This document shows, one piece after another, positions 1 through 64,000 of a stretch of 64,000 nucleotides of DNA. The notes beneath the pieces are model-generated. The model saw nothing but the letters and a program-made list of their open reading frames with translations, did not search any database and was not told the origin of the DNA. Position numbers and translations under genes: made by a program. Source of the stretch: Bdellovibrio sp. 22V. Lineage in GTDB: Bacteria; Bdellovibrionota; Bdellovibrionia; Bdellovibrionales; Bdellovibrionaceae. The stretch spans positions 2,542,001-2,606,000 of the forward strand of contig NZ_CP125854.1 of NCBI RefSeq assembly GCF_030169785.1, written 5' to 3'. Within the stretch, counting starts at the first letter, position 1, and every line of letters begins with the position of its first letter.

Positions 1-2
1 CT

Positions 3-527
3 TCATGGACTTATAAAGGCCGCCATTCTTTGCACGGTCGACGCATTGGCGTAATCAACGGTTACACCTATGGCAACAGCATTGATACATTGGTAAAAAG
101 CCGTCACAAATCCTTCATTCCTTTTTCTGGCGAGCGTCCGCTGGAACAAATATTGAAAATGCTCGATACGGGCCGCTTGGATGCCTTCGTAGAAAATCCG
201 GTCGCTCTGCACTTTTATTTGATGGAGCACAAACGCGATGTCGATGATTTGCGTGTCGGCGGATGGGTGATCGGTGAAGATCCGTATTTATATGTGGGTT
301 TTGCTCCCACCAACCCGAAATCCGCAGAGTATGCTGAGATCCTGAGTGGCGGGATAGATTCTCTTCGTCGCAGCGGGGAACTGCGGCGCATTTTAGAAAA
401 GTATAATTTGGAAGATTGGGAAGTGAACCGAAAAATGGCGGCCCTAAGAGCTTTGGATGATTTTAGCTCCCGTCTCCTCCAAAGCCCGCTTGATCTTCTC
501 GACATGTTCAATGCTCGAAGTCTCTAA
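3..527 (+). CDS. Periplasmic amino-acid-type solute-binding protein, C-terminal part (5' end outside window)
   Basis: The reading frame is open from the first bases of the window, so the start and signal peptide lie upstream. The visible part reads as the second lobe of an SBP_bac_3-type periplasmic binding protein: a GRRIGVINGYTYG stretch, a DAFVENPVA stretch as in the hinge-return strand, a GEDPYLYVGFAP strand and a terminal helix ending SGELRRILEKYN. Members of this family bind amino acids or similar small solutes for ABC import, or act as stand-alone sensors. A tail of about 30 residues follows the last family helix and overlaps the 3' end of the convergent threonine dehydratase gene by 84 bp. 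No permease gene is visible, so the ligand is unknown. Confidence 0.7.
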   Translation, partial: SWTYKGRHSLHGRRIGVINGYTYGNSIDTLVKSRHKSFIPFSGERPLEQILKMLDTGRLDAFVENPVALHFYLMEHKRDVDDLRVGGWVIGEDPYLYVGFAPTNPKSAEYAEILSGGIDSLRRSGELRRILEKYNLEDWEVNRKMAALRALDDFSSRLLQSPLDLLDMFNARSL

Positions 528-1655
528 GACAAAATCAATTCGCGTTTCACGAAGCGAAAGACCTTTGGAAACGCGGTCGTGACGAACTTCCAAAATATTC
601 GCTTTTTGTCCCGCAATCGCTTGCGTCAGCTTGCTGAGATTTCCCGGCAAATCATCCACGATCACAGACAACTCACAAAGACGACCGCGCAGAATTTGCC
701 CGCGATCGATAATTTTTGAAACGATATTCAAATCGATGTTGCCGCCGCTGATAATAATACAGGTCTTTTTGCCAAGATCGAGTCCGCGCGACATTGCTGC
801 CGCCATGGCTGCGGCTCCAGAGCCTTCTGCAACGGTTTTCGCCCGCTCCATCAAGAAGACGATAGCTTCGGCGATTTCATCATCACTCACTGTCACGATT
901 TCATCGACGTATTTAGAAATAAAATTATCGCACATCACTGCCGAAGGATTTTTAATCGCGATCCCGTCGGCAATTGTCGGACTTCTTTTAATCGCGGTCA
1001 GCGGCTCCTTCTTGAAAAGATGCGCCATCCCCGGAGAGCGGTCACTCTGCACGCCAATCACGCGGATTTTCGGGTTGATTGATTTCACAGCCAAAGAGAT
1101 ACCGCTGATCAGGCCGCCACCGCCAATCGGCACGATCACAGAATCCAGATCTTGCACTTTTTCGAGAATTTCAATGCCGATCGTGCCTTGTCCTGCAATC
1201 ACATAAGGATCTTGATAAGGATGTACGAACGTGTAGCCGTGTTCTTTTTCAAGTTTTTGCGCGTATTCGAAAGCTTCATCGTAGATCTCGCCTTTGAGAA
1301 CGACTTGCGCTCCGTAAGCGCGAGTCGCAGAGGCTTTACTGATGGAAGCGTTTTCCGGCATGACGATGGTGGCTTTGACTCCCGCTAATGTCGCAGACAA
1401 TGCCACACCTTGAGCATGATTTCCTGCGGAGCTGGCAACAACGCCGCGGGATTTTTCTTCAGCTGTCAGATTGGAAATCTTATTGTAAGCACCCCGGAAT
1501 TTAAAACTTCCTGTGCGCTGGGTGTTTTCAAACTTAAAGTACACTTCGCTGTTGAGCAGTTTGCTCGCGCTGATGGAATGGCTCATTTCCGTCTGGCAGA
1601 TAATATCTTTAATAAGTTCGCGAGCTTTTTGGATGTCTGCAAAGGTGACTTTCAT
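444..1655 (-). CDS. ilvA: Threonine ammonia-lyase (threonine dehydratase) with C-terminal ACT domain
   Basis: PLP enzyme of fold type II that deaminates L-threonine to 2-oxobutanoate, the first step towards isoleucine. With the chosen start (MKVTFADIQ, 403 residues) the PLP lysine is K52 in GSFKFRGAYNK, followed by the SAGNHAQGVA substrate loop and the glycine-rich PIGGGGLISG phosphate loop. Residues from about 325 form a single ACT-like regulatory domain (LCELSVIVDDLPGNLSKL), matching the ~400-residue short class rather than the 514-residue biosynthetic enzyme with a double ACT. An upstream in-frame start at 1688 would overlap the preceding zinc-ribbon gene; 1655 leaves 5 bp after its stop, so the two are probably co-transcribed. 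Biosynthetic versus catabolic role cannot be told from sequence. Confidence 0.92.
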   Translation of the reverse strand: MKVTFADIQKARELIKDIICQTEMSHSISASKLLNSEVYFKFENTQRTGSFKFRGAYNKISNLTAEEKSRGVVASSAGNHAQGVALSATLAGVKATIVMPENASISKASATRAYGAQVVLKGEIYDEAFEYAQKLEKEHGYTFVHPYQDPYVIAGQGTIGIEILEKVQDLDSVIVPIGGGGLISGISLAVKSINPKIRVIGVQSDRSPGMAHLFKKEPLTAIKRSPTIADGIAIKNPSAVMCDNFISKYVDEIVTVSDDEIAEAIVFLMERAKTVAEGSGAAAMAAAMSRGLDLGKKTCIIISGGNIDLNIVSKIIDRGQILRGRLCELSVIVDDLPGNLSKLTQAIAGQKANILEVRHDRVSKGLSLRETRIDFVLETSSIEHVEKIKRALEETGAKIIQSS

Positions 1656-1660
1656 TTTCA

Positions 1661-1897
1661 CTAATCCCAGTAAACCGTTAGTCCCCAAACCGGAGGGTAC
1701 TCCTTATGAGGCAACCGAGTCTCTTCGTCATCAGGTGGATGTCTCGGCGGGGTCATTCCCATCGCCCTACTCTCGTCGAAAAAATAAAAGGGTGCAAGAT
1801 GCTTTCCGCAAGACTGGCAGGATGTCACAAGAGATCCCTCCGCCGAGTTCACGGTGCCACACTTGTGGCAGATGCGAAAATGAGTTTTGCGATCCAT
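1661..1897 (-). CDS. Small zinc-ribbon protein
   Basis: A 78-residue soluble protein with two CxxC knuckles (C10/C13 in CHKCG and C27/C30 in CQSCG), spaced as in a zinc ribbon, followed by an aromatic stretch (APFYFFDE) and a proline- and acid-rich tail. Start ATG at 1897 has a strong upstream GGGAG. It lies 5 bp upstream of ilvA on the same strand. I do not recognise a specific family; zinc binding is inferred from the cysteine pairs and the function is unknown. Confidence 0.65.
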   Translation of the reverse strand: MDRKTHFRICHKCGTVNSAEGSLVTSCQSCGKHLAPFYFFDESRAMGMTPPRHPPDDEETRLPHKEYPPVWGLTVYWD

Positions 1898-2088
1898 AGG
1901 CAGCTCCCTCTGTCCATCCAGACGTTTCGGTCTTTTGTACCGGAAACTAGAGTTTGTTGACTCTATGTGTTATTGATTCAGAAAGAGGCTCGGTCTTTTC
2001 AGAAAGCCCATCTCCTTTTTGTATCGCCGTTAGACAAATTCGTGAAAAAACGCTACTTTATGAAGCACTGTTTTGCGAAAGGGCATAC

Positions 2089-3480
2089 ATGGAAACGACA
2101 TTGGTCAAATCACTATTTCGAGACACCGAAAAATTCCTCGATAAAGAAGTTTTCTTAAGCGGTTGGGTTCGTAAGATCCGCGACCAAAAGAATTTCGGCT
2201 TCATTGAGTTGAATGACGGTTCATTCTTTAAAGGCGTGCAGGTGGTTTTTGATACGAATATGTCGAACTTTGCCGACGTTGCAAAACTGACGATCTCAAG
2301 TTCGGTTTACGTCACAGGAAAAGTCGTGAAGTCGCAAGGAGCTGGACAAAGTTTCGAAGTGATGGCGACAAAAATCGAGATCGTGCAAAAAGCAGATCCG
2401 GAATATCCTCTGCAAAACAAGCGGCACAGCTTTGAGTTTTTGCGCGAGATCGCACATCTTCGTTCACGCACAAATACATTCTCTGCAGTTTTCCGCGTGC
2501 GCTCGGTTTTGGCTTATGCGATTCACAAGTTCTTCCAAGATCAAGGTTTCGTCTACGTTCATACTCCGATCATCACGGGCTCTGATGCCGAAGGCGCCGG
2601 GGAAATGTTCCGTGTAACGACGTTGAAACTGGATAAACCTCCGCGCAAAGAAGATGGCAGCATCGACACCAGCCAGGATTTCTTTGGTAAAGAGACGAAC
2701 CTCACAGTGAGCGGTCAGTTGAACGGTGAAACATTCTGTTCTGCTTTCAGAAACATCTACACATTCGGTCCTACCTTCCGCGCCGAAAACTCCAACACTT
2801 CAAGACACGCGGCAGAGTTCTGGATGATCGAGCCAGAAATTGCTTTCGCGGATCTTGGCGCCAACATGGAACTTGGCGAAGCGATGATCAAATACATCAT
2901 CCGCTACGTCATGGAAAACTGCCCTGAAGAGATGGAGTTCTTCAACCAATTCATCGAAAAAGGTTTGTTCGATAAATTGAACAACGTTTTGAACAACGAG
3001 TTCGGTCGCGTGACTTACACAGAAGCCATCGACATCTTGAAAAAATCCGGCAAGAAATTCGAATACCCTGTTGAGTGGGGCATCGACATGCAATCCGAAC
3101 ACGAAAGATACCTGGCCGAAGAACACTTCAAAAAACCGGTATTCGTGACGGACTATCCAAAAGAAATCAAAGCTTTCTACATGAAGCTCAACCCGGATCA
3201 AAAAACGGTGCGTGCGATGGACCTTTTAGCTCCAGGCATCGGCGAGATTATCGGCGGCTCTCAGCGTGAAGATAATTTGGAACTTCTTGAGAAGCGCATG
3301 AGCGAAGTTGGATTGCATCCTGCAGATTATGCTTTCTATATGGACCTGCGCCGTTACGGCAGCTTCCCTCACTCCGGTTTCGGTTTGGGCTTTGAGCGTA
3401 TGATGATGTACCTCACGGGCATGACAAATATTCGTGACGTCATTCCGTTCCCTAGAACGCCTAAGAACGCATTGTTCTAG
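2089..3480 (+). CDS. asnS: Asparaginyl-tRNA synthetase
   Basis: Class IIb aminoacyl-tRNA synthetase that charges tRNA-Asn. An N-terminal OB-fold anticodon-binding domain ([21 protein letters not shown], residues about 20-110) precedes the catalytic core with motif 2 ([25 protein letters not shown]) and motif 3 ([15 protein letters not shown]) and the typical [10 protein letters not shown] end. The 464-residue length fits AsnS (about 466) and is too short for bacterial AspRS. Although the frame is open from 1954, the family N-terminus [10 protein letters not shown] with AAAGGG upstream supports ATG 2089. It is transcribed divergently from the zinc-ribbon/ilvA pair. Confidence 0.95.
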
Positions 3481-3499
3481 TCCAAGGACTAGTTTCCAG

Positions 3500-3549
3500 A
3501 CTCCTAGCCTCTCTTTTAGGACGATAACTCCGAAGAGAGGTTTAGGAGT
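3500..3549 (+). promoter_or_regulatory. 5'-leader hairpin that pairs with the Shine-Dalgarno of the gene at 3556
   Basis: ACTCCTA (3500-3506) is the exact complement of TAGGAGT (3543-3549), which contains the Shine-Dalgarno TAGGAG for the TTG start at 3556. Directly inside, CCTCTCTT (3508-3515) pairs with AAGAGAGG (3533-3540), giving a two-tier stem of 15 bp with a small asymmetric bulge and a 17-nt loop. TCCTA (3502-3506) can alternatively pair with TAGGA at 3517-3521, which would free the downstream ribosome site. No T-tract follows, so it does not look like a terminator. A regulatory role is inference. Confidence 0.5.
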
Positions 3550-3555
3550 ATCAAT

Positions 3556-4668
3556 TTGAAATTGTTGATTCGTTTCACCCGCATTTTAGTCGCTCTGAGT
3601 TTGTTCGGCAGCTCTGCGTTTGCGCAGCTTCCGACAGACCTCAATGAACTTGTACTTACGGGCGACCTTTACGGCCGTAAAACAGTCGATTTCAGAAAAA
3701 AAGCCAAAAATATTCAGTCCCTGATTCCAGAAGGTTCCGAAGGAAAAGTTCTTGAAACACGCAAACTCAGCCGCACAGGTTCTTACGGTATTCGTATTCG
3801 TTTAACCAAAGTGAACGGCACGCGCGGTAAATTGACTCCAAAAGAAGGCGACGAAACCTGGGTTTACTTCTCGCAAAAAGATCCTTGGCTGACATTTAAA
3901 GATAAAGAAGGGTCCGAAGTACAAGACCCTGAAATCGCTCTCACCTCGCGTGCAAAACGTGATGGTGAGGGTCTGCCTATCGAAGGAACCGAACAAGCTC
4001 CGCATCTTCCGACGAAGGAAGAAGTTCTGCGCGAGCAGAAGCCCGAGAAACCTGAAAAGACAGAACAAGATCCGAACCTCGCGAAGAACCCGGATCCAAC
4101 AAAAACCGAGGGTGGCTTCTGTGCGGAGTGTTCAGCAAAACAAGCTCCGACTGTTGAGGAAAAAAATCGCGAAGACTTGAACAAAGTAAAACAAGCATTC
4201 GCCGGAATTCCCAAAGACAACAAATGGGCCAATGATCCTTTGATTGCACGCTACTCGACTTCGAAAGAAGTTGAAAAAGCGATCAAGTACGGAATGAGAA
4301 ACAAAGAAGTTCGTTCAAAAAAACTTTGTTATCGCTACGTCAAAAGGGCCTTGCTTGGCGGTGACTTGGTCGACGACTATCTTCCGGGTTCCAAAGCTCG
4401 TTATGGCGTCGGCGATTTAAAACGTCGTGGTTTCAAAAATCTTTTGGAAGATCCAAAATACAAACGAATGATTAAAAGTCCCGTGGACGCTCCGAAAGGC
4501 GCGATCCTGATTTATCGCAACACTCGTGACCGCAACCATGCAGGCCATGCCGAGATCAAAACGGACTGGGGTCGCAGTGGTGGTTATGTGAGTGACTTCT
4601 ATCGTAAAGCGACGAGCAATCTCTACAACCGTGAGCTTATTGGTGTGATGATTAAGGAGAATCCATGA
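3556..4668 (+). CDS. Secreted protein with SH3-like N-terminal and NlpC/P60- or CHAP-like C-terminal domain (candidate cell-wall hydrolase)
   Basis: A 370-residue exported protein starting at TTG with TAGGAG seven bases upstream. Residues 1-23 are a signal peptide ending SSAFA. Residues 25-118 form a beta-rich, SH3-like region; residues about 143-187 are a Pro/Glu/Lys linker; residues 187-370 hold C258 in KLCYRYVKRALL, then GAILIYRNT, then H328/H331 in NHAGHAEIK. The order Cys, small beta strands, His resembles NlpC/P60 or CHAP amidase folds that cut peptidoglycan peptides, but no family signature is exact and catalysis is inferred. An extra CAEC pair sits at 189-192. It overlaps the next gene by ATGA, so the two are translationally coupled. 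The leader contains the SD-pairing hairpin at 3500-3549. Confidence 0.65.
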   Translation: MKLLIRFTRILVALSLFGSSAFAQLPTDLNELVLTGDLYGRKTVDFRKKAKNIQSLIPEGSEGKVLETRKLSRTGSYGIRIRLTKVNGTRGKLTPKEGDETWVYFSQKDPWLTFKDKEGSEVQDPEIALTSRAKRDGEGLPIEGTEQAPHLPTKEEVLREQKPEKPEKTEQDPNLAKNPDPTKTEGGFCAECSAKQAPTVEEKNREDLNKVKQAFAGIPKDNKWANDPLIARYSTSKEVEKAIKYGMRNKEVRSKKLCYRYVKRALLGGDLVDDYLPGSKARYGVGDLKRRGFKNLLEDPKYKRMIKSPVDAPKGAILIYRNTRDRNHAGHAEIKTDWGRSGGYVSDFYRKATSNLYNRELIGVMIKENP

Positions 4669-5102
4669 AACTGATGTCTCTACTCACCGCTCTTGTATTT
4701 GTTTTTTCTTCTGTGGCGGCGCAAGCGGCGACGCTCGAGGAATTGCAAAAGAAACTTCAGGCTTACAGCGCGGAAGATCTTAAAGCTCCGAAAGCGAAAG
4801 ACGATGAAGCCGTGTCTGAAAAGACAACGGAGATGCTAAAAACAATCGAAGACACTGTGGACCTTGCAACGAAGGGCAAAGAAAAAGTCTCTGCGGATGT
4901 TTTGCAGCAACTCGCTCGCGTCGCGATTCTCACGTTTGAAGCAGACCCTTCCCTGGCAGCAGCCGAACTTCTTTTACCTCTCTACAAAAAAGAGAAAAAA
5001 GCTTTCGACAAAGCCATGCGCACATTGCCATCCAAAGACAACAAATCCCTCAAAGACGCATTAAAAGATGCTGACCGAGAAGACGAAGAAGGAAACGGCT
5101 AA
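4665..5102 (+). CDS. Small exported protein of unknown function
   Basis: A 145-residue protein with a signal peptide (residues 1-21, ending VAAQA) and a mature part that is charged and entirely helical in appearance, rich in Lys, Glu, Ala and Asp (for example KKLQAYSAEDLKAPKAKDDE), ending in an acidic tail DREDEEGNG. It starts inside the stop codon of the preceding candidate hydrolase (ATGA), so the two are probably made together; an accessory or inhibitor role is possible but unproven. I do not recognise the family. Confidence 0.6.
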   Translation: MKLMSLLTALVFVFSSVAAQAATLEELQKKLQAYSAEDLKAPKAKDDEAVSEKTTEMLKTIEDTVDLATKGKEKVSADVLQQLARVAILTFEADPSLAAAELLLPLYKKEKKAFDKAMRTLPSKDNKSLKDALKDADREDEEGNG

Positions 5103-5127
5103 ACGTACCCGCTTCCCTTTTCGCACC

Positions 5128-5150
5128 AAAGGAACAGGGTTCCTTTTATT
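5128..5150 (+). terminator. Probable terminator of the 3556-5102 unit
   Basis: AAAGGAAC (5128-5135) and GTTCCTTT (5139-5146) form an 8-bp stem with a 3-nt loop, followed by TATTT, 26 bp after the stop of the gene at 4665. The right arm runs into T residues on the plus strand. The loop is tight and the T-tract short, so efficiency is uncertain. Confidence 0.5.
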
Positions 5151-5155
5151 TCTAA

Positions 5156-5170
5156 AGGTACCTGGTACCT
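5156..5170. repeat. GGTACC palindrome, copy 1 (AGGTACC-T-GGTACCT)
   Basis: A perfect 7+1+7 palindrome lying immediately downstream of the tpiA stop codon. A near copy flanks the other side of tpiA at 5921-5943. On the minus strand it could help end the glycolytic transcript, although no long T-tract follows. Confidence 0.5.
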
Positions 5171-5171
5171 A

Positions 5172-5897
5172 TTAGACGGAAGCGATTTCGATGAAGGATT
5201 TTGCTTCTAAGGAAGCTCCGCCGACGAGGAAGCCGTTGACGTGCGGTTGCTTGATAAGGCCGGCGGCGTTGTCTGGCTTTACACTGCCACCGTAAAGGAT
5301 CGGCGTTGAACCGTAGCCCAATTTTGTAAGAATCGAGTGAACATCTGTGTGCGTTTCCGCCACTTGTTCCGGTGTTGCAACTCTTCCCGTTCCGATCGCC
5401 CATACCGGTTCGTAAGCAACGACAAGAGGTTTTGATTTGTCAGCCTTCGCAAGACCCAAGTGAAGTTGCGTTTCCAGAACGCGGAATGTTTGTGCGCCTT
5501 CACGCTCTTCCAAAGTTTCGCCAATACAAAGCATCGGAGTTAAACCCAAGTTTTGTGCGAAAGCGACTTTCTCGGCGATCATCGCGTCGTTTTCCGCAAA
5601 AATCTTACGGCGTTCGCTGTGACCGATAAGAACGTAAGTACCGCCCAACTCTTTCACAACTTGTGCAGAGTTTTCACCAGTAAAGGCACCGGAGGCTTGG
5701 AAATAACAATTCTGTGCGCCCCACTTGATATTTGAACCTTGCAAAGAAATGCTCGCGGCTTCCAAAGAGATTGCAGACGGAAAAAACACCAACTCTCCTG
5801 TGGCTTTGCCGCTCATTTCTTTGAACTGAGCGAAAAACTCACGCGTTTCTTTTGGTGATTTAAAAAGTTTCCAGTTGGCTGCAAAAATCTTTTTCAT
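5172..5897 (-). CDS. tpiA: Triosephosphate isomerase
   Basis: Interconverts dihydroxyacetone phosphate and glyceraldehyde 3-phosphate in glycolysis. The 241-residue TIM barrel carries the expected catalytic residues: N8 and K10 in AANWK, H93 in IGHSERR, E163 in AYEPVWAIGTG, and the phosphate loop YGGSVKPDN. Length is slightly below the usual 250 but no key element is missing. It is the last gene of gapA-pgk-tpiA on this strand, separated from pgk by a GGTACC hairpin. Confidence 0.96.
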   Translation of the reverse strand: MKKIFAANWKLFKSPKETREFFAQFKEMSGKATGELVFFPSAISLEAASISLQGSNIKWGAQNCYFQASGAFTGENSAQVVKELGGTYVLIGHSERRKIFAENDAMIAEKVAFAQNLGLTPMLCIGETLEEREGAQTFRVLETQLHLGLAKADKSKPLVVAYEPVWAIGTGRVATPEQVAETHTDVHSILTKLGYGSTPILYGGSVKPDNAAGLIKQPHVNGFLVGGASLEAKSFIEIASV

Positions 5898-5920
5898 TCG
5901 AGAACCTCAAAGAAGATGGG

Positions 5921-5943
5921 AAAAAGGTCCCTGGTACCTTTTT
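5921..5943 (-). terminator. Hairpin between pgk and tpiA (GGTACC palindrome, copy 2)
   Basis: AAAAAGGTCCC and GGTACCTTTTT flank a single T, making an 11-bp stem with one mismatch and A/T runs on both sides, the layout of a bidirectional intrinsic terminator or attenuator. It lies between the pgk stop and the tpiA start, so it may lower tpiA transcription relative to pgk. The core matches the palindrome at 5156-5170. The single-base loop means the inner pairs must open in RNA. Confidence 0.5.
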
Positions 5944-5954
5944 CCCTTCAGGAA

Positions 5955-7157
5955 TTAGCGTTTGGAGCGAAGAATCTCAAGACCCGGAAGTTTATCGCCT
6001 TGGAGATATTCCAAAGAAGCGCCACCGCCCGTTGAGATATGAGTCATCTTGTCAGCGTAACCGGAGGCTTCCGCAGCTGCTGCAGAGTCACCGCCACCGA
6101 CGATTTTTACAGCATTGCTTTCAGCGATGGCTTTCGCGACACCGAAAGTTCCTTTTGCAAAAGCCGGAGTTTCGAAAACGCCCATAGGGCCATTCCAGAA
6201 AATCGTGCCCGCCTCACGCAAAGCCGTCGAATAATTCTGAAGAGTCTTTGGTCCGATATCGACAGCCAACTCGTCTTCAGGAATCGCAACGTCTTTTGTC
6301 AGATGCGCGTTCGCTGTATCAGAAATCGATTTTGTTACCAAGTGATCCACTGGCAAAAGAATGGTCTTATTGCGAGCTTCAATACGCTCGATCATTTCTT
6401 TCGCGTACTTCAACTTGTCATTTTCCACCAAAGATTTTCCAACCGGAAGACCTTGTGCTTTTTGGAAAGTGTAAGCCATCGCACCACCGATGATGAAGCC
6501 GTCAACAACGTCCATCAATCTTTCAATCACGGCAATCTTGTCAGAAACCTTGGCACCACCCATCACCGCCAAGTAAGGGCGTTTTGGATTTTGCAAAAGA
6601 GAATCCAACATATTGATTTCTTTTTCGATCAAGAAACCAATGCCTTTGTCTTTCATCACTGAAGGCAAAGCATGAATCGTCGCATGCGCACGGTGAGAAG
6701 CACCGAATGCATCGTTGATATAGATATCAGAGTAGCTTGCGATTTTTTGCGCGAACTCCACAGAGTCTTTTGTCTCCCCTTCTTCAAAACGGACGTTTTC
6801 AAGAAGGATCAACTGATTCTTTTTCAAAGATTGCAGCAAAGCACGAGGAGCGTCTGAATCCGGTTCTTCAACCAAGATCACTTCGGCGCTCAAAAGTTCC
6901 TGCAAGCGTTTCGCAACCGGCTCTAAAGAAAATTCTTTATCGTCTTTTGTTTTTGGACGGCCCAAGTGCGAAGCCATAACAAGCTTGGCGCCCTTTTCCA
7001 TGCAGTACTTGATCGTCGGCAAAGACGCCGTGATGCGGTTTTCATCCGTGATCTTGCCGTTTTCCATCGGGACATTCAGATCCAAACGAAGGAAAACAAC
7101 TTTTCCGTCCAATTCAAAATCACGAACCGTTTTAATACCCTTCAAACCATTTGCCAT
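5955..7157 (-). CDS. pgk: Phosphoglycerate kinase
   Basis: Transfers phosphate from 1,3-bisphosphoglycerate to ADP in glycolysis. The 400-residue protein shows the N-terminal substrate site (RLDLNVPMENGKITDENRI, then SHLGRPK), the interdomain INDAFGASHRAHAT segment, the nucleotide domain (VMGGAKVSDKI, WNGPMGVFE) and the C-terminal GGGDSAAAAE loop. ATG 7157 has AAGGAT upstream. It lies 62 bp after gapA, with which it is probably co-transcribed. Confidence 0.97.
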   Translation of the reverse strand: MANGLKGIKTVRDFELDGKVVFLRLDLNVPMENGKITDENRITASLPTIKYCMEKGAKLVMASHLGRPKTKDDKEFSLEPVAKRLQELLSAEVILVEEPDSDAPRALLQSLKKNQLILLENVRFEEGETKDSVEFAQKIASYSDIYINDAFGASHRAHATIHALPSVMKDKGIGFLIEKEINMLDSLLQNPKRPYLAVMGGAKVSDKIAVIERLMDVVDGFIIGGAMAYTFQKAQGLPVGKSLVENDKLKYAKEMIERIEARNKTILLPVDHLVTKSISDTANAHLTKDVAIPEDELAVDIGPKTLQNYSTALREAGTIFWNGPMGVFETPAFAKGTFGVAKAIAESNAVKIVGGGDSAAAAEASGYADKMTHISTGGGASLEYLQGDKLPGLEILRSKR

Positions 7158-7219
7158 ATATATCCTTTACTACTTCAGCTCCGGCGCCCGTCGACGCCAC
7201 CACTCTATGGACTCTCGTC

Positions 7220-8227
7220 CTAGAGACCTTTCTTCGCCATGTGAAGAGCGACGTCAACCATGCGGTTTGAGAAGCCTGTTTCGTTGTCGTACCAAGAAAG
7301 AACTTTCACCATGCGCGGACCGACAACCATTGTGGAAGCAAGATCTACGATTGAAGAGTAGGGGCTGCCGTTGAAGTCGACGCTGACAAGTTCGTTTTTC
7401 TCGACAGCCAAGACACCTTTCAAAGCACCTTGAGAAGCTGCGATCAAAGCCTCGTTCACAGATTCTTTCGTCACATCTTTTTTCGCCGTGAAAGTGAAAT
7501 CCACCAAAGACACATTTGGAGTCGGCACACGTACGGAGATGCCGTCAATGCGACCTTTCAACTCTGGCAAGACAAGGCCGACGTTTTTCGCGGCACCTGT
7601 CGTTGTCGGGATCATGCTCACAGCCGCGGCACGAGCACGGCGCAAGTCTTTGTGAGGAGCATCCAAGATTTTTTGGTCATTCGTGTAAGAGTGAACCGTC
7701 ATCATTGTTCCGTGTTCAATACCGAATGTCTCGTTCAAAACTTTCGCCAAAGGCGCCAAGCAGTTTGTCGTGCAAGACGCATTGGAAACAACTTGGTGCT
7801 TGGATGGATCGTAAGCTTCGTGATTGATACCGTACACCATTGTGATGTCAGCACCTTTTTCAGCAGGGCCAGAAACCAAAACGCGTTTCGCGCCGGCAGA
7901 GATATGTTGCATGAAATCCGCTTTGTCTTTGAAAGCGCCTGTGCACTCAAGAACGATGTCTACGCCCAAGTCCTTCCAAGGAACTTCCGCCGGATTGCGC
8001 GTTTTTGAAACTGCGATTTTTTTACCGTTAACAACAAGGTTGTGACCTTCAGTAGAAACGTCGGCATTGAATACGCCGTGAGCAGAGTCGTACTTAAGCA
8101 AGTGAGCATCACCTTCGATGCTGTCCAAAGAGTTAATTCCGACGATGTCGAGTTTTTCAAAACCCGCGCGGAAAAGAACGCGACCAATACGACCAAAACC
8201 GTTGATACCAACACGCAACTTAGACAT
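7220..8227 (-). CDS. gapA: Glyceraldehyde-3-phosphate dehydrogenase
   Basis: NAD-dependent oxidation and phosphorylation of glyceraldehyde 3-phosphate. The chosen start (MSKLRVGINGFGRIGR, 335 residues) places the Rossmann glycine motif at residues 7-13, catalytic C152 in SNASCTTNCLAPL and H179 in MTVHSYTNDQ, all at family positions. AAGGAG lies upstream of ATG 8227. First gene of gapA-pgk-tpiA. The Shine-Dalgarno sits in the loop of a short GAGTG/CACTC hairpin reaching the start codon, which could be fortuitous. Confidence 0.97.
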   Translation of the reverse strand: MSKLRVGINGFGRIGRVLFRAGFEKLDIVGINSLDSIEGDAHLLKYDSAHGVFNADVSTEGHNLVVNGKKIAVSKTRNPAEVPWKDLGVDIVLECTGAFKDKADFMQHISAGAKRVLVSGPAEKGADITMVYGINHEAYDPSKHQVVSNASCTTNCLAPLAKVLNETFGIEHGTMMTVHSYTNDQKILDAPHKDLRRARAAAVSMIPTTTGAAKNVGLVLPELKGRIDGISVRVPTPNVSLVDFTFTAKKDVTKESVNEALIAASQGALKGVLAVEKNELVSVDFNGSPYSSIVDLASTMVVGPRMVKVLSWYDNETGFSNRMVDVALHMAKKGL

Positions 8228-8273
8228 GAGTGAGCTCCTTTTTAAACCCACTCAATATCGGCCTTTGAACGCT

Positions 8274-8316
8274 AAAAAGCCAGTCTAGACACTATAAGTC
8301 ATTAGACTGGCTTTTT
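8274..8316 (-). terminator. Intrinsic terminator of the surface-antigen-like gene (bidirectional)
   Basis: AAAAAGCCAGTCTA (8274-8287) and TAGACTGGCTTTTT (8303-8316) are perfect complements around a 15-nt loop. On the minus strand the stem ends in five T residues, 35 bp after the stop of the gene at 8351, so it separates that gene from gapA. Confidence 0.85.
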
Positions 8317-8350
8317 AATGAAATTCTCTTAAATTTCGAGGCTTAACCGC

Positions 8351-9325
8351 CTAGTAGCGAGACACGCTCAATGACGGATAGTCATCATTGGAAAGCGCCT
8401 TCACAAGAATATCTGCACTTCCGCCCATAGACTCAGCGCGGATGTCGATCACCTGGATACGCTCGCCCGAGTTGAGGCTCTCAGAAACCGCTGTATCGCC
8501 CGCATAGAATGTTGGAGTTGGAGACAACTCACGGATGCGGATCTGACGATTTGACACCGTGTAGACAGAAGCTTCGTGGATTCTCACACCCGCAGACAAA
8601 GCACGAACTTCAACACGGTCCAAAGACACCGGTCTTCTAAGAGTGATACGGAACCACTCACCGCCTGAACGTCGAGTCACAGAAGAAATCTGTGTCGTAC
8701 CTTCATAGCGACCTTGCGACGAAGGTGGTGGAGGCGGAGGAACTGGACGTGAAGGACGCTCTGGACGAGGGTCAGGGCGCACATGGCCGCCACCGTTACC
8801 GAAAGAACCGCCACCACGTTGCTGGAAGCGAACTTCTGTTTCACGAACTTCATACCAAGAACCATCACGACGAGAACATGCAACACCGCGAGTTTCCTCT
8901 GTGCGGTTGCCAGCGTAGATCACACTTGTATATTCACGGCAGTATTCGCCGGTGCGATTGTTGTAACCTTCACGAGTCGAAGTGAAGCTTCCGCGCGCGC
9001 CTGTGCGTGAACCATAACGACGACCATCCCAGTCACAGCGATCACCCAAACGATCTTGCAAAGAACGGCGTTGTGCCTCTTCAAGAGCGCGACGGTCCGC
9101 CTCATCAAGGTCGGAACCGATTTTCCCACCGATCATCGTACCGGCGATCGCGCCGATGATGATGGCAGCCTTATTGCCATTTCCCTTACCGATTTGGGTT
9201 CCGATAGCGCCGCCGATAACACCACCGATGATATTACCGATGATTTCTTTGTTCGCGAACGCCGGGCTTGTATATTGTACAAGGGAAGCGACAATTACTG
9301 ATCCTAAAACGAGGTTCTTTTTCAT
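8351..9325 (-). CDS. Glycine-zipper surface-antigen-like exported protein with C-terminal beta-sandwich module
   Basis: A 324-residue exported protein (signal peptide 1-25, ending PAFA). Residues 29-72 form a glycine zipper (IIGGVIGGAIGTQIG, then GAIAGTMIGGKIG) as in 17-kDa surface antigens and other envelope proteins. Residues 125-160 (YCREYTSVIYAGN, then GVACSRRDGSWYEV) match the C-terminal part of that family. A proline linker (183-203) leads to a beta-rich module at 207-312 that is clearly related to residues 55-165 of the next two genes upstream (SGGxxxRI...SLxRxxVR...AESxGGxAxIxVxA). The envelope localisation is inferred from the glycine zipper. A TTGACA hexamer lies upstream but without a convincing -10. 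Confidence 0.75.
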   Translation of the reverse strand: MKKNLVLGSVIVASLVQYTSPAFANKEIIGNIIGGVIGGAIGTQIGKGNGNKAAIIIGAIAGTMIGGKIGSDLDEADRRALEEAQRRSLQDRLGDRCDWDGRRYGSRTGARGSFTSTREGYNNRTGEYCREYTSVIYAGNRTEETRGVACSRRDGSWYEVRETEVRFQQRGGGSFGNGGGHVRPDPRPERPSRPVPPPPPPSSQGRYEGTTQISSVTRRSGGEWFRITLRRPVSLDRVEVRALSAGVRIHEASVYTVSNRQIRIRELSPTPTFYAGDTAVSESLNSGERIQVIDIRAESMGGSADILVKALSNDDYPSLSVSRY

Positions 9326-9444
9326 GGAGACTCCTTAAATTTAAAGTCTTAGTGAATCCGTTGACCCTTTATCCAAACTCTATGCCAAAAAATCAGTGTC
9401 AAAAGGAAACCGAAGCGTCTCCTTATGACGGTTTTGCAATACAA

Positions 9445-10740
9445 TTAGTATCTGAACTTTCTTAAGTCGCTGTCTTCCCAGTTGTGTCCGAAGCGACCCG
9501 CTACTTGACCTTCCAGGAACTTCAGAACGTAGCGGCCGTTTTCTTGAATGCCCATCACTTGAACCTTCGCGTAGTCACGAGTGATATTCGTCACGACATC
9601 ACCCACGCAGAAGTTTCTTCCGCAGCCGGAAATTTTCGCTAAGTCCTCTTTACTCCAGTTATGACCGCGGCGGCCTGCCAATTCTCCATCGTAAAAATAA
9701 ACAGAGTATCTGTCGTTCTTGTCGACGCCAAGAATAAGAACCTTTCCCTGAAACTTGTCTCCGTTGAGGAGATAAGCTTTATCTTCAATACAGAATTTAC
9801 TTCCGCATTTCTTAGGCAGAGTCAGTTCATCAGAATTCCAGTTACCGCCTAAACGCCCTTTCAATTCGCCTTCCATAAATTCAATTATGACAGAGCCGTG
9901 AAATTGCACAGCGACTACTTTCACTTGCATGTTATCTCTGGATTTATTGAAAACGAGTTGTCCAACACAGTACTCTTTTGTACAGCCGGACATAAGAGAG
10001 AGATTTTCGCGCAACCAACCACCGCCGACTCTGCCGCGCAACTCTCCCGTCGTAAAGCGCAGGATGTGATTTCCGTTATTGTCAAAACCTACGACCACTG
10101 CTTTGGCGTATTCGCGGTCCATCACCATCACTTCATCGCCTTCGCGCAAATTGCGGTTGTAATTTTCCACGCGTGTTTCAGACGAAGCCGGAGGTGCCGG
10201 TGGCGTCACCGGCTTTTTTTCTTGCGGCACAAGAGTCAACTTGGGAACTTCGCGGTCCGCGACCGCTGTCACGATAATTTCCGCTTCGCCGCCGAAAGAC
10301 TCGGCAAGAATTTCGATCGCGACAACACGATCACTTTGATTTAAAACTTCCGAAGAGTTCAAAGAACCCGTCGCCAACACATTCGTACTGCTCAATTGAC
10401 GAACGGAAACTCTTTGGCCGTTGTCTGTCAGCAGAGTTGTTTGCAGCACTTTCAATTGGTTCTTGGTCACGCGCACGTCCAAACGGGAAAGAGACTGCGC
10501 CTTATTTAGATTAATTCTGTAAACCGTTCCGCCCGACTTGCGCGACATACCTGCAACGGTGACTGAGCCGATATATTGAGTTTGCACCGGAGCCGCAGGA
10601 GGTGTCGGAGTTTCGACTCTGGGAACTTCCGGAGCTGAATCACCGCCATCGAAAGGATTTGGTAAATCCACGATATCCGCATAAGCAGAACTTTGGATCA
10701 TTGTTAGAGCTGCGACAAATGTTGTGATAGATCTTTTCAT
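9445..10740 (-). CDS. Exported protein: beta-sandwich module plus four Cys-bounded SH3-like repeats
   Basis: A 431-residue protein with signal peptide 1-21 (ending AYA) and mature start DIVDLPNP, nearly identical to the neighbour at 10761. Residues 55-165 are the beta-sandwich module shared with both neighbours. After a Pro/Lys linker come four repeats of about 60 residues (198-257, 258-317, 318-377, 378-431) of pattern FC-V/I-G-D...V.V.GI..NGRY.L.F.EGEL.GR.G.NW..ddL, with a Cys pair near each boundary. The beta-rich repeats resemble SH3-like barrels. Probable extracellular or envelope binding protein; the ligand is unknown. It follows the gene at 10761 by 20 bp. Confidence 0.7.
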   Translation of the reverse strand: MKRSITTFVAALTMIQSSAYADIVDLPNPFDGGDSAPEVPRVETPTPPAAPVQTQYIGSVTVAGMSRKSGGTVYRINLNKAQSLSRLDVRVTKNQLKVLQTTLLTDNGQRVSVRQLSSTNVLATGSLNSSEVLNQSDRVVAIEILAESFGGEAEIIVTAVADREVPKLTLVPQEKKPVTPPAPPASSETRVENYNRNLREGDEVMVMDREYAKAVVVGFDNNGNHILRFTTGELRGRVGGGWLRENLSLMSGCTKEYCVGQLVFNKSRDNMQVKVVAVQFHGSVIIEFMEGELKGRLGGNWNSDELTLPKKCGSKFCIEDKAYLLNGDKFQGKVLILGVDKNDRYSVYFYDGELAGRRGHNWSKEDLAKISGCGRNFCVGDVVTNITRDYAKVQVMGIQENGRYVLKFLEGQVAGRFGHNWEDSDLRKFRY

Positions 10741-10760
10741 TTTCCGAAACCTTTCTTCAC

Positions 10761-12308
10761 TTAACGTACAAGTCTTGCCAGAGAAGATACATCGAACCAG
10801 GTGTCGTAATAGCCGTTCCGGACGACCAACGCTTTGCCGTTTGCAAAAAGCTCGACAACACGACCACTTGTATTTTGATAGATAACCGTACTGCCAAGAC
10901 AGATTCCCGAACGAGAGTCACACTTAACAGCAAGAGAAACCGATCCTACGTCCACCATGGTGTCGTAGTAACCGTTTCTTTGTAAAAGAGCTTTGCCGTT
11001 GGTGAAGACATCCGCAATCACGCCGATAGTTCCTGAAAGATACACACGAGCGCCCGTGCAGACTCCTTGAACACACTTCGTTCTTTTCGCCAAACTGTCA
11101 GCGTCAACAGACGTGTCATAGTAGCCGTCGCGAACAAGAAGAACCTTATTGCCATAAATGGCTCTTGCCACACCGATGGTTCCTGAATGGTAAACAACAT
11201 CGCCTTCACAGATGACACCGCGAGAGTCACAAGACGTTTTAACACCAAGCGCTTTCGTATCTGCAAATGAATCGTAATAACCGTCTCTCACAATAAGGGC
11301 TTTGCTATTGTCATAGACGGCGACCGCGACACCGGCAACGCCTTGGTAAAGAACCTTGGCGCCAGCACAGACATTACCGACACACGCGACCTTTTTGCCG
11401 ACATTTCGCACGTCAGCGAACGAGTCGTAGTATCCATCTCTTTGCAGCAAGATTTTACCATTCGCAAAAACTCGGAGCGCCGTTCCCGCAGAGTTGGAAT
11501 ATTCTACTCCGTCTCCCGCGCAAATTCTTTCATAGCATCTGACAGATTTAGATAAATCACGGACCTGCACATTTGTATCATAGTATCCATCGCGCACTAA
11601 AAGCGCTTGCCCGTTAGAGTAAACGCCTCTCACCGTGCCCACGGAATTTTGATAGTAAACAACGTCGCCCGAGCGAATGACGCTGTCCTCACGTGGATTA
11701 TAAACGGGCGGGCGGCTTGGTCCCGGAGGAGCCGGTGGAGTTGGACGCTGCGGTTGCGTCGGCACCTCGGGCTTTGTTGGAGTCACGACTTGTTGTTCAC
11801 GCAAAGTCAGTTTTGGCACTTCACGGTCGGCAACGACCGTCACAAGAATATCGGCTTCGCCACCGTAAGATTCAGCGACCAATTCAATACGCGCCACGCG
11901 GTCGCTTTGATTTAAAGATTCAGAAGAAAAAACAGAACCCGTGTTCAAAACATCCGTATTCGTCAATTGACGAACGCTGACTTTTTGTCCCGCATCCGTA
12001 ATAAGCGCTGTTTGCAGGATCTTAAGACGATTCTTTGTAACACGAATATCTAAACGTTGCAGAGAGAGGGCTTGTTTGAGATCGATGATATAAAGAGTCC
12101 CGCCGGATTTTCTCGACATCGCACTTATAGAGACGGAACCCACGAATTGAGTTTGTTGTTGCTCTGGACCTGGCGCTGGAGGCACAGGCGACGGCGTGAC
12201 TTCCCCGTCCCCAAAGTCTCCGGGATTGGGAAGGTCCATAATATCCGCATACGCGGGATTCTGTAATAATGTAGTAGCCGCGAGAACACTCGCCATCCAA
12301 CGTTTCAT
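10761..12308 (-). CDS. Exported protein: beta-sandwich module plus six RDGYYD repeats
   Basis: A 515-residue protein with signal peptide 1-21 (ending AYA) and mature start DIMDLPNP. Residues 54-165 are the shared beta-sandwich module, followed by a Pro-rich linker (about 173-203) and six tandem repeats of about 50 residues from residue 210 to the end. Each repeat reads C.GD.V.Y....G....VF.NGKALL.RDGYYD...DV..L.K; the RDGYYD or RNGYYD box occurs six times, and Cys pairs flank the units. Likely a string of small beta barrels displayed outside the inner membrane. Heads a minus-strand unit with the gene at 9445; TAGGAG lies upstream of its ATG. Function unknown. Confidence 0.7.
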   Translation of the reverse strand: MKRWMASVLAATTLLQNPAYADIMDLPNPGDFGDGEVTPSPVPPAPGPEQQQTQFVGSVSISAMSRKSGGTLYIIDLKQALSLQRLDIRVTKNRLKILQTALITDAGQKVSVRQLTNTDVLNTGSVFSSESLNQSDRVARIELVAESYGGEADILVTVVADREVPKLTLREQQVVTPTKPEVPTQPQRPTPPAPPGPSRPPVYNPREDSVIRSGDVVYYQNSVGTVRGVYSNGQALLVRDGYYDTNVQVRDLSKSVRCYERICAGDGVEYSNSAGTALRVFANGKILLQRDGYYDSFADVRNVGKKVACVGNVCAGAKVLYQGVAGVAVAVYDNSKALIVRDGYYDSFADTKALGVKTSCDSRGVICEGDVVYHSGTIGVARAIYGNKVLLVRDGYYDTSVDADSLAKRTKCVQGVCTGARVYLSGTIGVIADVFTNGKALLQRNGYYDTMVDVGSVSLAVKCDSRSGICLGSTVIYQNTSGRVVELFANGKALVVRNGYYDTWFDVSSLARLVR

Positions 12309-12542
12309 ATAAAAAGGCTCCTATTTTCTGATCCGCGTTCCTTATTCCAAGTTCTGTGCCTCCATCGAAATGGATATATTGTTTATAACCCTTAGCCAGC
12401 TGTCTCGTTTTTAGACAGGGGCCTAAGATGGGCGCTTCTATTTTTTAGGAATTTCAAAAGAAGGCGTCCGACGAATTTGCGGAAACACTTTTGATGTCCA
12501 AAAATTTAACAATAATTAAGTCTTGAGAGATTCCATTCGATA

Positions 12543-12578
12543 AGTACTTCGTCGAGTCCGTAGTCTAGGCGGAGTACT
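12543..12578 (+). promoter_or_regulatory. Hairpin in the leader of the candidate protease gene
   Basis: AGTACTTCG (12543-12551) and CGGAGTACT (12570-12578) form a 9-bp stem with one T-G wobble and an 18-nt loop, ending 18 bp before the start codon. The Shine-Dalgarno AAAGGA at 12585-12590 is outside the stem. A role in message stability or control is only inference. Confidence 0.35.
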
Positions 12579-12596
12579 CTTACTAAAGGAATCAGA

Positions 12597-14627
12597 ATGA
12601 AGCGACTTTTAGTCTCTCAAACACTCATTACGGCATTGTTTTTCATCGAACCAGCGCAAGCGACAACAGTGCCGGTTTTGAAGTCTCTATTGCCTCATGG
12701 GAAAATCACTTCCAAAAATACGGCGACTCTTTATCTAAACTCATCCGAAAATGTCGTCTGTCGCTTCTCAACAAAGAATGAGTCCTTCGTAAAAATGCCG
12801 TCTCAATTTAAAACAACGGGCACGAAAACTCATGCGCACGGACTTTCGGGGCTGGAACCCAATAAGGCCTATTCTTACTTCATTGCCTGTCAATCGCCGA
12901 CAAGCAAGAAAGTCAGCTCCACCGGCGTCGTCAACTTCATCACCGCTGCAGCTCCCGTCACGTTGTCCTCTTTGGCTCCAAACGGTGCAGTCACTACTTA
13001 CGATACGGCCCGTTTAAGTTTGACGACTTCCGAGAAAGCAATTTGCCGCTACTCTAGCACGCAACAGACATTTGATAAAATGACGTCCGAGTTTAAATCC
13101 ACGGGAAGCGCTTCTCACCTTCACGAACTTACGGGATTACTTCCCAAGACTGCTTACACCTATTATGTCGCCTGCGAAAGCACGCAATCTAAAGTGCAAA
13201 GCTCTATTGGACAAATCAGCTTTACGACGGCCGATGCTTCCCTTTTATACTCTGGCTGGTTACAGCTTCCAGCAAGAGCCTTCCTGAACAATCCGGGCTC
13301 CACTTATAACGCCGCTAAGTCCTGCACCCTTTACAAATTCTATACGTCTCACCCAGGAATGAATTCGATCATCAGCGAAAGTTTCAGCAAGGAAGCGACA
13401 AAAAGTCCTGCCGCATGCAGGGCTTTTCTTGAAAAACATTATCTCTCGCACGAGTCCTGTGGCCTGCCGGAGATCGACAATAAATATTGGTCTGTCATCG
13501 GTGTTCTGAAAGACTCCGCCGACGAGAAGCTTATTTTTAATACTTCAGGTGGCATTAAAAATGTTTCGCTTCAACAAGGCAGCAGCGTCATTGTGTTGCC
13601 GGCCGCTCAGTGCGCGACCGCAAGCTACTTCAGTAAAACCAAAGGCGTTCTGTGGTCCAAAGTAGGATCTTGCAACTACGCGCAGACGAAGTTTTGTGTG
13701 AATCCAAACGTTCCCTTATTATCACAGTCAGCACCTAAACTGCCTGAGTTTCTGGCTAAAGCCACAGGTATTAGCTCCATTAAAAGAGATATGGGATGGT
13801 GTGCGGCCGTTGCGTTAACAATGTCCTCTTTGGGAGCACTTCATTCTTCTCCGGCGGAAATCGCGCAAGATTCTTTCTTATGGAAAAGCAATTTGCCAAC
13901 AGCGGCGGAAGGCACCTCCGTCACGGATATGAATGAAAGAACCATGTTGTTCGCGAATCTGATTCACAAGATAGGCAATGTTATCGGCACCAACTGGGCA
14001 AAAGGCGGCACGACGACGGAACGAGGTATCGCGAGTTTGTACAGTCGCTTAGATCCGTCGATCCGCAATTTGAACGGAATTTATTATGACGGCGAAGTCC
14101 TTAGACGAGAATTTAAAATTCTGACTGACGAATGGTCCAAAGAAGCCTTGGTTCAAAACCTCACTGTCGGAAACAACGTGAACTTTGCCCGGGGGCACGC
14201 GATTATCCGCGATTGTTATCCGCAAAAAGTTGTGAAGGTAAAATCCGACGACAAGCGAGATTATTGGGAGGCCTCCGGCTACCAGTGTACATGGAAAAAA
14301 TCGGCACAAACTCACGCCCTGAGCGTAAACGGTCTTGAAGAAGACTATGTGAAAATTTATGACCCTTGGGGAAAAACCTACAATCTTCGGGTTCTGCAAA
14401 AAACGGACGTTCCGAACTTAAATATGAAAGTCGCACTCGCAATTCCTGTCGGAGCCGAAGGATATTTCAGAGACACCGGCTTAATGACCGACTCGATGGA
14501 AGACGTGGTGCAAAAGACCGTCCTCCCCAAAGGCGCACCTCAACCTGTTTCGCGCAGAGTGGTCAATTACTACTACATCGCGATTTACGGTTATCAGACG
14601 GGCATCGTTGGGAAACTTAAAAGATAA
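12597..14627 (+). CDS. Secreted two-Fn3 protein with candidate papain-like (C39-type) cysteine peptidase domain
   Basis: A 676-residue protein with a signal peptide (1-22, ending AQA). Residues 25-118 and 119-213 are two similar Fn3-like beta domains (each with L.P.G......TA.L....SE...CR.S and a closing L.GL.P...Y.Y..AC). A Cys-rich region (240-370) follows. The C-terminal part has C402 in MGWCAAVALTM preceded by Asp-Met, H534 in RGHAIIRDC, then H573 in THALSVNGL and D589 in KIYDPWGK. The Cys helix plus HAxxVNG....V.DPWG layout is that of C39/papain-like peptidases. Peptidase activity is inferred, not shown. A 17-residue-codon-free gap of 24 bp separates it from the next gene. Confidence 0.65.
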   Translation: MKRLLVSQTLITALFFIEPAQATTVPVLKSLLPHGKITSKNTATLYLNSSENVVCRFSTKNESFVKMPSQFKTTGTKTHAHGLSGLEPNKAYSYFIACQSPTSKKVSSTGVVNFITAAAPVTLSSLAPNGAVTTYDTARLSLTTSEKAICRYSSTQQTFDKMTSEFKSTGSASHLHELTGLLPKTAYTYYVACESTQSKVQSSIGQISFTTADASLLYSGWLQLPARAFLNNPGSTYNAAKSCTLYKFYTSHPGMNSIISESFSKEATKSPAACRAFLEKHYLSHESCGLPEIDNKYWSVIGVLKDSADEKLIFNTSGGIKNVSLQQGSSVIVLPAAQCATASYFSKTKGVLWSKVGSCNYAQTKFCVNPNVPLLSQSAPKLPEFLAKATGISSIKRDMGWCAAVALTMSSLGALHSSPAEIAQDSFLWKSNLPTAAEGTSVTDMNERTMLFANLIHKIGNVIGTNWAKGGTTTERGIASLYSRLDPSIRNLNGIYYDGEVLRREFKILTDEWSKEALVQNLTVGNNVNFARGHAIIRDCYPQKVVKVKSDDKRDYWEASGYQCTWKKSAQTHALSVNGLEEDYVKIYDPWGKTYNLRVLQKTDVPNLNMKVALAIPVGAEGYFRDTGLMTDSMEDVVQKTVLPKGAPQPVSRRVVNYYYIAIYGYQTGIVGKLKR

Positions 14628-14651
14628 AAGTTAAACTCTGAGGAAATTCTT

Positions 14652-15434
14652 ATGAAAACAGCCTTATTCGCTTCAGCTCTCGCATTTTTCGGCCTCGTTT
14701 ACCTCACCCAACAAGGCTCGGAGTCTTTTGAAGCGCAAGCCGATCTTTCTTCTTCGGAAGAAGCAAAAACGGCTCGTGCGAACGCCACAGAGGAACCCGC
14801 TGCCGGTCCGAAAACACAAAATACGAAAGTCGTTGTTAAAGAGATTCAAAAAATGACCTTAGAAAATCCGCATTACGTGAACAGTGCTTACCTTAAACCT
14901 CTGCTGGATGACGGCGTTGTTGCCGCGGCGTTCACGCATGCCAAAGGGATTTTTAAAGACAGTCCTAACGCCGAAGACATTGCTTTATGGATCAGTCTTG
15001 GAACTGTGATGGATGCCGATCCGGAATATGGCGAGCTTCTGAAATACTCTATGGAAAGAATAAATGACAATGTCAGCATCAATATGTCGTCTTTCGAAGA
15101 AGCGGTAAAATCTTTGCGACCCGAAGACAGCTTCATCCGCAGTCAGTTGCTCAATATGGTAAATCAGATGAACATTCCTCCCGAAGAAAAAATCCGCTTC
15201 TTCGGAAACGAAGTTTCGCGGACAGCCTTTCTGGATAATGAAGGCAGACTGAGTCCCGACTCACTAAACATCACGACGGCGCTTATTATGCTTAAGAATA
15301 ACAATGCCCAAAAAGACGACGTTCTTCGCTATATGAAGGACAGTCTTGCTGCCAACCAAAATGAAATCGTCAAAGAAAAACTCCTGGCGCGTTTTGCGGC
15401 TTATTATCCCGAGGCGCTTGAAGAGTTGAGATAG
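14652..15434 (+). CDS. Membrane-anchored or exported helical protein of unknown function
   Basis: A 260-residue protein with a hydrophobic N-terminal segment (residues 3-20) that could be an uncleaved anchor, a low-complexity Glu/Ala/Thr/Lys stretch (about 25-55), and a mostly helical remainder. It follows the candidate cysteine peptidase by 24 bp on the same strand with GAGGAAA upstream, so the two probably form an operon. No known family is recognised; a partner or pro-region-like role for the peptidase is speculative. Confidence 0.6.
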   Translation: MKTALFASALAFFGLVYLTQQGSESFEAQADLSSSEEAKTARANATEEPAAGPKTQNTKVVVKEIQKMTLENPHYVNSAYLKPLLDDGVVAAAFTHAKGIFKDSPNAEDIALWISLGTVMDADPEYGELLKYSMERINDNVSINMSSFEEAVKSLRPEDSFIRSQLLNMVNQMNIPPEEKIRFFGNEVSRTAFLDNEGRLSPDSLNITTALIMLKNNNAQKDDVLRYMKDSLAANQNEIVKEKLLARFAAYYPEALEELR

Positions 15435-15527
15435 TAATCGCTCCCCGCCGTTGTTCCTTATGTCAGTTCTCAGAACTTGGCGGCGCTATGCTGTAATCCC
15501 ACAGTTTTCAAATTCGTTAGATGAAAG

Positions 15528-15569
15528 ACTCCTTGCGAACGCGCTATTCCGTTCGGATCTAAAAGGAGT
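15528..15569 (+). promoter_or_regulatory. Leader hairpin that pairs with the Shine-Dalgarno of the trypsin-like gene
   Basis: ACTCCTT (15528-15534) is the exact complement of AAGGAGT (15563-15569), which contains the AAGGAG for ATG 15578. Inside it CGAACG (15536-15541) pairs with CGTTCG (15550-15555) around an 8-nt loop. The layout, an SD-hiding outer stem and a second inner stem, resembles the leader at 3500-3549. Regulation by temperature or a factor is inference. Confidence 0.45.
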
Positions 15570-15577
15570 TTTTCAAC

Positions 15578-16459
15578 ATGAAAATACGGTCGTTTTCTTT
15601 GCTCTCTGCGTGTCTTTTCCTTTCAGCGTGTTCTCCTGACATTGCAACACATCTGAATCCTCATTCTTCCGACAATGCCGGTATTATTGGCGGGACTCGC
15701 GTGGAAGAGCGAAGCAGTCCCGCAGCCAGAAGCGTGGTGCTTATCGAAATGACGAATGCCAGCGGATTTCCTTTAGGGTTTTGCAGCGCTACTTTGATCG
15801 GTCGAAATACCGTCCTGACGGCAGGTCACTGCTTCGACAAAACTCGCATCCCAAAACTTGCGGGCTTTAACGTCGTCTTCACCAATGACTATCAATCGTT
15901 CTCCAAAGATGAACGCCGCAAGGGCAAAGCGCATATGGTTCACCCCGATTACAACAGCACTAAAAAGTTCTTTGATCATGATTTGGCGGTCGCGGTTTTC
16001 CAGGGACCTCTGCCAAAAGATTACGAGCCGGTCGCCTATGATGAAGACGTCAACGCGAAATACGCCGGCGACAAAGTGTACGTTTATGGTTACGGCCGCT
16101 CGCAGGATTATAGCGGCAAGAAAACCGAACTCACTTATCTGCACATCGGTCAGTTGCATCGCGGAGTCATGCAAATTGAAGGAACTTACGATCGTTTCCC
16201 AGATCGCTATTGGACAAACCATCAAATCCCGACATTTATTTGCCAGGGCGACTCCGGAGGTCCGCAGTTCCGTCACGAGAATGGCGAGTTAAAATTGATC
16301 GGTGTAAACTCCGCCGTCTATGGACCGGAGTTGCCTAATGGACTCACAAGCTGCAAGGGTATTGCGCAGGCGACGAAAGTGGCTCCGTTTGCGGAGTGGA
16401 TTAAATCCGTGCGCTACACTCTTACCACTGAATTTTCGGAAACATTTTTAGAGCATTAA
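15578..16459 (+). CDS. Trypsin-like serine protease lipoprotein
   Basis: A 293-residue S1-family (chymotrypsin fold) serine endopeptidase. The signal peptide ends in a lipobox (LSAC) with C18 as the lipidation site. The IIGG sequence at residues 36-39 is the classical zymogen cleavage site that creates the new N-terminus. The triad is complete: H84 in LTAGHC, D135 in HDLAVAV and S226 in GDSGGPQ. It is probably membrane-tethered facing the periplasm or outside, and activated by proteolysis. AAGGAG precedes ATG 15578 but lies in a hairpin. The 3' end overlaps the convergent tatD gene by 38 bp. Confidence 0.92.
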   Translation: MKIRSFSLLSACLFLSACSPDIATHLNPHSSDNAGIIGGTRVEERSSPAARSVVLIEMTNASGFPLGFCSATLIGRNTVLTAGHCFDKTRIPKLAGFNVVFTNDYQSFSKDERRKGKAHMVHPDYNSTKKFFDHDLAVAVFQGPLPKDYEPVAYDEDVNAKYAGDKVYVYGYGRSQDYSGKKTELTYLHIGQLHRGVMQIEGTYDRFPDRYWTNHQIPTFICQGDSGGPQFRHENGELKLIGVNSAVYGPELPNGLTSCKGIAQATKVAPFAEWIKSVRYTLTTEFSETFLEH

Positions 16460-17192
16460 GACGCGTTTGTTCACACAGCTGTTCTTCGCTGATCCCCTTG
16501 AGGTCGGCGACGAACTTCGCGGTGTGCACAACATAAGCCGGTGTATTCTTTTTCCCGCGCATCGGAATCGGCGCCAGGAACGGAGAGTCCGTCTCGACAT
16601 GAATACGATCCAGCGGCAACATCTTCACGGTGCTGCGCAGATCATCAGCGTTTTTAAAAGTCACAACGCCACTGATGGAAATATTAAATCCCAAATCCAA
16701 AGCCTGCTCTGCCAACCAGCGTGTACCTGTAAAGCAGTGAATGAGACCATTCACTTTACCTTTGAACTCTTTGAGAATGGCAATGGTGTCTTCTTCCGCA
16801 TCCCGCGTGTGAATTTCCACGGGCATATTCGTACGTGAAGCGATCGCCAGCTGTTCGCGAAAAGCCTCTTGCTGTTGTTCACGTGGAGATTGATCGTAGT
16901 AATAGTCCAGACCGATCTCGCCAACAGCAACCACGCAGGGCTCTTTCACGTGTTCTTCAATAAATTTCCCGGCCTCTGTCGTATAGACTTTGCCGTCGTG
17001 AGGATGAACGCCCAATGTGCAATACACATCGGGATAATATTTGCGTGCGATTTCGAGAACAACAGGATGATCTCCAGGCTCGGTGCCAATCGTAATGATC
17101 TTACGAACGCCGACCGCCTTTGCATTGGCGATTGCCGCCTCGACACCTTCTTCAAGCATGTTTAAATGCGCGTGAATATCAATCCATTCCAT
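16422..17192 (-). CDS. tatD: TatD-family metal-dependent hydrolase (DNase)
   Basis: A 256-residue TIM-barrel hydrolase of the TatD/YcfH group, implicated in 3'-5' DNA or RNA trimming. It shows the metal-binding DIHAHL near the N-terminus, the TLGVHPHDG and VAVGEIGLDYYYD strands, the EIHTRDAEED segment, LIHCFTG and HVETDSPFLAP. An ATG two codons upstream (17198) is also possible. It follows holB by 58 bp, and tmk-holB-tatD is a widely conserved gene order, which supports the YcfH-type assignment. Confidence 0.9.
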   Translation of the reverse strand: MEWIDIHAHLNMLEEGVEAAIANAKAVGVRKIITIGTEPGDHPVVLEIARKYYPDVYCTLGVHPHDGKVYTTEAGKFIEEHVKEPCVVAVGEIGLDYYYDQSPREQQQEAFREQLAIASRTNMPVEIHTRDAEEDTIAILKEFKGKVNGLIHCFTGTRWLAEQALDLGFNISISGVVTFKNADDLRSTVKMLPLDRIHVETDSPFLAPIPMRGKKNTPAYVVHTAKFVADLKGISEEQLCEQTRLNALKMFPKIQW

Positions 17193-17250
17193 ACACACAT
17201 TCTAGCTTAAAAAGGTCTAACGGGTCAAAAAGGTTCGACTCTGAGGCGAA

Positions 17251-18195
17251 TTAAGGGCGATGAGTGATAAAGAATTCTTCCATAACCAATTGCGGGTCAC
17301 GGTTGGCGCCAAAAGCCTGCTCGACTTGCAATGCTTTTTGGATCAGATCCAAGAGGAACTCGCGACTGTATTCGGCCAAAGTCTTAATCAAAGACGCCTG
17401 ATCCATATTCACGATTTGTGATTTTGCACCCTCTTGGAAGTACACAGCGTCTTTTACGAAGCTCACCCAGTAGGAAATCAAACGTTGTCCTTGCGAGCGA
17501 TCTTTAAACTCAGGACGCCATTTTTCATTCAAAATAAAATCAGGATCGTTCAAAAACAAATTCAGCACTTCGATGGATTTTTGGCGCAGCTCTTGTTCGG
17601 GCCCCTCTTGAAGTTGCGCGAGTTTTTCAAAACTGCCGCCGGCGGCTTTCAAAGCCCAAGAAGGAGCTTTGACTTTCTTTCCCAAATCCTCGGCTGTCAA
17701 AGGTTTGAACTGAACGATACGCGAGCGGGAACGAATCGTCGGCATCAAGCCTGCCACACTTGGAGCAATCAAAAAGAAGAACGTGCCTTCGGGCGGCTCC
17801 TCCAAAGTTTTGAGAAGCGAGTTCGCCGTTTGCGCGTTCATCGTCTGCGCTTGATCGATGATGACAACGCGATTTCCTCCCAAGCTTTTTAGGCTGAGGA
17901 ACTCGATGACTTCTTTACCCTGTTCAATTTTAATCTGTGTTCCGGAGGGCTCAATCACTTTAACGGATTCGTGACTGCCTTGACTCATGCGAAAGCACGA
18001 AGGACATTTGCCGCAACCACGAGGACTTTGCGGGCACACCAAAGCCTGCGCCAACCCCATGGCTGTGAGCTTCTTGCCGACGCCGTGAGGACCGACAAAC
18101 AAATACGTTTGCCCAGGTTTTCCCTGTTCAAAAGAGGTCACCAGTTTTTTGATGATCTCTTGATGTCCTAAAACGAAATCCAGCGTCCGAGCCAT
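17251..18195 (-). CDS. holB: DNA polymerase III delta' subunit
   Basis: Clamp-loader subunit of the replicative polymerase. The 314-residue AAA+ protein has a Walker-A-like GPHGVGKK at residues 35-42, the four-cysteine zinc module (C54, C61, C64, C67) typical of DnaX/HolB, the VVIIDQAQTMNAQTANSLLKTLEEPP region and a RSRSRIVQF sensor region where the family often has SRC. It lies 13 bp downstream of tmk and upstream of tatD, the usual arrangement for holB. Confidence 0.9.
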   Translation of the reverse strand: MARTLDFVLGHQEIIKKLVTSFEQGKPGQTYLFVGPHGVGKKLTAMGLAQALVCPQSPRGCGKCPSCFRMSQGSHESVKVIEPSGTQIKIEQGKEVIEFLSLKSLGGNRVVIIDQAQTMNAQTANSLLKTLEEPPEGTFFFLIAPSVAGLMPTIRSRSRIVQFKPLTAEDLGKKVKAPSWALKAAGGSFEKLAQLQEGPEQELRQKSIEVLNLFLNDPDFILNEKWRPEFKDRSQGQRLISYWVSFVKDAVYFQEGAKSQIVNMDQASLIKTLAEYSREFLLDLIQKALQVEQAFGANRDPQLVMEEFFITHRP

Positions 18196-18208
18196 GATTA
18201 TTAAAACC

Positions 18209-18844
18209 TTACGTTAAAATTTTCTTTTCCGTCAGAGCTTTTAAAAGCTGTTGAAATAAAACTTCCGGAGTTTCCTGTGCGTTGAGCACTAACCAAGCAT
18301 CCGCATCTTCGCGCGCTTGTTTTAAAAACGATTGGCGCACTTTTTCATGAAAAGAATCCGCTTCCGATTCGATGCGGTCTTCGCTTTCCCCTAAAGCGGC
18401 GCCACGACCTTGACGGCGACGGCGCGACTCCTCCACAGACAAATCAAGAAGGATCGTTAAATCCGCTTTCAACCCGCCTGTCGCAAATTCGTTCAAAGCC
18501 ATGACATCTTTTTCGGAAATCTCTCGGCCTCCGCCCTGAAAAGCCACAGAGCTTGCCGCAAAACGATCGCAAAGAACCCAAGTTCCCGCAGCGAGCGTAG
18601 GGCGAATCACTTGTTCAACGTGTTGTGCGCGACTGGCTTCGTACAACAAAAGCTCCGCACGGGCCAAAGGCGACGGCCCCTCTGTGCGCAGGATCATGTT
18701 TCTGATTTCATCTCCTAGCGGTGTGCCGCCAGGTTCACGAGTTCTTTTAAAAGAAATGCCACGGGCTTGCAGCTCGCGCTCCAAGGCCGCCATCAAAGAA
18801 CTTTTCCCGGACCCATCAAGGCCCTCAAACACCAGAAACTTCAT
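18209..18844 (-). CDS. tmk: Thymidylate kinase
   Basis: Phosphorylates dTMP to dTDP for DNA synthesis. The 211-residue P-loop kinase has EGLDGSGKSS (residues 7-16), the TREPGGTPLGDEIR dTMP-binding stretch, CDRFAASSVAFQGG and a lid containing RRRQGRG. It sits 15 bp downstream of an exported protein gene and 13 bp upstream of holB. Confidence 0.95.
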   Translation of the reverse strand: MKFLVFEGLDGSGKSSLMAALERELQARGISFKRTREPGGTPLGDEIRNMILRTEGPSPLARAELLLYEASRAQHVEQVIRPTLAAGTWVLCDRFAASSVAFQGGGREISEKDVMALNEFATGGLKADLTILLDLSVEESRRRRQGRGAALGESEDRIESEADSFHEKVRQSFLKQAREDADAWLVLNAQETPEVLFQQLLKALTEKKILT

Positions 18845-18859
18845 ATGCCTGCTTTTATC

Positions 18860-20017
18860 TTAGTTGAAAACGGGGCCGCAAGATCGTCTTCCGGCCATGT
18901 GAACCTTGTCAGATATTGCGCGGTAGACGTCAACAAATCGCATCGCAACAAGGCGCATTGAACCCTTCACATCGCCAATTTGCACCCGCACAAAACCCTT
19001 GACCACAGGGGAGACGGTAATGCGGATCAACGAGTTGCGCTCAAAACGGTTTGTAAAGGTCAAAAGATCGGCCAAAGGCGGCGGTGGGAAACCCAAACTC
19101 GAGCTGAATCCGGCAGAGAAAAACTCGGGCGAAGAGACACTGTAACCAGGAATTGCTGGCGGATAAAAAGAGTGTCCTTTTAAAGTTTCAGCTCCGTTAC
19201 GACGGCCCATCAGCATACCGGCTTTACCCACAACGCCGATCACCGAAACGGCGGCTTTCGTGTTATCGAAATGCTCGGAGTTATGGAAAATTTCAAAGAC
19301 AAAAGCTTTGGATTTTTTATTGAAGGCGAAAGACAGTCCCACTTCTTCAGCTCCGCCCGCACCTTTGCGAACCACACCCGTTTCGGCAACGATCCCTGCG
19401 GAAACGCTGACACCGAATTCATTCGAGTCAATCACAAGAGGCGCTTGCGACCACAGTTTATAGTCGATGCCTTTCAAAACCGCTTGCACGGCTTGGTGAC
19501 TGCGCTCGTTAAAGGTTCTTTTTACTTTTTCGGTTTGTTCGGACTCTTTTCCGAAAGCTTTTTTAACTTTGATTTTGACGAAGCTAAACCCGTCGCCAAC
19601 AAGACTGCCCGCTCCGAAAACGAATTTCGTCGTATTCAGAATACGGGCCGCATTCGCCAAGAAGTGCAAACGCATTTCTTGGAACTTCTGCTTGCGGTCT
19701 TCCGGAAGATTTTCATACGCTTCAAGAGGATTCGCCTCTTCAATAGATCCACCGTGCGCAAGAATTTGCTGTTTAACTTTTTCCGGGAGCTTCAAGCCCA
19801 GAGCGGCTTTCATTTCTTCGCGGTCAGGAAAAGAATCAAACTCAAAGACTTTGCCTTCGGAAAGACGAATCAAGGTCTTTTCTTTTTGCGCGACTTTCGC
19901 TTCGTCTAAAACACGTTCTTCAACCTCTGTCTCAATATGAGAATCGTCCGACCACGCCAGCGTGAATGGAGAAGTTAAAATTAAAACTAACAGCCAAAAG
20001 CGAAGTGTGTTTTTCAT
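18860..20017 (-). CDS. Exported protein of unknown function
   Basis: A 385-residue protein from ATG 20017 (MKNTLRFWLL) with a signal peptide ending in about TLAWS. An upstream in-frame start (20089) would place the signal peptide internally and is rejected. The mature part begins with a highly charged helical region (EVEERVLDEAKVAQKEK), has a mixed middle with Gly/Ala-rich beta segments (GSLVGDGFSF; ASVSAGIVAETGV-like), and ends with a basic tail. No family is recognised. A GAGGGC/GCCCTC stem lies at 20023-20050 in place of a clear Shine-Dalgarno. It precedes tmk by 15 bp. Confidence 0.6.
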   Translation of the reverse strand: MKNTLRFWLLVLILTSPFTLAWSDDSHIETEVEERVLDEAKVAQKEKTLIRLSEGKVFEFDSFPDREEMKAALGLKLPEKVKQQILAHGGSIEEANPLEAYENLPEDRKQKFQEMRLHFLANAARILNTTKFVFGAGSLVGDGFSFVKIKVKKAFGKESEQTEKVKRTFNERSHQAVQAVLKGIDYKLWSQAPLVIDSNEFGVSVSAGIVAETGVVRKGAGGAEEVGLSFAFNKKSKAFVFEIFHNSEHFDNTKAAVSVIGVVGKAGMLMGRRNGAETLKGHSFYPPAIPGYSVSSPEFFSAGFSSSLGFPPPPLADLLTFTNRFERNSLIRITVSPVVKGFVRVQIGDVKGSMRLVAMRFVDVYRAISDKVHMAGRRSCGPVFN

Positions 20018-20186
20018 ATGATGAGGGCAAATTGCAATCCCAAGGCCCTCGAAAAACTTCTCTAAGCCCGCGAAAGGAGGAGAAAACACTGTCTATGATT
20101 TCAACAGCGCGCTATTTCTTGCTCTCACGAACCGATGACTGTCGACTCTCGCGAAACAAATACGATCGGCACGGATAACAAAGCCC

Positions 20187-20648
20187 TTACTCGCTTTGCC
20201 ACTGATCTCCGGATTTGTGGAATTTGATTGTGGTGAGGGCTTGTTTTTCGACTTCGATTTTTTCCCCCTGCTGACCGATCAGACTTCGCGCTTCGGCAAA
20301 GTTAAAGCGGCGGCTCTTTGAGGCGTCCACTTTGCTCGCAATCGCTAGAAGAGTGCGGCGCAATTTCGCCGGATAGGTTGTGACCGTTACGGAAACAGTG
20401 GCCAGCTTCTCACCCTGAAACTTGATCTCTTCGACCTCGACCTCAGAACTTTTTTGAATGAAATTGATGAAAGCCTCACGAAGGACGTCGGAGTGGGACA
20501 GGCTGCCTTGGGCCTCCTGCTGGATTTGCTCTGCAAATTTCGTTTGCCCGATCTTTGTTGCTTCTTTTTTAAGCATTCCTTCGTCCGAAGTGCAGGAAAC
20601 GAGAGTAAAACCGAGAATAAGTGGCAGGAGGATTTTTAAAGTCTTCAT
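20187..20648 (-). CDS. Small lipoprotein of unknown function
   Basis: A 153-residue protein with a type II signal peptide whose lipobox is LVSC (C19 lipidated), followed by a Lys/Glu/Gln-rich helical segment and a short beta-rich domain (SEVEVEEIKFQGEKLATVSVTV) ending FHKSGDQWQSE. It may be anchored in the periplasmic leaflet of a membrane. No clear Shine-Dalgarno sequence precedes ATG 20648. Divergent from secG. No known family is recognised. Confidence 0.6.
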   Translation of the reverse strand: MKTLKILLPLILGFTLVSCTSDEGMLKKEATKIGQTKFAEQIQQEAQGSLSHSDVLREAFINFIQKSSEVEVEEIKFQGEKLATVSVTVTTYPAKLRRTLLAIASKVDASKSRRFNFAEARSLIGQQGEKIEVEKQALTTIKFHKSGDQWQSE

Positions 20649-20791
20649 AGATTTGAGTTTATAGGTCTGTGCGCATTTGAAAAGGCCAGCTCACGACATT
20701 ATGCATCATTGCCTTAGATTTCAAGCACTTTGGGATGGACGAAGCCCCCTCTTTGTCCCTATATTCAGGGGTCTTTGGGAGATACTAGAAA

Positions 20792-21196
20792 ATGACTACT
20801 TTCATCGGAATTATGCATATCCTTGTTGCTGTTGTTTTGATCATTCTTGTTTTGATTCAAGATTCTAAGAGCGACGGCGCTTTGGGCATGGGTGGCTCTA
20901 GCGGTTCTAACTCTTTGTTGGGCGCAACAGGTGCACAAACTTTGGCTGGAAAAATGACTGTTTGGGCAGCCATCATCTTCGCAGTAACTTGCTTGGCTCT
21001 TTCTGTTTTGACTTCATCTAAAACGAAATCTGTTGTGGATACTTTGCCATTGCCAACGGCTCCGGCAACTGCGCCTGCAACGACAGAGACAGCGCCTGCA
21101 GCTGATGCAAATGCAGCGGCGGCAACAGCAGCTCCGACAACGGAAGCAACACCTGCAGCTTCTCCTGCGGCAACACCAGCTCCAGAGAAAAAGTAA
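20792..21196 (+). CDS. secG: Protein-export membrane protein SecG
   Basis: Small subunit of the SecYEG translocon. Two transmembrane helices (residues about 4-22 and 53-72) flank the conserved DSKSDGALGMGGSSGSNSLLG loop, diagnostic for SecG. A 50-residue tail rich in Ala, Thr and Pro (TAPATAPATTETAPA and so on) extends into solution, as in many long SecG variants. GGGAGA precedes ATG 20792. It lies 41 bp upstream of an envelope protein gene. Confidence 0.92.
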   Translation: MTTFIGIMHILVAVVLIILVLIQDSKSDGALGMGGSSGSNSLLGATGAQTLAGKMTVWAAIIFAVTCLALSVLTSSKTKSVVDTLPLPTAPATAPATTETAPAADANAAAATAAPTTEATPAASPAATPAPEKK

Positions 21197-21237
21197 TTTT
21201 AGTACATTCTCGCTGAGTTCTTCGCTATAGTTTCTCT

Positions 21238-22041
21238 ATGGCGAAGAACAACTGGCTGATCTCCATTCTGATTATCATTGGCATTTTTAGCGTAGCCCTT
21301 TCTCTTTTTATCGCGACACAAACTGAAAAACAAAAACCAGGGACTCGTCCTCTCGCGCGTCTTGAGCTCAATCTTGGTAAAGTCTTTGTTCTTCGCAAAA
21401 ACATGACTCAGAAAGAAACTCTCACTCGCCGTGCGACTTTATTTGCATTGGATTCCGTTGAAACCAGCGTCGATGGTGACGCAACGATGGAGTTCGATTC
21501 GGCTTATCGTATTCGTGTGCAAGAAAACTCTTTGATCACTTTGGACGAGGAAAACGACCGCATCGTTATCATTATCAAACGCGGCGACGTGCAAGTAGAA
21601 AACTTCGGCCGTGAAGGCAGCGTCTACGTTTCTCGCGATGGCATCCGCTGGAGCGCCACTGACTACGAGATGAACTACAAGAAACAAGCTCCGCCCGAAA
21701 CTTTGCCCGAACTTGCTCCTGCCGAAGGAACTTCTACGCCGGCGGCAACCATGGCCGAAGGTCTTACCTCTGAATTTATTCAAGACACTTTGAAAACTCA
21801 CCGCGGCTCTTTCTTCAAGTGCTACACGCAACTCTTGCAAAAAACCCCGGGCATCGTCGGCCAAGCCTCCATCAGCTTCACCATCGAAAGAACCGGCAAA
21901 GTCGCGCAAGCTGAAATCGCTTCTTCGAGCATCAACGATGCCTCTTTCAGAAAATGCTTGATCGAAGCCATCCGCCGAGTCGAATTCAAATCCTTCTCCG
22001 GGGACCCAATCTCGACAGTATTCCCGCTGCGCTTCGAATAA
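21238..22041 (+). CDS. Membrane-anchored FecR-like protein with AgmX/PglI-type C-terminal domain
   Basis: A 267-residue protein with one N-terminal transmembrane helix (residues 6-26). Residues about 40-145 are beta-rich, with LGKVFVLRKN, MEFDSAYRIRVQENSLITLD and VIIIKRGDVQVEN as in FecR-like domains. A Pro/Ala/Glu linker (150-172) leads to residues 175-267, which have the layout of the TonB-like AgmX/PglI C-terminal domain: F..CY...L with C195, GQASISFTIERTGKV, then FRKCLIEAIRRVEF with C240. The two cysteines may be disulfide-bonded. Such proteins occur in gliding-machinery and envelope complexes of myxobacteria and relatives. It probably shares transcription with secG. Confidence 0.65.
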   Translation: MAKNNWLISILIIIGIFSVALSLFIATQTEKQKPGTRPLARLELNLGKVFVLRKNMTQKETLTRRATLFALDSVETSVDGDATMEFDSAYRIRVQENSLITLDEENDRIVIIIKRGDVQVENFGREGSVYVSRDGIRWSATDYEMNYKKQAPPETLPELAPAEGTSTPAATMAEGLTSEFIQDTLKTHRGSFFKCYTQLLQKTPGIVGQASISFTIERTGKVAQAEIASSSINDASFRKCLIEAIRRVEFKSFSGDPISTVFPLRFE

Positions 22042-22088
22042 TCCTTTAAATAAACGCGTGAATATTATCTAGGGTTCTTACGAAAATT

Positions 22089-22229
22089 TGCTGGGAAAGG
22101 CTTTGTTCTTTTCTCCGGAGTCGGCCTTCGTCGGCGCCACGATGGCGCGAACCGAGCCGTAGGATCGGCGACGATTGAAGCTGGACGCTGTGCCGACGGA
22201 GCGAGGAAAGAACAAAGCCTTTCCCAGCA
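22089..22229. repeat. 141-bp structured intergenic element bounded by a 23-bp perfect inverted repeat
   Basis: The 23 bases at 22089-22111 are the exact reverse complement of 22207-22229. The stem can continue inwards with bulges (CTCCG and GTCGGC near 22112-22126 against GCCGAC and CGGAG near 22192-22202). The interior is visibly GC-rich and holds smaller hairpins: GCGCCA-CGA-TGGCGC at 22134-22148 and GCCG/CGGC at 22156-22169. It sits between two convergent genes and codes for nothing convincing. It has no T-tract. A structured RNA, a REP/MITE-like repeat or a bacterial interspersed element are all possible. Confidence 0.7.
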
Positions 22230-22261
22230 CATTCCTCGTGCAAGACACCCGCTAGATATTT

Positions 22262-23338
22262 TTATCGGTAATCGTGAAGATAATCGATGCGATCAGGAAT
22301 CCAAGGCTCGTGAACTCCTTCGAGTTCGTAGACTCTTCCGTCTGCCACTGTCTTTTCTTTCAGTGGAGCGACTTTGGGTTCGTAAGAGGAATGGAGCAAA
22401 CCTTTTTCTTCGAAGAAAGGACGGACTTCTTGAAAAGCTCTTTCGCCTAAGATGCCGCGACGGATGAATTCGTCGAAGCTTTTCATGAGTTCTTCCGGAG
22501 TATAACCGTAGTTGTAAATCATGTCTTGAATGACAGAGTAAAGCCCTTCAAGTCCGATGCGATGGTCTTGGAAAAGATCCAACGCCACTTGAAAAGTGTT
22601 ATAAGTCGCTAAAGTGCGGCGGCCAAATTTTAAATAATAATCCGGGTCCGTGTCTGTCGCGAGATTGATATAGATTTTTTCAACCGGGTCGTTTTCGGGA
22701 ATGCTCGCTTGAATTTCTAAAATCGTGTCGACCTGTTCGCCCGAGACGTTCAATCTTTCCAGTGTCGTGCGTATTTCGTGCGCCCCTAAACGACGAGAGC
22801 AAATATCTGAATAAAGATTATAGATGATCGCATCTGTTTCGGAGTCGTCTCCCCAACAGATCTGTCGAACATTATCGCTTAGACGCGTACGCAGTTGTAA
22901 GAGAGCTTGCAGCTTGTATCCCACCTGCTTCGTCAAACGCCAAAAACGACCGGGACGCAAATTCGCCAAGTTGTCTTTATAAAAACAACCGAAAGGACGA
23001 ATGTTGTCGAGCGCAAACTTCTCAGAAATTCTTTCCTCCATTTGCGGAGGAGATGCCGTGATAAAATAAATCGGGAAATACATGTAACCCTTTTGCTGCT
23101 TGCGATACTCCGACAAGTTCTGCAAAAGAGTGTTTGTTCCCGGAATGTTTTTCTTATTCAAGGCGCGTTCAAGAATGGTCGTCATCAAACCTGACAAGGA
23201 GTCGATGGTTGTGTCCAAATAGGTTTTATCGAGATCCCAGATAAAGACCTCTTCGTGGCTCTTTTCCATACCTTCCGATACATAGCGGAAGAAAACCACG
23301 TCCCCATTCATTTCACTGCGATCACGCCAATCAGCCAT
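22262..23338 (-). CDS. HAD-like phosphatase/hydrolase (APP1-like)
   Basis: A 358-residue soluble protein with HAD motif I as FIWDLDKT (D35, D37), motif II in FITASPP, a candidate lysine in FYKDN, and the acidic motif as WGDDSETD. The spacing suits the phosphatase group with a large C1 or C2 insert. The second half (about 200-358) is helical with no obvious family. Motif II and the long C-terminus recall APP1-type phosphatidate phosphatase relatives, but this is not certain. No strong Shine-Dalgarno precedes ATG 23338; an in-frame ATG at 23269 is an alternative. The substrate is unknown. Confidence 0.65.
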   Translation of the reverse strand: MADWRDRSEMNGDVVFFRYVSEGMEKSHEEVFIWDLDKTYLDTTIDSLSGLMTTILERALNKKNIPGTNTLLQNLSEYRKQQKGYMYFPIYFITASPPQMEERISEKFALDNIRPFGCFYKDNLANLRPGRFWRLTKQVGYKLQALLQLRTRLSDNVRQICWGDDSETDAIIYNLYSDICSRRLGAHEIRTTLERLNVSGEQVDTILEIQASIPENDPVEKIYINLATDTDPDYYLKFGRRTLATYNTFQVALDLFQDHRIGLEGLYSVIQDMIYNYGYTPEELMKSFDEFIRRGILGERAFQEVRPFFEEKGLLHSSYEPKVAPLKEKTVADGRVYELEGVHEPWIPDRIDYLHDYR

Positions 23339-23368
23339 GATCTTATTTTAGAGGATTCAAAAGCTATG

Positions 23369-24808
23369 TCAAAAACATCCCGAACCAGGTGCAGGCTCTG
23401 CCATTTGGCGGCAACGAACTTGCGCCTTCGAACACTTCACTCGCAAGTGGAAATGATTGTGATGGTCCGTATCGGCGATCAAACGACGAAGAGTTTCGTG
23501 AGCTAGACCTGTGTTCTGTCCTTTTTGCAGCTCGCCCGCTTTAATCGCGTGCGCGCAAAGCGCCTTTTTCAAGGTTTTATGAATAAAGATGCGATCCACC
23601 AGCTGAGTTTGCACAGCTTGCTTGAAAAGCTCATATTGTTCTGCCACCATCCAGCTTCCGTGCGTCTTATCGACTGCCACCGCAGATGCGAAATAACCTT
23701 GAAAACTCTTGTTGTTGAATAAGAACGCAATGTCAGCGTCCAAACCATTTTGGTGGGACTTGTGACTGCCCAAACGTCCCCCGCTTTCGCGCGAAAGATC
23801 GCCAACAGACAAGACATAACCCGGAATTTCTTTTTTCACGAACTGACTGATTTGCACAATCAGATACGCCAACTCGTTCGTCGCAAAATGGGTTTTTCTT
23901 TTCGGACGAATGATATGAAAGCCTGCAGGCTTGTGATTTTCTTCATACTTCAGAAGATCCACCGCATTTTCCAAACGTCCCGCATTCACGGAACCCACAG
24001 CTTGGTTTGTCGATTTGATCGCAGGCTTCGTCGGCGCTGATGGAGTTTCTTTTTCCGCAGGGTCTTCTTTTTTTGGCTGTTCTTTTTTTACGTCTTCTTT
24101 TGGCGTCTCTTTCTTGGGTGTTTCCGTTTTAGGAGTTTCCGTTTTAGGTGTTTCTTTTTTAGGCTCTTCCGCTTTCGGTTGCGGCTTCACCTCAAGAATC
24201 TTTTCGATATCTTCGATCACGGTTCCAACGTAGTGGCCGGGCTCGCCTTCGACTTCGTCAGCGCCGCCTTCCGTTTCCAGTTCTTCTTCAATTTCAGAGG
24301 GAGTTTCCTCTTTTTTCTCGTCAACAGGAGATTCGTTATGCGACTCCAACTGATGGTGATACACAACGCCTTCCGTATAGATGTAAATATCAATAAACGA
24401 AGAGGCACAGCGACCCTCGGCACTTAGACAAGTTGCTTTCGCAGCAATTCTGACGTCTTCTTTTTGCGGTAAATCGCGGCGTTGATTTTTCAACGTGACG
24501 AAACCGCCGGTCTCGTAAAGACCACTAAGATCAATCTCTAAACTTTGTACGGAGTTGCCCTTCATTGGAAGATATTCAATCTTCCCGCGCAGACTCATTG
24601 ATTTTGTTTCGGCATCCCACTTCACAGCCATGTCTTGCACACGTGTGGCGCCGCGGGCGATCTGATAACCTTCTTCGTTTAGGATGACGGGACGAGGCGG
24701 TTCATAGGTTGTTGTCGCCTGCGAAGGCTCTTGGCGCGAGTCCGGCGCACACGCTGTAAAGAGTGCAAAAAGACTTATGATACTGAGGGCTTGAATCAGG
24801 CGCTTCAT
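23369..24808 (-). CDS. MepA-like murein endopeptidase lipoprotein with charged repeat linker
   Basis: A 479-residue lipoprotein (lipobox FTAC, C20) whose last ~200 residues match penicillin-insensitive murein endopeptidase MepA (M74), which cuts D-Ala-meso-DAP crosslinks: the zinc site HKSHQNGLDADIAF, then LVDRIFIHKTLKKAL, then DTDHHNHFHLRVKC. Between the N-terminal beta domain (about 30-150) and the enzyme lies a long acidic/lysine linker (about 165-280), with tandem K-T/K-E-T-P units. MepA proper is a ~275-residue periplasmic enzyme, so this is an enlarged, membrane-anchored form. It could remodel the host or self wall. An upstream start at 24850 is rejected because it would bury the lipobox. 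Confidence 0.87.
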   Translation of the reverse strand: MKRLIQALSIISLFALFTACAPDSRQEPSQATTTYEPPRPVILNEEGYQIARGATRVQDMAVKWDAETKSMSLRGKIEYLPMKGNSVQSLEIDLSGLYETGGFVTLKNQRRDLPQKEDVRIAAKATCLSAEGRCASSFIDIYIYTEGVVYHHQLESHNESPVDEKKEETPSEIEEELETEGGADEVEGEPGHYVGTVIEDIEKILEVKPQPKAEEPKKETPKTETPKTETPKKETPKEDVKKEQPKKEDPAEKETPSAPTKPAIKSTNQAVGSVNAGRLENAVDLLKYEENHKPAGFHIIRPKRKTHFATNELAYLIVQISQFVKKEIPGYVLSVGDLSRESGGRLGSHKSHQNGLDADIAFLFNNKSFQGYFASAVAVDKTHGSWMVAEQYELFKQAVQTQLVDRIFIHKTLKKALCAHAIKAGELQKGQNTGLAHETLRRLIADTDHHNHFHLRVKCSKAQVRCRQMAEPAPGSGCF

Positions 24809-24864
24809 CCTGCGCGTTTCAATGCACGAAACATGCTTTCTGAAATGCAATATAAGAGAGCTTC

Positions 24865-25719
24865 TTATTGCGAGGCTGTCGAAGTTTTAGATAGATACGA
24901 CAGGAATTGTTCCCGGAGCTCCCCGTGATTCATTTCATAGAGATCGCCGTGACCTCCTTCGGGTATAACCCAAAGCTCTTTCGGGAAGGACGCTTCGGCA
25001 TACATACGCTCGGAGCTTTCGACTTCCACAGCGCGATCACCACTGCCATGAATAAAAAGAAGAGGCGTTGGCGATATCGACTTTAACGACTTCGGCGCAT
25101 ATTGATCACTGATCACGAGGTAACTTAACGGCTGCAAGGGCCACGTCCACCAGCGGCGCTTCATCACTTGCCGACCCATCTCTTTGTACGATGCAAAACT
25201 TGCCTCGATCACAATATTGCGCAAAGGAATTCGTCCCTGAACTTCCTCGGCGGTTCGCATGGCAACGATTCCGCCCAGGCTGTGACCATACAAAATCAAA
25301 GGGCGGGAATCTTTAAACTCGTAAAGATATTCTGCGGCGGCCACGCCCGCCTCAACGGAACCTTTTGGGTCGGGCTTTCCCGAAGAAGCTCCGTAACCGG
25401 GATAATCGAAAACAAAAAAATTATAGCCTTGCGCCGGCAACCACTGAAACATCAGAAAATGCGAAGTGAGATTTTCGGCATTTCCGTGAAAAAATAAAAG
25501 CGTGCCTTTGCTGTCACTTTGTTGAGAGGCAAAAAACCATCCATGCACGTGCTCTCCGGAGCGCGTCTTAAGATATACGTCTTCGGGCTGCATCCTGAGA
25601 GAAGTCGGATCGAACAGTTTTTCTTTTTTGGGATAATAGAAGAAGCTTTGGCAGCCCACCAAGAGCAGCAACGCTACGCATTTTAAAAAGGTACGGCAGA
25701 CAGACGTAAAGTTTGCCAT
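24865..25719 (-). CDS. Alpha/beta-hydrolase lipoprotein
   Basis: A 284-residue protein with an N-terminal lipobox (LVGC, C23). The alpha/beta-hydrolase fold is clear: LLFFHGNAEN oxyanion strand, FDYPGYGASSG, nucleophile S147 in YGHSLGG, acid in HGSGDRAVEVE and histidine in EGGHGDLYE. The FFHGNAEN/GYGxSxG pattern is that of the BEM46/YqkD-like group, serine esterases or lipases of broad substrate. An in-frame extension to 25806 would overlap corA; the lipobox argues for 25719. Start codons of this gene and corA are only 9 bp apart. Confidence 0.8.
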   Translation of the reverse strand: MANFTSVCRTFLKCVALLLLVGCQSFFYYPKKEKLFDPTSLRMQPEDVYLKTRSGEHVHGWFFASQQSDSKGTLLFFHGNAENLTSHFLMFQWLPAQGYNFFVFDYPGYGASSGKPDPKGSVEAGVAAAEYLYEFKDSRPLILYGHSLGGIVAMRTAEEVQGRIPLRNIVIEASFASYKEMGRQVMKRRWWTWPLQPLSYLVISDQYAPKSLKSISPTPLLFIHGSGDRAVEVESSERMYAEASFPKELWVIPEGGHGDLYEMNHGELREQFLSYLSKTSTASQ

Positions 25720-25728
25720 AATGGAAAT

Positions 25729-26655
25729 ATGAAACGGTTCGAACATCAATGGCAAGACTTTAAGTGGATCGACTGTGAAGCTCCTTCGCAGGAAGATCTT
25801 ATGCATCTCGCGAACGAATTCCCTATTCCTTTACAGGTGTTATCCTCTTGTCTGGATCCGGAGCACTTGCCGCATGCAGAGTTTCTCGACAAATGTGTAT
25901 TCTTAATTTTACGTCATCAAGACTTGCAAGCGCGGCCGAACGCGGGAACGATGCAAGAACTCACGACGAAGCTTGTGTTATTTGTCGGAAAAGATTTTGT
26001 TCTTACGATTCATCGCAAACCACTTCCCTGCGTCAGCGACAAAAAAGAAAAAGTGGCTTTCGAAAAAATGACTCTGGTGGGTTTGGTGAAACACCTTTGC
26101 CTGCAAACAATTAAAAGCTTTGATGCTCCTTTGGATGCCCTGGATGCAAAGACGGACGTCATCGAAACCAGAGTCTTTGCTTTGAAACGAAAAAGTATTT
26201 TGCGTGAGGGATACGTCATTCGGCGCAAAGTCTCTTCCTATCGCAAGATCTTTAAATTCACTTTGGATATCTTTCAAAAACTTCAAGGAGAAGTGGACAT
26301 TTCCCTGCGCGATCTCGGGCAAATCCGCGAGCCTTTGGATAAACTGATATTCTATGCCGACGGCATTCAAGAAGAAATCACAGGTCTATTAAATCTGCAC
26401 CTGTCGTTGATGTCGCAAAAAACCAACGAAGCTTCCTTCAGGACAAATGAAGTGATGCGCGTCCTCACCGTGTTTTCAATTTTCTTTTTACCATTGAATT
26501 TCATTGCGGGAATTTACGGGATGAACTTCGAGTACATGCCCGAACTTAGTCAGCCCTATGGTTACTTTATGACTTTGGCAGTGATGGTGATCGTGGTTCT
26601 TGGGATCACCTTCTGGATTTACAAAAAAGGCTGGTTAAAAAAAGACGAGGTCTAA
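25729..26655 (+). CDS. corA: CorA-family magnesium/divalent cation transporter
   Basis: A 308-residue inner-membrane channel protein. Two C-terminal helices frame the signature GIYGMNFEYMPE (YGMNF plus loop), preceded by a long helical cytoplasmic domain with the characteristic alternating hydrophobic pattern. The N-terminal beta sandwich begins directly at ATG 25729, with only 9 bp to the divergent lipoprotein gene, so its promoter must lie in that gene or be very compact. Ion specificity (Mg, Co or Zn) cannot be read from sequence. Confidence 0.92.
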   Translation: MKRFEHQWQDFKWIDCEAPSQEDLMHLANEFPIPLQVLSSCLDPEHLPHAEFLDKCVFLILRHQDLQARPNAGTMQELTTKLVLFVGKDFVLTIHRKPLPCVSDKKEKVAFEKMTLVGLVKHLCLQTIKSFDAPLDALDAKTDVIETRVFALKRKSILREGYVIRRKVSSYRKIFKFTLDIFQKLQGEVDISLRDLGQIREPLDKLIFYADGIQEEITGLLNLHLSLMSQKTNEASFRTNEVMRVLTVFSIFFLPLNFIAGIYGMNFEYMPELSQPYGYFMTLAVMVIVVLGITFWIYKKGWLKKDEV

Positions 26656-27473
26656 GTGCGCGCCCGTGCCTGAATGAAGGAATAATAAAAGACGGCGTTG
26701 GGATCGTTTGCGACCTTCGCCATTTCTTCTTTCATTCCTTGCACAACGTCTTCGGACACGCACTGGGCCGCGACCAATTGATCGCTCGCGCTTAATAACA
26801 ATTCGGTCCAATACTCTACGCAGTCCTTGCGCGCTTGCGGATATCGATTGTCCAAGAACCAGGTTTTCACTTCGGTATTGATATCATGATATCCCAATTG
26901 CATCATGAAGTTGCCAAGTTTTGCTCCCACAAAAGGATCGCCTTTTTGTTGCAGTTGGTATTCGTTAAAAGCCATCCAGTATTTCCACACGTTAGGTGAA
27001 TACGGATCCAAAAAGAACGAGGCATTCATCACTTCTGTGACATAGACCACAGAGCCAGGACGAAGAACACGACGGACCTCTGATAAAACGCGAATAGGAT
27101 CCGGAACGTGCTCTAGAATCCAACACAAAAATGCGCCGTCAAAAGAATTCGCGGAAAACTCCATTGCCGTCGCATCCATTTCCTTCAACGTAAAACGCTT
27201 TTCGGCGAATGGCAGACTTGAAAGGCGCAGATCCGCCGCCGCCAGCTGCTTGGGACTGCGATCAATCCCCGTCAAATTCAGATCAGGAAAACGTCGCAGA
27301 AGAATCTCACTTTGTGCGCCGACACCGCAACCCACTTCCAAAAGATCGCGCACACCCGAAAAATTGATATTCTGGTACACCGTATGTTCGCCGAAACGCG
27401 CCTGCTTGCGCAGACGCTCTTGTTCGTCTTTTGAGAAACCGTGTAGGTAAGGAAAATCTGGAGTTTTGGACAT
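26652..27473 (-). CDS. SAM-dependent methyltransferase
   Basis: A 273-residue class I Rossmann methyltransferase: motif I LLEVGCGVGAQS, acidic post-I residue in LTGIDRSPKQL, motif II region DGAFLCWILEHVPDP and motif III RRVLRPGSVVYVTE. The EHVPDP pattern fits the Methyltransf_11 group (UbiE/COQ5-like and small-molecule enzymes); the acceptor is unknown. AAGGAG precedes ATG 27473. Its 3' end overlaps corA by 4 bp. Confidence 0.8.
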   Translation of the reverse strand: MSKTPDFPYLHGFSKDEQERLRKQARFGEHTVYQNINFSGVRDLLEVGCGVGAQSEILLRRFPDLNLTGIDRSPKQLAAADLRLSSLPFAEKRFTLKEMDATAMEFSANSFDGAFLCWILEHVPDPIRVLSEVRRVLRPGSVVYVTEVMNASFFLDPYSPNVWKYWMAFNEYQLQQKGDPFVGAKLGNFMMQLGYHDINTEVKTWFLDNRYPQARKDCVEYWTELLLSASDQLVAAQCVSEDVVQGMKEEMAKVANDPNAVFYYSFIQARART

Positions 27474-27539
27474 CGTCAGCTCCTTGCTCGGGATCTATTG
27501 TTAGTTAAACAACCGATTCCGATTTTCCACAAGAGCAGA

Positions 27540-28604
27540 TTACTTTTTACGCCAAACGTAAAATCCCGTGACCCAAAAGAACAATGGCAAAAGACCTGAA
27601 ACAAAAATGAGGAACCGTCCTAATTCTCCCCAGAAATTCCCGAAATGCCATGAACGTTGCAGATCCCCGAATTTTTGTTCAAAGTTGCGATCTTTTTTGT
27701 ATTTTGTCGCAAGAAGTTCGCCGGTTGTCAGTTTCCACTCCCAGCCCGAAATTCCAAAGGCATCGTTACGAGCCCGCGCCTGCAGGAGCCCTGTCTTCGT
27801 ATCAATACGCAGCTGCTCGACTTCGTCCCCAGCGAACAAGGCGTTGAGACCCGGTTGAACGTGCGCAAATGAAAGTGTTTCCAGCGGAACACCGGCTTCT
27901 CGGCCCGGCGCCGCGGCCGTCGGAGTTTTTCTTGGAAAGAACCAATCCGATCTCGCGACATAAATCCCCGAAAACGTCACAATAATCATCAAAACCAAAG
28001 AGTAAAAACCGATCACTTTGTGCAGCTCAAGATTCAAACCTAGAAACGATCTCTGTCTGTTGTAACGAAGAGCCCGTTTCCATGATTTACCCTTGTGAGG
28101 CCACCAAAGATAAAGACCTCCTAAAAGAATCAGCAGTGACAAAACACCCGTGGCCGCCGTGATCGTTCGTCCTGTCGGACCTGAAAACAAATCGTGATGA
28201 AAGACGAAAAGAAATCCCGTCAGAGTTTCTTTATAAACATCCGCGCCTTTGAATTCAAAAGTCGCGGCATCTACGTAAGCACGCACGAAGCGGCGTTTTT
28301 CTTCGCCTTTGGGAATATTGAACATCACCGTGTGATTGTAGCGGGCTTCGCGATCGCCAATAAGAATGCGCATTGGATCGATATTTGTTTCTAATCCGTT
28401 TTTCGCAGATTCGACGATTTTATCCAAAGGAACTGAGTCACCTTTTTGCGAGGCGATTTTAAGGTCACGTTTAAAAACAGATTCTATTTCGTCAGCATAA
28501 ACGAGATAGCTTCCGCTCAAACCCAATAAAACAAAATGAAATCCAACAATCAATCCAAGCCAACGATGGGCCCACAACATAGTTTTGCGAACAAGTCTTT
28601 TCAT
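27540..28604 (-). CDS. PepSY-associated transmembrane protein
   Basis: A 354-residue inner-membrane protein of the PepSY-TM (PiuB-like) family: N-terminal helix with HRWLGLIVGFHF, a periplasmic PepSY-like domain, HDLFSGPTGRTITAATG, then LHKVIGFYSLVLMIIVTFSGIYVAR and a C-terminal helix ending VTGFYVWRKK. Conserved His residues (HRWLG, HHDLF, LHKVIG) fit heme or metal binding; relatives occur beside siderophore receptors and function in iron reduction or utilisation. No receptor gene is seen here. AGG precedes the ATG at 28604. Confidence 0.85.
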   Translation of the reverse strand: MKRLVRKTMLWAHRWLGLIVGFHFVLLGLSGSYLVYADEIESVFKRDLKIASQKGDSVPLDKIVESAKNGLETNIDPMRILIGDREARYNHTVMFNIPKGEEKRRFVRAYVDAATFEFKGADVYKETLTGFLFVFHHDLFSGPTGRTITAATGVLSLLILLGGLYLWWPHKGKSWKRALRYNRQRSFLGLNLELHKVIGFYSLVLMIIVTFSGIYVARSDWFFPRKTPTAAAPGREAGVPLETLSFAHVQPGLNALFAGDEVEQLRIDTKTGLLQARARNDAFGISGWEWKLTTGELLATKYKKDRNFEQKFGDLQRSWHFGNFWGELGRFLIFVSGLLPLFFWVTGFYVWRKK

Positions 28605-28721
28605 GCCTGTGTGATACAGACATTCAAAAGCATATTCAATCTTTGTGGAATCTCAGCGAGCACTTCAGCACCTAACTGACAACCTAGTGAAAGGAAAATG
28701 AGAGTAGTTGGGTCTGCTAAT

Positions 28722-29411
28722 TTATCTCAAAGCGTGAGTAAAGGCTTTCTCTAATTCGGAGGGAACCTCGGATGTGAGAACTTTCCCGTGTGCCATAATC
28801 AGAGTTTGTGGTTTCCACACGGTCACTCGCTCGGCAGCAGCACGCAGAGATTTTTTATCTGAAAAAAACCGGCGGCCAATTCGCGACATCGTCAATTTTT
28901 TATAAACACCGTTCAGTCGCGCAAAAAATTTCTCTATCCCGTTATTAAATCTATGCAGATTGTAAAAGAGATCCGTTACGACCAGTGTTTGGGATTCATG
29001 ATGAAAAAAAATGATCTCTTCAAAAAGCGGAGGACTGGCCTTGATCACTGCCGATGCCACTTCAGGCTCCCACGGCAAAGAAGTCCCTTCCTCAATGACA
29101 CCGGCAAGAATAATGTCGGTTCTTTTGTGGCGCAAATCGCGAGGGCCCCACCGTTCTGCTTCCGGGAAAAGCTCGACAAAATCGTTGAAGAACAAGTGAT
29201 GCATGCAGTTCGGAGCGACGATGTAGCGAACTCGGCCTAATTCTCGAATCTCATTTTCAATCTGAGGCGTCACTTTGATCGGCGAAATCACCATTAACTG
29301 ACCGGGACTTAAACGTAACACGGTCATGCGCGTGGGCAGACGAAATCCACCCGGAATTCGCACCATGCAACTCGCTGTCCATACGCCTTCAGCCACACTC
29401 TTGAGTTTCAT
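28722..29411 (-). CDS. DUF4336 protein (metallo-beta-lactamase-like fold)
   Basis: A 229-residue soluble protein matching the DUF4336 pattern: GVWTASCMVRIPGGFRLPTRMTVLRLS at the N-terminus, RYIVAPNCMHHLFFNDF (metal-site-like Asn and His pair) and the FFHHESQTLVVTDLFYN strand, then MAHGK near the end. The fold is related to metallo-beta-lactamases but the canonical HxHxDH is not complete, so catalysis is uncertain. AAAGGG precedes ATG 29411. Confidence 0.65.
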   Translation of the reverse strand: MKLKSVAEGVWTASCMVRIPGGFRLPTRMTVLRLSPGQLMVISPIKVTPQIENEIRELGRVRYIVAPNCMHHLFFNDFVELFPEAERWGPRDLRHKRTDIILAGVIEEGTSLPWEPEVASAVIKASPPLFEEIIFFHHESQTLVVTDLFYNLHRFNNGIEKFFARLNGVYKKLTMSRIGRRFFSDKKSLRAAAERVTVWKPQTLIMAHGKVLTSEVPSELEKAFTHALR

Positions 29412-29450
29412 AGAACCCTTTAATTGTATATATGTTTACACAAAAAGAGC

Positions 29451-30389
29451 TTAGAAGCTATTCCAATTAATCGAGGACTTAGGAAACTCGATCCAGTCTT
29501 CGTTCCCCGGAAAACCCTCAGGTCGAGGTTCCGTAAGATTCTTGTATTTAAGAAAAGCCGTGAAGGCACAAACAAACGCTTCAAAAGCATGATTGTTTTC
29601 GATCATCAACTTCACGTCCTGATCGTACACAAAAGCCACGTTGTGCGTGCTCAGCGCCTGCAAGATCTCACGACGGCTTTCGTCGCCGCCGATGGAATGT
29701 TTATGAAAACGCAGGTGACTTTTCATCACACCCAAAGAACGACCGATTCTCCATACGGAAAGCTTCGGGAAAACTTCCACACAAGGAGTTTCCAGGCGAC
29801 GACGCAAGAACATCGCGCGCGCCAATAAAGGGGCGACGTTCGCGCCCATCGCATGTTGCATATTGAAAGGCTCTTCCAGCTCTGAAGAAAGATACATTTC
29901 CACACAGCGCTGCGTGTAGGGAGTAAAGAGCTTGCGCGGTTTTTTCTTTTTATGAAGTTTGCGTGTGTACTCCCACATCCACTGCACGTGCGGCTCTTTG
30001 CAGGCCTCAATGCCCGGACACCCTTTAGGACAAGTCAGACAATTCGGCAAACGAAAGGGAACGTCAAAAGCGATCAAATCCACGTCGCCATGATACTGGG
30101 CGATGATTTCGTGAATCTTGAAATCGGCAGAGTGCACTTCATCACTTTTGATTTTTTCAACAAGACGGGAAAGAAAAACTTTTTTGTGCTTGGGATAATA
30201 TTCGAGAACAGCAACACAGGCTTTGTCGGATTTTCCGCCGCTTAAGGAGATGCCGATAAAACGATGAACCACTCCGGCATGCGACGTCTCGGCGGAGGCT
30301 CCCGCAGGAACCACCGCTCTTTTCGTCTTTGTTTTTACAGAGGATCGACGGGTTTTGCGTCCATCACCTGAAAGCCGGACTTTCGGCAT
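29451..30389 (-). CDS. DUF429-type protein (RNase H-like predicted nuclease)
   Basis: A 312-residue protein with a basic N-terminal tail (about 1-40) and a DUF429-like core: FIGISLSGGKSDKACVAVLEY as the first strand pair, then DLIAFDVPFRLP, a four-cysteine cluster (CLTCPKGCPGIEAC) and PYTQRCVEMYL. DUF429 proteins adopt an RNase H fold and are predicted nucleases; the usual acidic residues are only partly visible here. It overlaps the preceding GHMP kinase by 55 bp on the same strand, so it belongs to that operon. AAGGAG is present 10 bp upstream of ATG 30389. Confidence 0.6.
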   Translation of the reverse strand: MPKVRLSGDGRKTRRSSVKTKTKRAVVPAGASAETSHAGVVHRFIGISLSGGKSDKACVAVLEYYPKHKKVFLSRLVEKIKSDEVHSADFKIHEIIAQYHGDVDLIAFDVPFRLPNCLTCPKGCPGIEACKEPHVQWMWEYTRKLHKKKKPRKLFTPYTQRCVEMYLSSELEEPFNMQHAMGANVAPLLARAMFLRRRLETPCVEVFPKLSVWRIGRSLGVMKSHLRFHKHSIGGDESRREILQALSTHNVAFVYDQDVKLMIENNHAFEAFVCAFTAFLKYKNLTEPRPEGFPGNEDWIEFPKSSINWNSF

Positions 30390-31327
30390 GCGTTGGCCAC
30401 TCCTTCACGTTTCTCGGGAGGACACCAAACAAGAACACACCCACCGCCTCCAGCTCCACAAATTTTAACAGCCTCAGCCCCGTTCTGCAAAGAGACTTCC
30501 GCGAGCTTGTAAATCTCAGGACTGGAAAATTCCGGTGCCAAACGTACACGGGCCTCAAATTCGCGTTTAAAAAGCGTGCCAAGTTCTTTCCAATTTCCGG
30601 CACGAACGGCATGCTCTGTTTCAATCGCGATAACTTTGAGGTCACGCAACGCTTTTAAAGTGGTCGCGTCCTTGATCACGGAATCTTTCATAACTTCAAA
30701 GTTGTTCAACCCCGAATGATGTGCCTTCCCCGTATAGACAAGCATGAATTTCTCCGCAAGAGGCGTGTGACTTACAGGCACCACGTCTTGCGCGATTCCG
30801 TCATATCCATAACGAAGGATATTCAGTCCGCCAGAGGCCGCAGGGTAATAATCTTGCGTGCCCGTCGGCGTATTCAAAATTTCCGCTTCAATATTATGAG
30901 CGGCATGAACCATCTGGTGAATATCTTTAAAAGGACGTCCACAGAATTGCGAAAAAGCTTTCATCAAACTGATAGTCAAACTGGAACTGCCACCTAGACC
31001 TCCGCCTACAGGACTGTCAGAGGAAGTTTTAAGTGTGAAACCCTTTTGCGGCATCCAGTAGCGTAATTGCGTTTGCAGCAAAATCATCTTTGGATCGTTG
31101 TCCGAAAGAGCATCCACCAAATTCGTGTACGCCTTTTTCATTTTCAAATCTGCGGATTCAAGAACGATCGTCGAATCGTCATGCGGCGTGATTTCCGCCG
31201 TCGTGTAAATATCTATCGCAACATTGACCGTTGAAGCTCCGTTGATAAAGAGATAAAGAGGCCACAAGTCCAATGTGCCTCCGGCCAAATCCACCCGCGT
31301 CGGTGATTTCACTACAATTTTCTGCAT
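30335..31327 (-). CDS. GHMP-family sugar kinase (heptose-7-phosphate-kinase-like)
   Basis: A 330-residue kinase with the GHMP N-terminal site (SPTRVDLAGGTLD), the ATP-binding GGGLGGSSSLTISL motif 2, and the glycine-rich motif 3 KICGAGGGGCVLVW. The closest named relatives by motif layout are D-glycero-D-manno-heptose 7-phosphate kinases (HddA), which feed heptose into LPS or S-layer, but specificity is not provable from sequence. Its start overlaps the stop of the preceding gene (TAATG), tying it to the Gld-like ABC operon. Confidence 0.8.
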   Translation of the reverse strand: MQKIVVKSPTRVDLAGGTLDLWPLYLFINGASTVNVAIDIYTTAEITPHDDSTIVLESADLKMKKAYTNLVDALSDNDPKMILLQTQLRYWMPQKGFTLKTSSDSPVGGGLGGSSSLTISLMKAFSQFCGRPFKDIHQMVHAAHNIEAEILNTPTGTQDYYPAASGGLNILRYGYDGIAQDVVPVSHTPLAEKFMLVYTGKAHHSGLNNFEVMKDSVIKDATTLKALRDLKVIAIETEHAVRAGNWKELGTLFKREFEARVRLAPEFSSPEIYKLAEVSLQNGAEAVKICGAGGGGCVLVWCPPEKREGVANACRKSGFQVMDAKPVDPL

Positions 31328-32316
31328 TACTTTTTATCTTTCTGATCAGCCATCATGGCTTGTTCTTCATCAATTCCAATAGACGGTTTCTTTTGTTGCG
31401 GCGGAGCCTCTTTCAAATCCTCAAGAGTCAGCGCAATCATTTTATCCAAAGCTCCCGCTTCCATTTTCAGATAGAACGGATATTCGGAAATCTTCGCAAA
31501 AATCAAAAGATCTTTCGCCTGACCGACTTCCGCTTTCCAAGTTTTATCGGCGATTTTCAAGCTCAACGTAAAGAGCTCTTTTAAAACGGGCACGGCATTT
31601 TTATTGTCGATGACTTCCGCACCTTTCGCGTCGGCAATCGCAGTCAACAACTCACGCACCTTGTTTTGATCCAAGGTGACGTCTTTCTTATTTGCAACCC
31701 ATTTGCCGTCAACACGTTTTACTTCCACCGTACCCTTGGCATTTTTCAACTTAATTTCGTCGACGCTGGCAATTTTATTACGCAAGAAACGACGGTCACG
31801 GAAATCATTAACCGTTCTGTTGACTCGGCTTTGCCACGCTGAATTCAGAACCAAAACTTTGTCGCCACCGTCTCTGCGGGCGAAAACATTTTCTTCGAAA
31901 TTTCTTTTTTCAGATATTTCGAAAACGTTTTGTTCTCCGGAAGTCGTTTTGAAAGTGATCTTGCCAAGAGGTTTATCCAAACCATAGAGAGACCAATCCA
32001 CGTCTTTTCCTTCACGAGCCACTTCAATAATACGTTCCGGAACGGCGTTTTTAACGAAATCGTCAGCGGCATTGTTGTCAGCCAGATCTTTGATTGGCTC
32101 GACAAGCTCCCATCCATCGACGTTGCGTTTTAAAACGATCTTCTGATCGCCTTTTTGCACTTCGAAGGTATCGACCTGCTCGAAGTTCACCGTCAACAGG
32201 CGCGCTTCGTTCATATCCTTATCCGCCGCCTTTTGCTCGCGGACGTAATCATAATAGGCATAGCCGCCAAACAAAAGCAGAGCCAAAACCAAGATCGAAC
32301 GTCCTTTGAGTTTCAT
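31327..32316 (-). CDS. DUF4340 membrane-anchored protein of a Gld-type ABC system
   Basis: A 329-residue protein with one N-terminal transmembrane segment (about 6-24) and a repetitive beta-rich periplasmic part: two similar modules with V..F....V..W.L...D.KADN and DIV...-like strands, as in DUF4340. DUF4340 proteins typically sit at the end of GldA-GldF-GldG-type ABC clusters in deltaproteobacteria and cyanobacteria. TAATG overlap with the upstream gene; GGAG precedes the start. Likely an envelope component of the transporter. Confidence 0.8.
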   Translation of the reverse strand: MKLKGRSILVLALLLFGGYAYYDYVREQKAADKDMNEARLLTVNFEQVDTFEVQKGDQKIVLKRNVDGWELVEPIKDLADNNAADDFVKNAVPERIIEVAREGKDVDWSLYGLDKPLGKITFKTTSGEQNVFEISEKRNFEENVFARRDGGDKVLVLNSAWQSRVNRTVNDFRDRRFLRNKIASVDEIKLKNAKGTVEVKRVDGKWVANKKDVTLDQNKVRELLTAIADAKGAEVIDNKNAVPVLKELFTLSLKIADKTWKAEVGQAKDLLIFAKISEYPFYLKMEAGALDKMIALTLEDLKEAPPQQKKPSIGIDEEQAMMADQKDKK

Positions 32317-33854
32317 TAGGCATTTCTCCTTCTAATCCAAAGTCCAATGCTTGTTCCTAAAAGAAGCAAAGGCAATGGGATGATGAACGCAAAGAGGAAC
32401 ACGCTGAACTTTGTCTCTGTCATCAGCATCTGCGTCGCTTGTGGTTCTTTCGGAGTGATGCTGATAAGATTTTCTTCTTTCGCCAATGCAGCGATGGAAT
32501 TCAAAACCAAATCACGGTTCAAGTTTTGATACAGCATTTGATTCGTCAGGAAGTCGACGTCGCCGGCGACGATCGCCGTAAAGTCTTTGGCGTTGGCGTC
32601 GTTCCCCCATTTTCCGCTCACTTCAGTTACTAAAGTATAACTGCCTTCAGGGCCCTCGCCACGGATTTGCATGCTGTTAAACGCCATCGCATCCGGTGTC
32701 GTCTTCACAATGTCATCCACGATAATGCCTTCTGGCACCTGACCGCGCTTCAGCGCCTGCGGATAACGGAAGAGAGTCACTTCACTACGACCAAAAACTT
32801 TGGTGATTTTATTCGTGCCCGAAAATACCGCGCCCATGGTCGGCCCTTGGTTAATACCACGGCCCATAACGGTATCGACGATATTGAGAATGTAATTGTT
32901 CTCTAACACCACACCGAGTTTCGCGATCAGTTTTTCTAAGCCTGCAGAATTTTGTGACTCAATCGCAAAGAATACACTGCCGCCGCCCTTGATGTAGTTT
33001 TCAAGAGCCGTGATTTCAAAATCCTGGAAATTCTGAATCGGACCCGCAATGACGATTACATCGGCGTCAGTAGGAATTTTGGGATTCTGGATGAGTGGAA
33101 GCTCTTTCACCGTGTAACGGTTGTTTTCAAGCATAAGCTTCAAAGAACCCAAACCCAAACCTTCACGCGCGTCTTTCAGATCTTTTTCGCCGTGACCGAT
33201 TGTAAAGTAGATCGTTTTATTTTTCTCACGCGTCACTTTGACCAAGGCACTTGTGAATTCTTGTTCGTCGATTCTTTCAATACGGTTGCGACGGCCCTTG
33301 TAATCCAAAAAGACAACGCCGCTGCCTTTATCCACACCGTACTCTTTTGCTAAGTCAGGGCGCTCGTTCACTTCAACGAAATCCAGCTGCACTTTGGAAC
33401 TTTGATCTTGATATTTCTTAATCAATTCGCGGAACAGACGGCGGTTTTCTTCGTTGCCTTCAACACCCTTTTTATAGAAAAAGAGAACTTTCAAATCCGA
33501 ATCCAAAGCTTTGACAAGCTTGATAGACTGCTCTGACAAAGTATTCGCTTTTGCCGAAGAAAAGTCCCACGTTTTCAGATTCTTCGCGCCCAGGTAATTC
33601 ACGATAATCAAAACTGCGAGCATAAGAAGAATCAGCACACCCATGCTCATTCCCTCTTTCGTCGTTTTCATCGTAAAAAATTCTTTAAAGAAAGCGCGGT
33701 CTTTGATCAAACCCAAAACCGTAAAGAACACGGCCATACCGAGCGCCAGCCAACAAAAAGGCACCCACTCGCCGACGATATAGCGAATGATCGACATAGA
33801 CACCAGAGAAACACCAGCAAAGACAAATGAAATTTTACCTAGTTTGCTCATCAT
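32316..33854 (-). CDS. GldG-like ABC transporter auxiliary membrane protein
   Basis: A 512-residue protein with two N-terminal helices (about 5-55), one more near residue 75-95, a long periplasmic domain and a C-terminal helix. Features of ABC_transp_aux/GldG: NTLSEQSIKLVKALDSDLKVLFF, EVNERPDLAKEYGV, FTSALVKVTREKNKTIYFTIGHGEKDL and DVIVIAGP. In Flavobacteria GldG acts with GldF and GldA in gliding; here the role is inferred from family and gene order. The start is ATG 33854, in the stop of the permease gene (TAATG); a TTG at 33863 is less likely. Confidence 0.85.
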   Translation of the reverse strand: MMSKLGKISFVFAGVSLVSMSIIRYIVGEWVPFCWLALGMAVFFTVLGLIKDRAFFKEFFTMKTTKEGMSMGVLILLMLAVLIIVNYLGAKNLKTWDFSSAKANTLSEQSIKLVKALDSDLKVLFFYKKGVEGNEENRRLFRELIKKYQDQSSKVQLDFVEVNERPDLAKEYGVDKGSGVVFLDYKGRRNRIERIDEQEFTSALVKVTREKNKTIYFTIGHGEKDLKDAREGLGLGSLKLMLENNRYTVKELPLIQNPKIPTDADVIVIAGPIQNFQDFEITALENYIKGGGSVFFAIESQNSAGLEKLIAKLGVVLENNYILNIVDTVMGRGINQGPTMGAVFSGTNKITKVFGRSEVTLFRYPQALKRGQVPEGIIVDDIVKTTPDAMAFNSMQIRGEGPEGSYTLVTEVSGKWGNDANAKDFTAIVAGDVDFLTNQMLYQNLNRDLVLNSIAALAKEENLISITPKEPQATQMLMTETKFSVFLFAFIIPLPLLLLGTSIGLWIRRRNA

Positions 33855-34627
33855 TATCTCCAACGGGATGATTCAACAACACGTTCTGCAAGGAAGCAGA
33901 ACAAAACAATAAGGCTGAGGAAGAAGATCACGCCATTCGTGCGCACAGTTCCCTCCACCAGACTGGAAAGATGACTGCTTAATGAAACATGTTCGAAGAT
34001 CTTACGACCTTTTTCAGTATCGACCACTTCCGCACCGATACCGATAAACCAAACAGCCACGTTGAACATGACAGAAGTCACGTACGCCGCAATGCTGTTT
34101 TCAGTTAAAGACGACGAAAACAAATCCATCGCCGCATAAACCGCACCAACTAAGAAGATGCCGAAGAACGCGATGAACAAAGGCGCCCAATTGACTGTCG
34201 CCATTGTCGACGTTGCTAAAGGATACAACAACGCCAAAAAGACGATCCCCGCCACAGCCCCTAATGCCGCAAAATATTTACCGAGCACGATCTGTGTCGA
34301 CGTCACAGGAGAGGTCAAAAGAAGATCAAACGTGCGCAATTTCTTTTCTTCCGCAAAAAGTTTCATCGTCAACGCCGGAACAACAAAGATCAAAAGCAGA
34401 TTCAAATACGAAAGCTGTCTTAAGAACACACCGTAATGAATGTTCAATTGATTTTGCGGAACTCCCTGTTGCATCACGTAGTTCATCAAAAGTTGCGAGA
34501 ACAGATTCAACTGAATCGGATACACCCAGCTGAAAACCAAACTCATAAGAAAACAAATAACCCAAAAAGTCGGATTAAGATAAAAGCCTTTTAGTTCTTT
34601 TCTAAAAATGGTGAGAATGCCGCTCAT
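33854..34627 (-). CDS. ABC-2 type permease (GldF-like)
   Basis: A 257-residue inner-membrane protein with six hydrophobic segments and an N-terminal IFRKELKGFYLNPTFW amphipathic stretch typical of ABC-2 permeases, then APALTMKLFAEEKKLRTFDLLLTSPVTSTQIVLGKY. It overlaps the ATPase gene by ATGA and the GldG-like gene by TAATG, so it is the permease of one complex. GGGAGG precedes the start. Confidence 0.88.
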   Translation of the reverse strand: MSGILTIFRKELKGFYLNPTFWVICFLMSLVFSWVYPIQLNLFSQLLMNYVMQQGVPQNQLNIHYGVFLRQLSYLNLLLIFVVPALTMKLFAEEKKLRTFDLLLTSPVTSTQIVLGKYFAALGAVAGIVFLALLYPLATSTMATVNWAPLFIAFFGIFLVGAVYAAMDLFSSSLTENSIAAYVTSVMFNVAVWFIGIGAEVVDTEKGRKIFEHVSLSSHLSSLVEGTVRTNGVIFFLSLIVLFCFLAERVVESSRWR

Positions 34628-35568
34628 GCTTCACCTCCCTTTTCTGTTTGTCCGTAAGTCAATTTCAAGAACACGTCTTCAAGATCCTGCTTCGCAGGGC
34701 TCAACTCCAGCAGACCAAAACCTTTGGTCACTAGACGTGATGAGATTGTATCAATCACGTCTTCACCACCCGTCAGATCAATATCCCACTCTTTGCGGGA
34801 AGCACCGAAAGACATCCCTGTGACCTCGCGAATATCGCCAATCACATTTTTCATATCGTCGACGTCTTTGCGCAAACGCACGTGCAAACGGGTTTGACCT
34901 TTTTCCATTGTCGACAAGTTATGAATACTGTCTTCCGCAACGATCTGGCCTTTGTTGATGATGATGACTTTTTCACACGTCGCTTCCACTTCAGGAAGAA
35001 TATGTGTGGAAAGAATGATTGTGTGTTGACCCTTCAATGCCTTGATCAACTCGCGGATCTCCGCGACTTGTTTTGGATCGAGACCCACTGTCGGCTCGTC
35101 AAGAATAAGAACTTCCGGATCGGAAACAATTGCCTGGGCGATCCCCACACGCTGTTTGAAACCTTTCGAGAGATGATGAATCAAACGCTTTTGCACGTCG
35201 CCGAGGTTGGTTTTCTCGATCGCATTGTCGACGGACTTTTCGATGTTCGCTTTAGGCACTTGTTTTAGAGCTGCCACATAGCGAAGGTAGTCGCGCACGT
35301 ACATGTCGCCATAAACCGGGGGAATCTCCGGCAGATAGCCGATACGTTTTTTTACTTCCAGGGGATTTTCAAAAACATCAAATCCAGCGACGGATGCCGT
35401 GCCATGGCTTGGCGCCATGAAGCCCGTGATGATTTTCATCGTCGTTGATTTTCCCGCACCATTGGGACCAAGAAAACCAACCACATCCCCCTTCGCAATA
35501 GAGAAATTAAGTTTGTTAATAGCCCGTCTTGGGCCATAGTCTTTGGTGAGATCTCTGACTTCAATCAT
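34624..35568 (-). CDS. ABC transporter ATP-binding protein (GldA-like)
   Basis: A 314-residue ATPase with Walker A GPNGAGKST, signature LSKGFKQRVGIAQ, Walker B VLILDEPTVGLDP and H-loop STHILPE, plus a C-terminal extension of about 90 residues usual for GldA/NosF-type ATPases. First gene of a minus-strand operon running ATPase, permease, GldG-like, DUF4340, GHMP kinase and DUF429, with most junctions overlapping. GAGGAG precedes ATG 35568. Confidence 0.9.
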   Translation of the reverse strand: MIEVRDLTKDYGPRRAINKLNFSIAKGDVVGFLGPNGAGKSTTMKIITGFMAPSHGTASVAGFDVFENPLEVKKRIGYLPEIPPVYGDMYVRDYLRYVAALKQVPKANIEKSVDNAIEKTNLGDVQKRLIHHLSKGFKQRVGIAQAIVSDPEVLILDEPTVGLDPKQVAEIRELIKALKGQHTIILSTHILPEVEATCEKVIIINKGQIVAEDSIHNLSTMEKGQTRLHVRLRKDVDDMKNVIGDIREVTGMSFGASRKEWDIDLTGGEDVIDTISSRLVTKGFGLLELSPAKQDLEDVFLKLTYGQTEKGGEA

Positions 35569-35632
35569 GGGTGAATCTCCTCTAGTTGATAAAAGAAAAT
35601 TTTAGACCCAACATGTTGTCAGTCAAGATCGC

Positions 35633-36895
35633 TTAAGAATGACGCAAGGTAAAACTGAGTGTCTTCTCCGAATGATAGGTTACGCGTCCTAACTTATCCC
35701 CCTTGATCGGACGAACAAATCGACACTCAACAATGACCACGGCGACTTTTTGTCCCACCATCAACGACTTGGAAGATAAAGACTCCCTGGCAACCCACTC
35801 GCTGACCTCTTGAATCTCCTGATCGGAAATGAGTTGATCCCTTTGGCGATGAATAATGGCATGCGCCCCCGGATAATCGCGAAGATGCAGCCAATAATCC
35901 CAAGCCTTCGCCTGACGTAAAAGCGCAAGGTTATCCGCCGCGGACTTCCCACAATATGCCAGGGCGCCGGAGCTTAAATGCAGTTTGCGTCCTCGCGCCT
36001 CCGCCTTTTGCATTAAGTCGACGAGGGCGGGCTTGGCCGCTTTCTCAGAGTATTTTGTTTTTTCCAGCCGCAGAATTTCTTCACGCAAAGTTTCCAGACG
36101 CTCGCGCGCGCCGTCCTTTTTTGCCGCCATCTGTTTGGCTTTGGAAAACGTATTTTCAATATTCCAGCTTAAAGATTGCTCCGCACTGACGAAACTTTTT
36201 AAATGCTCTGGCACCTGCAAAGTTCCATGAGTTTTCAGATACTGCCCCGCCTCGGACCACTGTTGATCCTTGTCGCTCTCGATTTGTTTTTGAATCTCCC
36301 CCAGAGCTTTGCGCTTTTTCTCGAGGTCTTTTTGTTTCTGCTTTTCCCATTGCGCCACGGGATCGAGAGACGACTTTCTTCCTGACGATTGCTCGTTCAG
36401 CCACTCTTCATGAATTTCCTCGAGCGTGCGCGGTGGTGGGGGATTTTCCACAAACGGAGGCGGCATTAACTCCAACGGCTTTTCCCACGCGACTTGTTTG
36501 CCGTGCGCTTTTACCAGAAGATTTGCCTGCTTGGGGATAAGACGGATTTCCACTTCGCACTCTGTTTGCGAATTTTTCAACTGCATGTGGATCACGCGGC
36601 CCCATTCTTCTTTCACCGTCAATGACGTCAAAAACAAATCCCGCCCGTGCGAATTCAGAAAAAGACTGACGGGTTTGGTCTTAGGCCCTTTTTTAAAAGG
36701 GCAGGTTTCTTCGAAGACGAGCATCATAGGCGTGTTCGGCACAAGGTCCAGGACCATCCAATAATGGCGGTCTGTGTGAAATCCCAAAGCCAGACCTCGG
36801 TCATTGACCAAAACATCCTGCAACTGCGCTCCGTCTAAGATTGGAGCGAAGTAACCGACAATGTGCTGAACTTCCTGCTGGGACAATGCTTTCAT
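35633..36895 (-). CDS. Divergent, shortened NFACT-family (RqcH-like) protein
   Basis: A 420-residue protein. The C-terminal ~115 residues match the NFACT-R domain (YCGKSAADNLALLRQA, WDYWLHLRDYPGAHAII, VGQKVAVVIVE, RVTYHSEKTLSF), a signature of RqcH/FbpA/Rqc2, which recruit alanyl-tRNA to stalled 50S subunits. A coiled coil (about 195-305) precedes it. The N-terminal part (about 1-145) is a reduced NFACT-N; canonical RqcH is ~570 residues with a helix-hairpin-helix region, not recognisable here. At the position of the family's essential D-R pair I read W-G-R-V, so the Asp may be lost. Ribosome-rescue function is therefore uncertain. Confidence 0.75.
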   Translation of the reverse strand: MKALSQQEVQHIVGYFAPILDGAQLQDVLVNDRGLALGFHTDRHYWMVLDLVPNTPMMLVFEETCPFKKGPKTKPVSLFLNSHGRDLFLTSLTVKEEWGRVIHMQLKNSQTECEVEIRLIPKQANLLVKAHGKQVAWEKPLELMPPPFVENPPPPRTLEEIHEEWLNEQSSGRKSSLDPVAQWEKQKQKDLEKKRKALGEIQKQIESDKDQQWSEAGQYLKTHGTLQVPEHLKSFVSAEQSLSWNIENTFSKAKQMAAKKDGARERLETLREEILRLEKTKYSEKAAKPALVDLMQKAEARGRKLHLSSGALAYCGKSAADNLALLRQAKAWDYWLHLRDYPGAHAIIHRQRDQLISDQEIQEVSEWVARESLSSKSLMVGQKVAVVIVECRFVRPIKGDKLGRVTYHSEKTLSFTLRHS

Positions 36896-36977
36896 AAGAC
36901 CCAGTCTGTCATTCTTTGGACCAAATTTCTACGGGTGATGCTCAGGTTCGTAAAAAGAAATCCGATAGTTGGAAGGT

Positions 36978-37247
36978 ATGAATACAGATTTGCTAATTAA
37001 GATCGTTGAGACCCAGTTGCAAGAAACCACAAACATGCGTGAGAAAACTCCGGACTTCATCCGCAAAGTGGTGCACATCTACACCCTGCAACTGATGAAG
37101 TCAGGAAACATCCCGGTCGACTTTATGGAAGACGTGCTCAGCGATATTGAAGCCGAAACAATCGAAATCTACCGCAAAAAAACGTACGGTTTCCTCACCC
37201 TCGAAGAATACCGCCGCCACAAATTCCGCCAACCCAACGACAATTAA
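36978..37247 (+). CDS. Small helical protein of unknown function
   Basis: An 89-residue protein from ATG 36978 (a TTG at 36969 gives three more residues). It is charged and mostly helical (KIVETQLQETTNMREKTPDF, DFMEDVLSDIEAETIEIYRKK) and ends in a basic segment EEYRRHKFRQ. It is transcribed divergently from the NFACT-like gene, and its stop codon overlaps the stop of a convergent 24-codon micropeptide gene. The amphipathic pattern suits a protein-binding or DNA-associated role, but I do not recognise a family. Confidence 0.55.
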   Translation: MNTDLLIKIVETQLQETTNMREKTPDFIRKVVHIYTLQLMKSGNIPVDFMEDVLSDIEAETIEIYRKKTYGFLTLEEYRRHKFRQPNDN

Positions 37248-37318
37248 AATCGGGCTTGGGACACGATCACCAAGCTTGTTGCCAAAGCAAAAATCAAGAT
37301 AGCCAAAGCGGATCTCAT
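37244..37318 (-). CDS. 24-residue hydrophobic micropeptide
   Basis: A short frame (M-R-S then a run of about 18 hydrophobic residues with ALAILIFALATSL, ending VSQARF) fits a single transmembrane or signal-like segment. It has a near-ideal Shine-Dalgarno GGGAGG six bases before ATG 37318 and a TAA stop. It has no downstream gene on its strand within 340 bp, so it is not an obvious leader peptide. Expression and function are unknown; the strength of the ribosome site is the main evidence. Confidence 0.45.
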   Translation of the reverse strand: MRSALAILIFALATSLVIVSQARF

Positions 37319-37394
37319 ACTTTACCTCCCCTGAAGTTTTTATTTTAAAAGGACTTCCTTCCGCAGAGGTAATTGCAAGTCTGTTAGCTGCTTT

Positions 37395-38285
37395 CTAGCA
37401 TTTCTCAATCACGGCAAAGTACAATGGACCAAAGCCACTCTGATCCGGCAGATAAGCGACGCCATACTCAGTTCTTTCGCCGCCGACACCTAAAGGCGCT
37501 TCAAGAAGTCTCACGCCGTCTTTTTTCTTTTTAAGAAGTTTTTTGATAACCCCATCATTTTCATCAGGACTGATCGAGCATGTCGAATACACGATACGCC
37601 CGCCCTCTTTCACAGCCAAAAGAGCGGCACTGAGCAGAGAATACTGTCGAGTCGCAAGATGTTCCGTTCGTCGCGGACTCCACTCATCCTGAGCCGCTTT
37701 GTTTTCAAGAATATGGCGCTCGCCCGAGCAAGGAGCATCGAGCAGAATTCGGTCAAAGCTGTCAGGCTCTTTCAAACCAAACTGCACACCGTCTCTACCG
37801 GTCACCCACACGCGATCACGTATGTCGCGAGGAACATATTGTTGAATCACTTTTTTAAGACGCTCACGGCGCTCAGGGGACAAGTCATTGCAAAAAATCT
37901 CGCCGTCTTCCGCAAGGCTTTCAATCATCACAAGACTTTTACCACCGGGAGCCGCGCACATATCTAAAACTCGATCGCCTGACTGCACTTCCAAAGCGCG
38001 CGCCACCATGACACTGGCCGGATCCATAATATAGGAATCCAAAAGCTCGTCAGCATTGCGCTCGGGTTGACAGGATTCGCCAACAGGAATCCAAAAACAT
38101 CCCGGCAATTCCGGCTTCTCGGGAAGAACACTCCATTTTTTCGCAGAGAGATTTTCAACAGGACTAAGATTATTACGCCGAGCCACTTGCTGCTCGGGCT
38201 TCAGCAAAGCCGCATAAAGAGCCGGCCAACGGGCGCCATAAACTTTCTCGAAATGCTTATAAAATGGGTGCGATTCAGAAATCAT
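37395..38285 (-). CDS. RsmB/NOP2/Sun-type RNA 5-methylcytosine methyltransferase
   Basis: A 296-residue SAM-dependent enzyme with motif I LDMCAAPGGKS, NDLSPERRERL, motif IV LLDAPCSGERH (catalytic PCS) and motif VI IVYSTCSISPDEND (TCS). The two cysteines of the Sun/NSUN family are present. It lacks the N-terminal NusB-like domain of RsmB and is close to the length of NSUN4-like enzymes; whether the target is 16S rRNA or another RNA is not clear. It lies on the minus strand below the phoU-phoB-phoR genes with a 63-bp gap. Confidence 0.88.
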   Translation of the reverse strand: MISESHPFYKHFEKVYGARWPALYAALLKPEQQVARRNNLSPVENLSAKKWSVLPEKPELPGCFWIPVGESCQPERNADELLDSYIMDPASVMVARALEVQSGDRVLDMCAAPGGKSLVMIESLAEDGEIFCNDLSPERRERLKKVIQQYVPRDIRDRVWVTGRDGVQFGLKEPDSFDRILLDAPCSGERHILENKAAQDEWSPRRTEHLATRQYSLLSAALLAVKEGGRIVYSTCSISPDENDGVIKKLLKKKKDGVRLLEAPLGVGGERTEYGVAYLPDQSGFGPLYFAVIEKC

Positions 38286-38348
38286 GAAAACAAACTACCA
38301 CAAACCAAAGTGACAATCCACTCTGGCTCGACATTCAAATTTCGATTT

Positions 38349-39779
38349 CTAATTTCTTACAGGAAAGGTGCAAATAAACTCACAGCCTTTTTCAGCGGAG
38401 CTTTTAACGGCCACCGTCCCGCCGTGACTTTGCATAATGTGTTTTACGATCGCGAGGCCTAGTCCCGTTCCACCCGCATCGCGAGTACGGCCTTTATCAA
38501 TACGATAGAACCTTTCAAAAAGGCGGCCCAAATGCTCGGCAGGAATTCCCGGACCATCATCAATCACACGCAAGACGACCGCATTTTTTCCGTCGCCTTC
38601 CCAGCGGATCTGGACAGATTTACCGGCCGGGATAAATTTAATCGCGTTGGAAACAAGATTTCTTAGAACCTGCTCCACTTTATGAGCGTCCGCCATAAAT
38701 GGAGGCACATCCCCGATCACACGTACAGAGATGTTCTTTTCCGCAGCGAGAACAGCCATCTCCGCCAAAATCTGCTCCGAAATTTGCAGAGGATGAATCA
38801 TTTCAAGCTTCAATTCAGATTGCGACTCTAAAGCGCTGAGACTTAAAAGATCGTTCACCAGATCCATCAGTCGGTCCACATTGCGCGAAACAATGTCCAA
38901 AAATTTCCCCGCCTGTTGGATGTGTCCGGTTCTTACGTCTTCTTTCAAAGTATCCACGTAACCTTTGATGGAAGTCAGAGGTGTGCGCAGTTCATGCGAA
39001 GCATTTTCGACAAAATCAATGCGGATCTGCTCCACTTTTTTGATCTCGGTGATGTCATGGAAAATTCCCACGACGCCGTAAATCTCTTTGGTTTTTTCGT
39101 TACGCGTGGGATTCACCGAAACGGCAAAATAACGAGGCTGATTGTCAACCATGGTGTTGAGCTTCACAGTGAAACGATGAACTTGACCTTCGTGAATCGC
39201 TTTCGAAAAACCTTCCAACACATCAGAGGAACGGATCGCATCTTTCAAACGCAAAACCGGCGCCTGCACCTGATCATTCGTTAAAAACTGCGTCGCGAAC
39301 TGCGAGTTGAAATAAAGAATTTTTTCGTCAAGGCTTACGCTGACCAAACCTTCGGCCACGGCACTCATAAAAGCCTGGGACTCTTCTTGCGATTGCAGGA
39401 ATTGCGCTTTACGGCGCTTCATTTTTGAGTGGATGCGGTTCAAAGCGACATCCAGTTCGGCGATATCATTGATCTCGTCATCCAAAAGATCTTCTTCGGA
39501 AGGATCGACCAGATCGCCATACGTGCGTTTACTTGAAATACGCAGCGCTTTTAAAATCACACGATGAATGGGACGTGCAAAACGATACGAGGTCAAACCC
39601 GCGACAAGAAGACTGAATAAAAAGAAATTTAAAAGAGCTTCGTTGTAAACCCAAGGTCGAACGCGGTAACGAACGTCAATCACAGAGATGACGGCAATAA
39701 AGAGAATATTGAACGCCACCACTTGGTAGAAAAAGAATTTCCAATAAATGCGCCACGGGAATCTTACAAATCGCTTCAT
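38349..39779 (-). CDS. phoR: PhoR-like sensor histidine kinase
   Basis: A 476-residue inner-membrane kinase: two transmembrane helices (about 13-33 and 45-63), a HAMP-like linker, a PAS domain (about 128-240), HisKA with the phosphorylated His in FVENASHELRTPLTSIKGY, and a HATPase with N-box VLRNLVSNAIKF, G1 DDGPGIP and G2 GGTGLGLAIVKH. Its ATG overlaps the TGA of the response-regulator gene. Together with the PhoB-type regulator and PhoU gene upstream it is the phosphate sensor of this operon. Short periplasmic region, as in PhoR. Confidence 0.9.
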   Translation of the reverse strand: MKRFVRFPWRIYWKFFFYQVVAFNILFIAVISVIDVRYRVRPWVYNEALLNFFLFSLLVAGLTSYRFARPIHRVILKALRISSKRTYGDLVDPSEEDLLDDEINDIAELDVALNRIHSKMKRRKAQFLQSQEESQAFMSAVAEGLVSVSLDEKILYFNSQFATQFLTNDQVQAPVLRLKDAIRSSDVLEGFSKAIHEGQVHRFTVKLNTMVDNQPRYFAVSVNPTRNEKTKEIYGVVGIFHDITEIKKVEQIRIDFVENASHELRTPLTSIKGYVDTLKEDVRTGHIQQAGKFLDIVSRNVDRLMDLVNDLLSLSALESQSELKLEMIHPLQISEQILAEMAVLAAEKNISVRVIGDVPPFMADAHKVEQVLRNLVSNAIKFIPAGKSVQIRWEGDGKNAVVLRVIDDGPGIPAEHLGRLFERFYRIDKGRTRDAGGTGLGLAIVKHIMQSHGGTVAVKSSAEKGCEFICTFPVRN

Positions 39780-40492
39780 GCGATATCTACTTTAACCCGA
39801 TATCCCACTCCACGGATAGTCTCAATGCGGTCTCCCCATTCCCCTAACTTCTTGCGTAATCCGAAAACGTGGGTATCGATGGTGCGTCCGACGACGTTGA
39901 TACCTTCCCCTTGGATGTTTTCGATCAATTGTTCGCGCGTCAGGACGCAACCGTGGTTTTGCACCAAAGCGCCTAACAGCTTGAACTCTGAAGGGGTCAA
40001 ATGCAGAGGTTCACCCTTGTAAGAGATCTCATAAGATTTGAAATTGATACGTAAACCTTCCAATTGCATTTCACCGTCATCTTGGGACGATGACGCTTGT
40101 ACCGGAAGAGCCCGGCGAACCAGAGCCTTCACGCGAGCTACAAGAATCGTGGGATTGAAAGGTTTTGTGATGTAATCGTCGGCGCCTCTTTCAAGACCGG
40201 AGACAATATCTGACGGCTCCGCTTTCGCAGTCACCATTAGAATACCCGCGTGCGGGAATTTCGCTTTGATTTTATCGACGATATCGACGCCGCTCAGGCC
40301 CGGCAGCATCCAATCAAGAATGAATACATGATAATTTTGGCGATTCATTTCGTTCAAGGCTTCTTCGGCGGAAGAACACTCGGTCACACGGTAACCTTGT
40401 CTGAGAAGATGCAAGGCCATGAGTTCACGGATCTCTTGTTCATCTTCCACCACTAGCACATGAATCGAATTGTCAGCCAAACTTGCCCCCAT
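39776..40492 (-). CDS. phoB: PhoB-like DNA-binding response regulator
   Basis: OmpR/PhoB-type regulator of 238 residues from ATG 40492 (an in-frame ATG at 40519 is possible; both overlap the phoU 3' end). Receiver domain: acidic VVEDEQEIRE, phosphoacceptor Asp in FILDWMLPGLSG, Thr in MVTAKA and Lys in ITKPF. A winged-helix output domain follows (LTPSEFKLLGALVQNHGCVLTREQLIENIQGEG, then TIDTHVFGLRKKLGE). The recognised repeats upstream of phoU are the likely target, although that is inference. Confidence 0.92.
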   Translation of the reverse strand: MGASLADNSIHVLVVEDEQEIRELMALHLLRQGYRVTECSSAEEALNEMNRQNYHVFILDWMLPGLSGVDIVDKIKAKFPHAGILMVTAKAEPSDIVSGLERGADDYITKPFNPTILVARVKALVRRALPVQASSSQDDGEMQLEGLRINFKSYEISYKGEPLHLTPSEFKLLGALVQNHGCVLTREQLIENIQGEGINVVGRTIDTHVFGLRKKLGEWGDRIETIRGVGYRVKVDIA

Positions 40493-41138
40493 GTCGTATG
40501 TCTTTGCCGGTGAAGGCAAAGATCACATCTTCGGCGATATTGGTGGCATGATCCCCCAAACGCTCCAGATTTCTCGCAATCAGAATCAAATCAAGACTCG
40601 CTTCCACATCTTCGGAATGAGTCTTCATGTGCGCCATCGAATCTTTGAAAACTTTGTTTTTCAAATTGTCGATCTCATCATCCATGAGAAGGATTTTTTT
40701 TGCCTGTTCAACGTCGCCGCGAACAAAACAATCCAAGGATCCCTTCACCATGCGACCCGCGATCTCGGACATTCTTTGAATGTCGTTGAGCTGAGCTTGA
40801 ATCGGCTTACGGCCCAAGTAGTCTTTCCCAGAGTGAGAAATATTCACAGCCTGGTCGCCCATTCTCTCAAGGTCGTTGTTGATTTTAATCACGGAAAGAA
40901 TCAAACGAAGATCCTTTGCCACAGGCCCCTGCTTTGCCAACAAGTTCATGCAAGCACTGTCGACACGAATGTGATCTTCATTGATTTGTTTTTCAATCGC
41001 ATGCACTTGTTCGAACATGCTGAGATCACGCGACAGCAAAGCCGCTGTAGCTTGGGCTAAAGATTTCTCAACATGACCACCCATCAAAAGAATCATTTTC
41101 TTCAGGTCTTCGAGTTGAGTATCAATCGCTCTTTCCAT
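40473..41138 (-). CDS. phoU: Phosphate-specific transport regulator PhoU
   Basis: A 221-residue all-helical protein with two PhoU three-helix bundles (LILSVIKINNDLERMGDQAVNISH and LILIARNLERLGDHATNIAED), each with the E/D-x-x-D metal-binding clusters typical of PhoU. It modulates PhoR signalling and phosphate uptake. It is the first gene of a phoU-phoB-phoR operon and is preceded by an array of TGTTA repeats. No pstSCAB transporter genes are in the window. GGGGAT precedes ATG 41138. Confidence 0.93.
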   Translation of the reverse strand: MERAIDTQLEDLKKMILLMGGHVEKSLAQATAALLSRDLSMFEQVHAIEKQINEDHIRVDSACMNLLAKQGPVAKDLRLILSVIKINNDLERMGDQAVNISHSGKDYLGRKPIQAQLNDIQRMSEIAGRMVKGSLDCFVRGDVEQAKKILLMDDEIDNLKNKVFKDSMAHMKTHSEDVEASLDLILIARNLERLGDHATNIAEDVIFAFTGKDIRHGGKFG

Positions 41139-41190
41139 GGTTTTTATCCCCAGCGCATGGCTTTGTTATAATTATTTATGATAGAAAAAC

Positions 41191-41246
41191 ACCGCTTAAC
41201 ACGGCATCTAATTGCATTCTAACAGAATCTTAACATATTAAAACAG
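41191..41246 (-). promoter_or_regulatory. Candidate Pho box: TGTT repeats at 11-bp phase upstream of phoU
   Basis: On the minus strand TGTTTTAATAT, TGTTAAGATTC, TGTTAGAATGC, AATTAGATGCC (degenerate) and TGTTAAGCGGT start at 41245, 41234, 41223, 41212 and 41201: five units exactly 11 bp apart, the spacing of PhoB direct repeats (consensus CTGTCAT with 11-bp period). A TATCAT (41183-41178) or TATAAC (41170-41165) could be the -10. The first unit overlaps the end of the porin gene. The phoU promoter is therefore probably autoregulated by PhoB; binding is inference. Confidence 0.55.
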
Positions 41247-42293
41247 AACTTGAGCGGCTAACTCTAATTTAGAGCGATCGCGCATTCCCGGCGCAAAATC
41301 CTCTCCATAACGAGTGTAGTCCACGGCCAAAGCCGCCTTAATATCTTCACTCACCTCATATCCTAGCGCGATCATAGCGGTTTGCAAATCTTTGCCGCTT
41401 TCTTCAGTCACGGCATTGAGGTAATCGTAGCGCAACATGACCTCTGCTTGGGGTCCTGTGCTAAAAACTGTAAACAAACTCGCACCTCGACCTTGCACGG
41501 ATTCACCCAGTAAATCGGTCACATCCACGCCTTCAGCCATTTTTAAATCCTGAAGAGCATCTGCAGGATCTTTGGCTTCGAAAACTTCAAGACCTGCGTA
41601 CCAGCTATCTCGCACTTCATAAGTGATCAAAGCCTGAATTCTTTCCTTCAAGGCAATGTCTTCGCCGTATTTGTCATAACTGCCACGCACGTAATTCAAT
41701 GAAAAACTCCAAGGCTCCCATTTTGTGAAACGCGCAAACAGAGAAAACTCTTTGTGAGGTCCGGACTCTTCTTCTTCAGAGCCTTCGCCGTTTGCCAACG
41801 TCAAAGCCCACTCCCCCAAATCGTTGGGGATTTGTGACATAAACGACAAACCCAAATCTGAATAGTTAAGATACTTCCATTTTTCCGTCATAGCCCAGGC
41901 GTCGCGGCCAAGAAAACGGTAATTCCACAACTCATACTGCGCCTCTTGCCACGTCTGTGGAATTAAACCGAAGCGCAAAGCATGCATTCCTTGAAAGACA
42001 CTGACGACGTCAAGATAGGCCTCGCGGACTTTGACATCAAAACGTTCTGCCGAAGAGGTCTTTTGCTCAGAACCTTCCAAAGTGATGACCATAAGGTTGT
42101 CGCCTTTTAAAGGCGCATTGACGTTGAGAAACAAAGAAGGAATTTGCACCGCGGAATTGCCACGTTCGCCCGTAGGAAGATTCCAAACAGAGGCATTGAT
42201 ATCAAGTTCCCCGCCAATTTCAATCTCGGAAAGAGCCCTAGCCTGTGCAGAGGCAAAAAGAGAAAATATCGCAACGATCATCATTTTTTTCAT
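41238..42293 (-). CDS. Outer-membrane porin-like beta-barrel protein
   Basis: A 351-residue protein from ATG 42293 with a signal peptide (residues 1-21, ending ASAQARA) and a mature part of alternating short amphipathic strands, ending in an aromatic C-terminal residue (LAAQVLF) as required for barrel insertion. A Pro O/P-type phosphate-selective or general porin is the most likely relative. It lies upstream of the phoU operon on the same strand, and the Pho-box-like array begins in its 3' end. AAGAGG is one base before the start, so internal MKKMM could be the true start. Confidence 0.75.
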   Translation of the reverse strand: MKKMMIVAIFSLFASAQARALSEIEIGGELDINASVWNLPTGERGNSAVQIPSLFLNVNAPLKGDNLMVITLEGSEQKTSSAERFDVKVREAYLDVVSVFQGMHALRFGLIPQTWQEAQYELWNYRFLGRDAWAMTEKWKYLNYSDLGLSFMSQIPNDLGEWALTLANGEGSEEEESGPHKEFSLFARFTKWEPWSFSLNYVRGSYDKYGEDIALKERIQALITYEVRDSWYAGLEVFEAKDPADALQDLKMAEGVDVTDLLGESVQGRGASLFTVFSTGPQAEVMLRYDYLNAVTEESGKDLQTAMIALGYEVSEDIKAALAVDYTRYGEDFAPGMRDRSKLELAAQVLF

Positions 42294-42346
42294 GCCTCTT
42301 ATGCTCTCACCTTTATATACTAAAGCCAAGAAAGGAGACGCATATC

Positions 42347-43267
42347 GTGTCACGTCGAGTATCCGCTATTGATATTGGTTCCAACGCCATCCGCATGATG
42401 GTTGCCGACGTTGCCAAGGGCTCTCCGAAAATTCACGTCGTTAAAAAATTCCGCGCGGCCGTTCGTTTGGGTCATGACGTTTTCACCCAAGGTGTGATCT
42501 CTGAAGCGTCTTTGGATATCGCCAGAGCGACATTTCATCACTATGCTCAGATCAATAAAGAACTTAAAGTGGAGCAATGCCGGGCCGTCGCCACAAGCGC
42601 GTGCCGTGAGGCCGGCAACCGAAATCACTTTGTCGAAGAGATCCTTAAAAGTTCGGGCATTAAAATCGAAGTCATCGACGGGGTTGAAGAAGGACGTCTG
42701 ATCCATCTTGCCGTCCGCAAAGAACTAGACCTCGACAACAAAAAGACCATGTTGATTGATATCGGCGGCGGCAGTGTGGAAGTCACGTTTTCCCACGGCG
42801 ACAAAATGATGGCGACGAAATCCTTTCCGATGGGCACTGTTCGGGTTTTGGAAAACTTGGCGAAAAGAAAGCTCAATGAATCCCATCTCAGCATCATCAT
42901 GGGCGAGTTTTTAAAAGACCTGGGAGAGCATATTTACAAAAACTGCGATCACGATCCGGTCGACTTTGCCATCGGCACAGGCGGCAACCTTGAGTGCCTG
43001 GGACAACTAAAAATCCAGCTTCTTAAGAAAACGCCACACACGTTTTTGACTCTTGCGGAACTCAACACAATCATTGAAAAATTAAGCGAATTAAAAATCA
43101 AAGAACGTATTGAAAAATTAGGATTACGACCTGACCGCGCCGATGTCATCGTGCCCGCTGCCGTGCTGGTGCAAACCATCCTTCGCCAGGCAGAGACTGA
43201 AAAAATACTCATTCCCAGCGTGGGATTACGGGACGGTCTGGTTTGGTCGATGATTCCGCAAAATTAG
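42347..43267 (+). CDS. ppx: Exopolyphosphatase / pppGpp phosphohydrolase (Ppx-GppA family)
   Basis: A 306-residue ASKHA-fold hydrolase that degrades polyphosphate or pppGpp. Start is GTG 42347 (SRRVSAIDIGSNAIRMMV) with AAAGGAG at a good distance. Motifs: DIGSNAIR phosphate 1, VATSACREAGNR, LIDIGGGSVEV phosphate 2 and the GTGGNLECLG adenosine-side segment. Only the N-terminal two domains are present, typical of the ~300-residue class without the C-terminal HD domain. Divergent from the porin (53 bp) and convergent (4-bp overlap) with sixA. Confidence 0.9.
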   Translation: MSRRVSAIDIGSNAIRMMVADVAKGSPKIHVVKKFRAAVRLGHDVFTQGVISEASLDIARATFHHYAQINKELKVEQCRAVATSACREAGNRNHFVEEILKSSGIKIEVIDGVEEGRLIHLAVRKELDLDNKKTMLIDIGGGSVEVTFSHGDKMMATKSFPMGTVRVLENLAKRKLNESHLSIIMGEFLKDLGEHIYKNCDHDPVDFAIGTGGNLECLGQLKIQLLKKTPHTFLTLAELNTIIEKLSELKIKERIEKLGLRPDRADVIVPAAVLVQTILRQAETEKILIPSVGLRDGLVWSMIPQN

Positions 43268-43770
43268 TCGATTAAAAATTTGGGCGGAAGAGCGTAAAGA
43301 AGTTGCGCGTGCCCCGCCTGCGCTTGGGCAAAGGATTCGATCTCCAAAGCAAGAATCCCGCTTTTTTTAAGATCAATGAAACTTTCGGCTTTTCCACTTA
43401 ACATGAAACTGGCAAAGGCGCTTAAGTGCGGCTCATGTCCCACGATCGCAATACGACGGTACTGGCGCGCTTGCGTGCGCAGCCATTTCAAAAATGCCTG
43501 CGGCGGACTGTGCGGAACTAATTCCGCGGCTTCAAGCACTTTAGTTTCGTAATAAATTTGCGAGACGATTTCTGCCGTCTGCCGCGCACGAGTCAGCGGA
43601 CTGGAAACGATAACGTCGAGCTCTTTCACATGCTCGCGCAATTCAACGCAGACTTTTTGCATCTTCTTGCGCCCCTTCAAAGTCAAAGGGCGAAAGTAAT
43701 CCTCAAGACCTTTTTTCGCGAAGTCTTCCCGTTCTTCTGCAACTGCATGGCGAATGATAATCAGCTCCAC
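43264..43770 (-). CDS. sixA: SixA-type phosphohistidine phosphatase (histidine phosphatase superfamily)
   Basis: A 168-residue histidine phosphatase with RHG-motif variant LIIIRHAVAEE, SPLTRARQTAEIV and the HEPHLSAFASFM motif with its second His, matching the SixA subgroup that dephosphorylates histidine-phosphorylated proteins. The frame is open to 43905, but the family start is GTG 43770, 5 bp after the ppk stop, so the two are co-transcribed. PPK1 is itself a histidine-phosphorylated enzyme, so a functional link is possible but unproven. Confidence 0.85.
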   Translation of the reverse strand: MELIIIRHAVAEEREDFAKKGLEDYFRPLTLKGRKKMQKVCVELREHVKELDVIVSSPLTRARQTAEIVSQIYYETKVLEAAELVPHSPPQAFLKWLRTQARQYRRIAIVGHEPHLSAFASFMLSGKAESFIDLKKSGILALEIESFAQAQAGHAQLLYALPPKFLID

Positions 43771-43775
43771 AAATC

Positions 43776-45968
43776 CTATTCCGCTCCAGAGTGAGTCTCT
43801 TCCACCAATGTAACTCGCGCTTTTGCAATTTGCATCAAAGTTTGATGAATTCCCATGTCTTGAGAGGTTTTTCTTGTGTACGAACCGTCCGAGTTCATGT
43901 GCCACGCCTGTCTTTGTTCTTTTAGGCAGAGGTTAAGAATCTCCCAGCACTTTTCTTTGAGGGTGCGATCTAAAATTGGCACGATCGCCTCGACACGCGC
44001 GTGCAAATTACGATACATCCAATCGGCGGAGCCGATAAAAAATTCGCCATCGACAGGGTCTTTAGCGCCATTGCGGAAATAAAAGAGCCGCGAATGCTCC
44101 AAGAAACGCCCGATGATAGAGCTGACGCGAATACGTTCGCTCATTCCGGGCACGCCTGGACGAAGACAGCAAAATCCGCGCACGACCATGTCGATGTCGA
44201 CACCTTTTTGCGAAGCCGCATAAAGAGCCACGGCAATATCATTTTCCTCAAAGTTATTGAACTTAGCGACGATATGCGCGGGCCTTCCCGCTTTGGCATG
44301 CTCCGCTTCGCGCTCGATCATCGTTTTAAACTTCGTGAACATATTCACGGGCGCAATCAGAAGATTTTGATAGTTGCTTTTTAACGAACGACCGGTGAGG
44401 TAGTGAAAGAATTCGACAATGTCATTCGTGATTTCTTCTTTCGCGGTCAACAATCCCAGATCTGTATAAAATCTGGACGTCGTCACGTTGTAATTCCCCG
44501 TTCCGATGTGGGCGTAACACTTCAAGCCTTCGACTTCTTGACGGACCACCAAGGCAGTTTTCGCATGGGTCTTTAAACCCACGACGCCGTAAACGACGTG
44601 AACGCCGGCATTTTCCAGCTCCGTCGCCCAATAGATATTTCTTTCTTCGTCAAAGCGCGCTTTGAGTTCGACCAAGCACACGACTTGTTTGCCCTGCTCC
44701 GCTGCACGAATCAACGCCTTAATGAAAGGACTGTTGTCGCCGGTGCGATACAAAGTCATTTTAATCGCAAGAACCTTAGGATCTTCACTGGCCACACGAA
44801 TGAATTTTTCGACAGAAGCTGCAAAGCTTTCATAAGGATTATGCACAAGCTGATCAGCCATTTTTATCGAGTTAAAAATCCCCGTGCCTTCTTCGGCAAA
44901 TGCCGGGGACACCACCGGCGTGTAGGGCTCAAACTTTAGCTTCGGCAAATTCAAATCGGAAATCGCCGCCAGATCGGTGTAATCCAGCATTGATGGAAGT
45001 TCATAAATGTCTTCTTCGGTAATTTCCAATTCTTCCATCAGAAATTTCAGCATCCATGGATCCGGATGAGGACCATGCTCAAGACGGACCACCTCCGCAA
45101 AGCGGCGCTGACGAAGTTCTTCTTCAATCGCCTCAAGCAAATCTTCGGCATCTTCCTGATCCTGATCTGAATCCGCATTACGAGTCAGACGAAATGGCAT
45201 GACATCGAGCACTTGCATTGATGGAAACAAATCGGCCAAATTTTCTTTAATCACTTCGAGCAGACTGACGAAACGCAAAACCGAGGATTCCGGATCGACG
45301 CGAATCCACTGCGGCAATACTTTGGGGATCTTCACCCGCGCAAAAAGTTTATCTTCGCCGTTGGGATGCTTCAACGTCACACCCAAGGAGATAGACAAAT
45401 TTGAAATAAACGGAAACGGATGTCCTGGATCAACTGAAAGTGGCGTTAAAACCGGGAAAACGTTTTTGTTATAGTACTTTTTAACAAGTTCTTTTTCTTT
45501 TTCAGAAAGTTCTTTCCAGGATACAAGAAAGACACCTTCTTTTTCCAACGAAGGCTTCAGTGATTTATTGAAACACTGAGCCTGATCCTGCAACATCGGC
45601 ACGACCACTTGGCGAATTTCATGCAACTGATGCAGCGGCGTTTTTCCGTCGGAAGACTTCGGTGAAATTCCGTAAGCCACATGGCGCTTCAATCCGCCTA
45701 CGCGCTTCATAAAAAACTCGTCTAAGTTCGAACCCGAGATGCTCAGAAATTTCACGCGCTCTAACAGAGGGTTGCGGACATCTTCCGCCTCTGCGAGCAC
45801 TCGTCTATTAAAATTCAGCCATCCAATTTCACGGCTCGAAAAAAGACTTTCAGATGACAGAGGATGCTCTACAACTTTGGGCTTTCTCGTCGATTTCTTT
45901 TTAGATGTGCGTTTCGGCGAAGCCACTTTTGGCGTATTCAAAGAATCCTCCTTGACTCTCTCGCTCAT
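43776..45968 (-). CDS. ppk1: Polyphosphate kinase 1
   Basis: A 730-residue enzyme that polymerises the gamma phosphate of ATP into inorganic polyphosphate. The N domain starts at REIGWLNFNRRVLAEAED, the DEFFMKRVGGL segment follows, and the phospholipase-D-like catalytic domains show KTHAKTALVVRQE with the autophosphorylated His, GTGNYNVTTSRFYTDLGL and the IGSADWMYRNLHARVEA end. A basic N-terminal tail (first ~40 residues, Lys/Ser/Arg-rich) precedes the fold. ATG 45968 lies 52 bp from divergent thiL; an in-frame upstream start at 46037 would overlap it. Confidence 0.96.
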   Translation of the reverse strand: MSERVKEDSLNTPKVASPKRTSKKKSTRKPKVVEHPLSSESLFSSREIGWLNFNRRVLAEAEDVRNPLLERVKFLSISGSNLDEFFMKRVGGLKRHVAYGISPKSSDGKTPLHQLHEIRQVVVPMLQDQAQCFNKSLKPSLEKEGVFLVSWKELSEKEKELVKKYYNKNVFPVLTPLSVDPGHPFPFISNLSISLGVTLKHPNGEDKLFARVKIPKVLPQWIRVDPESSVLRFVSLLEVIKENLADLFPSMQVLDVMPFRLTRNADSDQDQEDAEDLLEAIEEELRQRRFAEVVRLEHGPHPDPWMLKFLMEELEITEEDIYELPSMLDYTDLAAISDLNLPKLKFEPYTPVVSPAFAEEGTGIFNSIKMADQLVHNPYESFAASVEKFIRVASEDPKVLAIKMTLYRTGDNSPFIKALIRAAEQGKQVVCLVELKARFDEERNIYWATELENAGVHVVYGVVGLKTHAKTALVVRQEVEGLKCYAHIGTGNYNVTTSRFYTDLGLLTAKEEITNDIVEFFHYLTGRSLKSNYQNLLIAPVNMFTKFKTMIEREAEHAKAGRPAHIVAKFNNFEENDIAVALYAASQKGVDIDMVVRGFCCLRPGVPGMSERIRVSSIIGRFLEHSRLFYFRNGAKDPVDGEFFIGSADWMYRNLHARVEAIVPILDRTLKEKCWEILNLCLKEQRQAWHMNSDGSYTRKTSQDMGIHQTLMQIAKARVTLVEETHSGAE

Positions 45969-46020
45969 TATTTCACAATAAAGCCAATTTTTTGGCAATG
46001 TCTTCTCAGGGAAAAATACT

Positions 46021-46971
46021 ATGCAAAACACTCCCAAGGAATGGGCTCTTATTCAAAAAATTCGTTATCGGGTCCAGCGTCAAAACGATCACACGGTCGT
46101 GCCGTTGGGTGATGATGCTTTCGTTTTTAAGAACTTCCCTGGCTATTCGGTGATTTGCCAAGACATGATGGTTGAAGATGTGCACTTTAGCCTCGACTAT
46201 TTCAGCGCTTTCGATCTTGGCTACAAGGCTTTAGCAGTGAATTTGAGCGACATCGCCGCTATGGGAGCCCAACCGCACTTTGCCCAAGTGTCTTTGGCCT
46301 TGCCGAAAAAAATAAACGATTCTTGGCTTGACGAATTCTACATGGGCATGAGTCAGCTCGCCGACGAACATCACTGTGAAATTGTCGGTGGAGATCTGAC
46401 CGCTTCCGGAGACAAACTCACGATCGACGTCAGTATCCACGGCAGCTGTCCGAAACCGCTGACTAGAAAAGGCGCACAGCCTGGAGATCTTCTTCTTTCC
46501 AGCGGATTTTTAGGTTTGTCTTACACCGGCTTCATCGCCTTGAAAAAAAACAAAGAAGATTTTCTTACAGCCAAACAAAAACATCTTCGCCCCAAACCAC
46601 GTTTGGATCTCGTCGCGGAATTACAAGAAAAGAAAGATAAAATTCACGCGCTTATGGATTGCAGCGACGGCCTGGTGAACGATGCTTTGCAATTAATACC
46701 GAATGAAAGCGGCCTCCACATCTTTATCGACAACCTTCCGATCCACGAAGAAACCGCCAAGATGTCTTTTGAACTGGATGTCGCCACCGAGGATCTGGCT
46801 TTGTGGGGCGGCGAAGACTACGAGCTGCTCATTGCGATTTCTCCGGACGATTATGACAAGTTCCAAAATTGGAAACTTGTTGGTCAGTTCACAAATGCAC
46901 CCGGAGTTTTTGTCACTTATGCCGACGGCAAAGAGGAAATAAAAGAATTTAAGGGCTGGAGACATTTTTAA
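46021..46971 (+). CDS. thiL: Thiamine-monophosphate kinase
   Basis: Phosphorylates thiamine monophosphate to the cofactor thiamine diphosphate. The 316-residue AIR-synthase-like ATPase shows GDDAFVF, MMVEDVHF, the LSDIAAMGAQP segment, VGGDLTASGD, the MDCSDGLVNDALQL substrate motif and GGEDYELL. ATG 46021 is the family start. No thiamine riboswitch is evident in the 52-bp gap to ppk1. Confidence 0.95.
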   Translation: MQNTPKEWALIQKIRYRVQRQNDHTVVPLGDDAFVFKNFPGYSVICQDMMVEDVHFSLDYFSAFDLGYKALAVNLSDIAAMGAQPHFAQVSLALPKKINDSWLDEFYMGMSQLADEHHCEIVGGDLTASGDKLTIDVSIHGSCPKPLTRKGAQPGDLLLSSGFLGLSYTGFIALKKNKEDFLTAKQKHLRPKPRLDLVAELQEKKDKIHALMDCSDGLVNDALQLIPNESGLHIFIDNLPIHEETAKMSFELDVATEDLALWGGEDYELLIAISPDDYDKFQNWKLVGQFTNAPGVFVTYADGKEEIKEFKGWRHF

Positions 46972-47042
46972 TTCACAGACTTCTGTTTTTGCCCGCGAAA
47001 AACGCCGTCTCAGAGTGAGATTTCCTTAAGACAGAACGCCAT

Positions 47043-47600
47043 TTGTCCGAAAAGAAAGACATGACGAGTCTCGCGAGATATCATGGGCGCAGTCCCCGCT
47101 ACATTTTAAATACGGAAGACGACAGCCTCATTCGCGTGGCCGGCCCCAAACAGGTTCCTTGGGAAGAAGGCACTGAAATCAAAAATGTTTCGCTTACGGG
47201 ATTGGCATTCACGGCTCCCGACGACCTTTGCCCTCTTCTTGGCGAAGTGGTGAAAATTCAATTCACTCCTCCGGGCTCAAAACAGATGGCTTGTTATGGC
47301 ATCGTCACCCGCCTGGAAAATATCACCGACTCTCGCACTCTTGTTGGCGTTCATTTCTATAAGCTCGAAATGTCACAAAGAATCGTCCTCGCACAAGGGC
47401 TTGCGCGCAAGTTCAAAGAGACTCAAGACCGAGGTCACATTGACGATCTGCTCAATCGCCCCGCTACAAAAATCAGCCTGACAAGCCTGCCGCAACTCGT
47501 GATGATGGCGTTGCTTGCAACTTTTTGGTGCGCTACCATTTGGATGCTTTTCCGCTTCGAGTACGTGGGCCTTTATAAAAAACTGCTCGGTCTTTTCTAA
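47043..47600 (+). CDS. PilZ-like protein with C-terminal membrane helix
   Basis: A 185-residue protein. A PilZ-like region (about 12-120) contains RYHGRSPRY, the NVSLTGLAF segment that recalls the (D/N)xSxxG motif, and VGVHFYKLE. A membrane helix lies near residues 150-170 and a short tail follows. PilZ domains bind cyclic di-GMP; the N-terminal RxxxR is only partly visible (RYHGRSPR), so binding is uncertain. Start is TTG 47043 or ATG 47061; neither has a strong Shine-Dalgarno. It overlaps the convergent LysR gene by 4 bp. Confidence 0.6.
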   Translation: MSEKKDMTSLARYHGRSPRYILNTEDDSLIRVAGPKQVPWEEGTEIKNVSLTGLAFTAPDDLCPLLGEVVKIQFTPPGSKQMACYGIVTRLENITDSRTLVGVHFYKLEMSQRIVLAQGLARKFKETQDRGHIDDLLNRPATKISLTSLPQLVMMALLATFWCATIWMLFRFEYVGLYKKLLGLF

Positions 47601-48496
47601 GTTTCCGCCCAAACCATGTCTTTAAGTTTTTTCGCCGCAAACTCGGTAAACTTCTTAATTTTTAAGGGCACTTCTTTTTGTTCCGGCATCACGATGCTTA
47701 AGGGAACTTCCGCGCCTTTAAGATTCTTATAGATATGCACCAAGCGTCCCGCTTTGATGTGCGCGCTACAAAGAAATTCCGGAATAAACCCGACACCTTT
47801 TCCTAAAAGGGCCAGCTCTACAAGTGCCGAAGGATTGTTGACCGTGAAAATAGGATTCGTTTTGAGTTGAACTTTTTTACCTTCCGGCGATTTCCACACA
47901 TCCAATTTTTGCGTCATTCCCAAAAAAGGCAGGGAGCTAAACTGCGACAGATCTTCCCAATGACGATAGCGTTCCAAAAATCCCGGCGAAGCGACAAAAA
48001 TATTTCCGATGGTTCCGATCTTTCTGACTCGCAAAGAACTGTCCTTAAGGTGCCCCGCGCGAATCGCCACGTCCACAGATTCTTTCACCAAATCAACCAC
48101 GGCTTGAGTCAGCAAAATCTCAAAACGCACTCGCGGATAAAGTTTCGTAAACTCATCCAAAATCGGCGGCAGATGACGCACGCCCATGTCGTCAGAGGCT
48201 GTGATTTTAATAAGCCCTGAAACTTCGGCCGTGGACTCGCTCACTTCATTTGTTAGACTCTCTAAACCTTCCACAAGACCTTGTGCTCGCTCGTAAAAAG
48301 CCCGTCCCGTTTCGGTCAGCTGAAACTGTCTTGTTGTGCGATAGATGAGCTGCACACCCAGTTCTTTTTCCAATGCCGCCAAACGGCGACTGACGCGTGA
48401 CTTCGGTTGCCGCAAAACTTCCGCCGCACGCGTGAAGCTTCCGGCCTGCACAAGTCTCACAAAAGTACGTATTTGGTTGAGATCTAATTGTTCCAT
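47597..48496 (-). CDS. LysR-family transcriptional regulator
   Basis: A 299-residue regulator from ATG 48496 with the LysR winged helix (LNQIRTFVRLVQAGSFTRAAEVLRQPKSRVSRRLAALEKELGVQLIYR) and a substrate-binding domain starting near residue 90 (GLIKITASDDMGVRHLP). Family position and divergence from the yceI-ygiD pair (94 bp) suggest it controls them, with a 10-bp palindrome (ATCG-GT-CGAT) at 48544-48553 as possible operator. Inducer unknown. Confidence 0.88.
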   Translation of the reverse strand: MEQLDLNQIRTFVRLVQAGSFTRAAEVLRQPKSRVSRRLAALEKELGVQLIYRTTRQFQLTETGRAFYERAQGLVEGLESLTNEVSESTAEVSGLIKITASDDMGVRHLPPILDEFTKLYPRVRFEILLTQAVVDLVKESVDVAIRAGHLKDSSLRVRKIGTIGNIFVASPGFLERYRHWEDLSQFSSLPFLGMTQKLDVWKSPEGKKVQLKTNPIFTVNNPSALVELALLGKGVGFIPEFLCSAHIKAGRLVHIYKNLKGAEVPLSIVMPEQKEVPLKIKKFTEFAAKKLKDMVWAET

Positions 48497-48543
48497 ATAT
48501 GCAACAGTATATCCTAAAGATGTCACCTACCGCAATAATCTAA

Positions 48544-48553
48544 ATCGGTCGAT
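48544..48553. promoter_or_regulatory. Short palindrome in the LysR/yceI divergent region
   Basis: ATCG-GT-CGAT is perfectly symmetric and lies 38 bp before the yceI start and 48 bp before the LysR start, within the only shared control region. The T-N11-A LysR pattern is not certain, so the site is a candidate only. Confidence 0.3.
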
Positions 48554-48590
48554 ACTAAGTTCGTCAAATAAACAAAAAAGGAGAACTACA

Positions 48591-49193
48591 ATGACAAAAC
48601 TTATTCTTGGAACTTTGGTGACGCTTGCTGGATTGAACGCTTTCGCAGGTAAATCGATCCCTGCAGGTTCTTATACTATTGATGCGGCTCACTCTAAAGT
48701 CGGTTTTGAAGTGCCTCACTTGGTCATCGCGACAGTGGAAGGCCGCTTCACGCAATTCGATGGCTCTATCGTAATTGATCCAAAATTGGAAAAATCAAAA
48801 GCCAATATGAACATCGATGTGGCAACCGTGAATACAGACAATAAAGACCGTGACGACCACTTGAGAAGTGCGGACTTCTTTGACTCTGCAAAGAACCCTA
48901 AAATGACGTTTGTCACAAAGAAAATCGTCGGCACACCGGATAAGTTGAAATTAGTTGGTGATTTGACGTTAAAAGGTAAAACTAAAGAAGTGACTCTGGA
49001 TGCGAAATACTTGGGTGATGTGAACGATCCGTTCGGAAATCACAAGATCGCATTCTCTGCGACAGGTAAAATCAATCGCAAGGACTTCGGTCTTTCTTGG
49101 CACAAAGCTGTCGAAGTAGGCCCGGTGGTTGGTGACGAAGTGACTTTGATCATCAAGATTGAAGCCAACAAGCCAATCGAAAAGAAAGGTTAA
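48591..49193 (+). CDS. YceI-family periplasmic protein
   Basis: A 200-residue secreted beta-barrel lipocalin-like protein with signal peptide (1-19, ending AFA) and the YceI pattern: GSYTIDAAHSKVGFEV, VEGRFTQFDGSIV, a DNKDRDDHLRSADFFD segment, GDLTLKGKTKEVTLD and SATGKINRKDFGLSWHKAVE. YceI-like proteins bind isoprenoid or other lipid ligands. AAAGGAG precedes ATG 48591. The ygiD gene follows 4 bp after its stop, and a shared LysR gene lies divergent. Confidence 0.9.
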   Translation: MTKLILGTLVTLAGLNAFAGKSIPAGSYTIDAAHSKVGFEVPHLVIATVEGRFTQFDGSIVIDPKLEKSKANMNIDVATVNTDNKDRDDHLRSADFFDSAKNPKMTFVTKKIVGTPDKLKLVGDLTLKGKTKEVTLDAKYLGDVNDPFGNHKIAFSATGKINRKDFGLSWHKAVEVGPVVGDEVTLIIKIEANKPIEKKG

Positions 49194-49197
49194 TATC

Positions 49198-49968
49198 ATG
49201 TCTCGAATGCCTGTGTTGTTTGTTGGTCACGGTTCTCCGATGAATGCGTTGGAGAAAAATCCTCTCACAGAGGGACTCGCAGCCTTGGGAAAATCTCTTC
49301 CCAAACCACAGGCCATCCTTTGTGTCTCCGCTCACTGGGAGACACAAGGGACGCAAGTTCTTTATAATGCGGAGCCTCCGACTATTCATGATTTCTACGG
49401 CTTTCCGAAACCTTTATTCGACGTTCAGTATCCCGCACGCGGCCCTTTGGCGCTGGCACATGAAACACAGAAGCTCCTCCCCAATGCGACACTGAATGAA
49501 AAATGGGGCTTGGATCATGGAACCTGGTCGGTCTTAGTGCATATGTATCCGCATGCGGATATTCCCACATATCAAGTAAGCATCGACGTCACTAAAACTA
49601 CGGAACAACACCTTGAGATGGGCCGTCATCTTGCGTCCCTTCGTGAAAAAGGTGTGTTGATTTTAGGAACAGGCAATATCGTTCATAACTTGAGAATGCT
49701 ACAGTGGCGGGACCCTAAAGCCGTTTTTCCGTGGGCGGAAGAGTTTGATCTAGGAATCAAAAAGGCCTTGGAAGAACGCGATGAGAAGACACTCTTGCAC
49801 TACGAGCAAAAGTTCGGAGAAGCCGCCGATCTTTCAGTTCCGTCGCCTGAGCACTATCTTCCATTACTCTATTGTTATGGGGCTAGTGAAAAAGATGATA
49901 AACTTTCGTTCCCTTATGAGGGTTACGAAATGGGCAGTCTCTCGATGCGCTCGGTTCTTTGGTCATAA
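49198..49968 (+). CDS. DODA-type extradiol dioxygenase (YgiD-like)
   Basis: A 256-residue protein of the LigB-like aromatic dioxygenase family (4,5-DOPA dioxygenase group): GHGSPMNALE, AILCVSAHWET, PTIHDFYGFPK, GLDHGTWSVLVHMYP and GTGNIVHNL provide the zinc/iron-binding His and the family loops. The true substrate in bacteria is unclear. ATG 49198 begins 4 bp after the yceI stop. A bidirectional terminator follows at 49969-49995. Confidence 0.88.
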   Translation: MSRMPVLFVGHGSPMNALEKNPLTEGLAALGKSLPKPQAILCVSAHWETQGTQVLYNAEPPTIHDFYGFPKPLFDVQYPARGPLALAHETQKLLPNATLNEKWGLDHGTWSVLVHMYPHADIPTYQVSIDVTKTTEQHLEMGRHLASLREKGVLILGTGNIVHNLRMLQWRDPKAVFPWAEEFDLGIKKALEERDEKTLLHYEQKFGEAADLSVPSPEHYLPLLYCYGASEKDDKLSFPYEGYEMGSLSMRSVLWS

Positions 49969-49995
49969 AAAAAGGAGGTTTTACACCTCCTTTTT
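49969..49995 (+). terminator. Bidirectional intrinsic terminator between convergent units
   Basis: AAAAAGGAGGT (49969-49979) and ACCTCCTTTTT (49985-49995) are exact complements around a 5-nt loop. The T-run faces the plus-strand yceI-ygiD unit, and the mirrored A-run can end the minus-strand gene at 49999 as well. Confidence 0.85.
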
Positions 49996-49998
49996 CTT

Positions 49999-50985
49999 CT
50001 ACAGAAGCATGAAATTTCCGTAAATTCGCCCCGTCACTTTATTTCTAATATAGAATCGCGCAATACTGTCTTCTTTGTAAATAAGCTCGAAATCAGAAAC
50101 GTTATGACGTTCTTTTCTGAAGGCGTCGCTCATAAAACTGCGCGGGCTGTTCAGCAAAAGATATTCATAAAGAGCTTCCGCTAAAAATCCACCCTGCCCC
50201 AGAGACAAAGACACAGCTAATTGGTTCGACCAAGCATCTACACATCCGTCAATAGGGCTTTGTGCTGCCGAACGCTGCATGCATTGAAAAGTGTCCTGCC
50301 CAATAAGCACATCCGCGGCAAAGTTATGACCTGCTTGAATATCCAGGACAAAGGCTACTTTCACCAAGTTTGCACCATCGCCGATGACTTGATGAAAGTT
50401 GGAATAAAAAGTCCATTGCTGAGCGATTGTTGGTTCCGGGTTTTCCAAAAGAACTTGGGTCGCCATTTCAAGCTGAATCATTTGATCATAACGAATCTTG
50501 GGATTTACAACCCACATCGCCTCATGCAAAAGAATCGCCGCTTGCTCAACCGGCTTCAACTGAAAGAACGCCGGAAAAAGAACGGTTTGCTTCTTTTTAG
50601 GGAATGTCAGAGCGAACAATACCACTTCTTCTTTTGGCAGCTTCATTATCTCGGAATATTCGCGAATAATAGATGCAAATGAGCTGTCATCAAGACGAGC
50701 TTCATCCACCTTAAAGAAAGCTCGGCGCGAAGACGGAATAAGATTTTCGAAAATGGTTTTCTTAGACTCATCCGTCAGCATCAGCTTTTGCATCATCGGT
50801 GCAATTAGATTTAATCCCGGAACTTCCGTAGGCCCCAAAGTTCGTTTTTGCACGGGAATCTTCGCACTTCCAAAAGTCGCATACTCTCCGTTGATCTCAA
50901 CTCCGCCGCCGCCATTCACAACTTCGGTGCCAGCATGCGCGACAAAACCACAAAACAAAAGAGCAGTCAGGATCAGGCTTTTCAT
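49999..50985 (-). CDS. Exported protein coupled to a TIGR02147-type regulator
   Basis: A 328-residue exported protein with a signal peptide (ending VAHA) and mature start GTEVVNGGGGVEIN. The middle has AAILLHEAMWVVNPKIRYDQ, which recalls a partial metallopeptidase helix (HE but no second H at the zincin position), and C-terminal GQDTFQCMQ and DGCVDAW cysteines. ATG 50985 lies in the TGA stop of the upstream regulator gene (TGATG) with CGGAG before it, so the pair is translationally coupled. Family is frequent near TIGR02147 genes in Bdellovibrio; function unknown. Confidence 0.6.
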   Translation of the reverse strand: MKSLILTALLFCGFVAHAGTEVVNGGGGVEINGEYATFGSAKIPVQKRTLGPTEVPGLNLIAPMMQKLMLTDESKKTIFENLIPSSRRAFFKVDEARLDDSSFASIIREYSEIMKLPKEEVVLFALTFPKKKQTVLFPAFFQLKPVEQAAILLHEAMWVVNPKIRYDQMIQLEMATQVLLENPEPTIAQQWTFYSNFHQVIGDGANLVKVAFVLDIQAGHNFAADVLIGQDTFQCMQRSAAQSPIDGCVDAWSNQLAVSLSLGQGGFLAEALYEYLLLNSPRSFMSDAFRKERHNVSDFELIYKEDSIARFYIRNKVTGRIYGNFMLL

Positions 50986-51791
50986 CAAGACTCCGTAATT
51001 TCAAAAAGTTGGAAGTTCATACAATAAACGGAGTCGCGAACAGGATCCGTTTCCAGCTCGGCCATCAATTGACGACGGAACTGACGTAAGCGGTCTTTAG
51101 CAAAAGGCAGCTTTTCTTTATTGATCGAAAGCATGATCGAAGAAAAGTCGCGCATTTCCATCGGTTGTTTATCGATAGCGACCAACGCTTTGGAGATCAC
51201 TTGTTTGTGATAACTACGCACGGCTTCTTGCGGAATATCCGGCGTCGTTGTGCGCGCCATATGCGTCGGCTCCCACACTCCGTTTTTATTCACGATAAGT
51301 TTCAATCTTTCCAAGCGTTCTAAGGAATCCATCACTAGATTCGCATTAATTCCCAAACGCTTGGCAATAAAATCCGGCGTAAATTCAATGCTCGGAGTTT
51401 GAAGCAACTCGAGGATCGCAATATTATGCCAGTCCGAAACAAGTTTGAACTCGTCCTCACCGATGCGCGTAAAGGCTTCGTTGCGCTGCTGCACCCGCTG
51501 AATCGAGAGATTTCTGATCACCGTGCTGCGGGCGTGTTCTGATAGAACGAGATTGATAAAAAGCTCTTTATCCGAGTCCGAAAAACCCAAGCGTTCGGCG
51601 ATTTTTACCGCACGCTCTTCAGATAAACCGACTTTTCCATTGATGACTTCACTGAGACGGGATACAGGCACCGCAAGATCGCGAGCAAATGCTCGCAGAG
51701 AATAAGAAGGATTGCGCTTCTTTCTGATTTCAAGCTCGTTGACCAAAAATGACCTGTAATTCAAATATTTTTGACTCATGCTAAAAGGCAT
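50985..51791 (-). CDS. TIGR02147-family (DUF4423) putative transcriptional regulator
   Basis: A 268-residue protein with an N-terminal helix-turn-helix region (NPSYSLRAFARDLAVPVSRLSEVINGKVGLS) and the TIGR02147-type continuation LNYRSFLVNELEIRKKRN at the start plus a C-terminal domain with IAKRLGINANLVMDSLERLERLKL and RDFSSIMLSINKEKLPFAKDRLRQFRRQL. The family is known from Fibrobacter and Bdellovibrio and is usually followed by an exported protein, as here. ATG 51791 has GAGG upstream; ATG 51779 is an alternative. A 13-bp palindrome lies upstream. Confidence 0.85.
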   Translation of the reverse strand: MPFSMSQKYLNYRSFLVNELEIRKKRNPSYSLRAFARDLAVPVSRLSEVINGKVGLSEERAVKIAERLGFSDSDKELFINLVLSEHARSTVIRNLSIQRVQQRNEAFTRIGEDEFKLVSDWHNIAILELLQTPSIEFTPDFIAKRLGINANLVMDSLERLERLKLIVNKNGVWEPTHMARTTTPDIPQEAVRSYHKQVISKALVAIDKQPMEMRDFSSIMLSINKEKLPFAKDRLRQFRRQLMAELETDPVRDSVYCMNFQLFEITES

Positions 51792-51816
51792 AACTTAACC
51801 TCGAACTCAGTGTCAC

Positions 51817-51863
51817 TGACGGTCCGTCATTAAAGGCGCTCAATATGTTCCATTGTGTTCCAT
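51817..51863 (-). promoter_or_regulatory. Candidate operator/promoter region of the TIGR02147 gene
   Basis: TGACGG-T-CCGTCA (51817-51829) is a perfect palindrome 25 bp upstream of ATG 51791. Further up, the octamer ATGGAACA occurs twice in the same orientation on the minus strand at 51846-51853 and 51856-51863, 10 bp apart (one helical turn). Autoregulation by the encoded helix-turn-helix protein is inference. Confidence 0.45.
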
Positions 51864-51917
51864 ATTTCCAGTTTTATTTTGGCGCAGGGATTTTTTTTAA
51901 TTGCGAAGAATTGAGAT

Positions 51918-51955
51918 AAAAAGAGGGAGTTCGTTGTATCGAACTCCCTCTTTTT
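51918..51955 (-). terminator. Intrinsic terminator of the small protein gene at 51968
   Basis: AAAAAGAGGGAGTTCG (51918-51933) and CGAACTCCCTCTTTTT (51940-51955) form a perfect 16-bp stem with a 6-nt loop. Flanking A and T runs make it bidirectional. It lies 12 bp beyond the stop of the minus-strand small protein. Confidence 0.88.
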
Positions 51956-51967
51956 AAGTATCTTAAA

Positions 51968-52153
51968 TTATACTTTGCCGGGATGACTTGGATTGCGATG
52001 AGTTTTTTCCATTTTATCGCCCAGATCGTGGACTTTCTGACCCGCCTTTTCAGCGCCCATATCAGAAATTTTTTTGCCGGCCTTTTCTAGGCTTTCACCG
52101 ACTTTGTCGGAAAAACCTTTCTTAGAAGATTGTGGTTTATTTGGGTTGGCCAT
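51968..52153 (-). CDS. Small hydrophilic protein of unknown function
   Basis: A 61-residue protein from ATG 52153 (strong AAGGAGGG upstream). It is rich in Lys, Gly, Ala, Asp and Ser, with three related amphipathic segments: FSDKVGESLEKAGKKISDMG, AEKAGQKVHDLGDKM and a basic tail. The KxG-type helical repeats look like those of stress or envelope-associated small proteins (CsbD- or MT0933-like), but no family is certain. Its leader holds a two-tier hairpin (GCAATTTC 52168-52175 with GAAATTGC 52215-52222; inner CTTTCA/TGAAAG). Confidence 0.6.
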   Translation of the reverse strand: MANPNKPQSSKKGFSDKVGESLEKAGKKISDMGAEKAGQKVHDLGDKMEKTHRNPSHPGKV

Positions 52154-52239
52154 AAGACCCTCCTTTTGCAATTTCCATTATGGCACTTTCAAAACTGAAA
52201 GAGCTTTCATCTGTGAAATTGCATAGGAAGGTCAGGACT

Positions 52240-55200
52240 TTACTCAAGGGCTTCGTTTCCGACCGCCGCAAAAGCTTGTTTTGTTTTCTCACGAACTTCG
52301 TCACGAGTCTTGAATTTATCCATCAATGAATAAACCACAGGAACCACGAACAAAGTCAAAGCCGTCGAAACGAACACGCCCCCGATCAAACAAATCGCCA
52401 TCGGACGCATTGTTTCCGAACCGGCGCCCGTCGCCGTCGCTGACGGAATCGCCGCTGCAATAGTCGCAATAGAAGTCATCAAGATCGGACGCAGACGAAT
52501 CGGGCACGCTTCAATCAAAGCTTTATCCGCGCCGCTCGTTCCACGGTCTCGCACCGTATTCGTAAACTCAATCAACAAGATCGAGTTCTTCTTCACGATA
52601 CCCATCAAAAGCAACAATCCGATCATCGAGAACATGTTCAAAGATTGTCCCGTGATCAGCAAGGCAAAGAAAGCCCCGCTAAAGCTGAACGGCAAGGCCA
52701 TCAAAATCGTGACAGGATCAATGAACGAGTTGAACTGACTCGCCAAAACCATGTACGCGATCACAAGACCCAACACCAATGCGAAGATCAAGCTTTGGAA
52801 AGACTCTTTAAACGTCTTCGAGCTTCCGCCTTGATCGATCATATAGCCCGGCTCTAGCATCTTTTTCGCCGTTTGTTCGACGTAAGCCATCGCCGCTTGT
52901 TGCGATACGCCCGGTTTCATATTCGCCGTCACCGTAATCGCACGTTGACGGTTTGAACGCGAGATCGACTGCAAGCTCGAACCCATCACTTCTTCCGTCA
53001 CGCGAGGAAGAGGAATCAAGTTGCCGCGACTGTTACCGACGAACAACGTTTTGATCTCGTCCATCGGATTGCCTTGATCGACAAGCTTCACTTTAATGTC
53101 GTAGCGATGTCCACCTTGGGGATACTCACCCACTTTGACGCCGCCGATAAGCGCATTCACTGTCGAGCCGATAGAAGTGATGCTTACACCGTGCTGGGCT
53201 GCCGAGATACGGTCTGGTTTTACTTGAATTTCTGGCATACCTAACAAGTAGTTAGAATCCACGTCCACCATCAAACCGCTTTTTTCCATCTCTTTCATCA
53301 TGTCTTGCGTGTACTTCGCAAGCTTATCCCAATCAGAACCCAAAATCGTAAACTCGATAGGATAGCCACGACCGCCCGAGAAACCTTGTTGCGACAAGTC
53401 CATCAAGACAGGGCGCACGTCAGGGATTTTCGCTAGTTCTTTACGCGCGACTTGCATGAATTCTTGTTGTGACAAAACTTTTCCAGATTCAGGGTCTTTG
53501 CCACGCTCGTGCTTTTCTTTCAAAGTCACGAACATCATCGTCGTGTTGGCGTCAGAGACACCGCCGCCAAAACCGCCGATCGCGGCATAAACCTGCTGCA
53601 CTTCAGGACGAGACATCAACCATTTTTCCGCCTGTTTCGTCTGAGCATCCGTGTATTGCAAAGACGTTCCCACCGGTAACATCAGACGAGCGATGAAGAT
53701 GCTTTGGTCTTGTGCCGGACTCATCTCTTTATTCAAGAATTTGATCGACACGAAAGAAATCAATACAAAAACAATCGAAGCGATCAAAACTTTCCAACGG
53801 TGCTGCAAAGATTTTCTTAACCATACGTCATAGGAAACTTTGAGTTGCTCCATGAACGCCTCAAACGCGCGGCCAATTTTCGTCGTTCTTTCACCGTGGT
53901 GAACAAAGCCCGCGCAACGCATCGGCGTGATTGTCAATGATTCGACCAGAGAAAGGAAAACCGCGATGGAGATCGTCACACCGAACTGCATGAAGAACTT
54001 ACCGATAATTCCCTTCATGAAGGCGACAGGAAGGAAGATCGCGATCACGGCCGCTGTTGCCGCCATCGCCGCGAATGAAATTTCCCGCGCCCCAAGAATC
54101 GCCGATTCAATACGGCCGCGCCCGTTTTCGTTATAACGGAAGATATTCTCCAGAACCATGATCGCATCGTCGACAACGATACCGATTGCTAAAGTCAAAC
54201 CCAGAAGAGTGAACGTATTCAGCGTATAACCCAGGAAGTACAAACCAATGAAGGCCCCAAGCAACGATGTCGGAATCGATAAAAGCACGTTGAAGGTCGC
54301 CGACCAGCTTCCCAAAAAGAGCCAACACACCAAGGACGTTAAGATCACGGCCAAGATCAAGTGTTTGTTCAACTCATGCACGGATTGTTCGATGAACTTC
54401 GTGCTGTCGAAGTTCACGTGAATCTGCATCCCCTCAGGCAACTGAGTTCGAATCTCTTTGATTTTTTCTTTCACCGCCGAGGCCACCGCCACCGCATTCG
54501 TACCACGCTGTTTACGAATACCTAAACCCAAGGCCGTCTGTCCGTTGAAACGCGACATTTTTGTGATCTTATCAAGACCCATGCTGGCATCGGCGACTTG
54601 CGAGATCTTCACCATGTTTGTCGGGTCCGCGACTGTCTGACCGGCACGGCGACTGATTACGATCGCACGGAATTCTTCTTCCGTCTTCGCCTCACCCAAA
54701 GTACGAACGTTGAAAGTCTTTTTGTCGGTTTCAATGTATCCGCCGGGAAGTTCGGAGTGCTCGTTCTTCACAGCGTCCATCACATCGTTGACGGAAATAT
54801 TATAGCGCAGAAGGTCCTTCGGGCGAACATGCACACGCATCACAGGATCCGTGTAACCACCCAAGAAGATATCCCCAACGCCTTCCACCGTTGTGAAACG
54901 GTCTTTCAAATAATCGCGCGCATAACGCATCAAAAATTCCGGATCGTCTTTGGCGTAAGTCAACGCAAGCCAAATAATCGGCTGGTCATCCGGATTGGTT
55001 TTCGAAAGAGTCGGAGGATCCACGTCGTCAGGAAGCAATCTTTGCGTCGCCGCGACTTTGGCTTGCACGTCTTGCAAAGCCACGTCGATGTTACGATCTA
55101 AATCGAATTCGACTGTGATTGTTGCGGAACCCGTTTTGCTGCTTGATTTGATGGATTGAATTCCCTCCACCGTCATCAAGGAGCTTTCAATAGGGTCTAC

Positions 55201-55389
55201 GACCTGCGTTTCCATCACCTCTGGCGCAGCTCCATCCAAAGTGACGCTGACGTTCACTGTTGGAAAGTCCACGTCAGGCAATTGACTGACGCCCATGCGC
55301 GAGAATGAAATCAGACCGAAAATCATCAGTCCAAACATCAACATCCACGCAAAAACGGGATTTTTAATCGAGATATCCGAGAGCTTCAT
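52240..55389 (-). CDS. RND-family efflux pump, inner-membrane transporter (AcrB/HAE1 type)
   Basis: A 1049-residue inner-membrane proton-drug antiporter: twelve hydrophobic segments in two halves, large periplasmic loops, MLMFGLMIFGLISFSRMGVSQLP at the N-terminus, the proton-relay aspartates in GIVVDDAIMVLEN and the second-half GIVKKNSILLIEF motif. The last ~25 residues are charged. Size and loops match the hydrophobe/amphiphile HAE1 class, not the metal CzcA class. Divergent from an operon with an outer-membrane TolC, but no membrane fusion protein gene lies in the window. Confidence 0.95.
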   Translation of the reverse strand: MKLSDISIKNPVFAWMLMFGLMIFGLISFSRMGVSQLPDVDFPTVNVSVTLDGAAPEVMETQVVDPIESSLMTVEGIQSIKSSSKTGSATITVEFDLDRNIDVALQDVQAKVAATQRLLPDDVDPPTLSKTNPDDQPIIWLALTYAKDDPEFLMRYARDYLKDRFTTVEGVGDIFLGGYTDPVMRVHVRPKDLLRYNISVNDVMDAVKNEHSELPGGYIETDKKTFNVRTLGEAKTEEEFRAIVISRRAGQTVADPTNMVKISQVADASMGLDKITKMSRFNGQTALGLGIRKQRGTNAVAVASAVKEKIKEIRTQLPEGMQIHVNFDSTKFIEQSVHELNKHLILAVILTSLVCWLFLGSWSATFNVLLSIPTSLLGAFIGLYFLGYTLNTFTLLGLTLAIGIVVDDAIMVLENIFRYNENGRGRIESAILGAREISFAAMAATAAVIAIFLPVAFMKGIIGKFFMQFGVTISIAVFLSLVESLTITPMRCAGFVHHGERTTKIGRAFEAFMEQLKVSYDVWLRKSLQHRWKVLIASIVFVLISFVSIKFLNKEMSPAQDQSIFIARLMLPVGTSLQYTDAQTKQAEKWLMSRPEVQQVYAAIGGFGGGVSDANTTMMFVTLKEKHERGKDPESGKVLSQQEFMQVARKELAKIPDVRPVLMDLSQQGFSGGRGYPIEFTILGSDWDKLAKYTQDMMKEMEKSGLMVDVDSNYLLGMPEIQVKPDRISAAQHGVSITSIGSTVNALIGGVKVGEYPQGGHRYDIKVKLVDQGNPMDEIKTLFVGNSRGNLIPLPRVTEEVMGSSLQSISRSNRQRAITVTANMKPGVSQQAAMAYVEQTAKKMLEPGYMIDQGGSSKTFKESFQSLIFALVLGLVIAYMVLASQFNSFIDPVTILMALPFSFSGAFFALLITGQSLNMFSMIGLLLLMGIVKKNSILLIEFTNTVRDRGTSGADKALIEACPIRLRPILMTSIATIAAAIPSATATGAGSETMRPMAICLIGGVFVSTALTLFVVPVVYSLMDKFKTRDEVREKTKQAFAAVGNEALE

Positions 55390-55526
55390 TTAACACCCCT
55401 CACAAAGTTCGCGGTCACTTTAGTGCAATCAGTGTAAATTAGTCATTACGATTTTCTTTCAACACATCGCTCTCAAAGCATTGAAATCAATAGATTTATT
55501 AGCCCCCCAAACCACCCCAAAGAGTG

Positions 55527-55555
55527 TTGACATGACTGCAGCCACCGACTATTCC
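55527..55555 (+). promoter_or_regulatory. Candidate sigma-70-type promoter of the outer-membrane operon
   Basis: TTGACA (55527-55532) matches the -35 consensus fully, with 17 bp to TATTCC (55550-55555) as a weak -10. It lies 47 bp upstream of ATG 55603. The -10 is only three of six bases, so confidence is modest. Confidence 0.4.
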
Positions 55556-55602
55556 TGACGCCGCATTTAAATGGCCTGTATTCAGAGACAAGGGGTGGGA
55601 AA

Positions 55603-56370
55603 ATGAAATGGTCGTTCCTTCTGGCTGTCACGCTTCTCTCAGCGGTATGCTCAGCTCAATCTTCCAAGACAAAAATCGCAGCTCCAGCACCGACTTTGCG
55701 TGAACAAGCTCTTGCGGAAAACGAAATCAAAGGCGAACAAAAAGCCGTTGCTTCGGATGCGCAAGTTTCGGGAATGCTGACTTTGCAAGACCCTCGCCCT
55801 GAAATTATCACGCGCTCTTGGAAATATTTCGCGGCTCTTTCCGCACAATCTTTCCAAGCAGAAGGCGTCACAAGCAAAGAAGGCGCCGGCACTTTTGATC
55901 TTGGCAAAAACAGTCAAACCGTGATGCCCGCTCTCGAGTTGGGCGTGATGAGCCCGTCTTTGCAGACTAAAGCGCTTCTTTGGAAACTTGGCGTGCGCGC
56001 GAAAGCAGGTTTTGCTTCGCAAGGCACTGACGTCACTTTGGACTCGGGCTTTAAGGTCGATGATGCTCGTTTGAACTCGACACTTTTTAGCGGCGGACTT
56101 CTTTTGAGCATGCAGTGGGAGCGTCTTGCTTGGTTGTCTTTGACGGTGTCTCCGCAAATGGGTTCTGTGAACTACACACAAACAAGTGCAAATGACTTTG
56201 CGACGTTCTCGAAACAAGCCGGTTTCAACTCGATCGGTTATGGCTTGGACATCGCTTTGACGAACAAGTGGTCTCTTTTTACAGAGTGGACTCAACGAGA
56301 TTTGAAGGACAACAAAGACATCGCACTTCAACGCGACAACTTTGAACTAGGAACTAAAGTCACATGGTAA
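55603..56370 (+). CDS. Outer-membrane beta-barrel protein
   Basis: A 255-residue protein with a signal peptide (1-19, ending CSAQS), an Ala/Glu-rich segment, and a C-terminal part of short alternating strands (about 75-255) such as MQWERLAWLSLTVSPQMG and ending in an aromatic Trp (GTKVTW), which suits an 8-stranded barrel. Its 3' end overlaps the TolC-like gene by 7 bp (shared ATGGTAA). Divergent from the RND pump; likely part of an envelope operon with the TolC and lipoprotein genes. Ligand unknown. Confidence 0.65.
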   Translation: MKWSFLLAVTLLSAVCSAQSSKTKIAAPAPTLREQALAENEIKGEQKAVASDAQVSGMLTLQDPRPEIITRSWKYFAALSAQSFQAEGVTSKEGAGTFDLGKNSQTVMPALELGVMSPSLQTKALLWKLGVRAKAGFASQGTDVTLDSGFKVDDARLNSTLFSGGLLLSMQWERLAWLSLTVSPQMGSVNYTQTSANDFATFSKQAGFNSIGYGLDIALTNKWSLFTEWTQRDLKDNKDIALQRDNFELGTKVTW

Positions 56371-57839
56371 AAACTTTTCTGATTCTTCTCAGTACGACAG
56401 CAATACAGGGAGCGTGGGCGCAAGCACCGGCTCCGAAGGAAATTACTTTGAACCAAAGAACCGTCGCGGAGCTTGTTTTGAAACAAGGCCCGCGCACGAA
56501 AGAAGTGAACTTGCGCTACCAGCAGTTCCGCTTGGACCCGGTTTTGGTACTTGCAAACTATGACTGGAATCTCACGGCGGAAACGGGTTTTGAATACGAT
56601 AAATCCGCCAGCATTCTGACATCGTCCAGCCAAAACACCGCGAAATACGAGCGCTACAGAACAACGGTTCTTTTGGAAAAACCTTTCACGACGGGAACAA
56701 CGTTGGGATTGGAATTGAGCCGCTTGTCGCAAAAGGTAGAGCTTGACGGATTTTCTTCCAATCCTCCGCCGTCCCAACAAACTCTCGACAGCGCAGGCAT
56801 TCTTCTTGAGCAAGCCCTTCTTGGCAACTTCTTCGGGGTCGCTGACCGTGGCACTGTGAATGCGGCAGAGTTGACTTATCAAGCGAATAACATCGCTCGC
56901 GCCAATGAACTTGAGGACGTGGTTCTTGAAGCGATTCGTCAGTTCTGGAACACTTATGTTGCACAAGAAAACTTTAAAGAGGCCGTCAACTCTCGCGATC
57001 GTTACAAAAAACTCGTCGATGCGGTGAAAAGAAAAACTTCTTTAGGTTATTCTAATCCGGGCGATCTTCCTCAGGTTCAAGCAGAGTTTGAAACGCGTGA
57101 ACAAAAAGTAAAAACCGCTTCAGCGGAGTACTTGGCAAGTGTTGAAGACCTTGTGACGTTTTTGGCTTTAGAACCAGGCACGGAAATCCGTTTCGACGTT
57201 CCTAAAGAAATTCCGCCGGTACCGAAGCTCACTCCCAAAAAAGTGGAAGAGCTGCGCGTGATCCGTGCGCAAAAACTCAAAGTCGAAGCAGCGAAAGAAT
57301 CTTTGGATGCCGCAGAGTCCTTGAGCTATCCGACATTGAATTTTGTCGGCCGCATGTACACTTCCGGCGTGGATGAAGATTCCGAAAGTTCTTACTCGGA
57401 ATTGGCTTCAGGCACGCGTCCGAAATACTATGCAGGCTTGCGCTTCCAATACAACTTTGGATCTGACGTCCAAAACGAAACAGTGATCAATAAAAAGCTC
57501 ACCAAAGATTTGGAAGAAACGCGTTTGCAATTGGGTTTAAATCAGGCCAACGACGTTGAAAACCAATCACAAAGAAATGTGCAGTCCACTTATGCCGTGG
57601 CTGTAAGCGCGGAAAAACAAAAAAGCTTCCGTGAAAAAGCGGCGCAAGAATTGACTCGCTCTTACAATCAAGGACGTACGGACATTTCAATTTTGATTAC
57701 AGCATTAAATAATTTCTTCGACTCTGAAGTCCAATTCAGCCGCGCGATCGGTAACTATGCGATCGCTTTGAATGAATGGGCCGCCGCACGAGACGAATTG
57801 ATTCCTGACGACGCGTCAGTAGATTACGAAAAGAAATAG
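56364..57839 (+). CDS. TolC-family outer-membrane efflux protein
   Basis: A 491-residue outer-membrane channel with a signal peptide (ending GAWAQA) and two TolC-like repeats of long helices and short barrel strands (for example SRDRYKKLVDAVKRKTSLGYSNPGDLPQVQAEFETREQKV and RSYNQGRTDISILITALNNFFDSEVQFSRAIGNYAIALNEW). It overlaps the preceding barrel gene. Together with the RND protein it would make an efflux route if a fusion protein from elsewhere joins them. TolC proteins also serve type I secretion. Confidence 0.9.
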   Translation: MVKTFLILLSTTAIQGAWAQAPAPKEITLNQRTVAELVLKQGPRTKEVNLRYQQFRLDPVLVLANYDWNLTAETGFEYDKSASILTSSSQNTAKYERYRTTVLLEKPFTTGTTLGLELSRLSQKVELDGFSSNPPPSQQTLDSAGILLEQALLGNFFGVADRGTVNAAELTYQANNIARANELEDVVLEAIRQFWNTYVAQENFKEAVNSRDRYKKLVDAVKRKTSLGYSNPGDLPQVQAEFETREQKVKTASAEYLASVEDLVTFLALEPGTEIRFDVPKEIPPVPKLTPKKVEELRVIRAQKLKVEAAKESLDAAESLSYPTLNFVGRMYTSGVDEDSESSYSELASGTRPKYYAGLRFQYNFGSDVQNETVINKKLTKDLEETRLQLGLNQANDVENQSQRNVQSTYAVAVSAEKQKSFREKAAQELTRSYNQGRTDISILITALNNFFDSEVQFSRAIGNYAIALNEWAAARDELIPDDASVDYEKK

Positions 57840-57851
57840 AGGGGAGTTCCC

Positions 57852-58754
57852 ATGTTTAAAAAACTCATTCTAGCAACAGCTCTTATCGGTCTTGTTGGTT
57901 GTGCTTTTGACAAGGACAACGACGCAAATAACGCTGCGGAATTGGCAGACCGCCAAAGACAGCTGAGCTCTTACAGCCGCGTTGTTGGTTTTTACACAGG
58001 TAAATTGACGACATCCACAACTCAGCAAGATGTTGAATTGCGTCTTTTCACTTTGGAAAGCGAAGCCGGCACAAACGCAAACGGTGACGATCGCTACCGC
58101 ATCGTTCTTCGTGGTAACTACAAAAAAATCAATCCGGTAGGACCTGGTTACAACTTCAAAGCCCGTTACATTCCTGAGACTGGCGAGTTGATCCTGACAA
58201 ACGAAGCGACGACTTTGTCTGCCGATGACATTCACACGGTGAATGCCAAAGTATTCGGTCAAAAAATCGTTGGTGAAGCAAAGTCCATTTCCGGCGTGAT
58301 TGGCGTCCTTGAGATGACGATGTCGTCTTCTCAATCTACGAAACCGGGCAACAACGAAGAAAACGAATACTACGAAAGACTTTACCGCGAATACAAAGCG
58401 ATTGAAGGCGTTTACACTGGCGAAAATATCTTCAACGGTAAAGCCACGTATCGCATGACTGTAAAGCTTGAGGCGATCAAAGTGAACACGGGATCCCGCG
58501 CGGTTCCACAAATTGTGGGTGAGTTCACTCGTCAAGACGATCCGAATGGTTCTTTGACTTTGAATCTTTCCGCGGTTTACCAGCCCGAATTGACTCCAGC
58601 AGTTCTTAACTTGACTGGCAAACCTCGTTACAACACGTCGACTCCGTACGAAGCGTCTTTCGATGGCGTTATCGTGAATGGCGAATACACGGGTTCTTGG
58701 AAAACAAACATTCAAGGCTTCAAAGGCAACTTCACGCTTAAAAAAGCGAACTAG
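57852..58754 (+). CDS. Lipoprotein of unknown function in the TolC operon
   Basis: A 300-residue lipoprotein (lipobox LVGC, C17). The mature part has two similar halves, each with a Y..V.G.YTG..... strand motif (VVGFYTGKLTTS, EGVYTGENIFNGKATYRMTV), suggesting an internal duplication of a beta-rich domain. It lies 12 bp after the TolC-like gene and ends in a strong terminator. No family is recognised; a partner of the outer-membrane proteins is plausible. Confidence 0.65.
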   Translation: MFKKLILATALIGLVGCAFDKDNDANNAAELADRQRQLSSYSRVVGFYTGKLTTSTTQQDVELRLFTLESEAGTNANGDDRYRIVLRGNYKKINPVGPGYNFKARYIPETGELILTNEATTLSADDIHTVNAKVFGQKIVGEAKSISGVIGVLEMTMSSSQSTKPGNNEENEYYERLYREYKAIEGVYTGENIFNGKATYRMTVKLEAIKVNTGSRAVPQIVGEFTRQDDPNGSLTLNLSAVYQPELTPAVLNLTGKPRYNTSTPYEASFDGVIVNGEYTGSWKTNIQGFKGNFTLKKAN

Positions 58755-58776
58755 TCTGAAGACTATTTAGGCCGTC

Positions 58777-58811
58777 AAAAAACCCAAGCGGTGATCCTGC
58801 TTGGGTTTTTT
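58777..58811 (+). terminator. Intrinsic terminator after the TolC/lipoprotein operon
   Basis: AAAAAACCCAAGC (58777-58789) and GCTTGGGTTTTTT (58799-58811) are perfect complements around a 9-nt loop, with a T-run at the plus-strand end, 22 bp after the lipoprotein stop. Confidence 0.9.
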
Positions 58812-58874
58812 ATTTTCTAGGACCTCTCACTATTTATTTCCCCCAAACGCGGAAATTTACTTCATAATAGCCGA

Positions 58875-59597
58875 ATGAAAACACTCTCCACACTTTTCGC
58901 TTTTTTGATGACGGCTCTTCCCGCCTTCGCTCAAGACTGGCGTACGGCGACAAGAGAAAGTGCGGGCCTTGCACCCGATCCAGCGACTGAAAAACAAGCT
59001 GTGGTGCAAGTCTATGCCGCTCGCACTGTGAGTTGGCGCGGTTATTTCGCCGTGCACTCGTGGATCGCAACCAAAGCCAAAGATGCCACCGAATACACGA
59101 CCTATCATGTAATCGGCTGGCGCGTGAATCGCGGCCTTGAAGCCGTTGTTATTCAAAACGACATTCCCGACAGACACTGGTTCGGTGCGAAACCGGAACT
59201 TATCGAAGACGTGCGTGGTGAAGCTGCGGAAAAGGCGATTCCGCAAATTAACGAACTCGCACGCAATTACGCTTATAAAGGCACTTACCGCGCGTATCCG
59301 GGACCGAACAGCAATACGTTCATCTCGCACATCATCCGCAACGTCCCCGAACTCACAGTCGAGCTGCCACCCCACGCTATCGGGAAAGATTGGATTAACC
59401 AAGCCGATGTCGTAGGATGGAGTGAATCCGGAACCGGCGTGCAATTTTCACTGCTGGGTCTATTCGGTTTTACGGTCGGCTTGAACGAAGGTATCGAAGT
59501 GAATCTTTTGGGATTGAACTTTGGTGTCGACTTTCTAAGTCCGGCTTTAAAATTGCCGATGGTCGGCCGCGTAGGAATGAAAGATAAAGCGTTTTAA
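58875..59597 (+). CDS. DUF3750 exported protein
   Basis: A 240-residue protein with a signal peptide (1-19, ending AFA) and the DUF3750 pattern: VQVYAARTVSWRGYFAVHSWIATK, YHVIGWRVNRG, then YRAYPGPNSNTFISHIIR, which resembles an active-site-like Asn-Thr-Phe segment, and LGLFGFTVGLNEGIE near the end. Function of DUF3750 is not established. GAATG-type start lies 9 bp upstream of the next gene's stop-free gap. Confidence 0.75.
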   Translation: MKTLSTLFAFLMTALPAFAQDWRTATRESAGLAPDPATEKQAVVQVYAARTVSWRGYFAVHSWIATKAKDATEYTTYHVIGWRVNRGLEAVVIQNDIPDRHWFGAKPELIEDVRGEAAEKAIPQINELARNYAYKGTYRAYPGPNSNTFISHIIRNVPELTVELPPHAIGKDWINQADVVGWSESGTGVQFSLLGLFGFTVGLNEGIEVNLLGLNFGVDFLSPALKLPMVGRVGMKDKAF

Positions 59598-59606
59598 AAG
59601 GATCTT

Positions 59607-60035
59607 ATGAAAGACAGCATCGAGTTAAGCATCAATGTCAGAGCCACCGCCGCTGAAATTTGGGGCGCTCTTACCGATAGTGACGAACTGGAAAACTGGT
59701 GGAGCGAAGACGTGAAACTCGAAGCCAAAGTCGGAGGCGCCTTTCGCGAAGCGTGGGAAGACGATGAGGGCGGCAAGCAGCTCGCTTCCGGCAAAGTGAT
59801 CTCTGTGACCGCGAAAAAATCTATTATCTTTTCATGGCGTGAAAAAGACTGGCCTGCGGGAGTGCAAACGCAATGTGCCTTCTTAATTGAAGATCAAGGC
59901 AAAGAAAGAACCCTCACAGTGAAACACGAGGGCTGGAATGCACTTCCAGAAAACAAACGCGGCCAACTCATTAAAGATTTCACTGTGGGCTGGAAATATC
60001 ATCTTAAAGAACTCAAAGCGTATCTTGATGACTAG
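59607..60035 (+). CDS. SRPBCC-fold (AHSA1-like) protein
   Basis: A 142-residue single-domain protein of the START/SRPBCC superfamily: IELSINVRATAAEIWGALTDSDELENWWSEDVKL, then VGGAFREAWEDDEGG, ISVTAKKSIIFSWREKDW and TVKHEGWNALPE, ending FTVGWKYHLKELKAYLDD. AHSA1-like proteins bind small hydrophobic ligands or act as chaperone co-factors; ligand here unknown. It lies 9 bp after the DUF3750 gene and is followed by a hairpin terminator. Confidence 0.85.
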   Translation: MKDSIELSINVRATAAEIWGALTDSDELENWWSEDVKLEAKVGGAFREAWEDDEGGKQLASGKVISVTAKKSIIFSWREKDWPAGVQTQCAFLIEDQGKERTLTVKHEGWNALPENKRGQLIKDFTVGWKYHLKELKAYLDD

Positions 60036-60041
60036 GACACC

Positions 60042-60075
60042 AAGGCAGCCCTAACTGCCTTTGCTTTTCTTTTCA
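60042..60075 (+). terminator. Terminator between convergent SRPBCC and ABC-F genes
   Basis: AAGGCAG (60042-60048) and CTGCCTT (60055-60061) form a 7-bp stem with a 6-nt loop followed by TGCTTTTCTTTT, 7 bp after the SRPBCC stop. It overlaps the stop codon of the minus-strand ABC-F gene. Confidence 0.55.
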
Positions 60076-61865
60076 AGCTCCGCCCAGCGCGCGTAAAGTT
60101 TTTCAATTTTACTTTGGGTTTCTGAAATCTTTGCATAGAGTTCTTGAACCTTCGAAGCTTGACTGACAATCTCAGGTTTTACCGACTCGGCTTGCAAGGC
60201 ACTGAGTCCTTCTTCCAACTCTAAAATCGTCGCTTCCATATTTTCCAGCTCAAACTTTTCTTTAAAAGAAAGTTTCACCGGTTTGCCTGCGGCTTTCGCG
60301 GCTTCTTTTTTAGCTTCAGCTTTAAGCTCGGCGGCCTGCAATTCTTTTTGCTCTTCGAACCATTCTTCCCATTGCAAATAACCTGCGAAGTTTTCAAGCG
60401 ACGTTGAACCATCGAGGTTCTTATGGAACGACATGATCTGTGAAGCCACTTGATCCATAAAGTAACGGTCGTGGGTCACAAGAATAACCGCTCCGTTAAA
60501 TTCTTTCAAAGAGTCCTCTAGGACCGTGAGAGTCGCCACGTCAAGATCGTTGGTCGGCTCATCCAGAATCAAAACTTGCGCTTCGTTCAACATCAATTGC
60601 GCGATACGCAGACGGCTTTGCTCTCCACCTGAAAGTTTTTCGACAGGAAGATCCATCTGCTGGCGATTAAAAAGGAAGCGCTCTAAATAACTGCGCGCAA
60701 AAACGTACTGTCCTTGGTAGTGAACGTAATCTCCTTCAGGACAGATGTTCTTAAGAACGGACTCTTTGGGTTTTAGCGTTTCGCGGTTTTGTTCAAAGTA
60801 AGCGATCTTAAGTTTGTCCGCTTGAACCACGCGGCCCGAATCCGGTGCCTCTTCGCCCAGAAGAATACGAATCAATGTGGATTTCCCAGAACCGTTATCG
60901 CCCAGCAAAGCTAAACGCGTTTTTGGATTTACAAGATAAGAAAAATCTTTAAAGAGCACGCGACCGTTGTAGGCCTTAGTGACATGATCGGCTTCGATTA
61001 ACTTTTGCGGATTGCGCTCGGTCTCTTTAAATTCAATCTTTACTTTGCGAGCGGCATTTTTCTGTGACAGATCCTGCACGTCGTCTTTCAACGTTCCAGC
61101 ACGCTCAATGCGCGCTTTCTGTTTTGTCTGACGAGCTTTCGCCCCACGGCGCAACCATTCAGTTTCCCGGCGCAGAGTGTTTTTTAGAACGAGTTCGCGG
61201 GCTTCCTGGCCTTTAAGCAAAAGATCTTTGGCCTCGAGATACTCAAGATAGCCGCCATTAATCGACAACAGGTAATTGGGATTGCGCGGATCTAGATCGA
61301 AAATCTTATTCGCCACTCTTTGCAGGAACAAACGATCATGCGTGATAATTAACGTCGCAAAAGGCGCTTTGGACAAAAACTCCTCGAGCCACATGATGCT
61401 GGAAACATCGAGATGATTCGTCGGTTCGTCGAGCATTAAAAGTTCCGGCTCCAAAACCAGCTCACGCGCTAATGCGACTCTTTTACGCCATCCGCCGGAA
61501 AGATCTTCCACTAAAAAATCTTCACCGAATTGCGAAAGCTCCAAGCGCGCCATCCACTCGTATGCCGCCCCTAGGGTTTCATGCGGATCTTTGGATTTGC
61601 TTTGTACAGCCTCAAAAATGGTCTCGCCTTTTTTAAATAATGGCGTTTGCTCTAGAAATCCCAGACGCAAACCTTTTTTCATCGTGACGTCGCCGCCATC
61701 AGGATCCATTTGCCCTGCGAGAATTTTCAGAAGTGTGGATTTACCGGCGCCGTTCGGGCCGACCAGACCTACGCGCTCGCCTTCTTCGATACCAAGGCTG
61801 ACGTTTTGAAACAGATTTTTTCCGGCGAAGGACTTTTCGAGTTTATATGTACTGATAAGAAGCAT
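60051..61865 (-). CDS. ABC-F family ATPase (Uup-like)
   Basis: A 604-residue cytoplasmic protein with two ATPase domains: Walker A GPNGAGKST and GDNGSGKST, signatures LSGGWRKRVALA and LSGGEQSRLRIA, Walker B LLMLDEPTNHLDV and VLILDEPTNDLDV. The inter-domain linker has a charged helical RRGAKARQTKQKARIERA segment. A C-terminal coiled coil (about 510-600) matches Uup. ABC-F proteins act on ribosomes; Uup-like ones influence DNA transposon excision and ribosome stalling. Stands 24 bp after aat. Confidence 0.92.
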   Translation of the reverse strand: MLLISTYKLEKSFAGKNLFQNVSLGIEEGERVGLVGPNGAGKSTLLKILAGQMDPDGGDVTMKKGLRLGFLEQTPLFKKGETIFEAVQSKSKDPHETLGAAYEWMARLELSQFGEDFLVEDLSGGWRKRVALARELVLEPELLMLDEPTNHLDVSSIMWLEEFLSKAPFATLIITHDRLFLQRVANKIFDLDPRNPNYLLSINGGYLEYLEAKDLLLKGQEARELVLKNTLRRETEWLRRGAKARQTKQKARIERAGTLKDDVQDLSQKNAARKVKIEFKETERNPQKLIEADHVTKAYNGRVLFKDFSYLVNPKTRLALLGDNGSGKSTLIRILLGEEAPDSGRVVQADKLKIAYFEQNRETLKPKESVLKNICPEGDYVHYQGQYVFARSYLERFLFNRQQMDLPVEKLSGGEQSRLRIAQLMLNEAQVLILDEPTNDLDVATLTVLEDSLKEFNGAVILVTHDRYFMDQVASQIMSFHKNLDGSTSLENFAGYLQWEEWFEEQKELQAAELKAEAKKEAAKAAGKPVKLSFKEKFELENMEATILELEEGLSALQAESVKPEIVSQASKVQELYAKISETQSKIEKLYARWAELEKKSKGS

Positions 61866-61889
61866 GGACCTAACCTACTGCCTTTTATC

Positions 61890-62552
61890 TTAGAATCCAA
61901 GGGATTGATGTCTTAATTCGAGCATTTCCAAGTACTGTTCACGATCGACGTACTTTCCACCCATGCTTCCGACGACAGGCGTGACCATTTGCACGTCAAT
62001 CCACTCATGGCCTTGCGCCTGCAGGACTTCGACGAGGTGCCAAAGGGCTAGTTTCGAAGCGTTGGCTTTTTTATAAAACATACTCTCGCCGCTGAATACG
62101 CCTTGCACAAGCACGCCGTAAATTCCACCGATCAGAATATTGTTTTCCCGAACTTCCACAGACATACAAAATCCGGCATTGAAAAAATCCACATAAGAGC
62201 GCTTCATCATCGGCGTGATCCACGTGCCTTCTTGGCCGGGACGAGGCTGCTTTGAACACTCTTCAATCACCTGATGGAAGTCTTTGTTAATCGTGAATTC
62301 AATTTCTGGATGACGGCGGCGGTAGCGCTTAAGGCTTTCCGAAACGTGAAAGTCTTCGAACAGCAAAACGCCGCGCTTTTCAGGAGAAAACCACAACATC
62401 GGAAGCCCCGGCTGTGGCCACGGAAAAATCCCGCGCGAGTACGCCGAATAAAGCGTGCCCACGTCAAGCTTGCCTCCGACAGCAATGATACCTTCGGCCA
62501 AGGTGTCGCGCGGATCCGGGAATTCAACCGAAGAGCGAAGCTTCATCACCAT
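61890..62552 (-). CDS. aat: Leucyl/phenylalanyl-tRNA-protein transferase
   Basis: Transfers Leu or Phe from tRNA to N-terminal Arg/Lys of proteins, marking them for the N-end rule. The 220-residue protein shows FPDPRDTLAEGIIAVGGKL, YSRGIFPWPQPGLPMLWFSPEKRGVL, the YKKANASKLALWHLVEVL segment and the IDVQMVTPVVGSMGGKYVDREQYL signature. Start at 62552 overlaps the stop of the dehydrogenase gene (TAATG). No clpS is in the window. Confidence 0.93.
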   Translation of the reverse strand: MVMKLRSSVEFPDPRDTLAEGIIAVGGKLDVGTLYSAYSRGIFPWPQPGLPMLWFSPEKRGVLLFEDFHVSESLKRYRRRHPEIEFTINKDFHQVIEECSKQPRPGQEGTWITPMMKRSYVDFFNAGFCMSVEVRENNILIGGIYGVLVQGVFSGESMFYKKANASKLALWHLVEVLQAQGHEWIDVQMVTPVVGSMGGKYVDREQYLEMLELRHQSLGF

Positions 62553-63625
62553 TATTTCCCCTGATACGTAATACGATAGATAACGCCGGCTCTGTCGTCG
62601 GAAACCAGCAGGGAGCCGTCTTTAAGAACTTCAAGATCGACAGGTCTTCCCCAATGAGTGTCTCCTTGCAACCAACCGTCGACAAAAGTTTCGACTTTTT
62701 CAGCCTGATTGCCATTGAGTTTTACGAACGTCAGACGATATCCCGAAGGTGTTGAGCGATTCCACGAGCCGTGCTCGGCGATAATCACAGCGTCTTTGTA
62801 TTGGGCGGGAAACTGATTTCCCGTATAAAACCGCATTCCGAGCGGAGCCACATGTGGCTTCAGCTCAACGACAGGCGCAGTGAAGTCCTTGCAGGATTTC
62901 CCCTTGCCAAATTCAGGATCTAAAGTGTCTTTGCCATGACATACGGGAAAACCAAAGTTCTCTCCCACTTTGGAAAGATGGTTGAGCTCGCAGGGCGGCC
63001 GATCATCTCCCATCCAGTCGCGACCGTTATCGGTGAACCACAGCTCTTTTGTCTGAGGATGAAAATCGAAACCCACCGTGTTGCGCACGCCGCGAGCCAC
63101 TTCTTCTTTCGCGGTTCCGTTGACGTCAATGCGAAAGATGCGAGCGAAATCCGTTCCTGGGTCACAGACGTTGCAGTTCGCCCCCACAGGGACATAAAGC
63201 TTGCCGTCAGGTCCAAAGCGAATGAACTTCCAGCCATGATGAGTATCGGAAGGAAACTTTTGTGGCAAAGTTCGCGCGGGTCTCAAAGGTTTGTTGGTCG
63301 GTTTACTGACGTCAAATTCGAGGATGCGGCTGATTTCTGCGACGTAAAGTTTTCCATCTTTATAAGCGACGCCATTCGGAGTATCGAGGCCTTCGGCAAG
63401 AACTTGAACTTTGCCATTATTCACAACATAAACTTTATCGCCGGAACGTGTGCCTACGAAAATACGCCCGTCTTCGGCCTGCGCTAACGAGCGCGCATTC
63501 GGAACTTGCGCCCACACGGAAATTTTAAATCCCATCGGCAGCTTTAATTTTTCTAGAGGAAGTTTTTGCGCCCAGCCGGACGATGCCAAAAATAAAACTG
63601 CTAACTGCAAAGCTATTCCACGCAC
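62552..63625 (-). CDS. Exported glucose/sorbosone-dehydrogenase-like protein (PQQ-type beta propeller)
   Basis: A 357-residue protein from GTG 63625 (GGAGGT upstream; an ATG at 63661 would give a longer N-terminus). Signal peptide ending SGWAQ. The propeller blades include FKISVWAQVPNARSLAQAEDGRIFVGTR, VLAEGLDTPNGVAYKDGKLYVAE, KFIRFGPDGKLYVPVGANCN, a Cys-containing CNVCDPGTDFARIFRI, VRNTVGFDFHPQTKELWFTDNGRD and AEHGSWNRSTPSGYR, matching soluble aldose sugar dehydrogenases (Ca/PQQ, His/Asn/Arg sites). Substrate unknown. It follows recQ by 17 bp. Confidence 0.85.
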   Translation of the reverse strand: MRGIALQLAVLFLASSGWAQKLPLEKLKLPMGFKISVWAQVPNARSLAQAEDGRIFVGTRSGDKVYVVNNGKVQVLAEGLDTPNGVAYKDGKLYVAEISRILEFDVSKPTNKPLRPARTLPQKFPSDTHHGWKFIRFGPDGKLYVPVGANCNVCDPGTDFARIFRIDVNGTAKEEVARGVRNTVGFDFHPQTKELWFTDNGRDWMGDDRPPCELNHLSKVGENFGFPVCHGKDTLDPEFGKGKSCKDFTAPVVELKPHVAPLGMRFYTGNQFPAQYKDAVIIAEHGSWNRSTPSGYRLTFVKLNGNQAEKVETFVDGWLQGDTHWGRPVDLEVLKDGSLLVSDDRAGVIYRITYQGK

Positions 63626-63642
63626 ATTCACCTCCGCCGAAT

Positions 63643-64000
63643 TCAATTTCTGTTCACACACACATCACATTTTCCGCAGGGAGCTTCGTGCTCGTGACCG
63701 AAATAGTGATAGATTCTATTCAGTCGGCACTCTTCTTCCTGCGTCGCCCATTGCACCATTTTTAAAAGCTTCGTGTTCTGAGCTTTCAAAATCTCCACGC
63801 CGTTTTCCGTTGCGAACTGCTCCTCTGTGGGCGCGTGCACTGTCATGTACGGAAACGGATCTTCCGATTTCTCCAGGCAACCCCAGCGTTCTAAAATACT
63901 CACGGCGGCTTCCGCTCTGAAGTCGCGGCGATTTTTAAAATTCATTTGCTCGCGCAAAAAATCAAATCCGCCCTGATCCACCTGCGTGCGTTTGTCCTCT
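63643..64000 (-). CDS. recQ: ATP-dependent DNA helicase RecQ, C-terminal part (start outside window)
   Basis: The frame is open to the window end on the minus strand. The visible C-terminal part has the RecQ zinc-binding domain: CRLNRIYHYFGHEHEAPCGKCDVC, with Cys in CGKCDVC and the R..I..YFG signature of RecQ, preceded by a winged-helix-like segment (RRDFRAEAAVSILERWGCLE). No HRDC domain follows, so it is a short-form RecQ. It would unwind DNA in recombination and repair. Genes downstream are the dehydrogenase and aat. Confidence 0.85.
   Translation of the reverse strand, partial: EDKRTQVDQGGFDFLREQMNFKNRRDFRAEAAVSILERWGCLEKSEDPFPYMTVHAPTEEQFATENGVEILKAQNTKLLKMVQWATQEEECRLNRIYHYFGHEHEAPCGKCDVCVNRN

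Follow-up and report, generated by a model that had tools for sequence, protein, structure and literature searches.

The window analyzed here is a stretch of 64,000 nucleotides from Bdellovibrio sp. 22V. It carries a set of three genes directly upstream of gap-pgk-tpi; all features described below lie on the minus strand. The gap gene (7220..8251), an ORF named from its sequence as coding for GAPDH, is the start of this anchor and stands outside the family. Nearest to it is the ORF of a 324-residue glycine-zipper protein with a C-terminal PF18820 module (8351..9325), in which both PF05433 and PF18820 score above their cut-offs. Two repeat genes come next, defined by their ORFs, Pfam matches and AlphaFold2 models. 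One codes for a 431-residue protein (9445..10740) with a signal peptide, the sequence DIVDLPNP, the module, a Pro-rich linker and four predicted SH3-like barrels; the other codes for a 515-residue protein (10761..12308) with a signal peptide, DIMDLPNP, the module, a Pro-rich linker and six such barrels. Only 20 bases separate the two repeat genes, and they are therefore probably co-transcribed. Promoter and terminator patterns occurred no more often than in shuffled sequences. A fourth PF18820 copy in this genome, in a 223-residue low-complexity protein, lies outside the locus.

The common module and its predicted fold

An earlier note on this DNA, made from the sequence alone, proposed that one beta-sandwich module is common to the three neighboring proteins, at the C-terminus of the glycine-zipper protein and at the N-terminus of the other two. 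A Pfam search bears this out on both counts. The module is PF18820 (BD_b_sandwich, Bdellovibrio Beta-sandwich), with E-values from 2e-26 to 9e-40 and scores far above the curated cut-off of 26.1 bits: 93 bits (E 2e-26) at residues 202-321 of the 324-residue protein (8363..8722), 127 bits (E 5e-37) at residues 50-173 of the 431-residue protein (10222..10593), and 136 bits (E 9e-40) at residues 50-175 of the 515-residue protein (11784..12161). Pfam already lists this domain by name, with no function assigned. In the literature searched we found no function for PF18820, and no description of the exchangeable partners, the array locus or the DLP motif of PF18820 proteins.

Structure prediction, which the earlier note had suggested as a check, was run with AlphaFold2 on the 515-residue protein (mean pLDDT 84) and the 431-residue protein (mean pLDDT 80). 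The two models agree in placing a beta-sandwich at residues ~55-171, with pLDDT mostly 80-94 over the module of the 515-residue protein, followed in both by a disordered Pro-rich linker and a tandem row of small barrels. In type, the predicted sandwich is of the jelly-roll or galactose-binding-like kind. Its fold matches are PAPP-A, the C-domain of a GH29 fucosidase, AlgX, CBM32 and CBM29, with Z-scores of ~7.5-9.6 over 93-106 residues, a level at which common arrangements also score, and other jelly-roll folds are among the matches. Matches at Z 8-9.6 are no proof that the module binds carbohydrate. The predicted fold may resemble that of galactose-binding-like, CBM32, CBM29 and GH29 C-terminal sandwiches, whereas at the sequence level the module has no convincing match to any of these families. 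Searches of the module profile and of each repeat protein against the sequences of solved structures also gave no relative.

The repeats as predicted SH3-like barrels

The four and six repeats read from the sequence in the earlier note were recovered by a repeat-profile search of the whole genome, which found exactly four of ~55 residues (E 2e-21 to 2e-13) and exactly six of ~46 residues (E 1e-17 to 4e-13) and nothing further. The four, of the type EGELxGRxGxNW, occupy 9448..10164 in the 431-residue protein; the six, which bear the motif RDGYYD, occupy 10764..11675 in the 515-residue protein and have pLDDT values mostly of 85-97. In both models each repeat folds as four strands, a short helix and a fifth strand, which is the order of an SH3-like barrel. 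The Foldseek neighbors are Spt5 KOW, UBE2O, the REP region of Mind bomb (MIB1), SETDB1 Tudor, agenet and kin17 domains, with KOW, agenet and Tudor matches for the four-barrel protein and Spt5 KOW, UBE2O and MIB1 matches for the six-barrel protein; the E-values were 5e-7 in the search with the six-barrel protein and 3e-6 in that with the four-barrel protein. None of the SH3, KOW or Tudor models of Pfam exceeds its cut-off in the window proteins. Related array proteins match DUF4537 (E 1.4e-9), SH3_15 (E 7e-6), UBE2O SH3-C and KOW6. When the array profile was compared with solved structures, the sole match was PsaE (at 0.02), itself SH3-like, and a library of viral structures gave only scattered weak matches.

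The sequences of the two repeat types do not match each other by BLAST. In profile comparison, however, the ~55-residue profile aligns over its full length with all other repeat types pooled, at 90% probability and a single-comparison E-value of 1.6e-6, whereas the controls (the module, helical tails and reversed repeats) stay below 5%. Against single repeat types the probability is only 3-51%, and the homology is therefore distant. From these profiles and models we predict that both repeat types are one SH3-like fold of the KOW/Tudor/agenet type. The earlier claim of three partner architectures stands in its distinction of the glycine zipper from the arrays; the two repeat types share a predicted fold, and so the partners at this locus number two.

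A C-x(n)-C pair lies between successive barrels throughout, giving three pairs (6 Cys) in the four-barrel protein and five pairs (10 Cys) in the six-barrel protein, which suggests disulfide stapling of neighboring barrels in an oxidizing compartment. The array tails are basic, with a predicted pI of 8.6-8.9. Tandem KOW, Tudor or agenet arrays are known from Spt5, UBE2O, the MIB1 REP region, SETDB1 and AGDP3, and the window proteins have the same predicted repeat fold and tandem arrangement; they differ from these arrays in being exported, to judge from their signal peptides, in the cysteine pairs between barrels, and in scoring below the Pfam cut-offs.

Signal peptides, the DLP motif and the glycine-zipper protein

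Each of the three proteins begins with a signal peptide-like segment ending in A-x-A, as read by eye. The two repeat proteins are 62.6% identical over their N-terminal 171 residues, in keeping with the earlier observation that they share a signal peptide and the mature start (D)IxDLPNP. DLPNP itself was located by motif search at 10654..10668 in the 431-residue protein and at 12222..12236 in the 515-residue protein. This pattern has five matches in the genome, among which only these two were recognized as lying at the mature start of an exported protein; one was left unassigned. Across the genus, every SH3-array module protein has xDLP after its signal peptide, the next residue being G, N, D or one of a few others, and the motif appears in 0 of 23 glycine-zipper proteins and 0 of 11 low-complexity proteins. 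It is also present in one chimera similar to the helical type HEL1 (L064). Because it persists in two array proteins without the module (L154 and L155), we conclude that xDLP travels with the array and not with the sandwich.

The 324-residue protein contains a glycine zipper 2TM segment at residues 30-70 (9116..9238; PF05433, 29.8 bits against a cut-off of 24.2) and a segment resembling the 17-kDa surface antigen at residues 106-158 (8852..9010), where PF16998 scores 25.8 bits, just under its cut-off of 26.6. The glycine zipper is shared with the Rickettsia 17-kDa surface antigen and SlyB-like outer-membrane proteins. Unlike the Rickettsia antigen, the protein carries a PF18820 module and has no lipobox cysteine, its signal peptide ending, by eye, in AFA before NKE. 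This member is the most conserved of the three, with modules that retain 100% amino acid identity at a dS of 0.19-0.38.

Distribution of the module

Among 369 genomes of the phylum, the module was found in 29. All but six of these belong to the genus of the window, from which 24 genomes were searched and 23 had it. The module is thus concentrated in that genus, with a sparse presence in the rest of the phylum. Wide occurrence with a known function, which the earlier note had named as evidence against its reading, is not what we found: beyond the genus the module is sparse in the phylum, and the literature searched gave no function for it. Module-bearing genomes of the genus have 1-8 copies; G133, with eight, has three SH3-array proteins among them. 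In 23 of 23 a module gene adjoins gap, and in 22 it is of the glycine-zipper type. The number of arrays varies freely, and several genomes have none at the locus. The module is also joined to a helical domain (in 26 proteins), to repeats of the SYNS/AYSS and W-rich kinds, and to stretches of low complexity; it is C-terminal in the low-complexity type and in most glycine-zipper types. A DNA-pattern scan of genomes returned Bdellovibrio alone, apart from one doubtful half match, in the MAG of a planctomycete. The supposition in the earlier note of a locally amplified, exported family is supported as regards amplification; its export part stands on the signal peptides read by eye.

An origin from phages or plasmids was considered and rejected, as searches of plasmids, phages and viral contigs brought up nothing; clear PHROG matches were confined to the glycine-zipper region. 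A defense system was likewise rejected, there being no PADLOC match.

Evidence for C-terminal exchange

The proposal that the family arose by domain shuffling was assessed on a module tree of 105 rows and only 116 columns, with repeat-type labels set from motifs before the tree was made. Several repeat types do not group on this tree. Forcing the modules of GYYD proteins together was rejected (p-AU 6.5e-4), as was forcing those of GGNW proteins together (p-AU 0.004); both types were chosen after the tree had been seen, which makes these p-values optimistic. One array gene of genome G142 provides an individual case. Its N-terminal half is 75-76% identical to that of a DDDDGK protein at the same locus in G135 and G138, whereas its tail is only 26-30% identical to theirs. 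The tail is instead closer to the GYYD tails found in the window and in G153 (43-47% identity), although the N-terminal halves of those proteins have no more than 47% identity to that of the G142 gene.

Silent sites tell the same story within a pair of GYSGS proteins, from G135 and G138. At fourfold silent sites 16 of 100 differ N-terminally and 56 of 120 in the tail (0.16 to 0.47), with the step near residue 220, close to the linker (p=1.4e-6, uncorrected, nine pairs having been tested). The SYNS and GYSES pairs shift in the same direction, and the control pairs (HEL1, and DDDDGK of G133 and G136) show no shift. Steps at silent sites are better explained by recombination than by rapid evolution of the protein, with the reservation that homogenization of the front half would leave the same picture. 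Furthermore, L064 is a chimera of an array-type N-terminus and a HEL1-type tail. Taken together, the tree discordance, the swap in G142, the silent-site step and the chimera support domain shuffling, as the earlier note had supposed, with exchange of the C-terminal part.

Between the two repeat genes in the window the module DNA is only 69% identical, so the duplicated module copies are old, and recent gene conversion between these two genes is rejected. The tails have dN/dS ratios of ~0.04-0.31; they are constrained, and therefore give no sign of positive selection or of an arms race.

Possible functions

The computational evidence shows an accessory array locus, in which a conserved N-terminal unit is joined through a Pro-rich linker to a C-terminal row of predicted SH3-like barrels that has been exchanged by recombination. 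In the literature searched we found no paper describing these genes, no ligand, localization or mutant data for them, and no expression values for the array proteins. Our tentative proposal, to which we give somewhat less than an even chance, is that the locus makes multivalent binding proteins for export, each pairing a conserved tether with a recognition array that can be exchanged, such that exchange swaps the target that is bound. The proteins would be exported to an oxidizing compartment, as predicted from their signal peptides and paired cysteines. There, the PF18820 sandwich, by its predicted fold of a carbohydrate-binding type, and the DLP motif would tether them to the envelope or to a surface polymer, and the rows of barrels would bind a polymer or a protein multivalently. 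Exchange of the array would alter the bound target, probably on the prey or on cell wall under remodeling, and the glycine-zipper member would be an invariant version of this tether, embedded in the membrane. Outside the genus, related SH3-like barrels are found at the C-terminus of exported PF18626 glutaminase-like enzymes (L141, L149 and L151). By analogy with targeting domains, this position favors a role in targeting or binding.

The main rival explanation, possible though in our judgment doubtful, is that these proteins have a structural role within the predator's own envelope, as periplasmic spacers or wall-binding proteins, and that array exchange is near-neutral turnover and unrelated to prey. 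The near-constant presence of the glycine-zipper gene beside gap and the strong conservation of its module would suit such a role, as would the free variation in array number and the lack of any sign of positive selection in the tails. The repeated C-terminal exchange of array types, however, is more like the behavior of recognition proteins, and the related barrels on exported enzymes also speak against a purely structural part. Improbable, in comparison, is delivery of the proteins into the prey, where the barrels would act like those of eukaryotic KOW, Tudor and UBE2O proteins in binding peptides or nucleic acid, here prey proteins, RNA or DNA; the best fold matches (Spt5 KOW, SETDB1 Tudor, agenet and kin17) and the basic tails are in line with this idea, but the KOW and Tudor models of Pfam stay below cut-off, SH3-like barrels are too generic for a transfer of function, and the inter-barrel cysteine pairs point to an oxidizing compartment. 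That the two repeat types are unrelated, and the likeness of the three proteins ordinary one-domain paralogy without exchange, we consider very improbable, since the failure of BLAST and the low single-type profile probabilities are outweighed by the common strand order with its short helix before the last strand, the pooled profile match with its clean controls, the module tree discordance and the silent-site breakpoint.

If, as we prefer, the array proteins are exported binding proteins with exchangeable arrays, their logic is that of the MAT fibers of B. bacteriovorus, whose N-terminal parts are near-identical (75% for Bd2133 and Bd1334) and whose C-terminal recognition ends are exchanged (PMC10769870). 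The architectures differ: MATs are trimeric fibers with a beta-helix, of ~1000-1150 residues in the two compared, whereas the array proteins of the window have 431-515 residues and consist of a sandwich and barrels, and their AlphaFold2 models show no beta-helix of the kind that precedes the MAT tip. A bolder version, which we regard as unlikely, is that the barrel arrays swapped beside gap form a second, non-fiber recognition repertoire that sets prey or substrate specificity in parallel to the MATs, with DLP[GN] as a new sorting or docking motif at the mature N-terminus. Predators have many prey to recognize and deal with, and the known prey-recognition set of MAT fibers and the MIDAS adhesin may be incomplete; the PF18820 array family is kept across the genus, with a recombination history that can be read. 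Were the proposal correct, barrels of the KOW/Tudor kind, familiar above all from nuclear proteins of eukaryotes, would here be used outside the cell. The sole mention of the domain that we found in the literature is in line with the proposal and concerns a module protein, Bd2715, which is strongly up-regulated at prey exit (4 h; log2FC 2.66; PMC12546842); from the gene numbering, our guess is that it is the low-complexity copy of HD100 near 2.638 Mb.

Occurrence of the module and barrel repeats in other proteins

Three glutaminase-like enzymes of the PF18626 family (Gln_deamidase_2), all predicted to be exported and encoded outside the genus (L141:1988-3313, L149:2260-3594 and L151:2979-4658), carry C-terminal SH3-like repeats whose kinds match those in the window. 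Two Bdellovibrio array proteins (L154:2206-3600 and L155:1076-2724) have the DLP start, i.e., the xDLP motif following the signal peptide, and SH3-like barrels, without the PF18820 module. This module is found in a protein from a distant family (L108:2580-3836), together with six nearly identical CNSEDLYQGRTY repeats of ~38 residues each. The array protein with GYSES-type repeats in genome G133 (L036:4561-6174) ends within its last barrel, 16 residues short of the C-terminal end of its G136 ortholog (L041).

Genes near the array

The array's divergently oriented neighbor (12597-14627, + strand) encodes a 676-residue, predicted exported protein with two fibronectin/purple-acid-phosphatase-N-like domains, scoring slightly below the Pfam cut-off; by eye, its GWCAAVALTM segment appears Cys-peptidase-like. 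Among the relatives' loci compared, this gene was not found adjoining the array. Also near the array is an ORF (15578-16459) judged by eye to encode an exported, trypsin-like serine protease with an apparent lipobox (LSAC).
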